In this document: one piece after another, positions 1-45,178 of the stretch
Position numbering within the stretch: position 1 is the stretch's first letter
How the letters are laid out: each line of letters starts with the position of its first letter
Assembly (NCBI GenBank): GCA_003171255.1
Contig: PMYK01000023.1
Span: 68,767 to 113,944, forward strand
DNA: 45,178 bases
Source: Chloroflexota bacterium
Lineage (GTDB): Bacteria > Chloroflexota > Limnocylindria > Limnocylindrales > CSP1-4
Reading direction: 5' to 3'
The notes under the pieces: model-generated
Told to the model about the DNA's origin: nothing
The model's database searches: none
What the model saw: only the letters and a program-made list of their open reading frames with translations
Translations under genes and position numbers: made by a program

Positions 1-354
1 CTCGCGGACGATCACCAGGTCGACGTCGTCGTAGCGCGTCTTGAGGCCCGGGATCGATCGAACCGGCCTCAGATTTGCGTACAGGCCAAGCGTCTGGCGC
101 AGGGCGACGTTGACCGACCGAAAGCCAACTCCCACCGGAGTGGTGATTGGCCCCTTTATGGCCACCTTGTTGCGCAGGATCGAGTCGAGGACGCTCTGCG
201 GGAGCGGCGTCCCCTCTTTGGCCATGACCGCCTCGCCCGCGTCCATGACCTCCCAGTCGAATTCCACGCCGGAGGCCTCCAGGACGCGCCTGGTTGCCTC
301 GGCCAGTTCGGGGCCGATACCGTCGCCGGGGATTAGTGTCACTCGATAGGTCAT
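1..354 (-). CDS. NAD(P)-dependent isocitrate dehydrogenase, N-terminal part (cut by window edge)
   Basis: First 118 codons of an isocitrate/isopropylmalate dehydrogenase family protein; the rest lies beyond position 1. The N-terminus carries the family signature [10 protein letters not shown] (residues 7-16) and, near residue 80, [18 protein letters not shown], which resembles the isocitrate-binding segment of NAD-type isocitrate dehydrogenases more than isopropylmalate dehydrogenase. It would oxidise isocitrate to 2-oxoglutarate, fitting the divergent sucCD genes. An in-frame ATG also exists at 363, but a -10-like TAGAAT seven bases before the ATG at 354 favours 354 and a leaderless message. 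No Shine-Dalgarno sequence is visible. Cofactor preference cannot be judged from this part. Confidence 0.85.
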
Positions 355-361
355 AGAAGCC

Positions 362-367
362 ATTCTA
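362..367 (-). promoter_or_regulatory. -10-like box of the isocitrate dehydrogenase gene
   Basis: TAGAAT on the minus strand, separated by 7 bases from the ATG at 354. Transcription would begin at or next to the start codon, giving a leaderless mRNA. No convincing -35 box is seen. Confidence 0.4.
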
Positions 368-451
368 GCGACAAGCCGGGTCGCGAATGACAGGGCAGCC
401 CGCAAGCGGCCGTGGTCTCCGGGTCGACTGGCGTGTCCTGCCACGCTACCC

Positions 452-481
452 GAGGGCATGGGCACGCCCTCCTGCTAGGAT
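452..481 (+). promoter_or_regulatory. Candidate sucCD promoter with overlapping inverted repeat
   Basis: A -10-like TAGGAT lies at 476-481. Just before it, GAGGGC (452-457) and GCCCTC (466-471) form a 6-bp inverted repeat with an 8-base spacer, covering the place where the -35 and spacer would be. This could be an operator for sucCD. The predicted transcript start is about 70 bases before the sucC start. Inference from spacing only. Confidence 0.3.
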
Positions 482-556
482 CAGACCGAAACGCCGCCGG
501 GGCTGCTGCGGACTCCGTCCAGCGCCCCCGGACGGCGGGAATCGGAGCTGCCGGGC

Positions 557-1735
557 GTGAAGATCCAGGAAGCTGACGCGAAGTCGCTCTTGCTGGCCCA
601 GGGGTTGCCCGTTCCGGCTTGGAAGGTGGCTCGGACGCCGGCCGAGGTCGAGGCCGCCGCGCGATCCTTCCTCGAAGCCGGGGCCGGCCGTGTCGTCGTG
701 AAGGCCCAGGTTCTGGTCGGGGGCCGCGGCAAGGCCGGCGGAGTGAAGCTTGCCTCCTCGGCCCAGGAAGCTGCCGAGGTTGGCTCCAAGATCCTCGGCA
801 TGGACATCAAGGGCATCACGGTTCGCAAGGTCCTCGTTGGGGCCGCGGCCGACATCGTCAAGGAGTACTACCTCGGCGCCATCATCGACCGAGCCAGCCG
901 CCGGATAGTGCTCATGGCCTCGGCGGAGGGCGGCGTCGAGATCGAAGAGGTTGCGCGCCAGAACCCCGGCGCCATCCACCGCGTCTCGGCCGACCCCGAG
1001 CTGGGTCTGCTGGCCTTCCAGGCTCGCGGCCTGGGTCTCTCGATCGGCCTCCGCGATCCGCTGCTGAGCCCGTTCGTGGCGATCGCCCAGGGGCTGTACG
1101 CGACGATGAAGGCCAACGACGCGGACCTCGTCGAGGTGAACCCGCTGGCAATCGTCGCCGAGAAGGCCTCGGACGGCGCAGCAATCCAACGTCTGGTGTG
1201 CCTGGACGCGAAGGTGACCCTCGACGACTCCGGTCTGGCCCGCCACGCCGGGCTCGAAACGCTGCGCGACCTCGACGAGGAGGACCCCACCGATGCGCAG
1301 GCCCGAAGGCTCGGCATCAACTTCATCCACCTGGACGGCACCATCGGCTGCATGGTCAATGGCGCCGGCCTGGCAATGACCACGATGGACCTGGTCAAGC
1401 ATTTCGGCGGCGAGCCGGCCAACTTCCTCGATGTGGGAGGCGGGGCGAGGCACGAAACCGTCGCCGGGGCCATGGAGTTGATCCTGGCCGACCCGAAAGT
1501 CAAGGCCATCCTGGTCAACATATTTGGAGGAATCACGCGTGGCGATGAAGTCGCTGCGGGGCTGATCGAGGCCCGGGCCCAACAGGCACGGGAGGTTCCG
1601 ATGGTGGTTCGGATCGTCGGCACCAACGCCGCGGAGGCCGCACGACTCCTCACGGAGGCCAGGTTCGAGACGGCGAGCTCACTCGATGAAGCGGCCGAAA
1701 AGGCGGTAGCGATGGCGCAGGGGGCGACACAATGA
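557..1735 (+). CDS. sucC: Succinyl-CoA ligase (ADP-forming) beta subunit
   Basis: With SucD it interconverts succinyl-CoA and succinate, making ATP or GTP in the TCA cycle. The 392-residue length is normal. An ATP-grasp domain fills the N-terminal part ([11 protein letters not shown] at residues 54-64), and the C-terminal ligase/CoA-binding part contains FLDVGGGA and [12 protein letters not shown], both hallmarks of SucC. The start is a GTG at 557 with GGAG nine bases upstream. The stop overlaps the sucD start (ATGA), so the two subunits are translationally coupled. The methylmalonyl-CoA epimerase and mutase downstream on the other strand would feed succinyl-CoA into this enzyme. Confidence 0.96.
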
Positions 1736-2616
1736 GCATCCTGGTCGGAAGCGAGACACGACTCGTCGTTCAGGGCATCACCGGGCGCGAAGGCGAGTTC
1801 CACACTCGCGCGTCGATCGCCTTCGGCACGAACGTGGTAGCCGGGACGCGGCCGGGCAAGGGCGGCCAGACGGCCATCGATGGCAGTGTGCCGATCTTCG
1901 ATACGGTGGCCGAGGCCGTAGAGAAGGTCGGGGCCAACACGTCGGTCATCTACATCCCGGCCAGTGGGGCCCCCGACGCAATCCTCGAGGCCGCGGACGC
2001 CGGGATCAAGACGATCGTCTGCATCACCGAAGGAATACCGGCGCTGGACATGATTTCGGTCGTCGAGGCCGTCCGCCGCGCCGGCGCCCGCCTGATCGGC
2101 CCCAACTGCCCGGGCGTCACCTCGCCCGGGCGGGCCAAGGTGGGCATCATTCCGGCTTCGATTCACAGGCCGGGGCACGCCGGCGTCGTGTCGCGATCGG
2201 GCACCCTCACGTACGAGGCGGTTCAGGCGATGACGGATGCCGGCATCGGCCAGTCAACGTGCGTCGGCATCGGTGGCGACCCGATCATCGGCACCACGTT
2301 CCTGGACGTCCTCAAGCTGTTCCGCGAAGACCCTGAAACCGATGCCATCGTGATGATCGGTGAGATCGGCGGGTCTGCCGAGGAAGAAGCTGCCGCATTC
2401 GCCGCCGAACACCTCAAGGGCGTGCCGATGGCCGCATTCATCGCCGGTCGCACGGCACCTCCCGGCCGGCGCATGGGCCACGCTGGGGCCATCATTTCGG
2501 GCGGCACCGGGACGGCGGCCGAGAAGATCGCTGCGCTGGAGGCAGCGGGCGTTCGAGTAGCCGACTCACCCACCCAACTGCCCAGATTGCTCCTCGAGGC
2601 CGGCTACCGGCCGTAG
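1732..2616 (+). CDS. sucD: Succinyl-CoA ligase (ADP-forming) alpha subunit
   Basis: Catalytic, CoA-binding partner of SucC, 294 residues. Visible features are the N-terminal CoA-binding Rossmann segment [11 protein letters not shown] (residues 15-25), GPNCPG (123-128) and the phosphorylated-histidine motif GHAGAI with His250, followed by [10 protein letters not shown]. It begins in a 4-base ATGA overlap with sucC, the usual two-gene operon. No downstream partner follows; the next 550 bases hold a broken gene. Confidence 0.97.
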
Positions 2617-2725
2617 ACCGTCGATTCTGTCGCAGCTGGGTATAGCCGGCGCGATCTTCGTGGGCCATGCTCCAGCCTGAAATCGCAGTTCGGCATCGCG
2701 AAACGGAGTGGTCCGTGGCGGTCTG

Positions 2726-3125
2726 ATGGATCTGGTGGCGGGTGACGTCCGCGAGATCCTGCTCGCCATCGGGGTTGACGACTGGGCCGGGTACGCGATC
2801 CGGGCCGTTTCGGCTCTCCAACGCCTGGGTCGCCTCAATGAATGGACGGGGAGTGTCGCCGCCGGACGTCTCGCGGGCAGCCTGAGTATCCGAGTGCACG
2901 GTCGAGCGGATCGACCCCCGCTTGGATCGACGACGTGGCGCCGCTGCCGGAAGCTCATCTGGATCGGATCGCAGCCCGCTGGATCGACCTGATCGAATAC
3001 GAGGAATGCGACGTCGCAACGGACGACAAGCCGATGCTGCGCGGACTGGCGGGCGACCTTGTCGCCTTCTGTCACCGCGCCGAGGGCGCCGAGGACGTCC
3101 TGTTCGCCCGGTCGCTCAAGTGGCG
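2726..3125 (+). pseudogene. Broken small gene downstream of sucD (frameshifted, unknown function)
   Basis: Coding-like sequence with high third-position GC runs across several frames. From 2726 one frame reads DVREILLAIGVDDWAG. Near 2895-2918 another frame reads TVERIDP. From about 2920 a third frame reads AWIDDVAPL and then RIAARWIDLIEYEE and LAGDLVAFCHRAEGAEDVLF. Removing one C from the CCCCC run at 2914-2918 joins TVERIDP to AWIDDVAPL, so a single-base insertion is a simple explanation there; a further disruption must lie between 2760 and 2890. The product is not recognised. It could be a true pseudogene, an assembly error or two tiny genes. Its 3' end approaches the convergent epimerase gene. 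Confidence 0.4.
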
Positions 3126-3160
3126 GGCCTGGGTGTTGGCCCCTGGCCGGGGCTTCTGTG

Positions 3161-3625
3161 CTAGTAGCCCAGCTTCGTCCATGCGGGCCCGCCAGGAGCC
3201 TCGATCAACTCGACCAGAACGCCATGGCAGCTCTCCGGGTGGATGAAAGCCACCGGGCCCTCTCCACCCTTGCGTGGGGCCGTGTCGACGAGAACCAGGT
3301 CCAACGCGGCGAGCTTGTCGAGCGCTGCCTGGATGTCTGGCACCTCGAAGCAGACGTGGTGGAAGCCCTCGCCCTTGGATGCGAGGAAGCGAGCGGAGCC
3401 GGTCGTGTCGTCGGTCGGCTGGACCAGCTCGATCTTGGTGTCGCCCACCGACAGGAAGCCGATCGTGACGTGGTCGTAGTCCATGTTCATCACGGCTTCT
3501 ACATCGAGACCGAGCTTGTCTCGGTAGAGATCGAGCGACGCGTCGAGGTCGCGGACGATGACCGCGACGTGGTGGATCTTGCCGATGCCGATGCCCTCGG
3601 GAAGGGCGGACTTGAGATGATCCAT
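3161..3625 (-). CDS. mce: Methylmalonyl-CoA epimerase
   Basis: Racemises (S)- to (R)-methylmalonyl-CoA in the propionyl-CoA to succinyl-CoA route. The 154-residue protein is a vicinal-oxygen-chelate (glyoxalase) fold with two repeated modules. Candidate metal ligands are His18/19 in KIHHVAV, Glu66 in KIELVQP, His89/90 in GFHHVCFEV and Glu139 in GVLVELIE, matching the family pattern. AGGAG lies five bases before the ATG. The gene lies downstream of the mutase gene on the same strand, 365 bases away, consistent with the same pathway but perhaps separate transcripts. Confidence 0.93.
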   Translation of the reverse strand: MDHLKSALPEGIGIGKIHHVAVIVRDLDASLDLYRDKLGLDVEAVMNMDYDHVTIGFLSVGDTKIELVQPTDDTTGSARFLASKGEGFHHVCFEVPDIQAALDKLAALDLVLVDTAPRKGGEGPVAFIHPESCHGVLVELIEAPGGPAWTKLGY

Positions 3626-3821
3626 GACTCTCCTGCGACTGTCGGGACTGACCCTGACCGGACAGGCGTTCGAACCGCCACCTGATGAAGCGGACGTCCG
3701 AGCGCCGGGTCTATGGTACGAAAACCGCTTCTACACTCATCGGCCCGATCGCTCGTGAGGGATTCTGGCGCGCTCGTCGCCTCAATGGCCGGCCTGTTCG
3801 CTGCGACCTTGGTCGTCGCGG

Positions 3822-3909
3822 CAGCTGCTTGCAGCTGTCGTCTGCAGGCAAGGCGATTGCCGAACTCAAACCCTCAGCCGCTGGCAGCTGTCAGATGCCC
3901 GGACAGCTG
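3822..3909. repeat. Cluster of four CAGCTG hexamers
   Basis: CAGCTG occurs at 3822, 3832, 3885 and 3904 in the spacer between the mutase and the epimerase. The palindrome would be expected less than once in 365 bases. Two copies form the stem of the hairpin at 3884-3910. Function unknown. Confidence 0.5.
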
Positions 3910-3910
3910 C
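3884..3910 (-). terminator. Perfect 9-bp hairpin downstream of the mutase gene
   Basis: GCAGCTGTC (3884-3892) and GACAGCTGC (3902-3910) are perfect inverted repeats around a 9-base loop, about 80 bases past the mutase stop. No U-run follows on either strand, so a simple intrinsic terminator is not supported. It could be an attenuator or an RNA-stability hairpin between the mutase and epimerase. Confidence 0.3.
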
Positions 3911-3947
3911 TGGAAGCTGCCGCGCATGGCCGGAGGATCGCCCCAGC

Positions 3948-3986
3948 CCTGTCCTGTCCTGCCCCGCCTGTCCTGCCCTGCCCTGC
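3948..3986. repeat. Degenerate CCTGY pentamer tract
   Basis: CCTGT occurs twice at 3948-3957, CCTGC at 3958-3962, and CCTGC three times at 3972-3986, with a slightly altered unit between. The tract ends four bases from the mutase stop codon. It looks like a slippage-type microsatellite. Confidence 0.6.
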
Positions 3987-3990
3987 GACA

Positions 3991-5694
3991 TCAGACGGTG
4001 ATCAACTCGCGGTGTTCGCCCCAGACGGAGCGCAGCCGATCGCAGATCTCGCCGACCGTGGCGTAGGCCTTCACTGCCTCGATCATGGGCGGCAGCAGGT
4101 TCTCCTGACCTCGGGCGCATTCCTCGACCCGGGCCATTGCGGCCGTCCAGGCGGCCGGGTCGCGCTCAGTGCGAACGCGCTGAACGCGCTCGCACTGACG
4201 ACGCTCTCCTTCTGGATCTATCTTCTGGAGCGACGGAGTGGAGGTCTCCTCGTCGCGGTACTTGTTCACGCCGACGACGACTTTGGTGCCGTTCTCGACG
4301 GCCCGCTGCACCTGGTATGCGGCTTCCTGTATCTGACGCTGCTGGTAGCCCGCCTCTATAGCCGCGAGGGTGCCTCCCAGTGCCTCGATCTCCTTGAGAT
4401 AGTCATTCGCAGCCGCTTCCAGGCCGTTGGTCAGGCTTTCCACGTAGTAGCTGCCGGCCAGCGGATCGGGCGTCTCCGTCACGCCGGACTCAAACGCGAG
4501 GATCTGCTGCGTCCGAAGGGCAAGTCGCGCCGCCTCTGCAGTCGGGAGTGCCAGGGCCTCGTCACGAGAGTTGGTGTGCAGGCTCTGTGCCCCACCCAAA
4601 ACGGCCGCGAGGGCCTGAACCGTGGTCCTGACCACGTTGTTGTCGATCGACTGGGCGGTCAGCGACGAGCCGGCGGTCTGGACGTGGAAGCGACAGGCCA
4701 TGGAGCGCACGTTGGTCGCGCCGAACCGATCCTTGACGATCCGCGCCCACATCCGCCGGGCGGCTCGGAACTTCGCCACCTCCTCGAACAGTTCGCTCCA
4801 GGCGGCGAAGAAGAAGCTGAGCCTGTCTGCGAAGTCGTCGATGTCCAGGCCCCGGCTTAGGGCAGCTTCCACGTAGGCGATCCCATCGGCAAGCGTGAAC
4901 GCCAGTTCCTGGGCGGCTGTGGCCCCCGCTTCGCGCATGTGGTATCCGCTGATGCTGATGGTGTTCCAGCGTGGCAGCTCCTTCGAACAGAACTCGAAGA
5001 CGTCCGTCACGAGTCGCATGGAGGGCCGCGGCGGGAAGATGTAGGTCCCTCTGGCGATGTACTCCTTGAGGATGTCGTTCTGGGTCGTCCCGCTGACCTG
5101 CCCACGAGCCACGCCCTGCTTCTCGGCGGCGGCAACATACATCGCCAGCAGCACGGCCGCGGAGGCGTTGATCGTCATTGAGGTGCTGACCGTGCCCAAG
5201 GGCAGGCCGTCGAGGAGCACTTCCATGTCGGCGAGGGAGCTGATCGGCACGCCGACCCGACCCACCTCGCCCTCGGCCTGGGGTGCGTCGGAGTCGTAGC
5301 CCATCTGCGTCGGGAGGTCGAACGCGACCGAGAGGCCGGTCTGGCCCTGTTCGAGCAGGTATCGGAATCGGCGGTTGGTGTCCTCGGCCGTGGAGAAGCC
5401 GGCGTACTGGCGCATAGTCCACAGGCGCCCCCGATACATGGTCGGCTGGACGCCGCGCGTGTACGGGTACTCGCCCGGCCGACCAAGGTCCCGTTCCTCG
5501 TCAAGGCCGGCAACGTCGGAGGGCGCGTAAAGGTCCTGGATCTCGACGCCGGATGTTGTCAGGAAGCGAGCCTGGCGTTCTGGGGAGCGCGAAATGGCCT
5601 TGGTCCGCGTGGTGGCGCGCCAGCGATCCCGTCCGGGATCGGCCGCCGACCCGCCGTCTGTGCCGCCCTGAGTTGGTCGCCCGTCTTCCGCCAC
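3991..5694 (-). CDS. Methylmalonyl-CoA mutase large subunit, catalytic domain only
   Basis: Catalyses the B12-dependent rearrangement of (R)-methylmalonyl-CoA to succinyl-CoA. The 567 residues cover only the substrate-binding TIM-barrel domain, with [53 protein letters not shown] and [15 protein letters not shown] all typical. The C-terminal cobalamin-binding domain (DxHxxG) is missing, so a separate small subunit must be encoded elsewhere, as in other split mutases. The start is a GTG at 5694 with AGAGGAAG upstream. The epimerase follows on the same strand. Confidence 0.95.
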
Positions 5695-5976
5695 TTACCG
5701 CTTCCTCTCGCTTACCCTGCCGCTGGCTGCGCTATCGCGCCACGGGATGATGGCACGGACTTGCCATCGCTCGCCAGTGGTGACTGTTCGAGGTGCGTAC
5801 CGCTCGACTGTGTCCGTGAGGGATCTCTATGAGACTCAGAGGGGGCCGCTGGAGATGCTCCCCTAGGCCAGACCGTCTTTGCGCAAAGACATCTCACGTT
5901 TCCGGCGGCTCGGATTCGGGTGGCGCAGACGAGGCAGGGCACACGGCCCGTTCGGGTAATGAAGAATGCAGCCGTG

Positions 5977-6019
5977 ATATCCACAGAATCGGTGAACAAC
6001 TTCGCAATTCTGTGGATAA
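5977..6019. other. Inverted pair of DnaA-box-like sites upstream of parA (possible origin element)
   Basis: TGTGGATAA at 6011-6019 is a perfect DnaA box on the complementary strand, and ATATCCACA at 5977-5985 differs from the consensus TTATCCACA by one base. The two lie in a perfect 12-bp inverted repeat, TATCCACAGAAT (5978-5989) and ATTCTGTGGATA (6007-6018), with a 17-base spacer. The surroundings are more AT-rich than the flanks. Closeness to parAB fits an origin-proximal location, but no dnaA, dnaN, rnpA or gidB is in the window. The rest of 5695-6169 shows no gene. The repeat could also be an operator for parAB. Confidence 0.45.
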
Positions 6020-6169
6020 CCGGAACCGCCGCACAAGGCCCATGCGGTAGCATCAGAGAGAATCGCAATGGACTCGACAGTCGTTGCTTGGAAGGCGCAC
6101 TTCGCAGAGCAACAGGGACAACGGTCGGTCGTCCGCCACGCAGCCGCACTCGAGCGAGGTGAAACCACG

Positions 6170-6937
6170 GTGGCCAACGTCATCGCGATCGCAAACCAGA
6201 AGGGTGGCGTCGGCAAGACCACCACCGCCATCAATCTGGCGGGGGCGCTCGCGGAGCAGGGTCTGCGAGTCTTGTGCATCGACATGGACGCTCAGGCCAA
6301 TCTGACCGTTGGTCTCGGGATCAACCTGTCCAATGTCGAGCAGTCCATGGCCACCGTCCTGGGCAATCCAAAGGTCAGCCTGAAGGACGTCATCATCACG
6401 ACCGAGACATCCGGGATCGATGTCGCGCCGGCGACCCTGGACCTCGCTTCAACCGAGGTCGAGCTCCTGAGCGCAATCGGTCGCGAGTACGCCCTCGCCG
6501 AGGCCATCGATGAATGGGCTCAGGGCCACTACGACTACATCCTGATCGACTGCCCGCCCACCCTCGGCCTGCTGACGATCAACGGTTTGTGCGCCGCCAA
6601 GGGCGTCATCATCCCGGTCCAGACTCAGTACTACGCCCTGAAAGGCCTCGCGGCATTGGTAAAGGTCATCACAACCATCAGGTCCAAGCTGAACCGGGAC
6701 TTGCGAGTCCTGGGGCTGCTGCCGACGTTCTATGACTCCCGGACCGTTCTCGGTCGCGAGATGCTCGACGAGATGCGCGAGAACGGGGACAACCACGTCT
6801 TTGCCACGATCATCCGGAACGCCGTGAAGCTCGGCGAGGCTCCACTCACTGGCCGGCCGATCACCGAGTACGCCAGCGCCTCCGAGGCCGCTAACAACTA
6901 CCGCGAACTCGCCAGGGAGGTAATTGCGCTTGGCTAG
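6170..6937 (+). CDS. parA: Chromosome-partitioning ATPase ParA
   Basis: ParA/Soj-type deviant Walker ATPase, 255 residues, which moves ParB-bound origin regions during chromosome segregation. Residues 9-19 read NQKGGVGKTTT (Walker A with the signature lysine), CIDMDAQAN follows at about 39-47, and YILIDCPPTLG is Walker B. The frame is open back to 6068, but the GTG at 6170 with AGGTGA seven bases upstream begins exactly at the conserved MANVIAIANQKGG, so the longer N-terminus is rejected. The parB start lies inside its last codons. Confidence 0.95.
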   Translation: MANVIAIANQKGGVGKTTTAINLAGALAEQGLRVLCIDMDAQANLTVGLGINLSNVEQSMATVLGNPKVSLKDVIITTETSGIDVAPATLDLASTEVELLSAIGREYALAEAIDEWAQGHYDYILIDCPPTLGLLTINGLCAAKGVIIPVQTQYYALKGLAALVKVITTIRSKLNRDLRVLGLLPTFYDSRTVLGREMLDEMRENGDNHVFATIIRNAVKLGEAPLTGRPITEYASASEAANNYRELAREVIALG

Positions 6938-7952
6938 GCCAGACTTCCGAGCCGCCGCGACCGCTCGGCTCAAAGAAGAACGGGGCCAGGGACTCTCACA
7001 AAACGTCCTGAGCCTCCTCAACGCGGACGAGACGACCGTCGTCCGCCCTGCCGCAGTCCGCAACATCCCTCTCGATCGGATCGAGCCGAACCCGAACCAG
7101 CCCCGCCTGGCCATGGACAAGGCCGGGCTCGACGATCTCACTGCCTCCGTCCGTGAGCACGGCATTCTTCAGCCGGTTCTTGTTCGGCCACTGGCCAACA
7201 GCCGCTATCAGCTGATCGCCGGCGAGCGCCGCTGGAGAGCGGCCGCCGGCGCGGGTCTGAAAGTGATTCCGGCCCTGATCGAGGAGATCGACGATGAGAC
7301 CGCCCTTGAGATTGCGGTCATCGAGAACCTCCAGCGGGAGGACCTCTCCCCCCTTGATGAGGCCCTCATCTACGACAAGATGATCCGCGATCACGGCTAC
7401 AGCATCCGGAAGCTCGCCCAGAAGCTCGGCAAGGACAAGGGCTACCTCGAGAACCGCCTTCGTCTGGCCGACGCGCCGGTCGAGATTCGCGAGCTCGTGT
7501 CTGTGCGCAAAGACACTCTGTCGCACGCCTACGAGCTGCTGAAGGTCCAGGACCCGAAGAAGCGAAAACACCTGGCCGACATGGTTGCCAGAGGCGAACT
7601 CTCGCTGCTCAAGCTCCGCGAGAAGATCGATCCGGCGCCGCGAGTGCGTCGTGGCGCGTCGGGGACTACCTCTACAAGTTCTCGCGCGGGCACCGTCGAG
7701 GATGGCATCGAGGCAGAGGCCGAGGCCAACTGGCTGGCTGCCGGTTCGAAGAAGCCCCTAACCGACGACTCGCTGATCGCCGTCCGAGCTCGCCTGACGG
7801 ACGCCATGGCGGACCTCATCGCGGTCCTGCAGTCTGACGTCATGAAGAACATCGACGACACCGACCGCCAAAACCTGGCCAAGTACCTGATGATCGCCAA
7901 GGTCCGGATCGAGAACGCGATCGGCCTGGTCCGGAGGGGTTCGGACAGGTAA
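6930..7952 (+). CDS. parB: Chromosome-partitioning protein ParB
   Basis: CTPase and DNA-binding partner of ParA that loads at parS and spreads. In order: a basic N-terminal tail; the ParB/Srx CTP-binding domain with IPLDRIEPNPNQPR, GILQPVLVRP, AGERRWRAA and ENLQREDLSPLDEA; a helix-turn-helix region (SIRKLAQKLGKDKGYLENRL); and a C-terminal dimerisation region. Two in-frame TTG codons (6924, 6930) are possible. GGGAGGT at 6914-6920 is three bases from the first and nine from the second, so 6930 is chosen, giving 340 residues. No clear parS palindrome was found in the window. Confidence 0.95.
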   Translation: MARPDFRAAATARLKEERGQGLSQNVLSLLNADETTVVRPAAVRNIPLDRIEPNPNQPRLAMDKAGLDDLTASVREHGILQPVLVRPLANSRYQLIAGERRWRAAAGAGLKVIPALIEEIDDETALEIAVIENLQREDLSPLDEALIYDKMIRDHGYSIRKLAQKLGKDKGYLENRLRLADAPVEIRELVSVRKDTLSHAYELLKVQDPKKRKHLADMVARGELSLLKLREKIDPAPRVRRGASGTTSTSSRAGTVEDGIEAEAEANWLAAGSKKPLTDDSLIAVRARLTDAMADLIAVLQSDVMKNIDDTDRQNLAKYLMIAKVRIENAIGLVRRGSDR

Positions 7953-8077
7953 GCGGACTTGATCGGTCGCTGGCATTGTGCGCGGCGGACTGGTCTGCCG
8001 GGCGTTGGTGGGCCACGGCATCCCGGTCGGTGAGGTGCCTACAGGCGCACTCGGTCGGGTTAGGAGACCTGTCGCAT

Positions 8078-8845
8078 TCAGGGTCCAAGCAGTCCCGCCG
8101 ACTTGAGCCCGGCCAGCCAACCGGCGCCCAGGATCAGGATTCCAACCGCCTGGACCTCCCACACGAGAGGGTGCACCCGGTCGCCCGAAACGGGGGCCAG
8201 CCCCAACCCCAACCAGCCCAGCCCGCATCCGCAGCCTTCGGCAACGAGCAGGATCGGCGATCCGGCAGTGGTCGCCGTAGTTGCGACGGCAACGAGTTGG
8301 ACGGTCGCAAGGACGACGGCGTCGGCCAGCAGCGTGCGTCCTGCACCCAGGAACGTCGCGATGGAGGCGGTGCCCGATCTGCGGTCCTTATCGAGATCCG
8401 CGTAGGCGTTCGCCAGAGCAAGGGTCAGCCCCGCAAGGGCAGCGAGCGCTGCGACCCCGAGGAATGCGTACGCGAGGTAGCCTCGCGCCCCCCACCAAGC
8501 GTAGATCGGCAACAAGCCTACGCCCAGCGCAAAGGGCATCCAGGACAGGGGCGTGCCCTTGAGGTGCAGGTCATAGACGATGCCATCCGCCAGCCCCAAC
8601 ACGCCGACGACCAGCGCTCCAGCGCCGACCGAGGCCGCCGCAACGAGGCCCAGCCCGGCAGCTACCACGGAGACGCGTGCAGCTGATCCACGCGACAGCA
8701 GACCCGACGGAATTGGCTTGCCCGGCTTGCCTATGCGGTCGGATGCCGCATCCGCGTAGTCGTTGGCGGCGCCGATGGCGAACTGCAGAAACAGCATCCC
8801 CCACCCGAGCCGGAAGGCCACGCTCGTTGGAGCACCGGCTATCAC
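8078..8845 (-). CDS. UbiA-family prenyltransferase
   Basis: Integral membrane prenyltransferase of the UbiA superfamily, attaching an isoprenoid chain to an aromatic or related acceptor; the substrate is unknown. The first aspartate-rich motif is GAANDYADAASD, the second is ANAYADLDKD, and about eight hydrophobic helices follow. The GTG at 8845 is the first standard start, but the same frame stays open upstream and reads GRPAIVGLVRIVHPFPSG, which looks like the usual first UbiA helix (HPFP). The real start may therefore be a CTG at about 8941, directly behind the preceding gene's stop at 8943. Confidence 0.85.
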   Translation of the reverse strand: MIAGAPTSVAFRLGWGMLFLQFAIGAANDYADAASDRIGKPGKPIPSGLLSRGSAARVSVVAAGLGLVAAASVGAGALVVGVLGLADGIVYDLHLKGTPLSWMPFALGVGLLPIYAWWGARGYLAYAFLGVAALAALAGLTLALANAYADLDKDRRSGTASIATFLGAGRTLLADAVVLATVQLVAVATTATTAGSPILLVAEGCGCGLGWLGLGLAPVSGDRVHPLVWEVQAVGILILGAGWLAGLKSAGLLGP

Positions 8846-8942
8846 CGCGACGGACGCAGCCGCAACCGCATCGAGGCCCGACGGGAATGGATGGACTATG
8901 CGGACCAGCCCGACGATCGCCGGGCGGCCTGGGAGCGTCAGA

Positions 8943-9308
8943 TCAGACGTAGACGATCTCGTCGAAACTGGCGGCGAGGTATGCGATCAGGCGGTCGCGG
9001 GCGTCTGGCAGTTCAGCCCGGAGCCCCGGCACGAGGAAATGGAGCGAGATCGTGGGCACCATCAGGTGACCCTCGGAATCTACCCCGACGGTCTGGGGAG
9101 CCCCGCCACCGCGGGCAAAGACGCGCCGAAAGGCCTTCTCGTCGAGGCGGGCGGTCTTGCGCAAGTCGGCCACGACATTGGTCACGCCGCGCCGTTTGGC
9201 CACATCCCGTAGAAGCTCGGCGGCCCAGGCATCGAGTTGCTGATCCGTCTGTTCGCGCAGCCGCTTGCGGTACTCGGTCGGGTTTGCAGCCAGGCCCGTA
9301 GCGCCCAC
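8943..9308 (-). CDS. Conserved hypothetical protein
   Basis: 121 residues, family not recognised. An N-terminal helical part (EQTDQQLDAWAAELLRDVAK) precedes a conserved-looking core VGVDSEGHLMVPTISLHFLV and a charged C-terminal half, with no membrane segment or signal peptide. The start is a GTG at 9308 with AAGGAGGAG directly upstream, better than the longer frame to 9389, which has no ribosome site. It lies immediately before the UbiA prenyltransferase and ends where that frame opens, so the two are probably co-transcribed. Confidence 0.65.
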   Translation of the reverse strand: MGATGLAANPTEYRKRLREQTDQQLDAWAAELLRDVAKRRGVTNVVADLRKTARLDEKAFRRVFARGGGAPQTVGVDSEGHLMVPTISLHFLVPGLRAELPDARDRLIAYLAASFDEIVYV

Positions 9309-9415
9309 ATCTCCTCCTTGTGCTTGGTCCACCCCAGTATCGCAGAGTCGAGTGTCGACGGCCGTGGCGACATGTCCCGGCATTGCCAATAGAACAACAG
9401 TTCGATAGCCGACCG

Positions 9416-10267
9416 CTACCGATCGGCCATCGGCTGAGCCGCCTCGGCCTCGGCGTTCCCAGCCCCCACCGGCGGTCGGGAGCCCTCCGGCCAGTCGTTG
9501 AAGAGCTCCGTCAGCGAGCGGCCGATGCGGCCGGGCATCGGCCGGTCAGGGAAGTCCGCGACGAGCGCCTCGAGTGCCGCTTGGATCTGGGAGGTCAGGG
9601 TTGCCACGGCGTCAGCGCTTGGATGGGCTGGGGTCGCGGCCGCAGGTCCGATGGATGCGCCGATCCGTACGCGTACCGGCCGGCGGAAGCCCAGCCAGCT
9701 CGTACCGTTGACCGCCACCGGCACGACAGGCACGCCGGCTCGCAAGGACAAATACGCGGGTCCCTGTCGGAGGGGCAGGACGACGCCCTCGCCTGAGTGG
9801 ATCCGCCCTTCGCCGGCGATCGCGACCAGGGCTCCGTGGCCGAGCAACGACTCGGCGCGGGCGGTGGACGCCAGGAGTCCCCGGTTCCCCGGACGATACG
9901 GGACAACGACCCCGCTCCAGCGCATCAACCTGTTCCGCAATCCACGCCGCATCTCCTCCTGTTTCGGGCCGAAGAAGAATACGCGTCGCCGGCGGGGCGA
10001 GGCGGCGAGGACGAAGAACGGATCGGCCCAGTTCTGATGGGTGAAGCACAGGATCGCAGCGCCCGCCGGCACCCGCTCCATCCCCTCGACGCAGACCTTC
10101 GAGTACAGCCGCGAGACTACGCCAAAGAAGGCGCATACCGCCCGATACCGTCGGATCGAGGTGGCCGGCGCCTGCACGTCGATCCAGTCGCGCCCCGACT
10201 CGCGAACCGGCGCCGGCGTCGCGAATGGGCCGGTCGGCGCTGCGCGGGTGGGCGATGGTGTGGCCAT
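9416..10267 (-). CDS. 1-acylglycerol-3-phosphate acyltransferase-like (PlsC family)
   Basis: Membrane-associated acyltransferase, 283 residues, likely adding an acyl chain to lysophosphatidate or a related lipid. The HX4D catalytic motif is HQNWAD (His77, Asp82). The second conserved block reads GEGRIHSGEG, a variant of the usual EGTRS, and VPVVPVAVNG follows. A hydrophobic stretch sits near residues 41-60. The ATG at 10267 is preferred because a -10-like CATACT lies six bases upstream (leaderless); the frame is open to 10291. It is divergent from the HTH-nucleotidyltransferase operon. Confidence 0.85.
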   Translation of the reverse strand: MATPSPTRAAPTGPFATPAPVRESGRDWIDVQAPATSIRRYRAVCAFFGVVSRLYSKVCVEGMERVPAGAAILCFTHQNWADPFFVLAASPRRRRVFFFGPKQEEMRRGLRNRLMRWSGVVVPYRPGNRGLLASTARAESLLGHGALVAIAGEGRIHSGEGVVLPLRQGPAYLSLRAGVPVVPVAVNGTSWLGFRRPVRVRIGASIGPAAATPAHPSADAVATLTSQIQAALEALVADFPDRPMPGRIGRSLTELFNDWPEGSRPPVGAGNAEAEAAQPMADR

Positions 10268-10273
10268 GCAGCG

Positions 10274-10279
10274 AGTATG
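10274..10279 (-). promoter_or_regulatory. -10-like box of the acyltransferase gene
   Basis: CATACT on the minus strand, six bases before the ATG at 10267; another case of a -10 box placed for leaderless transcription. No strong -35 is visible. Confidence 0.3.
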
Positions 10280-10390
10280 CCAACCTGGCACAGTACGCGC
10301 TGTCGGGTAGCCGTCTTACAGGCGCCCGAAATGGACTGGTGGAGGCCGCTCGTCTCAGCTCCGGCTCGGGAGCATGCGGGCCGGCCCCTA

Positions 10391-10418
10391 TTGACCCGTT
10401 CTCAGGGCTGAGTACGAT
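10391..10418 (+). promoter_or_regulatory. Promoter of the HTH-nucleotidyltransferase operon
   Basis: TTGACC (10391-10396) and TACGAT (10413-10418) with a 16-base spacer form a plausible sigma70-type promoter. The predicted start of transcription is at or near 10426. It lies inside the operator array, so occupancy would block transcription. Confidence 0.5.
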
Positions 10419-10425
10419 TGTCGTC

Positions 10426-10476
10426 ATGCCTGAGAACGACTGTTCCATCTCTGAGAACGATCGTTCTCGTGTTTGA
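10426..10476 (+). CDS. Possible 16-codon leader peptide made of operator sequence
   Basis: An ATG seven bases after the -10 box opens a 16-codon frame, MPENDCSISENDRSRV. Its PEND and SEND pieces are encoded by the repeated operator units. The stop (10474-10476) overlaps the GTG start of the HTH protein at 10469 in another frame. If the mRNA is leaderless this would be translated first and could couple translation to the main gene. It may be a coincidence of the repeats. Confidence 0.25.
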   Translation: MPENDCSISENDRSRV

Positions 10477-11557
10477 GAACAGACCCTTCATCGAACTGAC
10501 CCTCGGCCGGTCCAGCGTCCGGCAGCGCATCCTCGCGCTGCTAATGAGTGCCGCCGACGGCCGACTCCATCTCCGTGAGATCCAGCGCCGAGCGAACACC
10601 AGCCCGGGGACGGCCAGTCGCGAGTTAGCCAGGCTGGTGGCGGCCGGTCTCATCGTTCGCGAGGCAGAAGGCAACCAGGTCTACTTCCGGGCTTCCACCT
10701 CGCCATTCGCAACGATACTAAGGACGCTGCTGGTCGCGATGCCCGAACCGGAGGTCGGACCGCGTGCGCCGCGCCTGCCCAGGGCGAAGTCCAGCCCGGC
10801 ATCTGCAGCAGCGGCGGTGACCGAGCCGAACCCCGCAGCGGCTGTGACCGAGCCGAGCCCGGCGCCGGGAACTGGGCAAGCGAAGCCGTCGGCTGGCTCA
10901 ACCGAATCGGATGTGGCGGGCGAAGCCGTCGTCGAGACTGCTCGTCGGGACATCACGGTGGCCGCCGGAGAAGCCGCGGCCACTGCGCTGCCGGCGGCCA
11001 CGGAAGCGGCTCCGCGAATCATCCGACCTCGGCCGGTAGACCAGGCCTCGACCGCCCTGCCGACCGAGACCGACGTCCAGAGCGTGCCCACCGCGCCGGC
11101 GGGTATGGCTCCGGGCGTGGAGCTGGGGCCGACGGCGGTACCTCCGAGCACTCTGCCGCCGAGGTTAACTCCCCGCTCCGCAAGACCAACCGGCGCAAGA
11201 CCAACCGGCGCCGCGCCCGCCGCCACACGCCCGGCAGCTCCAGACCCGGAGGGAATGCAAATCGCCGGGCGGCTGGCCGAGTCCGTCCGTTCGATGTACC
11301 GCGACGCGGTCCAGGGCATCTACCTGTACGGCCCACGGGCAGCTGGTCCCGCCCCTGACTCAGACGTGGAGACGATCATCGTCCTCGATCACGTCGATCA
11401 ATACGGCGCCGAGCTCGAACGAACCAGCCACCTCTACGCCGCGCTGTCGTACGAGCTAAACCTCGTAGTCAGCCGCATCTTCGTAACCGAGGCCGACTGG
11501 AGTGGCGGGTCCGATGGGACCTTGCCCCAGATGCGAGCGAAGGCGGTGGCCGTGTGA
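10469..11557 (+). CDS. Winged-helix regulator fused to a degenerate MNT-type nucleotidyltransferase domain
   Basis: 362 residues. Residues about 10-85 form a winged helix-turn-helix (SSVRQRILALL, HLREIQRRANTSPGTASREL, LVAAGLIVREAEGNQVYFRA), a fold common in MNT antitoxin fusions. A long Ala/Pro/Thr-rich linker runs to about residue 260. The C-terminal 100 residues resemble a minimal nucleotidyltransferase (GIYLYGPRAAGPAPDSDVE). The usual GS is GP (288-289) and the usual DxD is Asp299-Val-Glu301, so catalysis is doubtful. The GTG at 10469 puts the HTH near the N-terminus as in related proteins; the frame is open to 10418, and no Shine-Dalgarno is seen. It overlaps the next gene by GTGA. Likely a DNA-binding antitoxin-like regulator; function inferred. 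Confidence 0.7.
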   Translation: MFENRPFIELTLGRSSVRQRILALLMSAADGRLHLREIQRRANTSPGTASRELARLVAAGLIVREAEGNQVYFRASTSPFATILRTLLVAMPEPEVGPRAPRLPRAKSSPASAAAAVTEPNPAAAVTEPSPAPGTGQAKPSAGSTESDVAGEAVVETARRDITVAAGEAAATALPAATEAAPRIIRPRPVDQASTALPTETDVQSVPTAPAGMAPGVELGPTAVPPSTLPPRLTPRSARPTGARPTGAAPAATRPAAPDPEGMQIAGRLAESVRSMYRDAVQGIYLYGPRAAGPAPDSDVETIIVLDHVDQYGAELERTSHLYAALSYELNLVVSRIFVTEADWSGGSDGTLPQMRAKAVAV

Positions 11558-11949
11558 CCGCCCGCAGCGCTCAACTTATCGACGGTGCGAACCGAGCCCT
11601 GGCCTCGGCCCAGCGGGAGCTCGAGGCCCACGATCTGGAGACCGCCGCGGAGCGGGCCTGCGTGGCTATGCTCCGCCTCGCGAAGGCCTGCCTCGATGTC
11701 GACGGCCTATCACCCGGGCCGGCGCAGGCCGTCTGCTCACAGTATGGCCAGCACTTCGTGCAGACCGGCCGGATGTACTCGGCCTACTTCCGATGGCTCC
11801 TCGATGCCGCTGATCTGCGCAAGGCCGCGGCCAGCGACATCGCCGCCCCGATCGACTACGACGCCGCGGCCACAGCTGTCGAGCGGGCCGAGATCTTCCG
11901 AGACGCAACGACTCGCTTCGTGGCGCGGAGCCGCGCATGGCCGACGTGA
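11554..11949 (+). CDS. HEPN-domain-like protein, probable partner of the MNT protein
   Basis: 131 mostly helical residues with the HEPN layout: an N-terminal helix (LASAQRELEAHDLETAAERA), a second helix (ACVAMLRLAKACL), the loop-helix QYGQHFVQTGRMYSAYFRW, and a last helix with LRKAAASDIAAPIDYD. MNT/HEPN gene pairs are known toxin-antitoxin modules in which HEPN is an RNase. Here the RX4-6H catalytic motif is not visible: after Arg89 positions 94-96 are Ser-Asp-Ile. The protein is either an inactive or altered HEPN, or uses other residues. It starts in a 4-base overlap with the MNT gene and its end overlaps the following gene by 13 bases. Confidence 0.6.
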   Translation: MTARSAQLIDGANRALASAQRELEAHDLETAAERACVAMLRLAKACLDVDGLSPGPAQAVCSQYGQHFVQTGRMYSAYFRWLLDAADLRKAAASDIAAPIDYDAAATAVERAEIFRDATTRFVARSRAWPT

Positions 11950-12380
11950 TCGGCTTCTACGTCCGAGGAGGGCTGGCTGGTCCCGAGGCGGAGCTGCTCG
12001 ACCATCCCTACACGGACCTCATCGGTGCCGCGCTCCGGTGGAAGAGGTACCGAGGCCGGACCGCACCCTGGCTGTCCGGACATTGCGAGCTTTGCGACGC
12101 CACCTTCACAGAGGGCGGCTCGCCCGGCCTGACCTCCGGCTACTCCGTCTTGGGCGGCGGCCCGGCCGGTCAGGACGACCACGTCTGGATCTGCGCCGTC
12201 TGCTACGAACTCGGTCGTGACCGCTTCTGCTGGACCGTGCTCGACACGCGTGATGAGGCCGCACAACCACTCGGTCTGATCGATGCGGCGCTCGGGCTCT
12301 ATGTGCTGCCGGCGGTTGATGACGCCTATCGCTCCGACGGGAGCCTGATAGCCGTCGCTCCCCTGCCCCGCTCCCGGTGA
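11937..12380 (+). CDS. Hypothetical protein with two CxxC pairs (zinc-ribbon-like)
   Basis: 147 residues, family unknown. Cys50-x2-Cys53 (HCELCDATF) and Cys86-x2-Cys89 (ICAVCYE) are spaced as in a zinc ribbon; aromatic residues surround both knuckles. There is no signal peptide or membrane segment. It begins inside the HEPN gene and ends in a 4-base overlap with the glycosylase gene, so it is the third cistron of a tightly coupled operon. A nucleic-acid- or protein-binding accessory role is only a guess. Confidence 0.65.
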   Translation: MADVIGFYVRGGLAGPEAELLDHPYTDLIGAALRWKRYRGRTAPWLSGHCELCDATFTEGGSPGLTSGYSVLGGGPAGQDDHVWICAVCYELGRDRFCWTVLDTRDEAAQPLGLIDAALGLYVLPAVDDAYRSDGSLIAVAPLPRSR

Positions 12381-12961
12381 CCCCGGACGATCGACCGCGG
12401 TGCTGGTGGCCCAAGGGGTCGGGCGCTGCCGACCCCTTGATGCTGGCCTACCACGACACCGAATGGGGCATTCCCTCGTCGGACGACCGCGACCTCTTCG
12501 AGCGCCTCGCGTTGGAAGGTTTCCAGGCGGGCCTGGCGTGGATCACGATCCTGCGGAAGCGCGAGGCCTTCCGGCGGGCGTTCGATGGCTTCGATCCGAG
12601 GCGCGTCGCGGACTACGATGAGTCGGACCGGGCCAGGCTGCTCGAGGATGCAAGCATCGTCCGCAACCGCGCCAAGATCGACGCCACGATCGGCAACGCA
12701 GCCGCATTCCTCGAGGTGGCGGCCGAGCACGGCGGCTTCGCCGCCTATCTCGCCGGCCAGCTTCCCCGATCGGCGCCAACGCTGCCGGCTACCGCGACCT
12801 TGGCGGAGGTCCCGGCCTCGACCGCGGAGTCCGACACGCTGGCAGCCGACCTGCGCCGACGCGGATTCCGGTTCGTGGGGACGACGATCGTATACGCGTT
12901 CATGCAGAGCGTCGGTCTGGTCGACGACCACCTGCCCGCGTGCTTCCGATATCGCGGCTGA
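12377..12961 (+). CDS. tag: DNA-3-methyladenine glycosylase I
   Basis: Base-excision-repair enzyme that removes 3-methyladenine from alkylated DNA; 194 residues. Landmarks match the family: CWWPKGSGAADPLMLAYHDTEW, LEGFQAGLAWITILRKRE, and RGFRFVGTTIVYAFMQSVGL. The zinc-snap ligands appear present: Cys9, His26 in AYHD, and the C-terminal His and Cys in DDHLPAC. The GTG start overlaps the preceding stop. It is the last gene of the operon behind the operator array, linking that unit to DNA damage. Confidence 0.93.
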   Translation: MTPDDRPRCWWPKGSGAADPLMLAYHDTEWGIPSSDDRDLFERLALEGFQAGLAWITILRKREAFRRAFDGFDPRRVADYDESDRARLLEDASIVRNRAKIDATIGNAAAFLEVAAEHGGFAAYLAGQLPRSAPTLPATATLAEVPASTAESDTLAADLRRRGFRFVGTTIVYAFMQSVGLVDDHLPACFRYRG

Positions 12962-12998
12962 CACTCGAACCACCCTCCCCTACCGGGCATTTCGTTCC

Positions 12999-13019
12999 GG
13001 CTCGAAAAATCGTCGAGCC
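12999..13019 (+). terminator. Hairpin downstream of tag
   Basis: GGCTCGA (12999-13005) and TCGAGCC (13013-13019) pair around a 7-base loop, about 40 bases after the tag stop. No U-tract follows, so it is a weak terminator candidate. The rest of 12962-13200 shows only a ribosome site (GGAGG) for the next gene. Confidence 0.35.
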
Positions 13020-13200
13020 TGCGGCTCCAACTCCTGGGCGACATTCGAGTTCGATGCGACATGGCGAGTCGAGATCGCCATCGATCGTCTTCCTGCGCAT
13101 GCTCTTGAGTGACTACCCGGCGCCATTTCGGGCAACGGTCGTTCGAGTTTGAACAAAGCCGTCCGAGGAGCAGTCTGGATGGCTAGATGGAGGTCCGCTG

Positions 13201-14160
13201 ATGGCGATCATTCGAGCCCGCGTGCGATCGGGCGCCATTGAGATTCTGGCGCTCGGCGCCATGGTCGTCTCGGCGTCGGGCTGTTCGAATGCTGGCTCCG
13301 GCACGGCAGCGAACACGGTCGAATCGCCGTCGGCCCCATCTGCCTCGGGTGTGCCTGAGTCGATCCGGTCCGGGGTCATACCGCTGCCGACGGATCTGCC
13401 GCTCTCGATCGACTACGAGGATGCCATGCGCCTCTTCGAGTACGACCGGGCCCGCGCCTTCGACCTCGTGGAGAAGTCGGTCCGGGACAAGGATGGCGTG
13501 GCCATTCATGACATCACCTACGTCCAGGCGTCCGGTTCGCGGACGCAGGCATACCTGGTGGTGCCGCCCGGGGCCGGGCCGTTCGGTGGCGTCATGTATC
13601 TGCACGGCGCCTACGGTGGCTCGTCGGACTTCCTCGACGAGGCGGTCGATCTCGCAAACCACGGAGTGGTTTCGCTCCTGATCAACCAGCCCGAATGGAA
13701 ATTGGACCCATCGACCCACGCCGAGGCCGTGACGGAGATCGTGTTCGAGATGCGCGAGCTGCGTCGATCGCTCGACCTGCTGGCGTCTCGGCCGGAAGTC
13801 GACCCGGACCGGCTCGGCTTCGTTGGGTTCAGCTTCGGCGCCATCCGAGGCGGCACCTTCGCCGGGATCGAGGGCAAGCGCCTCAAAATCGCCATTCTCA
13901 TGTCGACGCCGCCGAGCTACGGACTCTCCTACATGGCCCCGTTCGACCCGATCGTCTGGGCCCAGCACGTCTCTCCCGCCGCCCTGTACGTGCAGGAAGG
14001 GACCCAGGACGGCTGGTTCACCCACGCCGAGGTCGAATCACTCGTGGCTGCGGCTCAGGAGCCCAAGAAGCTGGCCTGGTACGAGGCCGGTCATGGATTG
14101 AACAAGAACGCCTACGACGACAGGTTGGGCTGGCTCGAGACGGCGTTGCGCGACACCTGA
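13201..14160 (+). CDS. Secreted lipoprotein, alpha/beta hydrolase (dienelactone hydrolase-like)
   Basis: 319 residues. A signal peptide with lipobox SASGC makes Cys28 the lipid-anchored residue, so it is probably displayed on the outer face of the cytoplasmic membrane. A Ser/Gly/Ala-rich linker is followed by an alpha/beta hydrolase domain: oxyanion region YLHGAYGG, nucleophile elbow GFSFG (Ser211), Asp270 in EGTQDGW and His298 in EAGHGL form a plausible catalytic triad. The substrate is unknown; an ester or peptide hydrolase is likely. GGAGG precedes the ATG at 13201. Confidence 0.85.
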   Translation: MAIIRARVRSGAIEILALGAMVVSASGCSNAGSGTAANTVESPSAPSASGVPESIRSGVIPLPTDLPLSIDYEDAMRLFEYDRARAFDLVEKSVRDKDGVAIHDITYVQASGSRTQAYLVVPPGAGPFGGVMYLHGAYGGSSDFLDEAVDLANHGVVSLLINQPEWKLDPSTHAEAVTEIVFEMRELRRSLDLLASRPEVDPDRLGFVGFSFGAIRGGTFAGIEGKRLKIAILMSTPPSYGLSYMAPFDPIVWAQHVSPAALYVQEGTQDGWFTHAEVESLVAAAQEPKKLAWYEAGHGLNKNAYDDRLGWLETALRDT

Positions 14161-14191
14161 AAGCCTCAACCCCGCCTCACCGACCGCCTGC

Positions 14192-14197
14192 TAGGAT
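14192..14197 (+). promoter_or_regulatory. -10-like box for the DUF7832-like gene
   Basis: TAGGAT six bases before the ATG at 14204; consistent with a leaderless transcript. The identical hexamer precedes sucC at 476. Confidence 0.4.
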
Positions 14198-14203
14198 CAG
14201 GCG

Positions 14204-14716
14204 ATGCAATCTGAAGAACCATCCGTAATCGAATACGACGCGTGGCGCTGGCATACCGAAGGCGCCTTCCCGAAGGACCAGCCGCCCGAGCAGGGCTACG
14301 TCCACATTGGAGTGTTTCTGACCTGGCTCATCGACCATGACATGCTCGATCCAGACTGGGTCGAGGCGTCCGGCGTGAAGCGCGCCGTCGCCGCCATCCG
14401 CGACCGCCAGGAGACCGCCTGCGCCCTGCGCGACATGACGGATGGTCGGCTCACAAGCGAAATGCTCAATGTCGAGGGCCAAGGGTTCACCGGCGCCTAC
14501 TACGCCCCGGAGTACGGCTATCCTCGCGACTGGCGGCGCGTCTTCGGGCGGCAGGCCGACCGATACGCCGTGCCAGATGAGTGGGCGACCTACGACCGCA
14601 TCGAGCCACTGATTGAATACCGCTTGGGCCAGTGGGTGGCAGCAGGCCGGCCCGAGTTGATGCCCATGCCCGGGCTGATCGGGGGCCTGCTCAAGTTCCT
14701 GCGACCCCGCCGCTAG
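14204..14716 (+). CDS. DUF7832-like cytoplasmic protein
   Basis: 170 residues. The N-terminal block EYDAWRWHTEGAFPKDQPPE then GYVHIGVFLTWLIDH resembles the DUF7832 pattern (a WH...FP...P...HIG.FL.W core). No signal peptide is seen. The C-terminal half is rich in Trp, Tyr and Pro. Function unknown; such small cytoplasmic proteins are sometimes immunity-like, but nothing here shows that. The family call is from memory of the motif only. Confidence 0.55.
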   Translation: MQSEEPSVIEYDAWRWHTEGAFPKDQPPEQGYVHIGVFLTWLIDHDMLDPDWVEASGVKRAVAAIRDRQETACALRDMTDGRLTSEMLNVEGQGFTGAYYAPEYGYPRDWRRVFGRQADRYAVPDEWATYDRIEPLIEYRLGQWVAAGRPELMPMPGLIGGLLKFLRPRR

Positions 14717-14956
14717 AGCCTGCCTCGCTGAGGGCCAGACAAGGGCAGGCGAACTGCATTCTTTCGCCGCCGTGTCGGGCCAGCGGGGGCCCACCGACGA
14801 CCGCACGGACCTGCGGAACCTGTCAGGTGGGAGTGCGGCGACGCCTCCCAGTCAGCCTGCGCCGCCGCGTGAGGCGCAGCATTGCACAAGTCGGCTCGGC
14901 TTGCATTTGCGCCCTCCGACCGTTGTTCCGTGTACCGCTCTACGGACATGCCGCGC

Positions 14957-14962
14957 GATAAT
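14957..14962 (+). promoter_or_regulatory. -10-like box for apbE
   Basis: GATAAT six bases before the ATG at 14969, favouring that ATG over the one at 14948 and a leaderless message. The 240 bases before it show no other feature. Confidence 0.4.
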
Positions 14963-14968
14963 GCTGCC

Positions 14969-15814
14969 ATGCCTGAGCCCGGTTCTCTCCCTGCTGACCA
15001 ATCCGGCACGAGAACAGTCTCGCCAGCCACGACCCCGCTGCCGGGTCTGCATCGAGTCGAGCAGATTATGGGTACGGCAATCGGCCTGGACGTCCGCGAT
15101 GACTCCGTGCCGGCGGCGGCGCTGGAGCAGGCGTTCGACTACCTGCGCGGAGTCGACCTCCGTTTCAGCACTTACAAACCAGACAGCGAGGTCAGCCGGC
15201 TGATCCGCGGCGAGATCACCGAGGCGGACTGCAGCCCGGACCTGAATGAGGTCCTCGCTTTGTGCGAGCAGGTCCGCGGCACGACCGAGGGCTACTTCGA
15301 CATCCGAGCCCATCGACCTGATGGTCGGCCGGATCCGACCGGCCTGGTCAAGGGCTGGTCACTCGAGAACGCCGGCCGGATCCTCGAGGCCGCGGGCGCC
15401 CACAACTACTGCATCAACGGTGGCGGGGACATCGTGTCCCGTGGCGAGGCCGCGCCCGGCAAGGCCTGGCGGGTTGGAATTCGCCATCCGCTGATCGCCG
15501 ACAGGCTGGCCACTGTGCTGGCGGTCCGCAACGCTGGGGTCGCGACGTCCGGTGCGTACGAGCGCGGCGACCACGTTCGTGACCCATTCACCGGTCGGGC
15601 CGCGGCCGGCGTCCTGAGCATCACGATCGTCGGGCCGAACCTGACCCTTGCGGATGCCTACGCTACGGCCGCTTTCGCGATGGGTCCGACCGGGCTGGCC
15701 TGGGTCGCGAACGTGCCCGATTACGAAGGCTGCTCCGTCACGGCCGACCGAGACGGATCGGATGCGCGCCTGAACTGGACTCCCGGTTTCGACGGCTGCT
15801 TCGCCGACCGCTGA
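14969..15814 (+). CDS. apbE: FAD:protein FMN transferase (ApbE family)
   Basis: Transfers FMN from FAD to a threonine of target proteins. 281 residues from this start, somewhat short of usual ApbE. Conserved parts are GTAIGLDV, LRFSTYKPDSEVSRL, the flavin-binding INGGGDIV and the C-terminal VATSGAYERGDHVRDPFTGR, followed by TLADAYATAAFAMG with the Mg-ligand aspartate. No signal peptide or lipobox is seen, so a cytoplasmic form is likely. No obvious target protein (NqrC/RnfG-like) is nearby. Confidence 0.9.
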   Translation: MPEPGSLPADQSGTRTVSPATTPLPGLHRVEQIMGTAIGLDVRDDSVPAAALEQAFDYLRGVDLRFSTYKPDSEVSRLIRGEITEADCSPDLNEVLALCEQVRGTTEGYFDIRAHRPDGRPDPTGLVKGWSLENAGRILEAAGAHNYCINGGGDIVSRGEAAPGKAWRVGIRHPLIADRLATVLAVRNAGVATSGAYERGDHVRDPFTGRAAAGVLSITIVGPNLTLADAYATAAFAMGPTGLAWVANVPDYEGCSVTADRDGSDARLNWTPGFDGCFADR

Positions 15815-15823
15815 GCCGAGCCG

Positions 15824-17371
15824 CTACCAGAGGAAGGGCCTGCGGCTGAAGAACGACTGGTCGGCGATGGTGAGCACGTAGCCCACGAAGAGCAGCAGGC
15901 TGACGTTCATGTGCAGCTGGATGTTCGCCCCCATCGTGCTCATGAGCGCGTAGGGGTTGTCGTAGAAGCGGACCAGGCCGCCGTGGACCCGAAGGGCCAG
16001 TGGAATCGCCAGCAGCGCAAGCAATGTCGGTATCGGCAGCACTCCAGCGGCGACGCTCACGGCCACGCTCGCGAACGAGCCCGCCGCCGCCACGTCGAAG
16101 CCGCCGACTACCGCGGCCTTGGACCAGCGGACCGGCAGCGTCCGCTTGCCGGCCTGGGCATCCCCGGCTCTGTCCGGGATCTCGTTGACGTAGAGAATCA
16201 TCGCCACCAGCAGCGCCACCGGGATCGAGACGAGAAGGGCTTCTAACGTCAGCGACCCACGCGACTGGACGACATAGGCGCCGAGCAGCATGACCGGCCC
16301 AAAGCCGATGGCCGTCGAGATCTCGCCCAGGCCGCGATACACGAGCTTGAACGGCGGCATGGTGTAGGCCATGCTGATGAAGAAGCCGAGGGCGGCGATG
16401 GCGACGAGAGCGGGCGAGCCGCGCATCACCAGCAGCACGATGCCCAGGATCGCGGCAACGGCATAGCAGCCGATAGCCAGCATCGACATCTCACGGATCG
16501 TGACCAGCGTATTCTGAAGAACCCGAGAGCCGCCGCTGAACTTGGTTGGAGTGGCGTTGGCGTCGTCGGCGCCCTGAAGCGTATCGAAGACATCGTTGGC
16601 CACGTTCAGGCCCAGGTGGACCGCGCTCGCCGCAACGACGGTAATGACCGCCGTGACGGCATCGAAGACTCCCACGCGAGCAGCTACGGCCAGGCCGAGG
16701 AGCACCGGCGCGAAGGTTGCGCTCAAGAACGGGGCGCGCGTCGCGCGGAAGAGCAGCAGCCGCTTGGACATTCGCGGCCGGATGCGGACGCCGCGTTCGA
16801 CGGAGAGAGCCTCGAAGTACCGCCGCGCCTTCTTGAGCCCGCGTTCATAGGCGGCCGGCAGGGGCAGGTCGCCCTCGTCCCAGGCCCACACCCGGGCGAC
16901 GTTGACGGCGAACCGACCGCGCGGGCGGGCCGAGGCAGCCCCCCACGCGGTCAGGTGACGGCGCTCGTCGAAACCGCCATCCGGAAGCGGCCGGATGTGG
17001 CTGCCGGTGATCGCGACTCGGGTTCCGGGCGCGACATGGAAGCCTGCCGGCTCACCGAATCGGACGGTGCCCTCATCGGGCTTGACTTCGATCTCGACGT
17101 CGACGTTGACCGGATAGCCGTCCTCGGCGACCCAGCTCAGGACCGCTCGCTTGTACACGGCCAGCCTGCCGAGGCCGTCGACCACGGTGATCGGCGCGGG
17201 CGATTCGGGGCCGGCCGGCGCGGCCGTGTCGGCGAGGCCCGGCGTCTCGGGTACGACTGTGTCCGCCGGTGAGGGCGTCTCGGCCGATGCCGGTCCTTCG
17301 ACGGCCGCCGGAACGCCGACAGGCGAGTCCGCTTTCGAGCCGAACCTCTGCAGTCGGATCTTCGGGCTCAT
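15824..17371 (-). CDS. PPOX-like domain fused to a MenA/UbiA-type prenyltransferase
   Basis: 515 residues. After a Pro/Ala-rich tail (to about 60), residues 61-165 look like a flavin-reductase or pyridoxamine-phosphate-oxidase-like beta-barrel (GLGRLAVYKRAVLSWVAEDG, GTRVAITGSHIRPL, ARPRGRFAVNVARVWAWDEG). Residues about 205-515 are a UbiA membrane domain with the first Asp motif ANDVFDTLQGADD (Asp260, Asp263) and the second NEIPDRAGD (Asp400, Asp404), most like 1,4-dihydroxy-2-naphthoate prenyltransferases. It would prenylate an aromatic acid, perhaps in menaquinone synthesis. The ATG at 17371 overlaps the stop of the upstream PPOX gene (ATGA). The frame is open to 17986 but that part is antagonised by the overlapping gene. 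Confidence 0.8.
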   Translation of the reverse strand: MSPKIRLQRFGSKADSPVGVPAAVEGPASAETPSPADTVVPETPGLADTAAPAGPESPAPITVVDGLGRLAVYKRAVLSWVAEDGYPVNVDVEIEVKPDEGTVRFGEPAGFHVAPGTRVAITGSHIRPLPDGGFDERRHLTAWGAASARPRGRFAVNVARVWAWDEGDLPLPAAYERGLKKARRYFEALSVERGVRIRPRMSKRLLLFRATRAPFLSATFAPVLLGLAVAARVGVFDAVTAVITVVAASAVHLGLNVANDVFDTLQGADDANATPTKFSGGSRVLQNTLVTIREMSMLAIGCYAVAAILGIVLLVMRGSPALVAIAALGFFISMAYTMPPFKLVYRGLGEISTAIGFGPVMLLGAYVVQSRGSLTLEALLVSIPVALLVAMILYVNEIPDRAGDAQAGKRTLPVRWSKAAVVGGFDVAAAGSFASVAVSVAAGVLPIPTLLALLAIPLALRVHGGLVRFYDNPYALMSTMGANIQLHMNVSLLLFVGYVLTIADQSFFSRRPFLW

Positions 17372-17850
17372 CGAGCCACCTCGGCCGCAACCGTGATCTG
17401 CGGTGGCTGGTCGGTTCGGCCGTCGGGCCAGAACCATGTCCGCCGCGGCGTAAGCTCGATCAGCGTCCGCTCGAAGATGAGCGGGAAACCAAGCCGGGCC
17501 TTGAGCAAGCCAACGGTCGATGGATCCTTGCGCGTCCAGTTCTGGAGAAGGCTCTCCCAGCCGGCGTGGAGGTCGTCCTCGGCGACTCGGGCGTCGCATT
17601 GAATGGTCACCTTGCCGGTCATGGCGCCCGTCGCATCGGGGTTGGTTATCGAGAAGCTGACTCGCGGATTGGCCTTGATGTGGGCGATCTTGGTGCAGTC
17701 GAGAACGCTGGAGGTCATGAATATCCGCTCGCCCCACAGGAGCGGAACCATGGGATAGGTGATGGGGCCTCCGTCGGAACCGACGACCGTCAGCTCGCCG
17801 ACGACGGCGGCGTCGATCAGTCGTGCGACCGGGTATGGCAGCGCTGGCAA
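17368..17850 (-). CDS. Pyridoxamine 5'-phosphate oxidase-like protein
   Basis: 160 residues with a split-barrel flavin-binding pattern: ELTVVGSDGGPITYPMVPLL, FMTSSVLDCTKIAHIKANPR, VSFSITNPDATGAMTGKVTI. Likely binds FMN or F420; the substrate is unknown. Start choice: TTG at 17850 has GGAGGT five bases upstream; the frame is open to a TTG at 17862 that would sit inside that ribosome site. It overlaps the prenyltransferase fusion by four bases, so both are made together. Confidence 0.8.
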   Translation of the reverse strand: MPALPYPVARLIDAAVVGELTVVGSDGGPITYPMVPLLWGERIFMTSSVLDCTKIAHIKANPRVSFSITNPDATGAMTGKVTIQCDARVAEDDLHAGWESLLQNWTRKDPSTVGLLKARLGFPLIFERTLIELTPRRTWFWPDGRTDQPPQITVAAEVAR

Positions 17851-17954
17851 GTGGACCTCCAAGCATGGAACGCCCGGCGATGGCCACCCGAATTGTAGAA
17901 ACCCGCGGCCACGGCCGTCGCGCCGACTTCAGGAAGTCGGTCGTGATCGCGCAA

Positions 17955-18674
17955 TCAGCGCGTCCGGTCGCGGTCCGCCGTCCCACTGAAGAGGCGGATC
18001 GAGGCGGCGCCGGCTTCCTGCTGCTCTCGAGTGATGAGGTGGCGCCGGTCCGATGTGCTGTTGTGGGCGTACTCGGCCAGCAGCTTCTGCAGGCCGTCGA
18101 GGCGCTTCATTTGAGCCGTCAAGATGGCCGACCAGCGACTGAACGCCTCCTTTGGTCCGCCCGCGGCGGCGGCCGAGAGCGCGTAGATGTCGTCCAGGCA
18201 GATCTCGCCGGTGCCCAGGGCAGCGGACCAGGCCGCGTCGGTCGAAAGCTCGAGCAGCCGCGCGACCGCGGCTCGTGATGCCTCGGCAGTTCGGGCGCAG
18301 ACGGGACAGCGGGGATCGTACAGCTCGCCCAGGCCTCGAAGCTGGCCGGAGGCGTCGTGGCCCGACAGCTTCTTCAACGTGGCGAGGCGCCGCCTAAGCA
18401 CGGCATCCAGAAGGACCGCGGTCGCGAGCTGGCTGCTCGTCTGGAGCAGCTCCATCTTCGACAGACCCACGCTATGCGGCTGGCAGAACCCGAGGCCCTT
18501 GTCCATCTGAGCCCGAAGGCCTCGGTCGGTGGCGCCTTCCCGGGCGAGGCCTCGCAGGGCAGCGTGGCTAGCTTCCTGGCGTGCGTCACAGACAGGGCAG
18601 CGGCCGCGCTCGAGGGCCTCGGCCAGGCGTATCTCCTCGAAGTCTCGGGCTGGCAGCTTGCCCGGCCCGGTCAT
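17955..18674 (-). CDS. DUF6062-like cysteine-rich protein
   Basis: 239 residues. Two related halves each start with CPVC (RCPVCDAR and RCPVCART); the first half also has GFCQPHSVGL. This fits DUF6062-like proteins with CPxC and FCxxH elements that probably bind zinc. The rest is helical with no signal peptide. The ATG at 18674 overlaps the stop of a short frame starting at 18706. Function unknown. Confidence 0.65.
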   Translation of the reverse strand: MTGPGKLPARDFEEIRLAEALERGRCPVCDARQEASHAALRGLAREGATDRGLRAQMDKGLGFCQPHSVGLSKMELLQTSSQLATAVLLDAVLRRRLATLKKLSGHDASGQLRGLGELYDPRCPVCARTAEASRAAVARLLELSTDAAWSAALGTGEICLDDIYALSAAAAGGPKEAFSRWSAILTAQMKRLDGLQKLLAEYAHNSTSDRRHLITREQQEAGAASIRLFSGTADRDRTR

Positions 18675-18706
18675 CTGCGCTCTCGAAATGCCGTCGGCCT
18701 CGTCAT
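18671..18706 (-). CDS. Possible 11-codon leader peptide before the DUF6062-like gene
   Basis: ATG at 18706 follows a -10-like TAGACT (18718-18713, minus strand) by six bases and opens MTRPTAFRERR. Its stop TGA overlaps the ATG of the DUF6062-like gene in the sequence ATGA. This repeats the layout seen at 10426 and could couple translation on a leaderless mRNA. Short enough to be chance. Confidence 0.25.
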   Translation of the reverse strand: MTRPTAFRERR

Positions 18707-18712
18707 GGCCAC

Positions 18713-18718
18713 AGTCTA
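18713..18718 (-). promoter_or_regulatory. -10-like box upstream of the DUF6062-like gene
   Basis: TAGACT on the minus strand, six bases before an ATG at 18706 and 38 before the main start. Confidence 0.3.
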
Positions 18719-18744
18719 GCCAGGCTTGGCCTGGCTCCGCGCCG

Positions 18745-19479
18745 TCAGCCGCGTCGCGACATAGCCGCGTACGTGACGCCGAACCCGAGGACGCACCAGA
18801 TCGCCAACGTCAGGAATGCGCCGAGCGGCAGCCCGAACTCGTTTGGGGCTAGCGTGCCGCGCGTCACTTCGCCCATGGCCTGGATCGGCAGCATCTGATG
18901 GATCGTCTCGAGCCAGCCCGGCAGCTTGTCGGGCAGGAACGTCAGCGGCGAGAACATGAAGACGAAGACGACGATTGCCTGGGTGATGATCACGGTCAGC
19001 ATGTACGGCAGCAGCGAGGCGATCGCGTAGCCGACGCAGGTCGACGTCAGGGCCACCATCAGCACCGCCGGGACGACGAGCGGGCTGATCTGCAGATCGA
19101 GCCCGAACCGCCAGGCGCCGACGAAGACGCCCAGGATCACGCCCGGGATCACGATCATCAGCCAGACCGTCAGGTCCGCGACCAGGTATGACAGGCGGGC
19201 CACAGGTAGCGAGCGCATGTAGGCAAGGCTGCCCTCTGTCTTCTGCTCACCGACCGTCTGCGGCAACGCGACCAGACCGACCGAAACCATCGAGATCGCG
19301 GGCGCGCCGGTCGCGATGAGGTAGATCGAAGTGCGGTCGAGAGTCGGGAAGAGGAGCGGATATCCCAGGACGATCCCAAGCGAGAAGAGCGTCTGGACCG
19401 CCATCATCAGTGGCAGGTAGTTCTTCTTCCGGAGCGCCTGCCAGGTGACCAGCAGCTGGTAGTTACGCAGCGCTTGCAT
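18745..19479 (-). CDS. ABC-2 type transporter permease
   Basis: 244 residues with about six hydrophobic segments (for example LMMAVQTLFSLGIVLGYPLL, LSYLVADLTVWLMIVIPGV, MLTVIITQAIVVFVFMFSPL). This is the membrane half of an ABC-2 exporter; the substrate is unknown. The ATG at 19479 has GGAGGT six bases upstream; the longer frame to 19632 lies inside the ATPase gene and is rejected. It overlaps the ATPase gene by 17 bases, so the pair is one operon. Confidence 0.9.
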   Translation of the reverse strand: MQALRNYQLLVTWQALRKKNYLPLMMAVQTLFSLGIVLGYPLLFPTLDRTSIYLIATGAPAISMVSVGLVALPQTVGEQKTEGSLAYMRSLPVARLSYLVADLTVWLMIVIPGVILGVFVGAWRFGLDLQISPLVVPAVLMVALTSTCVGYAIASLLPYMLTVIITQAIVVFVFMFSPLTFLPDKLPGWLETIHQMLPIQAMGEVTRGTLAPNEFGLPLGAFLTLAIWCVLGFGVTYAAMSRRG

Positions 19480-20425
19480 CGAACACCTCCTCGGCCTGTG
19501 CCGGCCTGGCTCCCGCGTCGCCAACCAGCGCCACATACACGTCTTCGAGCGTGGCCGGTCCGAGGGTGAACTCCTCGACCGAACCGGCCGCCTTGAGCGA
19601 CTCGGCCCAGGCGACGGCCTGGCCCGCGCCATTGGTCGGGATGCCGACCATCAACCGATTGCCAACCGGGACGGCCGACAGGCCGAACGGCGAGGCGGGT
19701 AGCTCCAACACGTCGGGATCCAGCACGAGCTCCAGTCGGAGCGCCGCTCCGAGCCGAGCCTTCAGCGCCGCCGGCGTCCCCTCGGCGATGACCCGACCCT
19801 CGTCGAGGATCGCGAGCCGATCAACCGACCGTTCCGCCTCGATGACGTTGTGCGTCACGAGCAGAACTGCGGCGCCATGATCGGCGAGGGTCCGAACCTG
19901 CCGCCACAGCAGGCGGCGACGGACCGGGTCCACGTCGTTGGTCGGCTCGTCGAGCATGACCACTCGTCCCGGCGTCACCGCCGCCATGGCGAATGCCACC
20001 AGCCGCTTCACGCCGCCTGAGAGCCGGGCGGCGTCAACGTCCTGCCACTCCCCAAGTTCGAGGGCGTCGACCAGGCGCTCGCGTCGGTGCTCGACGTCGA
20101 CGCGGGGCGCGCCACGCAGCTGGCCGATGAGATCGATCGCCTGGCGAGGCGTGAGGCCGTCGATCGGAACCTGGGCCTGAGCCTGGAAGGAGCAGAGTCG
20201 TCTGGCCAGCCCAGGGTTGGCCACCATGTCGCGGCCGTCGATCCGGATCGAGCCGAACGTCGGCTTTAGCAGCCCAACGACCTGGTTGACGAGAGTGGTC
20301 TTGCCGGCGCCGTTGTGGCCGAGCAGGCCGAACACTTCGCCCTCGCCGATGGCCAGGCTGATGGCGTCGTTGGCCCGGGCTCCCGTCCGGTAGACCTTGG
20401 TCAGCTTCTCGATTTCCAGCAACAT
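19463..20425 (-). CDS. ABC transporter ATP-binding protein
   Basis: 320 residues, the energy-coupling half of the exporter with the permease that follows. Walker A is GHNGAGKTT, the Q-loop is FQAQAQV, the signature is LSGGVKR (a variant of LSGGQ), Walker B is VVMLDEPTND and the H-loop is VTHN. The C-terminal 100 residues are the extension typical of ABC-2 ATPases. The start is the ATG at 20425. Confidence 0.95.
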   Translation of the reverse strand: MLLEIEKLTKVYRTGARANDAISLAIGEGEVFGLLGHNGAGKTTLVNQVVGLLKPTFGSIRIDGRDMVANPGLARRLCSFQAQAQVPIDGLTPRQAIDLIGQLRGAPRVDVEHRRERLVDALELGEWQDVDAARLSGGVKRLVAFAMAAVTPGRVVMLDEPTNDVDPVRRRLLWRQVRTLADHGAAVLLVTHNVIEAERSVDRLAILDEGRVIAEGTPAALKARLGAALRLELVLDPDVLELPASPFGLSAVPVGNRLMVGIPTNGAGQAVAWAESLKAAGSVEEFTLGPATLEDVYVALVGDAGARPAQAEEVFDASAA

Positions 20426-20460
20426 CTCTCGTCCCCTTGTCGTGTTCGTCGGTCCCGTGC

Positions 20461-20552
20461 GCCGGCCGGCTTGCGCCGGGAGGTCGTCGCTTCGCGCTTA
20501 AGTCGCTTCGCGCCTAATGCGCTGCGCGAGCGACCTCCGGCACGCCGGCCGG
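20461..20552. repeat. Imperfect long inverted repeat (REP-like)
   Basis: The left arm (20461-20490, beginning GCCGGCCGGC) pairs with the right arm (20526-20552, ending GCCGGCCGG) through CCGGGAGGTCG against CGACCTCCGG with small bulges, around a loop of about 35 bases. Inside the loop TCGCTTCGCGC appears twice. It lies in the gap between the ABC ATPase and the SHOCT-like gene, both on the minus strand. It may be a dispersed REP-type element or a terminator-like structure; the remainder of 20426-20676 shows nothing else. Confidence 0.5.
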
Positions 20553-20676
20553 ACCTGGTCCGGGCCGCGCGCTATTCGGTTCCACTCCTGTTGCAGGCAA
20601 TAGATATCCAGGCTGGGTACCGAAAGGGCACCCGGGCGGGCTTGTGATGGATTGGCTGGCGGCTCGCGCCGCCGGG

Positions 20677-21090
20677 TTACTCGATGACTATCCGAACCTC
20701 GTCGCCGTTGTCGGAGACCTCCAGGATCGGCCCGGTCATCCCGGTCTGGATCGCTTCGACGATGCGCGACCGATGGTCCGGGGAGAGACCGGGGACTTGA
20801 TCGATCGCGAAGCCCGCCGCAGCAAGTGGGATCTGCAGGTTGATGATCTGACGGCCTTTCTCGGCCACGTAGACACGTATCCGTCGCCCGGCCAGCACCT
20901 CAGAAGCCGTTCCGGCGCCTCGAGCCTCGGCGCGTGGGCGCGACTCGGCACGGCCGCTCTGGCGCGCGGGATCTGCGGCCGCACCGACGCGATCCTGCTC
21001 CTCGAGCGCAGCCACGATCGGGGCCGCCTCTTCGGCAGTCAGCTTGCCTTCCGAGACCAGTCTGAGAAGGACTTCCAGCTCGCCCGGCAT
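20677..21090 (-). CDS. Small protein with N-terminal SHOCT-like motif
   Basis: 137 residues. The N-terminus ELEVLLRLVSEGKLTAEEAA is the helical SHOCT/YvlB-type motif also found at the C-termini of the two upstream proteins. A charged linker is followed by a C-terminal part RIRVYVAEKGRQIINLQIPL and LSPDHRSRIVEAIQTG. No membrane segment is seen. It lies three bases after the DUF4097 gene in a three-gene operon. Probably a partner in the same complex; function unknown. Confidence 0.75.
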   Translation of the reverse strand: MPGELEVLLRLVSEGKLTAEEAAPIVAALEEQDRVGAAADPARQSGRAESRPRAEARGAGTASEVLAGRRIRVYVAEKGRQIINLQIPLAAAGFAIDQVPGLSPDHRSRIVEAIQTGMTGPILEVSDNGDEVRIVIE

Positions 21091-21093
21091 CGC

Positions 21094-22215
21094 CTACCTC
21101 CTCGACCGATCGAGGCGTTCGGCCGCCTCGTCGACGCCGATCTCGCCTCTTTCGAGGGCCTGGAGAACGGAGAGCTCTTCGTCGCCGGAGGTTTCCTCGA
21201 CAACGTCCACGGTCTCGTTGGGGTTCCAGGTCTCTGCGGTTTCGTGCGGTCCGGCTTCTTCGGCGACCTCGGCCGCGGCCGAGGCTTCAGTCGAGCCTAG
21301 CGGCCCGCCGGCGGCAGCGACGGGGCCTTCGTCGGAGGGCGTCGGAGGAACCGACGATGGTGCGGGAGCGGCTGCCGCCACCACCTCATCGCCGGGTCGA
21401 GCCGCGAGGATGCGCAAGCCTCCCGACGTGGAGTTGACCTTGAACGTGGCGCGACCGTCACCGACGATCGAACGCCAATAGCCTCGCCCGCCTTCGGATC
21501 GATGCTCGACGTGCGAGACGATCGAGCCCGAGATCGCCCGGAGCTCGGCCGTGACTCCGTTCAGCGGCGTCAGGTCTACGGTGCCCGAGATCGACTCGGC
21601 CCGGTGATCGCCCGACGAGTCAAGCGCGCCGACGATGGAGATCCCTCCGCTCGTCGTCGACAGGGCGGTACCGTAGAAGCGCCGGGCACGGACCTTGATG
21701 CTCCCCGAAACGGTGTTGGCCCGCAGCCGGACATCGCCGCCGTTGTCGAGTGTGACGGACCCCGAGATCGAGCCGGCTTCGACCAGCCCGCCCAAATTCC
21801 ACAGGCGGATGTCGCCCGAAACGGTTCTGTACTTCTGGTCGCCGACGAGGGCCATGGCCTCGATCGACCCGCTCATCGTTTCGTATCGAACCTTGGTGCC
21901 CCACGGCACCTCCAGGGCCACGTCCGCGCGGACGCGTGCTCCACCGAAGAGCCAGGCCAGTCCCGTGGACAGGCGCCGCTCGGGCGTCTCGACCTCGAGC
22001 GAGCCGGGGCCCCGATCGACGATGACGCGGCCGGTCTCGAGGGCTCGCTCCGCGGCCGTCTGGTCCGCCGCGCGAATTCGATAGGTAACCGTCAGACGAG
22101 CTTCCTCGCCTTCGATGCCGCGAACTCTCAAGGTGCAGCTGATGGTCTTGACCGTGATTCGTCCGTTGCTGCCGATTCGATGGGCGAGCGTCTCAGTCCG
22201 CTCCAGCGTTCCCAT
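21094..22215 (-). CDS. DUF4097 beta-strand-repeat protein with C-terminal SHOCT-like motif
   Basis: 373 residues. The middle part (about 95-270) is a series of short beta repeats typical of DUF4097, such as ETMSGSIEAMALVG, RTVSGDIRLWNLGG, GSISGSVTLDNGGD and ESISGTVDLTPLNG, expected to form a beta-helix. A Pro/Ala/Glu-rich linker is followed by VLQALERGEIGVDEAAERL. No signal peptide or membrane helix is seen. The ATG at 22215 is preferred over the GTG at 22218 because AAGGAG is five bases upstream. Such proteins often go with envelope-stress or regulatory modules. Confidence 0.85.
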   Translation of the reverse strand: MGTLERTETLAHRIGSNGRITVKTISCTLRVRGIEGEEARLTVTYRIRAADQTAAERALETGRVIVDRGPGSLEVETPERRLSTGLAWLFGGARVRADVALEVPWGTKVRYETMSGSIEAMALVGDQKYRTVSGDIRLWNLGGLVEAGSISGSVTLDNGGDVRLRANTVSGSIKVRARRFYGTALSTTSGGISIVGALDSSGDHRAESISGTVDLTPLNGVTAELRAISGSIVSHVEHRSEGGRGYWRSIVGDGRATFKVNSTSGGLRILAARPGDEVVAAAAPAPSSVPPTPSDEGPVAAAGGPLGSTEASAAAEVAEEAGPHETAETWNPNETVDVVEETSGDEELSVLQALERGEIGVDEAAERLDRSRR

Positions 22216-22217
22216 CA

Positions 22218-22631
22218 CTACTCCTTCCGAGCGCGGAGGAGGACCGCCGCCTCGTCTGCCGTGATCTCATGACGCGCCAGCCGCTCCAGAACCTCGCGGC
22301 GGAGCTCCGCGGAGTCGCCTGAACGGCCGAGGCCATCCTCGCCCTCGTCCCCGATCGGCGATCCATCCGCCAGCCCGAGCGCCTTGACAAGCGCATCGAT
22401 ACGGGCCCGAACGGTCGGGTACGACACCTTCAGCTCGCGTTCGAGCTCCTTGGCGTTGCCGCGAGCGCGAAGGAAGCTCTCGAGCAGCGCCAGCTGCTCT
22501 CGGCTCAGGCGCCCGAAGCGACCGACGTTGAAGTCGCCCTCGATGGCGGTACCGCAGCCACGGCACTGAAGCCGGGTTATCGATAGTTCGCTCGAGCAGA
22601 CGGGACAGGTTGAGATGACGTCGCGTGCCAT
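22218..22631 (-). CDS. DUF2089-family zinc-ribbon/HTH regulator
   Basis: 137 residues. An N-terminal zinc ribbon has Cys9, Cys12, Cys22 and Cys25 (CPVC and CRGC). A helix-turn-helix (RGNAKELERELKVSYPTVRA) follows, then ALVKALG. The C-terminus carries VLERLARHEITADEAAVLL, the motif shared with its two downstream neighbours. It is probably a transcription factor controlling this operon. The ATG at 22631 begins MARDVISTCPVC; the frame to 22703 is not needed. A -35-like TTGACA lies about 120 bases upstream on the minus strand. Confidence 0.85.
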   Translation of the reverse strand: MARDVISTCPVCSSELSITRLQCRGCGTAIEGDFNVGRFGRLSREQLALLESFLRARGNAKELERELKVSYPTVRARIDALVKALGLADGSPIGDEGEDGLGRSGDSAELRREVLERLARHEITADEAAVLLRARKE

Positions 22632-22955
22632 GCGGTTGATGCCTCTTGTGCGAGCCGTGCCGCTGGCGTGCCAGTGGCTGGTCGCCGGACTCCCCGGAGA
22701 CACCTTGCTCTCGCTTGTTATTACTCTGCCATACCATCTTTCTAATTGTCAAGGTTCAGATCCCAATATGTGAACTTCAGCCCCGAGACTGACTCGGGTG
22801 CTCCGCGCTGTGGCGTCCCGATGGTTACCACACCCGATCCGGGATGGGCTCTCTGCCCTCCAGGGCGGATCGAAGACGGCGCGGGACGCAGCCATTGGCG
22901 GCGGGGTATAGATTCGAGGGGTCTGGGCGTGGCGCCAGACCTGCCTGGAGGCAAA

Positions 22956-23570
22956 ATGGCTCGACGCGTGTACAACTTCGAGAAACCCGACCGATTCGTT
23001 GCCGGCACGGTTGGCCAGCCCGGCAGCCGCACCTTCTACCTTCAGGCCCGCGATGGGACCCGAATCGTGTCGGTGGTGGTGGAGAAGGTTCAAGTCGCGC
23101 TGCTTGCCGAGCGCCTGACCCAGCTGCTGGCCGAGGTTCGAGCGCGCGGCGCGAACGTTCCACAGGAGGCCGCCCTGGCGGACGTCGACTCGGCACCCCT
23201 GGACGAGCCGCTCAACGAGACCTTCCGAGTCGGGACCATGGCAATCGTCTGGAATGGCGAGGATGAATCGATCGTCGTCGAGGCTCGGGCCATGAGCGAG
23301 GACGCCGAGGAGGGTGACGAGGACGTAGAGGACGCCGAGGAGGGTGACGAGGACGTAGAGGACGCCGAGGAGGGTGACGAGGACGTAGAGGACGACGCCG
23401 ATGACGAGTCGGATGTCGTTCGGGTTCAACTGGCACCGCACAAGGCCCTGGCGTTTGCCCAGCGGGCCCTCGAGATCGTGGCGGCGGGACGACTGCCGTG
23501 CCCATTCTGCGGTCAACCCCTCAACCCGGAGGGCCACATCTGCGCTCGGCGCAACGGCTTCATGCACTGA
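22956..23570 (+). CDS. DUF3090 family protein with an acidic tandem-repeat insert
   Basis: 204 residues. The N-terminus MARRVYNFEKPDRFVAGTVG and GSRTFYLQARDG and the C-terminal LPCPFCGQPLNPEGHICARR are typical of DUF3090 proteins; the last part is zinc-finger-like. Residues 115-144 are three exact copies of EDAEEGDEDV from a 30-bp DNA repeat, an insertion of unusual acidity between the two conserved halves. GGAGG lies upstream of the ATG at 22956. It is the first of a pair with the SCO1664-like gene, an association seen in Actinomycetota and Chloroflexota. Function unknown. Confidence 0.9.
   Translation: MARRVYNFEKPDRFVAGTVGQPGSRTFYLQARDGTRIVSVVVEKVQVALLAERLTQLLAEVRARGANVPQEAALADVDSAPLDEPLNETFRVGTMAIVWNGEDESIVVEARAMSEDAEEGDEDVEDAEEGDEDVEDAEEGDEDVEDDADDESDVVRVQLAPHKALAFAQRALEIVAAGRLPCPFCGQPLNPEGHICARRNGFMH
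23298..23394 (+). repeat. Perfect 30-bp tandem repeat, three copies, inside DUF3090
   Basis: Units begin at 23298, 23328 and 23358, each starting GAGGACGCCGAGGAGGG, with 7 bases of a fourth unit. The copies appear identical, so the repeat is recent or kept uniform, and stay in frame because 30 is divisible by three. Copy-number change would alter the length of the acidic insert. Confidence 0.9.
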
Positions 23571-23575
23571 ATGAC

Positions 23576-24481
23576 ATGGCCAGTTCCGGGCAGAACGAGA
23601 CCCTGGCCGACGACAGGCGCGCCAGCGCGGCGGGAGCCGAACCCCCTGCGGACGGCAACCCATCGGGCGAGGGCAACGCGGCATCGTTCGGCGGTCTGAC
23701 TCGCGCCGAGATGGAATCGGCCGCGCTCGCCGGACGGCAGGTCGGCGGTCGACTCGGCCGGGCCACCGCTCTCCGGCTCCTCCGCGAAGGCGAGATGTCA
23801 ATCGTGGGCAGGCTGCTGACCGCCTCGAACGCCACCTTCTTCTGCATGGTCGCCGGCCCGGGCGAAGATCCGTCCGCAACCCAGGCCGCGAGTTGCGTAT
23901 ACAAGCCGATTCGCGGCGAGCGGCCTCTGTTCGACTTTCCCGACGGAACGCTGGCCTGCCGCGAGGTCGCCGCCCACGCAGTCTCGGAGGCGAGCGGCTG
24001 GGATGTGGTCCCGCCCACAGTTATGCGCGAGGGGCCCTTCGGCGAGGGCATGGTCCAGCTCTGGATGGAGGTCGACGAGTCGATCGACCTGGCGGAGCTG
24101 GTCGGCTCGGACAGCCCTGCATTGAGGCGGATCGCCGTACTCGATGCGGTCCTCAACAACGCCGACCGCAAGGCCGGCCACCTCCTCGCCCTCCCCGATG
24201 GACGAGTCCAGGGCATAGACAACGGCCTGTGCTTCGCCATCGAGCCGAAGTTGCGAACGGTGCTGTGGCGGTGGCGGGGTCAGCCACTGAGCGGCGACGA
24301 GCGCACCGTGTTGGGGATGCTCGGCGATCGGATGTCGGCAGATCTCGGCGATGAACTCCGGCCCTTGCTTTCGCGGGAGGAGCTGGTGGCCACGACGCGA
24401 CGGATCGAGGCGCTGTTGTCGGCCGGCGCACTGCCCCGCCCGGATCGAAATCGGCCCGCAGTCCCCTGGCCTCCCTATTGA
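23576..24481 (+). CDS. SCO1664 family protein (PI3/4-kinase-like fold)
   Basis: 301 residues. A Gly/Ala-rich tail of about 40 residues is followed by a kinase-like domain: SCVYKPIRGERPLFDFPDG, EVAAHAVSEASGWDVVPPT, the catalytic-loop-like LDAVLNNADRKAGHLL and the DNG element in GIDNGLCF. These fit the SCO1664 family, whose substrate is not known. The ATG at 23576 lies five bases past the DUF3090 stop, so the two are co-transcribed. The phosphomutase-like third partner sometimes found with them is not here. Confidence 0.85.
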   Translation: MASSGQNETLADDRRASAAGAEPPADGNPSGEGNAASFGGLTRAEMESAALAGRQVGGRLGRATALRLLREGEMSIVGRLLTASNATFFCMVAGPGEDPSATQAASCVYKPIRGERPLFDFPDGTLACREVAAHAVSEASGWDVVPPTVMREGPFGEGMVQLWMEVDESIDLAELVGSDSPALRRIAVLDAVLNNADRKAGHLLALPDGRVQGIDNGLCFAIEPKLRTVLWRWRGQPLSGDERTVLGMLGDRMSADLGDELRPLLSREELVATTRRIEALLSAGALPRPDRNRPAVPWPPY

Positions 24482-24578
24482 GCCAAGTGGTCGTGAGCCG
24501 AGAAGCCGACGGCCTCGTGCAGCAGCGACCCAACGAGTACGGCCGGCCTCCGGCACAATCGGTCCAGGAGGCTGATGC

Positions 24579-25670
24579 GTGTTGAGCTACTTCGAGACCC
24601 GAACCCGGATCATCGCCCTGCTGGCGATCGGCGCCAGCCTCGCGGCCCTGCTCCTCCGCATCGGCGGCGGCGGCAGCGTAGCCGTCTTCGTCGCTTCGGC
24701 CGTCGGGCTCGCGGGCCTTGCGGCGATGGTCGGCGAGGGCACCGAGCAGCTCGGCCACAGGCTGGGGCCCGGCGCGACGGGAGTCCTCCAGTCGGCCCTT
24801 GGGAATCTGCCGGAGCTCTTCATCGGCCTCTTCGCCCTGCGGGCCGGCCTGGTGGATGTCGTCCGGTCGGCACTGGTAGGTTCGATCCTGGCCAACACGC
24901 TCCTGGTGCTCGGGCTGGCCTTCGTGGCCGGCGGCCTTCGGCATGGTCCGCAGACATTCGGGACCAACCAAACAAAGATGATGTCGACGCTGCTGATCCT
25001 CGCGGTCGCTGCAATCGCGATCCCGACGATCGCGACTTCACCCGGCCAGCCCGACCAGGGCCATGCCACCGAGCTGTCGGTGATCGTGTCGATCGTGTTG
25101 CTCGCCGTCTTCGTCGCCAGCGTGCCCTATTCGATCGGGCGCGGGCCGGGTGTCGGAACCGCGGAGAGCGCGGAGAGCGCGCAGAGCGCGGAGCATGTCT
25201 GGCCGCTCTGGCTGGCAATTGGGTCGTTGTTCCTGGCCGCACTTGGTGCGGTCTTCGTCTCCGACTGGTTCGTCGAGGCGCTTCGACCGGCGATGAGCGC
25301 GCTCGGGATGTCGGAAACGTTCGCGGGCCTCGTTGTCGTTGCCATCGCCGGCAACGCGGTAGAGAACGTGGTCGGGGTCCAGGCGATGCTCCGCGACAAG
25401 GGCGACCTGGCGATCAGCCTGATTCTCAACTCGAGTCTGCAGGTTGCGTTGGCCCTGACGCCGGTCCTGGTGATCCTAAGCCTGGTGATGGGCGGGGCGG
25501 CCCTGACTCTGGTGGTATCGCCGTTGCTGGTCGCGGCCCTGGCCCTCGCCACACTCCTGGCCGCATTCATCGTGATCGACGGCGAGTCCAGCTGGCTCGA
25601 GGGTCTGGCCCTGATCGGCCTCTACGTGATCGTCGCCGCAAGTGTGTGGTGGGGCCAGCCGATCGGCTGA
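24579..25670 (+). CDS. Calcium/proton antiporter (CaCA family, CAX/ChaA type)
   Basis: 363 residues with about eleven hydrophobic segments. The two inverted ion-binding repeats are visible as SALGNLPELFIGLFALRAG (first half) and VVAIAGNAVENVVGVQAM (second half), each with the GNxxE motif of this superfamily. A charged loop with SAESAQSAE lies between the halves. It would export Ca2+ or Na+ in exchange for protons. The GTG at 24579 has AGGAGG eight bases upstream. Confidence 0.9.
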   Translation: MLSYFETRTRIIALLAIGASLAALLLRIGGGGSVAVFVASAVGLAGLAAMVGEGTEQLGHRLGPGATGVLQSALGNLPELFIGLFALRAGLVDVVRSALVGSILANTLLVLGLAFVAGGLRHGPQTFGTNQTKMMSTLLILAVAAIAIPTIATSPGQPDQGHATELSVIVSIVLLAVFVASVPYSIGRGPGVGTAESAESAQSAEHVWPLWLAIGSLFLAALGAVFVSDWFVEALRPAMSALGMSETFAGLVVVAIAGNAVENVVGVQAMLRDKGDLAISLILNSSLQVALALTPVLVILSLVMGGAALTLVVSPLLVAALALATLLAAFIVIDGESSWLEGLALIGLYVIVAASVWWGQPIG

Positions 25671-25740
25671 AACCCGTTTGAGCGCCGTTGCCATTGAGTA
25701 GACTTGAGCGGCTGCCAGCACGAACCCAGAAGGCCCTCGA

Positions 25741-26841
25741 GTGAACGACGTCACGCCCATTGCCAGCCCGCGACGCCCTTCGGAGAGCGGTGCCGACCGC
25801 CGCGGCTCCCGACCCCGAGAGGACGGCGCCACAAGCCGCGTGGCGAGCCTGGTCCGGCGAGTCGTTCCGACGCAGTCGCAAGCCGACACGTTCGGCTGGG
25901 TCGTCGCCTGGTTCCTCCTGGTCGCGATCTCGGTCCAGCTGGTCGCGATTGTGGTCGACAACCTGACCTACAACCTGTGGCCGGCCTACGACACCAACGC
26001 CTACTGGCTCGCCGCCCAGCACGTCTTCAATGGACAGCCGCTGTACGCCCGGGCCGAGATCTGGACCGCGGGAGCGTACAAGTACCCGCCCGTGTTCGCC
26101 CAGCTGGTGCTGCCCATCAGTCTCGTACCCGAGGGGTTGATCGACTGGATCTGGCGCCTCTGCGGCGTCATGTGTCTGCGCTACATGTGCGGCTCGTGGA
26201 AGCTGGCCGTGCTGGCCGCTCTGCAGTGGCCGGTCATGTCGGAGCTGGGCTTCGGCAACGTGACTCTTCAGCTGGGGGCGGTCGCGCTGTGGTCCTTCCA
26301 TGACAAGCGGGCCATCTACCTGCTGCCGTGGTTCGCCGGCATGAAGTTCGGTCCGGCACTCCTGCTTCCCTACCTGTGGGCGACCCGGCCGGAGACTCGT
26401 CGACCGATCTACATCGGCTGCACGGCATTCGCGCTGGCCTGTCTGGCTTCGATCTCAATCGCCCCCGGCCTGTGGTTCGACTACCTGGGCACGTTTGGCT
26501 GGGAGACCGGCTCGCAAATGCACGCGATGTTCGTCTACGCAATCGTGCCCGACCACGGCGGCCTGGACTTTGCCCTGCGATTAGCCCTCGCCACGGCTGC
26601 CATCCTCGTCGCCATCCGGTGGCGACTCGACTGGTTGGCCTTCATCGCGGCCACGGCCACGATGCCGATCTTCTCGCTGACGAGGCTGGCGGTTCTGGTT
26701 GCGCTCTGGCCGCTCTGGCTTCGCGGCGTAGTCGACAGGTGGCGTCAGGCCGATGGCCCGTGGCAGCGCTGGCTGACCGCGCCTCTCGTGCACCTGGACA
26801 TGCTGCCGCGGCTGTCGCGGGAAGGGCGGGCAGCCGAATAG
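25741..26841 (+). CDS. GT87 family glycosyltransferase (polyprenyl-phosphate-mannose type)
   Basis: 366 residues, integral membrane. A charged cytoplasmic tail of about 45 residues precedes the first helix (FGWVVAWFLLVAISVQLVAI). The extracytoplasmic loop after it has PAYDTNAYWLAAQ and AYKYPPVFAQLVLP, the acidic and YPP elements common to GT87 (DUF2029) enzymes. About eight more helices follow. It likely moves a sugar from a lipid-linked donor to cell-envelope glycan. The GTG at 25741 is the start. Confidence 0.85.
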   Translation: MNDVTPIASPRRPSESGADRRGSRPREDGATSRVASLVRRVVPTQSQADTFGWVVAWFLLVAISVQLVAIVVDNLTYNLWPAYDTNAYWLAAQHVFNGQPLYARAEIWTAGAYKYPPVFAQLVLPISLVPEGLIDWIWRLCGVMCLRYMCGSWKLAVLAALQWPVMSELGFGNVTLQLGAVALWSFHDKRAIYLLPWFAGMKFGPALLLPYLWATRPETRRPIYIGCTAFALACLASISIAPGLWFDYLGTFGWETGSQMHAMFVYAIVPDHGGLDFALRLALATAAILVAIRWRLDWLAFIAATATMPIFSLTRLAVLVALWPLWLRGVVDRWRQADGPWQRWLTAPLVHLDMLPRLSREGRAAE

Positions 26842-26903
26842 CCCGTCCGGGCGGCTCGCGGATCTCGGGGTCGCGGGCCGCGGCGTCCCGGCCGGTCAGC
26901 GGC

Positions 26904-27929
26904 TCAGCGGTGGGCCCGTCGCGCCCGCCAGACCGGGTCGCCGTGGCGTTCTTCCGCGAGCGGCCAGGCCCCCACCAGTCCCACGTCATTGCCCAGCTCG
27001 GCCGGTACGATTCGGACGCGCCTGGCCGGGTCGCGCAGCCCGGTCCTGGCCACTTCGGTCCGTGCCGGCTGCAGCCAGCGCTCGCCCTGTCGCTCCGCGA
27101 CGGTCCCGCCAACGACGATCCGCTCGGGATTGAAGGCGTTGACCCAGCCGACGCAGGCGATGGCGAATGCACGGCGGGCACGTTCCATGATCTCCGCGCA
27201 AGCTGCGTCGCCGGCCAACTCGCCCTCCGCCACATCCCTGCCGGTAATCGGCGCGGCACTCGATCGAGCCTTGAGGAAGGCCGATCTGCCGGCGGCCAGA
27301 ACGTCGCGGGCCTGGGTCGCCAGCCCCGAGCCAGACGAGATCGCCTCCAGGTGGCCGAGGCCTCCGCAGCCACAACGTGGACCGTCGTCAGGCATGAGAC
27401 AGACATGCCCAACTTCGCCGGCCGTTCCATCTGGACCCAGCATGAGATGGTCGTCGCGCCAGATGGCCCCGCCCAGACCCGTGGATACAGTGACGTAAAG
27501 GAAGTCGCGGCAGCCGCGGGCCGCCCCCAACCAGTGTTCGGCCAGAGCAGCGACGTTGGTGTCCCGGTCGAGGTACGCGGGCAGCCCGAGCCGCGCCTCG
27601 AGCTCGTCGGCGAGGGGCGCGTCGTGCAGCTCAACCACGTTCGGCGGATCAACGACCATGCCGCGCCACGGGTCTACCGGCCCCATGGCCGAGATGCCGA
27701 TGGCCACGACGCGGTCACGAACGTCAGGCCGTATGTCCGCCATGACGCCCTCGAGCAGCGCGGCGCACGCGGCGTAGATCGGCTCGGGACCAACTGCCAG
27801 CGGAGTGGCCACGGCCCGCCGACCGTGCCGCTCCCCGTTTGGCGCGACCGCGGCGGCCCGGATCTGAGTGCCGCCGATGTCGAGCCCAAGCACTACGGCG
27901 CCGGCCCACGCGGGCCCCGGTCCGGTCAT
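26904..27929 (-). CDS. ROK family sugar kinase (glucokinase-like)
   Basis: 341 residues. ATP-binding motif LGLDIGGTQIRAAAV, substrate region RDTNVAALAEHWLG, VSTGLGGAI, and the ROK signature GTAGEVGHV followed by the zinc-binding loop CGCGGLGHLEAISSG. The usual third cysteine of that loop is His here. ROK proteins with no N-terminal HTH, like this one, are normally glucokinases or related hexokinases. It starts in a 4-base overlap with the permease gene upstream. Confidence 0.92.
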   Translation of the reverse strand: MTGPGPAWAGAVVLGLDIGGTQIRAAAVAPNGERHGRRAVATPLAVGPEPIYAACAALLEGVMADIRPDVRDRVVAIGISAMGPVDPWRGMVVDPPNVVELHDAPLADELEARLGLPAYLDRDTNVAALAEHWLGAARGCRDFLYVTVSTGLGGAIWRDDHLMLGPDGTAGEVGHVCLMPDDGPRCGCGGLGHLEAISSGSGLATQARDVLAAGRSAFLKARSSAAPITGRDVAEGELAGDAACAEIMERARRAFAIACVGWVNAFNPERIVVGGTVAERQGERWLQPARTEVARTGLRDPARRVRIVPAELGNDVGLVGAWPLAEERHGDPVWRARRAHR

Positions 27930-29095
27930 GGCAGTTCGTTGCCCGGCCCTGTCCCGGCTGCGCCGGTCCGGCCGGCGCCGACCACCCGATCGACCCTTGC
28001 GGGCTCGTTCGGGTACGGGCCGGTCTCCTCGGGGTAAAGCTCATGCAACGTCACGTTGAGCGCCGCCGCGACCGGGACGCCGAGCAACCCGCCTAGAACG
28101 CCCCAGGTGCTCAACCCGACGAGGACTGCGAAGATCGTGATGACGGGGTGGAGATGGACCGCTCGACCAATCACAAGCGGCATGATCACCTGGTCTTCGA
28201 CCTGGCGAACGACCAGGTAGACGACCAGCACCACGATGGTCGTGTCCGGGCCATGAGTGGCATAGGTGACGGTCCCGGCCAGGGCCGCCGCGACGACTGG
28301 GCCGACCAGCGGGACTATCTCCAGCACGCCGGTCAGGATGCCCAGGGCCAGCGCATATGGAACGTGGAGGATCGGGCCCAGGACGAAGTAGATGACTGCC
28401 GAGACCAGGACGATCAGCAGCAGTTGACCTCTCAGCCACCGACCCAGCACGACGTGGATCCGATGGGCGATTCGGAGCGCGTCAGCCCTCTGGGCGGGAT
28501 CGAGGAACCGCTCCGCGAACTGCCAGAAGCGATGCCCGTCGAGGAGGAGGTAGAAGGTCACGATCAGGCACAGGACGACCTGGAGGCCGACGCCCACGGC
28601 CCGCTCGGCCGTCTGGACCGCGCTGGAGGGCGAGCCGATCCAACCCAGGAAAGCCTGCCGAATCTGGACGGCCAGGTCCTCCACGTTGTAGGTGCTGCCG
28701 GCGATGGCGACCGAGTTTCCGAGCAGCTTGTGCAGCGCCGCGCTTATGACATCGTGCCCGCCAGACGACAGCTCGATCAGCTCCTTGCCCGCACGTTCGG
28801 CGGCCAGGAAGGCAAGCACGCCGACGACGACGAGCACGAGCACGTAGCCGAGCCCCACGACCGCAGCCCTCGGCAATCCGGTCCGGCTCTGGACGCCGGC
28901 TACGACTGGAGAGAAGGCATAGGCGAGCACGCCCGCGACGATGAACGGACCGATGATGCCGCGGGCCAGCCACAGGACCAGCAGGACGGCCAGCGCCAGA
29001 ACGAGCATCCGCACCAACTGGTCGGACCAGGCTATGCGGAAACGCTCGCGCGCCGGCGTCACGGCCGGGCCCGCCGACTCCCGTCTGGTCGCCAT
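27926..29095 (-). CDS. AI-2E family membrane transporter
   Basis: 389 residues with about eight hydrophobic segments (GIIGPFIVAGVLAYAFSPVV, LGYVLVLVVVGVLAFLAAE, GLQVVLCLIVTFYLLLDG, LGILTGVLEIVPLVGPVVAA). The motif EIVPLVGP is typical. Members export autoinducer-2 or small ions and metabolites; the substrate here is unknown. The ATG at 29095 has AAGGAG upstream; a longer frame to 29302 has no ribosome site. It is the first gene of an operon with the ROK kinase. Confidence 0.9.
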   Translation of the reverse strand: MATRRESAGPAVTPARERFRIAWSDQLVRMLVLALAVLLVLWLARGIIGPFIVAGVLAYAFSPVVAGVQSRTGLPRAAVVGLGYVLVLVVVGVLAFLAAERAGKELIELSSGGHDVISAALHKLLGNSVAIAGSTYNVEDLAVQIRQAFLGWIGSPSSAVQTAERAVGVGLQVVLCLIVTFYLLLDGHRFWQFAERFLDPAQRADALRIAHRIHVVLGRWLRGQLLLIVLVSAVIYFVLGPILHVPYALALGILTGVLEIVPLVGPVVAAALAGTVTYATHGPDTTIVVLVVYLVVRQVEDQVIMPLVIGRAVHLHPVITIFAVLVGLSTWGVLGGLLGVPVAAALNVTLHELYPEETGPYPNEPARVDRVVGAGRTGAAGTGPGNELP

Positions 29096-29520
29096 CGAAG
29101 TCCTCTCCTTCGGTTTTTGGGTCAACCCATTTGCTGAATGTACCTCAGGCGGCACCGCAGGCCCTGGCCGGTGATGTCGGCGCGATCCTCGGGCCGGGCA
29201 CCGCGATGCGGCCGTGAGCACAGGTCGGCCGAGCCGAGAGGAACCGGACGGCGCGGAGCAGCGCGGGTCGTTCTTCGCCGAGCAGGCCATTGTCCGCAAC
29301 ATTCACCATGCGACTCGCCCCGGACGACGATCGACCTGCGCCGCCCGGGGGAGGTCCCAGCTGCCGCGCCACGAGCTTCCATCGGCCTCGGCCGACGCGA
29401 TTGCCGAGTGAACCCCGGCGCCACCACAGTGGTTTCCACCCGGGTCGAATGTCTTGGCCCTTCCGACTCCGCCGACGAGTCACCCGTTGCATGTCACGGA
29501 TATGCGAGCCGTGAAGGCAG
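29096..29520. other. Spacer without a recognised gene
   Basis: Between the AI-2E gene and the LigD relic. A -10-like TACATT (29142-29137, minus strand) may drive the permease. Short open frames on both strands have no recognisable motif, so I see nothing else. Confidence 0.5.
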
Positions 29521-29950
29521 CCCGTCCGCCGTCGTGACGAGCGTACAGCGATCGCACCGTTCGCGATGCCCTACCTTCGCGACGCCGCCGTGACCGTAAT
29601 GCGGCACCCCAACGGCATCGATCGACCGGGGTTCTGGCAGAAACAGCTGCCCGGCCACACGTTCGAGGCGACGCGCGATTGGGTCCTCGGCGTATCGCGG
29701 GCGGTGGGCGCGGCTGTGCCCGAGCTGGTTAGCTGGGAGTGGGAGAAGACGCGCCGTCGTGGGCTGGCTCGCCTCGCCTACACCCAGAACGCCTTCAACA
29801 AGACGCTCGTTGCGCCCTACGCAGCCCGGCCCGCCGCCGGCGCCCCGGTTTCGGCGACCATCTCCTGGGCCGAACTGGAGGCGTCTGGCGGTCCGAGGCG
29901 ACCCGTTCGCGCCCTCGCTGACCATCGAGCAGGAGCTGCCTGCTCTGTAG
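29521..29950 (+). pseudogene. Relic of a LigD-type NHEJ polymerase/primase domain
   Basis: The frame from 29521 reads TAIAPFAMPYLRDAA, VTVMRHPNGIDRPGFWQKQ and LPGH, the start of a LigD polymerase domain. It then jumps directly to TFEATRDWVLGVSRAV and PELVSWEWEKTRRRGLARLA, which belong near the end of the domain, so roughly the middle 100-150 residues with the catalytic aspartates are missing. After VSATISWAELE the frame breaks; the next frame continues LAVRGDPFAPSLTIEQELPAL before a stop at 29948-29950. Two lesions make this a non-functional remnant of a bacterial end-joining gene. The missing length is inferred from family knowledge. Confidence 0.75.
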
Positions 29951-29973
29951 CCGTCAGCGACGGCGTTGGATGG

Positions 29974-29979
29974 TACGCT
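29974..29979 (+). promoter_or_regulatory. -10-like box for the ParB-like gene
   Basis: TACGCT seven bases before the ATG at 29987; consistent with a leaderless transcript. Confidence 0.35.
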
Positions 29980-29986
29980 CAGGCGA

Positions 29987-30895
29987 ATGGACAAAGAGCG
30001 ACGCGCGGCCACCACATCGGACACCTCGGCAGATGACGCCGAGGTAGTTCGGCATTCGCTCCTGGCCTGGCACGGAGACCGGTCGGCGGACGAAACGGTC
30101 CCGGTCGAGGATGTAGATCCCGGCGACGTCGCAGCACCCGAGCCCGAGGAGTCGACGGGCATCGTCGGCCACTTCCAGAGCGTCGCCGGACCCGTTGCGG
30201 ATGCGATCGGCACGGTCTTCGTGGCGGCCAGCCAGGGGATGTCCGTGCGCCAGGCATCGATCGAGCGCCGGCTGAAGCGCATGGCCCGGGAGCCCCTGGC
30301 CAACCTCTATGACGTCTACCCGGCGGCACGCGAGGCTGCTCCGCGTGAGCTCGGCATGCGGTTCGTGCCGGTGGAAGATATCAGCGGCACAGCGGTCGCC
30401 GGCGCGGCGCAACGAGGCGGCGACTTCCTGCCGCTCAAGCCGTTCCGGGGACAAAACTGGGAGGGCCGGTGGCGGCGCCTCCGCGAGGCCAACGACAAGC
30501 TGCAGCCGCTGCCGCCGGTTGACCTCGTGAAGTACGACGGCGAGTACTGGGTAGTCGATGGCCATAACCGAATCGCCATGACGCTCTATGCCAACGGCGT
30601 CGGCCTCGACGCAATGGTCACCGAGCTGGTCTCACTCGATGGTCAAACGAGCGAGCTGCCGCGCAACGTGCTCTCCTACCTCGGGGAAACGGGCGAGATG
30701 CGGGCGGCGGCCCAGGGACACCGGCCGGCGATGGGCATGCGTCAGGTCGAGCAGCAATCGGGCGACGAGGCGGCCAACGTCTTCGACGCGGACACTCCGG
30801 TCGCGGACGAGGCAGAAGCCGCGGCCGACACGGTGGACGAGGCCGAGTCCCGTGCGGACCGGCCGAGCTTCCCAGAACCCTGGTCGTGGGACTGA
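29987..30895 (+). CDS. ParB-like nuclease-fold protein
   Basis: 302 residues. The central conserved stretch LYDVYPAAREAAPRELGMRF and the ParB/Srx motif VKYDGEYWVVDGHNRIAMTL (the DGHNR element replaces GERR of true ParB) place it in the ParB/sulfiredoxin superfamily, possibly an NTP-binding regulator. A long acidic N-terminal part and an acidic C-terminal tail (ADEAEAAADTVDEAE) flank it. No HTH is seen, so chromosome partitioning is unlikely. The ATG at 29987 is preferred over a TTG at 29966 because of the -10 box spacing. The metallophosphoesterase follows after one base. Confidence 0.75.
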   Translation: MDKERRAATTSDTSADDAEVVRHSLLAWHGDRSADETVPVEDVDPGDVAAPEPEESTGIVGHFQSVAGPVADAIGTVFVAASQGMSVRQASIERRLKRMAREPLANLYDVYPAAREAAPRELGMRFVPVEDISGTAVAGAAQRGGDFLPLKPFRGQNWEGRWRRLREANDKLQPLPPVDLVKYDGEYWVVDGHNRIAMTLYANGVGLDAMVTELVSLDGQTSELPRNVLSYLGETGEMRAAAQGHRPAMGMRQVEQQSGDEAANVFDADTPVADEAEAAADTVDEAESRADRPSFPEPWSWD

Positions 30896-30896
30896 T

Positions 30897-31673
30897 ATGA
30901 CTCGACGGCTCGCCATCGAATGGCCCGATCCGGCGCCGTTCCGTGACCGCGACGGCGCCCCGATCCGCCTGCTGGCCGTCTCCGACATGCTCGAGCCCAC
31001 GTTGCTCGAGGCCCGGAATCGGGAGGCGGTGGCGCCGGTCGACTTGATCGTCGGCTGCGGCGATCTGGATTACGACGATCTGGCCTTCATCACCGACGGG
31101 TTCAATGCCCCGCTCATCTATGTAGAGGGCAATCATGACAGCGACGAGCGCTGGAAGAGGTGCTCGGGCTTCTGTCCCGAGGCGATCCACTCGACGGCCA
31201 TTCTTCACCGCACGGGTCTGTCGATCGCGGGTTTGACGTGGCCTGGCATACGTGGCAAGTACGGCAACCGGAGTGAGCGAGCGGCCTGGAACCAGGCCCT
31301 CCGTCTGGCGACGCGGCGGCTCGGCAGGCCGGATCCGATCATCGTCCTGAGCCACGTCCCGCCCCGAGGCATCGGCGACGTCCCCACGGACCCCTACCAC
31401 CGTGGCTTCGACGGCTACTACTGGCTGCTGAATCGGCTCGAGCCAACGCTGTGGCTCCACGGCCACACCCCGCTTGCCGCGGCCGATGAATGGAAGCACC
31501 AGGTTGGCACGACGACGGTCGTCAACGTGACCGGGGCCGTGATCATCGACCTGCTGCCACCCGGGCCGGACGCGGTGGCCCGACGAACCCGCCGGATGAA
31601 GGCGCGTGCCGACTCGCGAAGGACCGACCAGTCGATCTCCGACCAGATGCGCGAGGCCGAGCCGCCGCGCTGA
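30897..31673 (+). CDS. Calcineurin-like metallophosphoesterase with altered metal motifs
   Basis: 258 residues. Motifs in order: LLAVSDMLEP (Asp30; the usual DxH is DML), GCGDLDYDDL (Asp56), EGNHDSDE (Asn79, His80), VLSHVPP and LHGHTP (usual GHxH is GHTP). Two metal-ligand histidines are therefore missing, while Asp, GD, GNHD and the later His remain. It could be a one-metal or altered enzyme. It is coupled to the ParB-like gene by one base of spacing, which suggests joint action on a nucleotide or nucleic acid; that is inference. Confidence 0.8.
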   Translation: MTRRLAIEWPDPAPFRDRDGAPIRLLAVSDMLEPTLLEARNREAVAPVDLIVGCGDLDYDDLAFITDGFNAPLIYVEGNHDSDERWKRCSGFCPEAIHSTAILHRTGLSIAGLTWPGIRGKYGNRSERAAWNQALRLATRRLGRPDPIIVLSHVPPRGIGDVPTDPYHRGFDGYYWLLNRLEPTLWLHGHTPLAAADEWKHQVGTTTVVNVTGAVIIDLLPPGPDAVARRTRRMKARADSRRTDQSISDQMREAEPPR

Positions 31674-31686
31674 GAAGGGCGCTGGG

Positions 31687-34401
31687 CTAGAGCGCGAGTG
31701 GATCCGGCGCGTCCGGATCGACGCCCAACTCGCGGATCGCGGTCTCGGCATCGGCAGCGGCGATCTGCCCGGACCGGGCCAGACCCACCATCGCGGTCGC
31801 GGCGATGTGCGGCGCATCGATCTCGAACAGCTTGCGGAGCGTCTCACGCGTGTCCGACCGTCCGAAGCCATCGGTGCCGAGGACGATGCGAGAGGCCGGT
31901 AGCCACGGCGCCACGAGATCCGGGTAGGTCCTGATCCAGTCCGTGGCGATGACGATCTGGCCGCCGTCGGCCGGCAGGACATTCGCCACGTGCGGCAGGC
32001 GCGGCTTCTGGCTGGGGTTGAGCCGGTTCCAGCGGTCGGTGGCCAGGCCATCGACGCGGAGCTGCTGGAAGGAAGTGGCGCTGTAGACCTCGGCCGCGAT
32101 GCCGCGTTCGGCCAGCAGGTCCCGGGCCGCCACGGCTTGCTGCAGGATCGAGCCGCTGCCGACCAGCCGAACCGGCGCACCCGAGGCGTGCCGGTCCTCG
32201 CCCTTGATCCGCGCGGCCTTGCCAAGCGCCGGCGCCTCGAGCAGCCGATAGATGCCGCGGGCAATCTGCTCGTCGGTGAGGTCGTCGGGCCGCTTGGGCA
32301 TCGAGTAGTTCTCGTTGTAGAGCGTGATGTAGTAGAAGACGTCCTCGCCCTTGACGTACATCCGATCGATGCCTTCGCGGACGATCGACGCCAGCTCGTA
32401 GGCGTAGGCCGGGTCGTAGGCACGGATGTTCGGGATGACCGAAGCGAGCACATGCGACTGGCCATCGTCATGCTGCAGGCCCTCGCCCATCAGCGTCGTC
32501 CGGCCGGCCGTTGCGCCCATGACAAAGCCCCGACCCCGCTCGTCGGCCAGGGCCCAGAACTGGTCGCCCGTCCGCTGGAAGCCGAACATTGAGTAGAAGA
32601 TGTAGAACGGGATGAGAGGCACGCCGTGAGTGGCGTAGGAGGTGGCCGCGGCCTGGAGTGAGGCCGTGGCGCCGGCCTCGGTGATGCCTTCCTCTAGCAC
32701 CTGGCCGTTCTTTGCCTCTCGATAGCTCAGCACCAGATCCGAGTCGACGGGCTCGTAACGCTGGCCTCCCGAGGCGTAAATGCCCACTTCCTTGAAGAGC
32801 GGGTCCAGGCCGAAGGTGCGGGCCTCGTCGGGCACGATCGGGACGATCCGCGCGCCGATCTGCGGGTCGCGGATGAGGTTTCGCAGTAGCCGGCCGAAGG
32901 CCATGGTCGTGCTGACGGCCATCTCGGACCCGGACGCGAACTCGGCGTCGACCTCGGAGCGGGGCGTCGGCAGCGGCGCGGGCCGCACAACTCGGTGCGG
33001 CACAGGCCCGCCGAGGGCGCGACGCCGCTCCAGCATGTACCGGATCTCGTCCGAGTCGGGGCCGGGGTGGTAGTAGGGAGCATCGTGAAGCTTGTCGTCC
33101 GGGATCGGCAGCTGCAGCCGATCGCGGAAGATGCGCAGTTCGGCCTCGGACAGCTTCTTCGCCTGGTGGGTGATGTTACGGGCCTCGACACCCGGCCCAA
33201 GCGCCCAGCCCTTGATCGTATGGGCCAGGACCACGGACGGGGCGCCGCGGTATTCGGTGGCGGCGCGGTACGCGGCATAGACCTTGCGGTAGTCGTGGCC
33301 GCCCCGGCGGAGTCGGGCCAGCTCGTCGTCGGAGAGGTGGTCGACCAGGCGACGCAGCCGCGGATCGGGCCCGAAGAAGTGCTCGCGGATGTACGCGCCG
33401 CCGGCCACGGAATACTTCTGGAACTCGCCGTCGACGGTCTCGTTCATCTTGTTGACGAGCACGCCCTCGACGTCGCGGGCAAGCAGGTCGTCCCACTCGC
33501 GGCCCCAGATGACCTTGATGACGTTCCAGCCGGCGCCGCGGAACAGCCCCTCGAGCTCCTGGATGATCTTGCCGTTGCCCCTGACCGGCCCATCGAGCCG
33601 CTGCAGGTTGCAGTTGACGACGAAGGTCAGGTTGTCGAGGCCTTCGCGGGCTGCCAGAGAGAGGGCGGTAATCGACTCGGGCTCATCCATCTCGCCGTCG
33701 CCGAGGAAGGCCCAGATGCGGCTCGCCGAGGTGTCGGCCAGGCCTCGATTGGCGAGGTAGCGATTGAGGCGGGCCTGGTAGATGGCGGCTATCGGCCCCA
33801 GGCCCATCGAAACCGTCGGGAACTCCCAGAAGTTCGGCATCGTGCGCGGGTGGGGGTAGCTCGGCAGCCCCACTCCAGACAGCGCCTCCTGGCGGAAGTG
33901 GTCCAGGTTCTCCTCGGTCAGCCTGCCCTCCAGGAAGGCTCGGGCGTATATGCCCGGTGCGGCGTGGCCCTGGAAGAAGATCTGGTCGCCCGAACTGCCG
34001 TCGTCTTTGCCTCGGAAGAAGTGGTTGAAGCCAACCTCATAGAGCGTCGCCGCGCTGGCATAGGTGGCCAAGTGCCCGCCGATACCCGGCGCCCGGTTGT
34101 TCGCCCGCAGCACCATGGCCACGGCATTCCAGCGGATCAGCCGCCGGAGGCGCCGTTCGAGCTCCTCGTCGCCGGGAAAGAACGGCTCCTGCTCGGGGCT
34201 GATGGTGTTGATGTATCGGGTCTGGGTCAGAGGCGGGAGGCCGACGTGGAGCTGGCGGGCCCGCTTGAGGATCTTGTAGAGCACGAAGCGGGCGCGCTCG
34301 TCGCCCTCCTGGCTGTGAACCTGGTCCAGTGCGTCGAGCCATTCCTGGGTCTCGGACGGATCGATGTCGGGTAGCTGGTGCTTGAACTCGTCGAAGTACA
34401 T
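31687..34401 (-). CDS. aceE: Pyruvate dehydrogenase E1 component, homodimeric type
   Basis: 904 residues, the usual length for the single-chain E1 that decarboxylates pyruvate with thiamine diphosphate and passes the acetyl group to E2. The ThDP-binding motif is AFLGDGEMDEPESITALSLA, with VVNCNLQRLDGPVRGNGKII. Other family landmarks are RPHP-like SYPHPRTMPNFWEFPTVSMG, ITHQAKKLSEAELR and GITEAGATASLQAAATSY. The ATG at 34401 has GGAGAAG upstream. E2 and E3 genes are not in the window. Confidence 0.96.
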   Translation of the reverse strand: MYFDEFKHQLPDIDPSETQEWLDALDQVHSQEGDERARFVLYKILKRARQLHVGLPPLTQTRYINTISPEQEPFFPGDEELERRLRRLIRWNAVAMVLRANNRAPGIGGHLATYASAATLYEVGFNHFFRGKDDGSSGDQIFFQGHAAPGIYARAFLEGRLTEENLDHFRQEALSGVGLPSYPHPRTMPNFWEFPTVSMGLGPIAAIYQARLNRYLANRGLADTSASRIWAFLGDGEMDEPESITALSLAAREGLDNLTFVVNCNLQRLDGPVRGNGKIIQELEGLFRGAGWNVIKVIWGREWDDLLARDVEGVLVNKMNETVDGEFQKYSVAGGAYIREHFFGPDPRLRRLVDHLSDDELARLRRGGHDYRKVYAAYRAATEYRGAPSVVLAHTIKGWALGPGVEARNITHQAKKLSEAELRIFRDRLQLPIPDDKLHDAPYYHPGPDSDEIRYMLERRRALGGPVPHRVVRPAPLPTPRSEVDAEFASGSEMAVSTTMAFGRLLRNLIRDPQIGARIVPIVPDEARTFGLDPLFKEVGIYASGGQRYEPVDSDLVLSYREAKNGQVLEEGITEAGATASLQAAATSYATHGVPLIPFYIFYSMFGFQRTGDQFWALADERGRGFVMGATAGRTTLMGEGLQHDDGQSHVLASVIPNIRAYDPAYAYELASIVREGIDRMYVKGEDVFYYITLYNENYSMPKRPDDLTDEQIARGIYRLLEAPALGKAARIKGEDRHASGAPVRLVGSGSILQQAVAARDLLAERGIAAEVYSATSFQQLRVDGLATDRWNRLNPSQKPRLPHVANVLPADGGQIVIATDWIRTYPDLVAPWLPASRIVLGTDGFGRSDTRETLRKLFEIDAPHIAATAMVGLARSGQIAAADAETAIRELGVDPDAPDPLAL

Positions 34402-34729
34402 GGCGCGGCGGCTTCTCCGGGCCCGGCGGCGGCCCCATGAGAGACTTGGATCGATCGCGGAGGGTGATGATTCGGCTTGGACCTGACTTGCAGGTTAGCC
34501 GATCGGTCGGCGAAAGTATCGCGGGCTCGTACGGCGGGCCATGTCGTGGGCTAGGTCGACGCCCGCGGAGCGCGATTCACCAGTGAGGCCATTTGCATTC
34601 GGCCGGGGCGAGCCCGATTGCCTCTCGCCAGGGGTGGCGAATTGGCGCAGAGTGGGCGGACACGGGCATCCGGCCGGCCGTCGCCGCAGCAAACGGCCGA
34701 AGCACAGTCTCAGGAGGGTGGCGGGGCCC
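34402..34729. other. Spacer between aceE and pncA
   Basis: The divergent upstream regions of aceE and pncA. The pncA frame is open back to 34541 but has no conserved sequence and no ribosome site there. I checked for common riboswitch cores by eye and found none. AGGAGGG before 34730 is the only clear signal. Confidence 0.5.
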
Positions 34730-35389
34730 ATGACCCCCAGCTGGAAGTCGCCTCGGGATGGGGCGTGGGCCGTCGCCGAGGCCGAGACTCGATACGGCCC
34801 CCAGGTTGCCCTGGTCGTCGTCGACCTGCAAAACGACTTCGCCGATCCTTCAGGAAGCCTCTCGGTCCGAGGCGGGGCAGATATCGTCCCCTTCGTCAAC
34901 GTTGAGATCGAGCGAGCCCTGGCGGCGGGGGCGGCAGTCGCTTACACGCAGGACTGGCACCCTGCCCACACTCCGCACTTCGCCCAGGACGGCGGCATCT
35001 GGCCGGTGCACTGCGTCCAGGAGACATGGGGCGCGCAGCTGCATCCCGATCTGTCCGTCCGTGGCCCGGTCGTGCGCAAGGGTATCCACGGCGAGGACGG
35101 CTACTCGGGCTTCTCGATGCGCAACCCCACGGGCGGAATGCCCGTCCCCACCGAGCTCGATTCGACCCTCGCCCAGGGTGGCGCCAGACGCCTGGTCGTA
35201 TGCGGACTCGCCACGGACTACTGCGTCAAGGCGACGGCGCTCGACGGCGTGCGACTCGGCTACGAAACGGCAGTCCTTCTCGAGGCGGTGCGGGCGGTCG
35301 ACCTGGGGACCGGAGACGGCGACAACGCCCTCGACGAACTGCTCGCGGCGGGCGTCACTCTTGTTGGAGCGCGGGCGGCCGCGAGCTGA
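34730..35389 (+). CDS. pncA: Nicotinamidase (isochorismatase family)
   Basis: Hydrolyses nicotinamide to nicotinate in NAD salvage; 219 residues. Catalytic Asp is in VALVVVDLQNDFAD, Lys in VVRKGIHGEDGYSGF, and the nucleophile Cys in GLATDYCVKATALDG. The metal site is TQDWHPAHTPHF. The ATG at 34730 is used; the open frame upstream to 34541 is rejected. Divergent from aceE. Confidence 0.93.
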   Translation: MTPSWKSPRDGAWAVAEAETRYGPQVALVVVDLQNDFADPSGSLSVRGGADIVPFVNVEIERALAAGAAVAYTQDWHPAHTPHFAQDGGIWPVHCVQETWGAQLHPDLSVRGPVVRKGIHGEDGYSGFSMRNPTGGMPVPTELDSTLAQGGARRLVVCGLATDYCVKATALDGVRLGYETAVLLEAVRAVDLGTGDGDNALDELLAAGVTLVGARAAAS

Positions 35390-35406
35390 TCGACAATCGG
35401 CAGGAG

Positions 35407-35436
35407 TTGAGTTGCGGGATGCTCGGAAGGTAACGT
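35407..35436 (+). promoter_or_regulatory. Promoter of the 5'-3' exonuclease gene
   Basis: TTGAGT (35407-35412), an 18-base spacer and TAACGT (35431-35436), six bases before the ATG at 35443. This is the most complete example of the leaderless promoter pattern. Confidence 0.45.
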
Positions 35437-35442
35437 AGGGCG

Positions 35443-36324
<882 letters not shown>

Positions 36325-36515
36325 GTCGATCGGTCGCCCGCGCCGGGAGAGAGCGCCGAGTTCGCGGAGGTCGGGCGCGACGTAGGTCGCCTCCCCCGTA
36401 AGTACCGTCGTCAAACCGTGAACTCCAGAGCTTGCGGCCACTCGACCCGGCAGTTAGGCTCCGATCACGGGGGCCACTCGAAGACGAGAACAGCCAGCGC
36501 TAGAGGCGTACCGGC

Positions 36516-37520
36516 ATGATGATCGGGACGTTCACCGCAGACGGCGAGGCAACCTTCCCGGGCAACGGCGAGGCCGGATTGCTGGCCTACGAGAAGCTGA
36601 TCGGTCGGAAGGTGGCTCAGGTGCTCTGGTTCCTGACCTTCGACGACCCGTTCCCGGCGGAGGCATGCCAGACCGTGATCGATCACGGATCGATCCCCCA
36701 GCTCACCTGGGAGCTCTTCTGGCAGCTGGCGTATCCCAGCAACAGCGACACGGCATCGACCGGCCTCGACGACGTGCTGGCCCACAAGCATGACGCTTAC
36801 ATCGACACCTTCGCGGCCGGCGCTGCGTCGTGCGGCAAGCCGATCCTGATCCGCTTCCTGCACGAGTTCAACGGCAACTGGCACCCCTGGGGAGGGTTCA
36901 AGAACGGCAGCGCGGCCGGTGGGCCCGAGAGGGTCAAGGCAGTCTGGAAATACGTCGTCGACCGGTTCCGTGCCGCCGGCGCCGCGAACGTCCTCTGGCT
37001 GTGGTGTCCCCATGGCCCGATGGCGGACGTTCCCACTGAAGCCTGGAACGACATGGAGAACTACTACCCTGGCGACGACTATGTCGACTGGTTCGGCATG
37101 GACGGCTACAACTGGTACCCGAAGGATCCCTGGGGCGGCACGCGACCGTTCCAGGACTTCGACGGAGTGTTCAAGGTTGTATATGAGCGGCTGGTGGCGC
37201 TGGCAGCCAAGCCAATCGCGATCTCCGAGATGGCGTCGGGCGAGTTCACGCATCGTCATATGACCAAGGCCGACTGGGTCATCGATACGTTCACGCGGAT
37301 GAAGAGCTACCCGGCTCTCAAGATGTTCAGCTGGTACAACATCAACAAGGAACTGGACTGGCGCGTCGACTCGAGTCCGGCCGTCCTGGCGGCCGTTCGC
37401 AAGATGATGTCGGACCCGTTCTTTGAGTCCGACTACACAGATCCGCGACCCTCGGCCGCGGGTTTGCCGCCGGCGGCACCGAGCCGGGAGCGACCCGGTC
37501 AGGCGGGGGACGCAGCATGA
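36516..37520 (+). CDS. GH26-like beta-mannanase, copy 1
   Basis: 334 residues, glycoside hydrolase family 26-like. The acid/base glutamate is Glu117 in RFLHEFNGNWHPW and the nucleophile candidate is Glu238 in IAISEMASGE. Other GH26-type segments are LTWELFW and DWFGMDGYNWYP. No signal peptide or lipobox is seen, so it may act inside the cell. The stop overlaps the start of a close paralogue (ATGA), and the two share long stretches of identical DNA, so this is a tandem duplication. ATG 36516 and 36519 are both possible. Confidence 0.8.
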   Translation: MMIGTFTADGEATFPGNGEAGLLAYEKLIGRKVAQVLWFLTFDDPFPAEACQTVIDHGSIPQLTWELFWQLAYPSNSDTASTGLDDVLAHKHDAYIDTFAAGAASCGKPILIRFLHEFNGNWHPWGGFKNGSAAGGPERVKAVWKYVVDRFRAAGAANVLWLWCPHGPMADVPTEAWNDMENYYPGDDYVDWFGMDGYNWYPKDPWGGTRPFQDFDGVFKVVYERLVALAAKPIAISEMASGEFTHRHMTKADWVIDTFTRMKSYPALKMFSWYNINKELDWRVDSSPAVLAAVRKMMSDPFFESDYTDPRPSAAGLPPAAPSRERPGQAGDAA

Positions 37521-38464
37521 CGATGATCGGGACCTTCACCCGCGACGGCGAAGCGAGCTTCCCCGAAAACGGCGAGGCCGGCCTCTGCGCCTTCGAACAG
37601 CTCATCGGCCGCAGGCTCGCCCAGGTGCTGTGGTTCATCACCTTCGACGACGAGTTTCCGACGGCGGCCTGCGAGGTCGCCATAGCGCACGGCTCCATCG
37701 CACAGGTCACATGGGAGTTGTTCTGGCCATCCGCCAATCCGAACAACGCCGACACCTCCTCCCCGGCTCTGGATGACCTCCTCGCCCACAAACACGACGC
37801 CTACATCGACTCGTTCGCCCGCGACGCCGCAGCCTTTGGCAAGCCAGTCCTGATCCGTTTCCTGCACGAATTCAACGGCAACTGGTACATCTGGGGAGGC
37901 TTCAAGAACGGCGCCGCAGCGGGCGGCCCAGAGAAGGTCAAGGCCGTCTGGAGGTACGTCGTCGACCGGTTCCGGGCGGTCGGCGCGACCAACGTGAAGT
38001 GGCTGTGGTGCCCGCACGGCCCGACTGTCGATGTGCCGACCGATGCCTGGAACGATGTCGAGAACTACTACCCTGGCGACGACTATGTGGACTGGTTCGG
38101 GATGGACGGCTACAACTGGTACCCGAAGGACCCCTGGGGCGGTGTGCGGCCGTACCAGGACTTCGACACCGCCTTCCGGCCCCTGTACGACAGACTCGTG
38201 GCTATGGCGTCCAAGCCGATCTCCATATCCGAGATGGGCTCGGGCGAGTTCACATATGGCCAGATCAACAAGGCGGACTGGATCGCCGAAACGTTCACGC
38301 GGATGAAGAGCCATCCCGCCATCAGGCTCTTCAGCTGGTTCAACGTCAACAAAGAGCTGGACTGGCGCGTCAACTCCAGCCCAGCTGCCCTGGCGGCATT
38401 TCGCTCGATGATGTCGGACCCGTTCTTCGAGTCCGACTACACGGATCCCGGCGTCGCCCGGTAG
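37517..38464 (+). CDS. GH26-like beta-mannanase, copy 2
   Basis: 315 residues, a paralogue of the gene before it over nearly its whole length; it lacks the Pro-rich C-terminal tail of copy 1. It keeps RFLHEFNGNWYIW (acid/base Glu) and ISISEMGSGEF (nucleophile candidate). Differences cluster on the surface-like N-terminal region. It also has no signal peptide. Substrate preference could differ between the copies. Confidence 0.8.
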   Translation: MTMIGTFTRDGEASFPENGEAGLCAFEQLIGRRLAQVLWFITFDDEFPTAACEVAIAHGSIAQVTWELFWPSANPNNADTSSPALDDLLAHKHDAYIDSFARDAAAFGKPVLIRFLHEFNGNWYIWGGFKNGAAAGGPEKVKAVWRYVVDRFRAVGATNVKWLWCPHGPTVDVPTDAWNDVENYYPGDDYVDWFGMDGYNWYPKDPWGGVRPYQDFDTAFRPLYDRLVAMASKPISISEMGSGEFTYGQINKADWIAETFTRMKSHPAIRLFSWFNVNKELDWRVNSSPAALAAFRSMMSDPFFESDYTDPGVAR

Positions 38465-38502
38465 AGGGCAAGGGTCGGGCGGGCGTGGATCCCGCGTGCC
38501 AC

Positions 38503-39357
38503 CTACTTGAGCAGCGCCAACATCGTGGCGTGGTGACGAGGCGAGGCGGCCAGACACGACCACTTCTTGGCGGGATACGCCAGGTCGAACCACGGCGCCC
38601 CTTCCAGGCTGGTCACCGTCGCCCCGGCTCGCTCGGCGATGAGCCCGGCCGCGGCCACGTCCCAGGCCGAGAGCCCCGCTCCCTGGGCGTATATGTCGAA
38701 CCGGCCGCAGGCGACATACGCCAGCGTCAGCGCGGCCGACCCCATGGAGCGATGGGCCCGGATGGCCTTGAGTGCCTGGCGGCGTTTACCAACCGTGCCG
38801 CGACCGCCGACCGCGAGAGTGGCGACCACGTCCTCGAGCAGCTCCTTGTCCGCGACATGGACCGGCTCGCCATTGCGTAGAGACGGTCCGTCGATCGCCC
38901 CCGCAAACGTCTCGTCCCGGGTCGGGTCGTAGACGACGCCAATCACCGGTCGACCTTCGGCCGCGAGAGCGATGGAGATGCAGAAGAACGGGATGCCGTT
39001 GGCGTAGTTGATCGTGCCGTCGAGCGGATCGACGATCCATACCCGGCCCGACTTCGCGGGACCAGTCGCGGCCACCTCGCCGATCTCCTCGGCGTAGAAC
39101 GCATCGTTCGGATGCCTCTCCTGGACGGCCCGCATGACCAGACCCTCGCAGAGGTGGTCGACCTCCGTCACCACGTCCCGTGGGCCTTTTGCCCGTATCT
39201 GCTCCAGCCGCTCGTAGCGCTCCATCTGGATCCGACCGGCCTGGTGCGCCAGGTCGATCGCCAGATCGAGCTCGAGGCCATAGGCGTCCGACCGACCGAG
39301 CCGGCGGCGCTGCGCAACCGATTCGGCGCTCGATTCCAGGGTCGAACCGGAAGCCAT
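38503..39357 (-). CDS. Inositol monophosphatase family protein
   Basis: 284 residues. Metal-binding motifs are FYAEEIGE, WIVDPLDGTINYANG and LSAWDVAAAGLIAERAG, the three sugar-phosphatase signatures. Possible substrates are inositol-1-phosphate, fructose-1,6-bisphosphate or PAP; not decided here. It starts in a 4-base overlap with the nucleoside phosphorylase gene and ends 38 bases from the convergent GH26 gene. Confidence 0.9.
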   Translation of the reverse strand: MASGSTLESSAESVAQRRRLGRSDAYGLELDLAIDLAHQAGRIQMERYERLEQIRAKGPRDVVTEVDHLCEGLVMRAVQERHPNDAFYAEEIGEVAATGPAKSGRVWIVDPLDGTINYANGIPFFCISIALAAEGRPVIGVVYDPTRDETFAGAIDGPSLRNGEPVHVADKELLEDVVATLAVGGRGTVGKRRQALKAIRAHRSMGSAALTLAYVACGRFDIYAQGAGLSAWDVAAAGLIAERAGATVTSLEGAPWFDLAYPAKKWSCLAASPRHHATMLALLK

Positions 39358-40103
39358 CAGTCGGCGATCCCGGCGTCGAGGGCGATCTCGATGGTTCGCT
39401 CGATCGATCGGTCGAGCTCTTCGAGCGACAGGTAGGACTCCTCAGACGTTGCTTCTTCGGACAGGATGTCGCTGACAGTCAGGATCGTGGCCGCGGCAAC
39501 GTTCGCGCCGGCCGCGTGCGCTCGCGAGGCGAGGTAGTACAGGACCGACGTCTCCATCTCGAACGCCAGCACACCGCGGCTCCGCCACTTGGAGAAGTAG
39601 TCCGAGTCCGGGTTGTAGAAGACGTCGACCGTGGCCACCTGGCCGACGTGCGGCTTCTGGCCGTGCTTCTCGGCCGACTCCACGAGCGCCCGCACCAACC
39701 CGAAGTCGGCCGTGGGTGCATAGGGATCGCCGTGGAGGTAGGTTCGAGTCGAGCCATCCACCGGGGACGCGGCGGCAGCGATCACGATATCGCCGGTCTT
39801 GATGCCACGGCCGATGCCGCCGCAGGTGCCGACTCGGATCAGGCGCTCGGCGCCCAATCGCAGCAGCTCCTCGACCACGATCGACATGCTGGGGGCGCCC
39901 ATGCCGCTCGTCTGGACGCTGACCGGCACACCCTTATAGGTCCCGGTGTAGCCAAGCAGACCCCGGTGGGCGTTGACCTGACGGACCGCGCCGGGGCCGC
40001 CATCGAACTTCTCGGCAATCGCTGTGGCCCGATTCGGGTCGCCGGGCAGGAGGACCACGGGGGCGTAATCCGTTGGCTCGGCGCGAAGGTGGATCTGAGG
40101 CAT
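39357..40103 (-). CDS. Purine nucleoside phosphorylase (DeoD type)
   Basis: 248 residues, NP-I fold. The motifs VVLLPGDPNRATAIAEKF, QTSGMGAPSMSIVVEEL, RVGTCGGI and GVLAFEMETSVLYYLA match trimeric/hexameric DeoD/uridine phosphorylases; the FEMETS segment binds the ribose. It cleaves purine nucleosides with phosphate; uridine phosphorylase is an alternative. A ribosome site GGAG lies before the ATG at 40103. Overlaps the IMPase gene by ATGA. Confidence 0.9.
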   Translation of the reverse strand: MPQIHLRAEPTDYAPVVLLPGDPNRATAIAEKFDGGPGAVRQVNAHRGLLGYTGTYKGVPVSVQTSGMGAPSMSIVVEELLRLGAERLIRVGTCGGIGRGIKTGDIVIAAAASPVDGSTRTYLHGDPYAPTADFGLVRALVESAEKHGQKPHVGQVATVDVFYNPDSDYFSKWRSRGVLAFEMETSVLYYLASRAHAAGANVAAATILTVSDILSEEATSEESYLSLEELDRSIERTIEIALDAGIAD

Positions 40104-40209
40104 CGGCGGACTCCAGGTCGGCGGTTCGGACGACCAGGCGGCGGTCGCTCGCAGGACCCGATTCTAGACGGACGCGCCAGATGGCAGGAGTTCAGATGGC
40201 CGTGCCCTG

Positions 40210-41100
40210 TCAGTCCGCCCGCAGGGCGATGCCCGCGGCGTGACAGTCTTCGGCAAAGGCTGCCTGGGCGTCGGCCGTGGGATCCCACCGAGTCGGGAAA
40301 CAGACGGCTCGATCCAGTCCTGTGGCGGCATAGGCGCCCATCAGGTCGACGCGAGCCTGGCCGGGCTGGCGCATCAGTTCGTCCGCGGCGTAGAGCGAGA
40401 AGCGAAGCGTCGCCGGATCGCGCCCTTCCTTTTCGCAGCGCGCCCGAACGTCGGCCATCCGTTGCGTGACTTCGGCCGGGCTCAGGAAGGTCCAGTTGAG
40501 CTCGTCGGCGAACTTGACCGCATACCCGGCCGTCCGCTGGGGGCCATTGCCACCGACGATGATCGGGATGTGGCTCTGGATGCCCTTGGGCACGTTGATC
40601 GCGCCTGTGACCTTGGCGTGTTTGCCTTGGAATGTGGCATGCCCCGGAGCGAACATCCGAGTGATGATCTCGAGGTGCTCGCCGAGGACGTCCAGGCGCT
40701 CGCCGATGGGCGGGAAGCCGTAGCCGTATGAGAGCCACTCGTCTTCCTTCCACCCGGCGCCGATCCCGAGCTCGAAGCGGCCGCCGCTGATCACGTCGAT
40801 CGTCGACGCGAGCTTGGCCGTGAGACCGGGGTTGCGGAACGACGTGCACACCACCATGTGGCCGAGCCGGACACGCTTGGTCGCCATCGCCAGCGCCGAG
40901 AGTGTCGAGAACGACTCGAACGTGATCTCGTCGGTCGGCTCCGGGGTGGTCGTGTAGTGGTCGAAAACCCACAACGACTCGAACCCGAGCCCTTCGGCCT
41001 GGGTCGCCAGTTCGATCGTTCGCGTCCAGGCGGCTGCCGCGTCCCAGCCGTCGTACTCGCCCTTCCAGCCCTGCAGTGCCATCAGGCCAACTTGCACCAT
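40210..41100 (-). CDS. LLM-class F420-dependent oxidoreductase
   Basis: 296 residues of the luciferase-like TIM-barrel family. LWVFDHYTTTPEPTD, VRLGHMVVCTSFRNPGLTAK, DVISGGRFELGIGAGWKEDE and IPIIVGGNGPQRTAGYAVKF are typical of F420-dependent members. The substrate is unknown. AGGAGG is four bases before the ATG at 41100. Its presence beside FGD-like and cofD genes supports F420 use. Confidence 0.85.
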   Translation of the reverse strand: MVQVGLMALQGWKGEYDGWDAAAAWTRTIELATQAEGLGFESLWVFDHYTTTPEPTDEITFESFSTLSALAMATKRVRLGHMVVCTSFRNPGLTAKLASTIDVISGGRFELGIGAGWKEDEWLSYGYGFPPIGERLDVLGEHLEIITRMFAPGHATFQGKHAKVTGAINVPKGIQSHIPIIVGGNGPQRTAGYAVKFADELNWTFLSPAEVTQRMADVRARCEKEGRDPATLRFSLYAADELMRQPGQARVDLMGAYAATGLDRAVCFPTRWDPTADAQAAFAEDCHAAGIALRAD

Positions 41101-41307
41101 GTCCTCCTTGTTCGGCTCCGCTGCGCCGATGGTACCGGCCTCTTCTCGCCATCTTTGGCGATGTGAGCCGCGAATCGGAGGCGTCGCGATGGGACTTCTA
41201 GATTACCCGCGTATTGACAAATCGTTGTCGCGTCGACCCCAGTCAACGGAATCAACGCTAGCCCTGGTGCGGTTCTGACGGGTCACGGAGGGGTTTGTGC
41301 AGTTGGG

Positions 41308-41346
41308 TGTGGACAAACTGTGGAAAACCTGGGATACATATGCACA
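41308..41346. other. Cluster of three DnaA-box-like sites
   Basis: TGTGGACAA (41308-41316) and TGTGGAAAA (41319-41327) in one orientation, 11 bases apart, and ATATGCACA (41338-41346) in the other, one base from TTATNCACA. TTGTCCACA and TTTTCCACA are used as DnaA boxes in other high-GC groups. The spacer 41101-41531 is AT-richer than the rest and has no gene. It could be a second initiator-binding site or a regulatory region. Confidence 0.35.
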
Positions 41347-41531
41347 GACAACCCTTGCAAGTCTACTAATCCATCGTACGGTACTGACTACCCAGAGCGA
41401 TCCCGTACCCTTAGATGCTAGGACAGGCGCAAGGCAGCGCCAAATCAGAGACAAGCTGGCCCCTTATTTGGTCGGTCCCGTCTCCCGGCCAAGGTGCCCG
41501 CCTCGGGGGCCGCAGGTGAGCGAGGAACCAA

Positions 41532-42698
41532 GTGCGGTTCGGTCGTGCTCGACCAGGGGTGGTCGAGCGTCTTCTTTGGTCGCGTGATAGTCGGCTAGTT
41601 TCGCGAATCGCGCAGGAACTTCCGCAAGCTCGAATCATCGAGCTGGCCGACTCCGGCTGGTGCGTCATCGGGCGCGCCGCTGAGCTGACGGAGACGTTCC
41701 TGGGATCACTGAATCAGCCTTCCCAATTTGGTCTGGCGGATGTCGATCCATCCCTGCCCGTCGCGGAGCAATACGTCGTGGCCCTCGGCAGCGCCGTCCA
41801 GGTATCCGGCCTGGGCGACCGGATCGGCATGGACGAGACGCCCGAGATCGCCAAGCGCAAGGTCCTCGACTACTTCTTCGCCCTCAAAGCGAACCACCAT
41901 GTCGAGTTCCAGCCGATCGTTGATCTCAAGACCATGCAGGCACATGAGTGGGAGTGCCTCTTCCGTCCCCACATGCCGATGCAACCGCAGACGATCAGCG
42001 CCATCGTCGACGCCGCCCTCGTCGCCAAGCGCCCGGTCGACTTCGACACGTTCGTGGTGGAGACGACGCTAGCGCGCATCGCCGAGGTGGCAACTCCCGG
42101 GCCAGTCCACCTGCGTGCTCGCTACAGCATCAATCTCCTGCCCGCCAGTCTGCTGGCCCCGCATTTCGAGGCCGCGGCCTTCGCGGACCGTGTCCGCCGA
42201 GTCGGCCTGTCGCCCCGCCAGATCGTGGTCGAGTGCACCGAGCAGCAAGCTATCGCCGACGTCCCGCGCCTTAAGAGGCAGGTCCGCGCCCTGCGCCGTC
42301 TCGGCTTCGGTTTCGCCATCGACGACGCTGGCGCTGGCCACGCCAGCTTCACGGTCATCGCGGCGCTCGAGCCGTCGATCATCAAGATCGATCGCGAGAT
42401 CGTCTACCGCGTCGGCAACAAGGACAGCGAGGCGAAGAAGGCCCTGGTCGAGGCGTTCGTCTCGTTCAGCCGCCGCATCGGCGCCCAGGTCGTCGCCGAG
42501 GGCATCGAGAACCGTCGCGATCTGCTCGCCCTCCAGGAGCGCGAGGTCGACTTCGGTCAGGGCTACCTGCTCGGCCGGTCGTCGCCGATTCCGATCCAAC
42601 CGCGGCGCATCCGAAACGGGCGCCAGCTGCCGCTGGTCATCTCGACCGTGCCCGGCTGGGAGGGAGCGGTCGTCAGCCGCGTCGCCTCGAGCCGGTAG
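41532..42698 (+). CDS. EAL-domain protein (c-di-GMP phosphodiesterase-like)
   Basis: 388 residues. An unidentified N-terminal domain of about 110 residues (LDYFFALKANHHVEFQP begins the EAL part) is followed by an EAL domain: HEWECLFRP keeps the ExLxR glutamate and arginine, INLLPASLL, VVECTEQQAI, AIDDAGAGHASF, IIKIDREIV, VVAEGIEN and QGYLLGRSSP are present, so metal- and substrate-binding residues look intact. It would hydrolyse c-di-GMP. The GTG at 41532 has GAGGAA upstream. No GGDEF domain. Confidence 0.88.
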   Translation: MRFGRARPGVVERLLWSRDSRLVSRIAQELPQARIIELADSGWCVIGRAAELTETFLGSLNQPSQFGLADVDPSLPVAEQYVVALGSAVQVSGLGDRIGMDETPEIAKRKVLDYFFALKANHHVEFQPIVDLKTMQAHEWECLFRPHMPMQPQTISAIVDAALVAKRPVDFDTFVVETTLARIAEVATPGPVHLRARYSINLLPASLLAPHFEAAAFADRVRRVGLSPRQIVVECTEQQAIADVPRLKRQVRALRRLGFGFAIDDAGAGHASFTVIAALEPSIIKIDREIVYRVGNKDSEAKKALVEAFVSFSRRIGAQVVAEGIENRRDLLALQEREVDFGQGYLLGRSSPIPIQPRRIRNGRQLPLVISTVPGWEGAVVSRVASSR

Positions 42699-42759
42699 AG
42701 TCGGCACTCGAGGGGACTCGGCAGGCCCGCAGGCCTCTACGTATACGGCGGTTCGGCGT

Positions 42760-42765
42760 TACCAT
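42760..42765 (+). promoter_or_regulatory. -10-like box for the PPOX gene
   Basis: TACCAT seven bases before the ATG at 42773; leaderless pattern. Confidence 0.35.
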
Positions 42766-42772
42766 CGCGGCT

Positions 42773-43210
42773 ATGACCGCCACCGAACCGATCGCCCCAC
42801 CCTCAGCCATCTCCGACGCTGCCCGCAGGTTCCTCGGGGCTCCGCGATTCGCGATCGTGGCAACGCTGAACCCAGACGGCGGCCCGCTCCAGGCGGTTGT
42901 CTGGTATGCGCTCGAGGGCGACGCGATCGTCTTCAACAGCTGCGTCGGGCGCCAGTGGCCGACAAACCTCGCCCGCGATCGTCGCGTCTCGTTCGTCGTT
43001 GCCGACGCCTACGACTACCTCGAAATCCGCGGCGAGGTCGAGATCGACGAGGATCCGGTACGCAGCCAGGCGGTCATCGCGTCGCTCGCGCATCGCTACC
43101 ACAGCGACGAGGCCGAGGCGGCGGCACAGATCGACAGCTTCGCTCAGCAACAACGGGTCACCTTCGCGCTGCGCCCGAGGCGCGTCTACGAGCGGCTCTC
43201 CGCCCACTAG
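42773..43210 (+). CDS. PPOX-class F420-dependent enzyme
   Basis: 145 residues, split beta-barrel. FAIVATLNPDGGPLQAVVWY, FNSCVGRQWPTNLARDRRVS and YLEIRGEVEIDEDPV are typical of TIGR03618-like F420-binding proteins. It lies before an FGD-like gene on the same strand, supporting F420 rather than FMN as cofactor. Substrate unknown. Confidence 0.82.
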   Translation: MTATEPIAPPSAISDAARRFLGAPRFAIVATLNPDGGPLQAVVWYALEGDAIVFNSCVGRQWPTNLARDRRVSFVVADAYDYLEIRGEVEIDEDPVRSQAVIASLAHRYHSDEAEAAAQIDSFAQQQRVTFALRPRRVYERLSAH

Positions 43211-43249
43211 CGCCGGATCAGGCTCACGAGTCGATCGGAGGAAGCGACG

Positions 43250-44242
43250 ATGGCAAAGGCTAAGATCGGCTATGCGGCGATGCTCGAGCAGTTCGCGCCC
43301 GGCGACGTCCTCGACATGTGCGCGCAGGCCGAGTTGGCGGGCTTCTCGGGCGTGATGGCCGCCGACCACTTCCAGCCCTGGACGCCGGCGCAGGGTCAGG
43401 CCGCGTTCGTCTGGGAGGTGCTCGCCGTTGCCGGCGCCCGGACCAGGGGCGACCTCGGTCCCGGCGTGACCTGCCCGTCATTCCGAATGCACCCGGCGAT
43501 CGTGGCCCAGGCTGCGGCAACGCTCGAGGTCATGTACCCCGGGCGGACCTGGCTCGGGCTTGGATCGGGCGAGGCCCTCAACGAGCATGTCGTGGCCGGC
43601 TACTGGCCTGAGGCGCCGGAGCGGATCAACCGCATGTTCGAAGCGATCGAGATCATCGCAAAGCTCTTCGGCGGCGACGACGACGTCAAGCACGATGGAC
43701 GCTTCTTCAAGATGGAGACGTGCCGTCTCTGGACCCGGCCGGACAAGGCGCCGCCTATCTACATCGCTACCGCGGGCCCCGTCACGGCGCGGCGGGCCGG
43801 GCAGTTCGCCGACGGCTTGATCACTGTCGGGGCGCCCGAGGAAAAGATCGAGATGGTCTTCGGCAAGTTCGAAGAGGGCGCGCGCGCGGCCGGCAAGGAT
43901 CCGGCAGCGATGCCGAAGATCCTGCAACTCCACCTCTCCTGGGCCGAAACCGATGAGCAGGCCATCGCCAATGCCGTTTCCGAGTGGCCGAACGGCGCCA
44001 TGCGCTTCTCGAAGCAGGACATCCGGTCGCCGCGCGACTTCGAGCAGATGGCCACACTCGTCCGGCCCGAGGACTTCAAGGGTCGAATGCTCATGTCGGC
44101 CGACCCGGAGGTCCACCGGCGCGAAATCCAGAAGTTCCTCGATCTGGGCTTCGACCAGATCTACCTGCACAACGTCGGCCGCAACCAGGCGGCCTGGATC
44201 GACGCGTTCGGTCGAGAGGTGCTTCCGAAGCTGACCGCCTAG
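43250..44242 (+). CDS. F420-dependent glucose-6-phosphate dehydrogenase-like (TIGR03557 family)
   Basis: 330 residues of the LLM family. ADHFQPWTPAQGQAAFVWEV contains the His and Trp of the FGD active site, and GLGSGEALNEHVVAGYWPEA has the catalytic Glu. It probably reduces F420 with a sugar phosphate or alcohol; glucose-6-phosphate is not proven. GGAGG precedes the ATG at 43250. Neighbours are the PPOX protein and cofD. Confidence 0.88.
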   Translation: MAKAKIGYAAMLEQFAPGDVLDMCAQAELAGFSGVMAADHFQPWTPAQGQAAFVWEVLAVAGARTRGDLGPGVTCPSFRMHPAIVAQAAATLEVMYPGRTWLGLGSGEALNEHVVAGYWPEAPERINRMFEAIEIIAKLFGGDDDVKHDGRFFKMETCRLWTRPDKAPPIYIATAGPVTARRAGQFADGLITVGAPEEKIEMVFGKFEEGARAAGKDPAAMPKILQLHLSWAETDEQAIANAVSEWPNGAMRFSKQDIRSPRDFEQMATLVRPEDFKGRMLMSADPEVHRREIQKFLDLGFDQIYLHNVGRNQAAWIDAFGREVLPKLTA

Positions 44243-44381
44243 GAGCGAGCCGGGGCGGTCCTGCGCGGTCACGAGGACGCCCGAGCCCGTAGCAGACCAG
44301 CACGGGTTGACGCCGCTGGCGCTACGCTGTTGGGCATCGATCGGGATCGATTCATCGGTCTCGCAGCCGATCGGAGGGACG

Positions 44382-45178
44382 ATGCGCGTCGTTTGTCTGG
44401 CTGGAGGCGTCGGCGGAGCCAAGCTCGCCGACGGGCTCCAGCAGATACTCGCGCCCGGCGAGCTGACCGTCGTCGTCAATACCGGCGACGACCTCGAGAT
44501 CCACTCCCTGGCCGTCTCCCCGGACGTCGACACGGTGCTCTACACCCTGGCCGGAATCGCCGAGCCGACCCAGGGTTGGGGCATCGCCGGCGAGTCGTGG
44601 CAGGTGATGGGTCAGCTCGCGCGTCTCGGCGACGAAACCTGGTTCCGCCTGGGCGACCGCGATATCGCCACGCACCTCTTCAGGACCGACAGGCAGCGTC
44701 GCGGGGTCCGACCGACCGAAGTCACCATCGAGCTGGCTCGATCGCTCGGGGTCCAATCGCGAGTCCTGCCGATGACAGACGAGCCCGTTCGAACCCGGGT
44801 CCGGACGACCGACGGCTGGCTCGACTTCCAGGAGTATTTCGTCCGACTCCGCCAGGAGCCTTCGGTGCTCGAGGTCAGGTTCGAGGGGATCGAGAACGCT
44901 ACGGTCACGCCCGAGGTTCGCGATGCACTCCGCGCGGCTGAGGCAATCGTCGTGGCGCCGTCGAACCCGATCGTCTCGATCGCCCCGATCCTGGCGGTGC
45001 CCGGGCTGCTGGCGGAGATCGCCACCGCGCGCCAGCGGGGCGTCCCGGCGGTCGGCGTATCCGGCATCGTCGGGGGCAAGGCCCTCCGAGGCCCGGCCGA
45101 CAGGATGATGGAGAGCCTGGGAGAGGATTCGACCGCGCTGGGCGTGGCGCGACGCTACGTCGCAGCCGGCCTGCTCGA
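44382..45178 (+). CDS. cofD: 2-phospho-L-lactate transferase CofD, N-terminal part (cut by window edge)
   Basis: F420 biosynthesis enzyme that joins a phospholactyl or phosphoenolpyruvyl group to the deazaflavin Fo. The first 265 codons are present and the end lies beyond 45178. Motifs are CLAGGVGGAKLADGL, VVVNTGDDLEIHSLAVSPD, TEVTIELARSLGV, DEPVRTRVRTTDGWLDFQEY and VVAPSNPIVSIAPILAVPG. GGAGGG is close before the ATG at 44382. It anchors the F420 gene group on this side of the window. Confidence 0.95.
   Translation, partial: MRVVCLAGGVGGAKLADGLQQILAPGELTVVVNTGDDLEIHSLAVSPDVDTVLYTLAGIAEPTQGWGIAGESWQVMGQLARLGDETWFRLGDRDIATHLFRTDRQRRGVRPTEVTIELARSLGVQSRVLPMTDEPVRTRVRTTDGWLDFQEYFVRLRQEPSVLEVRFEGIENATVTPEVRDALRAAEAIVVAPSNPIVSIAPILAVPGLLAEIATARQRGVPAVGVSGIVGGKALRGPADRMMESLGEDSTALGVARRYVAAGLL

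Follow-up and report, generated by a model that had tools for sequence, protein, structure and literature searches.

An array of inverted half-sites over the promoter and start codon of a wHTH-nucleotidyltransferase gene in Chloroflexota is a probable autoregulatory operator

The half-site array at the start of a wHTH-nucleotidyltransferase gene in a Chloroflexota genome is probably an autoregulatory operator. It would be bound by the wHTH protein whose gene it overlaps, rather than act as a general LexA switch. We studied it in a stretch of 45,178 nucleotides (the window); the array and the operon described below lie on its forward strand. At the window locus and in its relatives, inverted repeats of the operator type cover the promoter of the regulator gene itself. 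We favor autoregulation because the sites accompany the gene, with few exceptions, throughout the genus and at three loci elsewhere. Likewise, in two relatives of another genus, where the half-sites are of the GTAC type, the protein starts differently and its recognition helix has two differences. The wHTH matches ArsR/SmtB repressors. Finally, in two genomes (G002 and G015b) the wHTH, the repair gene tag and the first operator stay while the nucleotidyltransferase (NTase) and HEPN parts are gone.

Layout of the array

A preliminary description of this DNA reported operator-like units, their spacing, a promoter and a GTG start, and all of them are present. The five unit starts are spaced 22, 22, 21 and 22 bases. 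A second full core, GAACGACTGTTC, lies at 10434-10445. Partial units start at 10388, 10410 and 10475, and the first of them consists only of the right half, GTTCTC. From the -35/-10 spacer to codons 3-4 of the gene, GAGAAC and GTTCTC half-sites alternate, with roughly one per helical turn. This supports the proposed helical phasing and the overlap with promoter and start. Cooperative binding along the array would be plausible.

The promoter is TTGACC-16-TACGAT (10391-10418). Its -35 element is of the TTGA type in 19 of 21 loci, and the -10 element is TACGAT or TACGCT in 20 of 21 (TACATA in G039). There are two outer operators. O1, GTTCTC-N6-GAGTAC (10398-10415), lies in the -35/-10 spacer, with its right half overlapping the -10 element. 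O2 (10463-10480) has GTTCTC and GAGAAC on either side of GTGTTT. It spans the main start codon, a GTG at 10469, and encodes (M/V)xEN. The first internal unit (10420-10437) presents a degenerate left half, GTCGTC, and the right half GAGAAC, with the ATG of a putative leader frame at its center. The second, GTTCCA-N5-GAGAAC (10442-10458), follows 21 bp past the first. The exact 16-bp palindrome GAGAACGATCGTTCTC (10453-10468) corresponds to an alternative pairing, GAGAAC-N4-GTTCTC, which takes its halves from two adjacent units.

Five exact half-sites fall within the 103 bp of the array. Other 103-bp stretches of the window, with starts more than 150 bases away, hold at most two. With one mismatch allowed the array count is 6, which two other window stretches match. 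When the region was shuffled 5000 times, 27 shuffles attained this count; for 1.1 kb, 9 of 2000 did. GAACN4GTTC occurs four times in the window (0.39 expected), and two of these are inside the array. The exact palindrome GAGAACGNNCGTTCTC is found at this locus only in its own genome; with up to two mismatches, it shows no excess there over the reversed-pattern control (9 vs 10 forward). Conservation among relatives, not the shuffles, is the strongest evidence for the array.

We also searched for a wider regulon. A search with one mismatch was too loose for use. Exact GTTCTC-N6-GAG[A/T]AC sites elsewhere vary between genomes, apart from some short shared sequences, and a wider regulon was not retained. 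One 18-mer with an exact site of this type, away from the locus, is common to G000, G006 and G009. The three exact sites found away from the locus in the window's own genome are probably coding, since each lies under a stop-free frame of at least 420 codons. No second operator was found within the operon in 21 loci, from 60 to 2000 bases past the start (less at contig ends). Separately, the window holds six GAGGAC hexamers at 23282-23421, in steps of 21 and 9 bases, perhaps a repeat in a coding sequence.

Conservation among relatives

The gene is present in 19 of 21 genomes of the genus, at 20 loci, and the other two (G006 and G019) gave weak matches only. G115 and G117 came from a search of the class, across 177 genomes. 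Counting these two and G039, the upstream region can be read at 23 loci, 20 in the genus and three elsewhere in the family (locus G039:C32 was left out, its gene start being unclear). Named relatives are Chloroflexi MAGs at 19 of the 20 loci, and the remaining one matches Pseudomonas weakly. Since the loci are related, their counts are not independent events.

We scored each half-site out of 6, accepting both A and T at the variable base. The left half of O1 reaches at least 5 in 22 of the 23 loci (only 4 in G013), and its right half does so in all 23. For O2, the left half reaches at least 5 in 20 loci; it is weak in G007 and shifted by one base in G015b and G002. The right half of O2 scores 6 in 23 of 23, with GAGTAC in G115 and G117. 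Across related species, the arrays contain from 4 to about 12 half-site positions. Relatives that retain the genes and have lost the repeats, a case raised in the preliminary description, do not occur in the loci compared.

G115 and G117, which belong to another genus, present a change in both the sites and the protein. Each of the four half-sites of G115 reads GTACTC or GAGTAC, as do three in G117, where the left half of O1 is GTATTC. Their proteins start with SEY, not FEN, with two differences in the recognition helix (TSPGTASREL against TSAGTAAREL). Single GTAC-type halves occur in the genus too, so this co-variation is weaker than a clean switch. More precisely, the right half of O1 is GAGTAC or GGGTAC in every locus, and the left half of O2 is of the GTAC type in G013. 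The N4 partner of the left O2 half is also of this type in G009, G013, G003 and G004. GTAC-type halves are seen in G039 as well. We therefore take the joint change in half-sites and protein start as supportive, not decisive.

Some loci show partial forms. In G015b and G002 (L067 4046-4459; L068 from 4045), the gene of a short wHTH protein stands immediately before tag, and O1 is kept; NTase and HEPN were not found in these two. In G006 (L227, G006:C48, reverse strand), an O1-like site and a leader start remain, and the wHTH-NTase gene was not found. Its leader frame extends into an apparent HEPN tail, followed by a match to the first 40 residues of tag only. G019 has tag without the wHTH-NTase gene, and no array was seen by eye in the 320 nt before it.

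Pairing of the half-sites

The half-sites can be paired in two ways. We lean slightly toward GTTCTC-N6-GAGAAC as the likely dimer site, over GAGAAC-N4-GTTCTC. The half-sites at the two ends are strong (means of 5.83 and 6.00 out of 6), and their outside N4 partners fall below the background (1.43 and 1.13, background 1.65), which favors N6. G012 and G016, which retain O1 and O2 without good N4 partners, also count for it. Pairing by N6 leaves zero orphan half-sites. An N4 partner scoring at least 5 exists for the right half of O1 in 6 of 23 loci. Against N6, the left half of O2 has such a partner in 19 of 23. The spacing in the N4 reading is also constant, whereas the gap in the N6 reading varies from 5 to 6. 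According to the part of PMC8790569 consulted, the N4 form also matches the 12-2-12 geometry of ArsR/SmtB sites.

The protein and its operon

The main gene (10469-11557) encodes a wHTH of the ArsR/SmtB fold, a long low-confidence linker and a degenerate minimal nucleotidyltransferase, as assigned from Pfam, AlphaFold2, Foldseek and relatives. AlphaFold2 predicts two confident domains joined by the linker, with an overall mean pLDDT of 68.7. The wHTH blocks (residues 11 to 90) have means of 74-94. Residues 1-5 are below 50, so conservation of their codons more likely reflects the DNA than the protein structure. The best Pfam model for the wHTH is MarR_2 (E 4e-7), and other HTH models match too. 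Foldseek places CzrA, SqrR, HlyU and other ArsR/SmtB proteins at the top (best E 1.1e-4). The fold is thus shared with these repressors. However, the wHTH scores 37 bits against the curated ArsR-family model NF033788 (cut-off 55), MarR_2 is its top Pfam model, and it is fused to an NTase. The arrays, with their many half-site positions, are a further difference.

The second domain of the window protein gave no direct match to a Pfam NTase at E 0.001. It aligns with relatives carrying NTP_transf_2 (L199 and L200). The GS...DxD motif is incomplete in the genus: the second Asp of DxD is Glu in all 18 rows that have the domain. DxD is intact in L199, L200 and L201, from other genera.

The partner gene (11554-11949) encodes a HEPN protein (PF05168; E 5e-4, 20.7 bits against a Pfam cut-off of 22). 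Its relative in L199 scores 41.3 bits. The HEPN gene adjoins the main gene in 17 of 20 regions (L050-L069) and was not found in L067, L068 and L069. Spacings of the form of the HEPN RNase motif, R-x4-6-H, occur in 16 of 21 HEPN proteins at differing places, none of them common to all. The HEPN gene is followed by an ORF with CxxC pairs (11937-12380), which matches nothing in Pfam or NCBIfam at E 0.001 and is present in 7 of the 20 regions. The last gene (12377-12961) is tag, for DNA-3-methyladenine glycosylase I. The operon does end in a DNA-repair gene, as had been proposed: the Pfam match has E 8e-70. Against TIGR00624, the protein has E 6e-63 and 211.7 bits, below the curated cut-off of 232.5. 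We found tag in 15 of 20 regions and did not find it in L055, L057, L061, L062 and L069, where some of the ends are contig ends. It was not found beside L199-L201. The regions and loci where tag was not found, and G019 with tag and no main gene, count against the autoregulatory reading.

Compared with known systems, the wHTH-nucleotidyltransferase/HEPN operon, here with tag, resembles a variant of the kind of the PADLOC candidate PDC-M05. The window wHTH matches PDC-M05A (E 1.7e-15; 2.8e-27 for the relative in L199), and the window NTase matches PDC-S09 (E 5.4e-13). M05 is described, in the portion of PMC12988326 consulted, as a nucleotidyltransferase with a HEPN protein whose antiviral role is unconfirmed. 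In contrast, the HEPN proteins of the window and L199 have no PADLOC hit. The genus also differs in its degenerate NTase motif, in the operator array with a leader frame before the gene and in tag, often found after it. That portion of PMC12988326 does not mention any of these features for M05.

The HEPN-MNT toxin-antitoxin pairs are similar in order: NTase first, HEPN second, with a 4 nt overlap, and L199 shares the Pfam families. However, the window NTase bears its own wHTH. The excerpt consulted of PMC2701414 considers it unlikely that the HEPN-MNT antitoxin regulates transcription, and supposes that a DNA-binding part acts in trans. For such pairs, domestication into regulatory enzymes has been proposed (PMC3710099, in part). 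Among the literature matches listed, no title or opening of an abstract describes the array or the wHTH-NTase/HEPN/tag operon.

A mechanism would follow from the autoregulatory reading. The ArsR/SmtB-type wHTH dimers may bind neighboring sites cooperatively, on one face of the DNA. Bound dimers would stand in the way of RNA polymerase and also cover the start codons. Only release of the repressor would allow expression of the wHTH-NTase and HEPN genes, together with tag in genomes that have it there. The HEPN partner and the NTase-like domain linked to the wHTH may carry the signal to the repressor.

A possible leader frame through the repeats

A putative leaderless ORF of 16 codons (MPENDCSISENDRSRV) plus TGA crosses the array at 10426-10476, with an 8 nt overlap between its stop and the main start. 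In the genus, an ATG or GTG lies 7-8 nt past the -10 element at 20 of 20 loci. At 17 of them the frame ends in a TGA with the same 8 nt overlap; these frames have 9, 16, 22, 23 or 30 codons. Among the remaining ones, two are in frame with the main gene and that of G007 ends 14 nt before the main start. An SD-like 4-mer precedes the main start in only 2 of the 20 loci, which speaks for the leader. G007 (L062), with the early-ending leader frame, is one of these two, which may be chance.

The internal units are 21 bp apart (seven codons, two turns) in all 17 countable steps. This count excludes three loci: the units are decayed in G012 and G016, and G007 has one merged step of 43. The steps between right halves before the leader start are 21 or 22, and the last step is 22 in the readable loci, except G015b and G002. 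Without an inserted unit, as in G039, G115 and G117, it is the main start that lies 8 nt past the -10 element.

It is possible that the array also encodes a leader. The mRNA of the genus would begin at or beside the AUG, and ribosomes would read a short leader made of operator repeats. They would then terminate at the TGA that overlaps the main start and reinitiate at that start. Leaderless transcripts are reported to be common in mycobacteria (PMC4633059, in part).

The alternative for the leader part only is that the frame arose passively as operator units were duplicated and is untranslated. This is a realistic possibility, without being the reading that we would choose. The unit steps of 21 or 22 bp mean that the frame may follow from geometry, and G007 breaks it. 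However, the first center holds a start codon in 20 of 20 loci, against 1 of 17 at the other internal centers (a GTG; 1 of 18 with G007). Moreover, in G012 and G016 the frame is still open despite the decayed internal operators.

A bolder scenario, which we consider rather unlikely, joins these elements. A former HTH-nucleotidyltransferase/HEPN pair might have been domesticated as a sensor of damage or nucleotides that controls tag. The array would at the same time encode a leaderless leader peptide, with two turns and seven codons in each added unit. Ribosomes would read through the repressor sites on the way to the repressor gene.

Relation to the LexA box

The link to LexA made in the preliminary description, from the form GAACN4GTTC, looks like a fair lead. 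This form is indeed the core of the host LexA box. All 16 readable lexA promoters (in L070-L086) contain it, in 14 cases as TCGAAC (16 of 19 loci were read; L075, L087 and L088 are cut or partial). In other genera of the class, the core was found in all six readable lexA promoters, G115 included (six of seven were read; G039 is cut). No lexA was found in G117. A RecA-like gene also carries the core in the six loci looked at (L113-L118). We take this gene for imuA from the ImuB-like frame that follows it in L114. Of lexA and recA, the two genes named in the preliminary description for a check of the core, only lexA showed it. We found no GAACN4GTTC within 1.2 kb upstream of recA in the 15 loci scanned, from which L091 and partial recA hits were left out.

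Considering this shared core, the wHTH protein could be the main regulator, with LexA also acting on at least one internal unit where the core is intact. Such joint control seems unlikely to us. AGAAC-N4-GTTCT is common to array units and to the LexA-type boxes before the RecA-like gene. Nevertheless, the flanks differ and the core is not conserved across the 23 loci.

An array read mainly by LexA, with the operon in the SOS regulon and LexA on the GAAC-N4-GTTC units, is improbable. It would explain why the core is identical to that of the host lexA promoters and why a repair gene lies in the operon. However, only 13 of the 23 orthologous arrays contain the core. Of 46 array halves, 34 have G at position -2, while 42 of 44 LexA-box halves have T or C there. 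G115 keeps the core at lexA and has none in its array. The end half-sites have no N4 partner, and the array form itself is unlike the Gram-positive-type LexA operators. In addition, a pattern scan for ArsR/SmtB 12-2-12 sites gives the predicted site TGAACA-GA-TGTTCA (PMC8790569, in part). It shares the core of the N4 units, and the encoded protein belongs to the same fold family.

Control at the RNA level, in which the palindromes form leader-mRNA hairpins (GUUCUC and GAGAAC around the start codon) that mask or present this codon, is very improbable: four folded leader RNAs are more stable than their shuffles (z from -2.65 to -3.21), but a palindromic array is expected to outfold its own shuffles anyway, the predicted transcript start lies downstream of O1, which is conserved to the same degree as O2, and the arms of O2 are often incompletely complementary (GTCCTC, GTTCCC or GTACTC against GAGAAC).

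Implications

The comparison with the host LexA box carries a caution, namely that GAACN4GTTC alone is insufficient to identify LexA sites. If the autoregulatory reading is true, the HTH-nucleotidyltransferase/HEPN group, a candidate for the defense or toxin-antitoxin type, would gain a DNA target. A repair gene would be its output in many species. The related species, with their range of half-site positions, would offer a natural series for the study of operator copy number, phasing and cooperativity.
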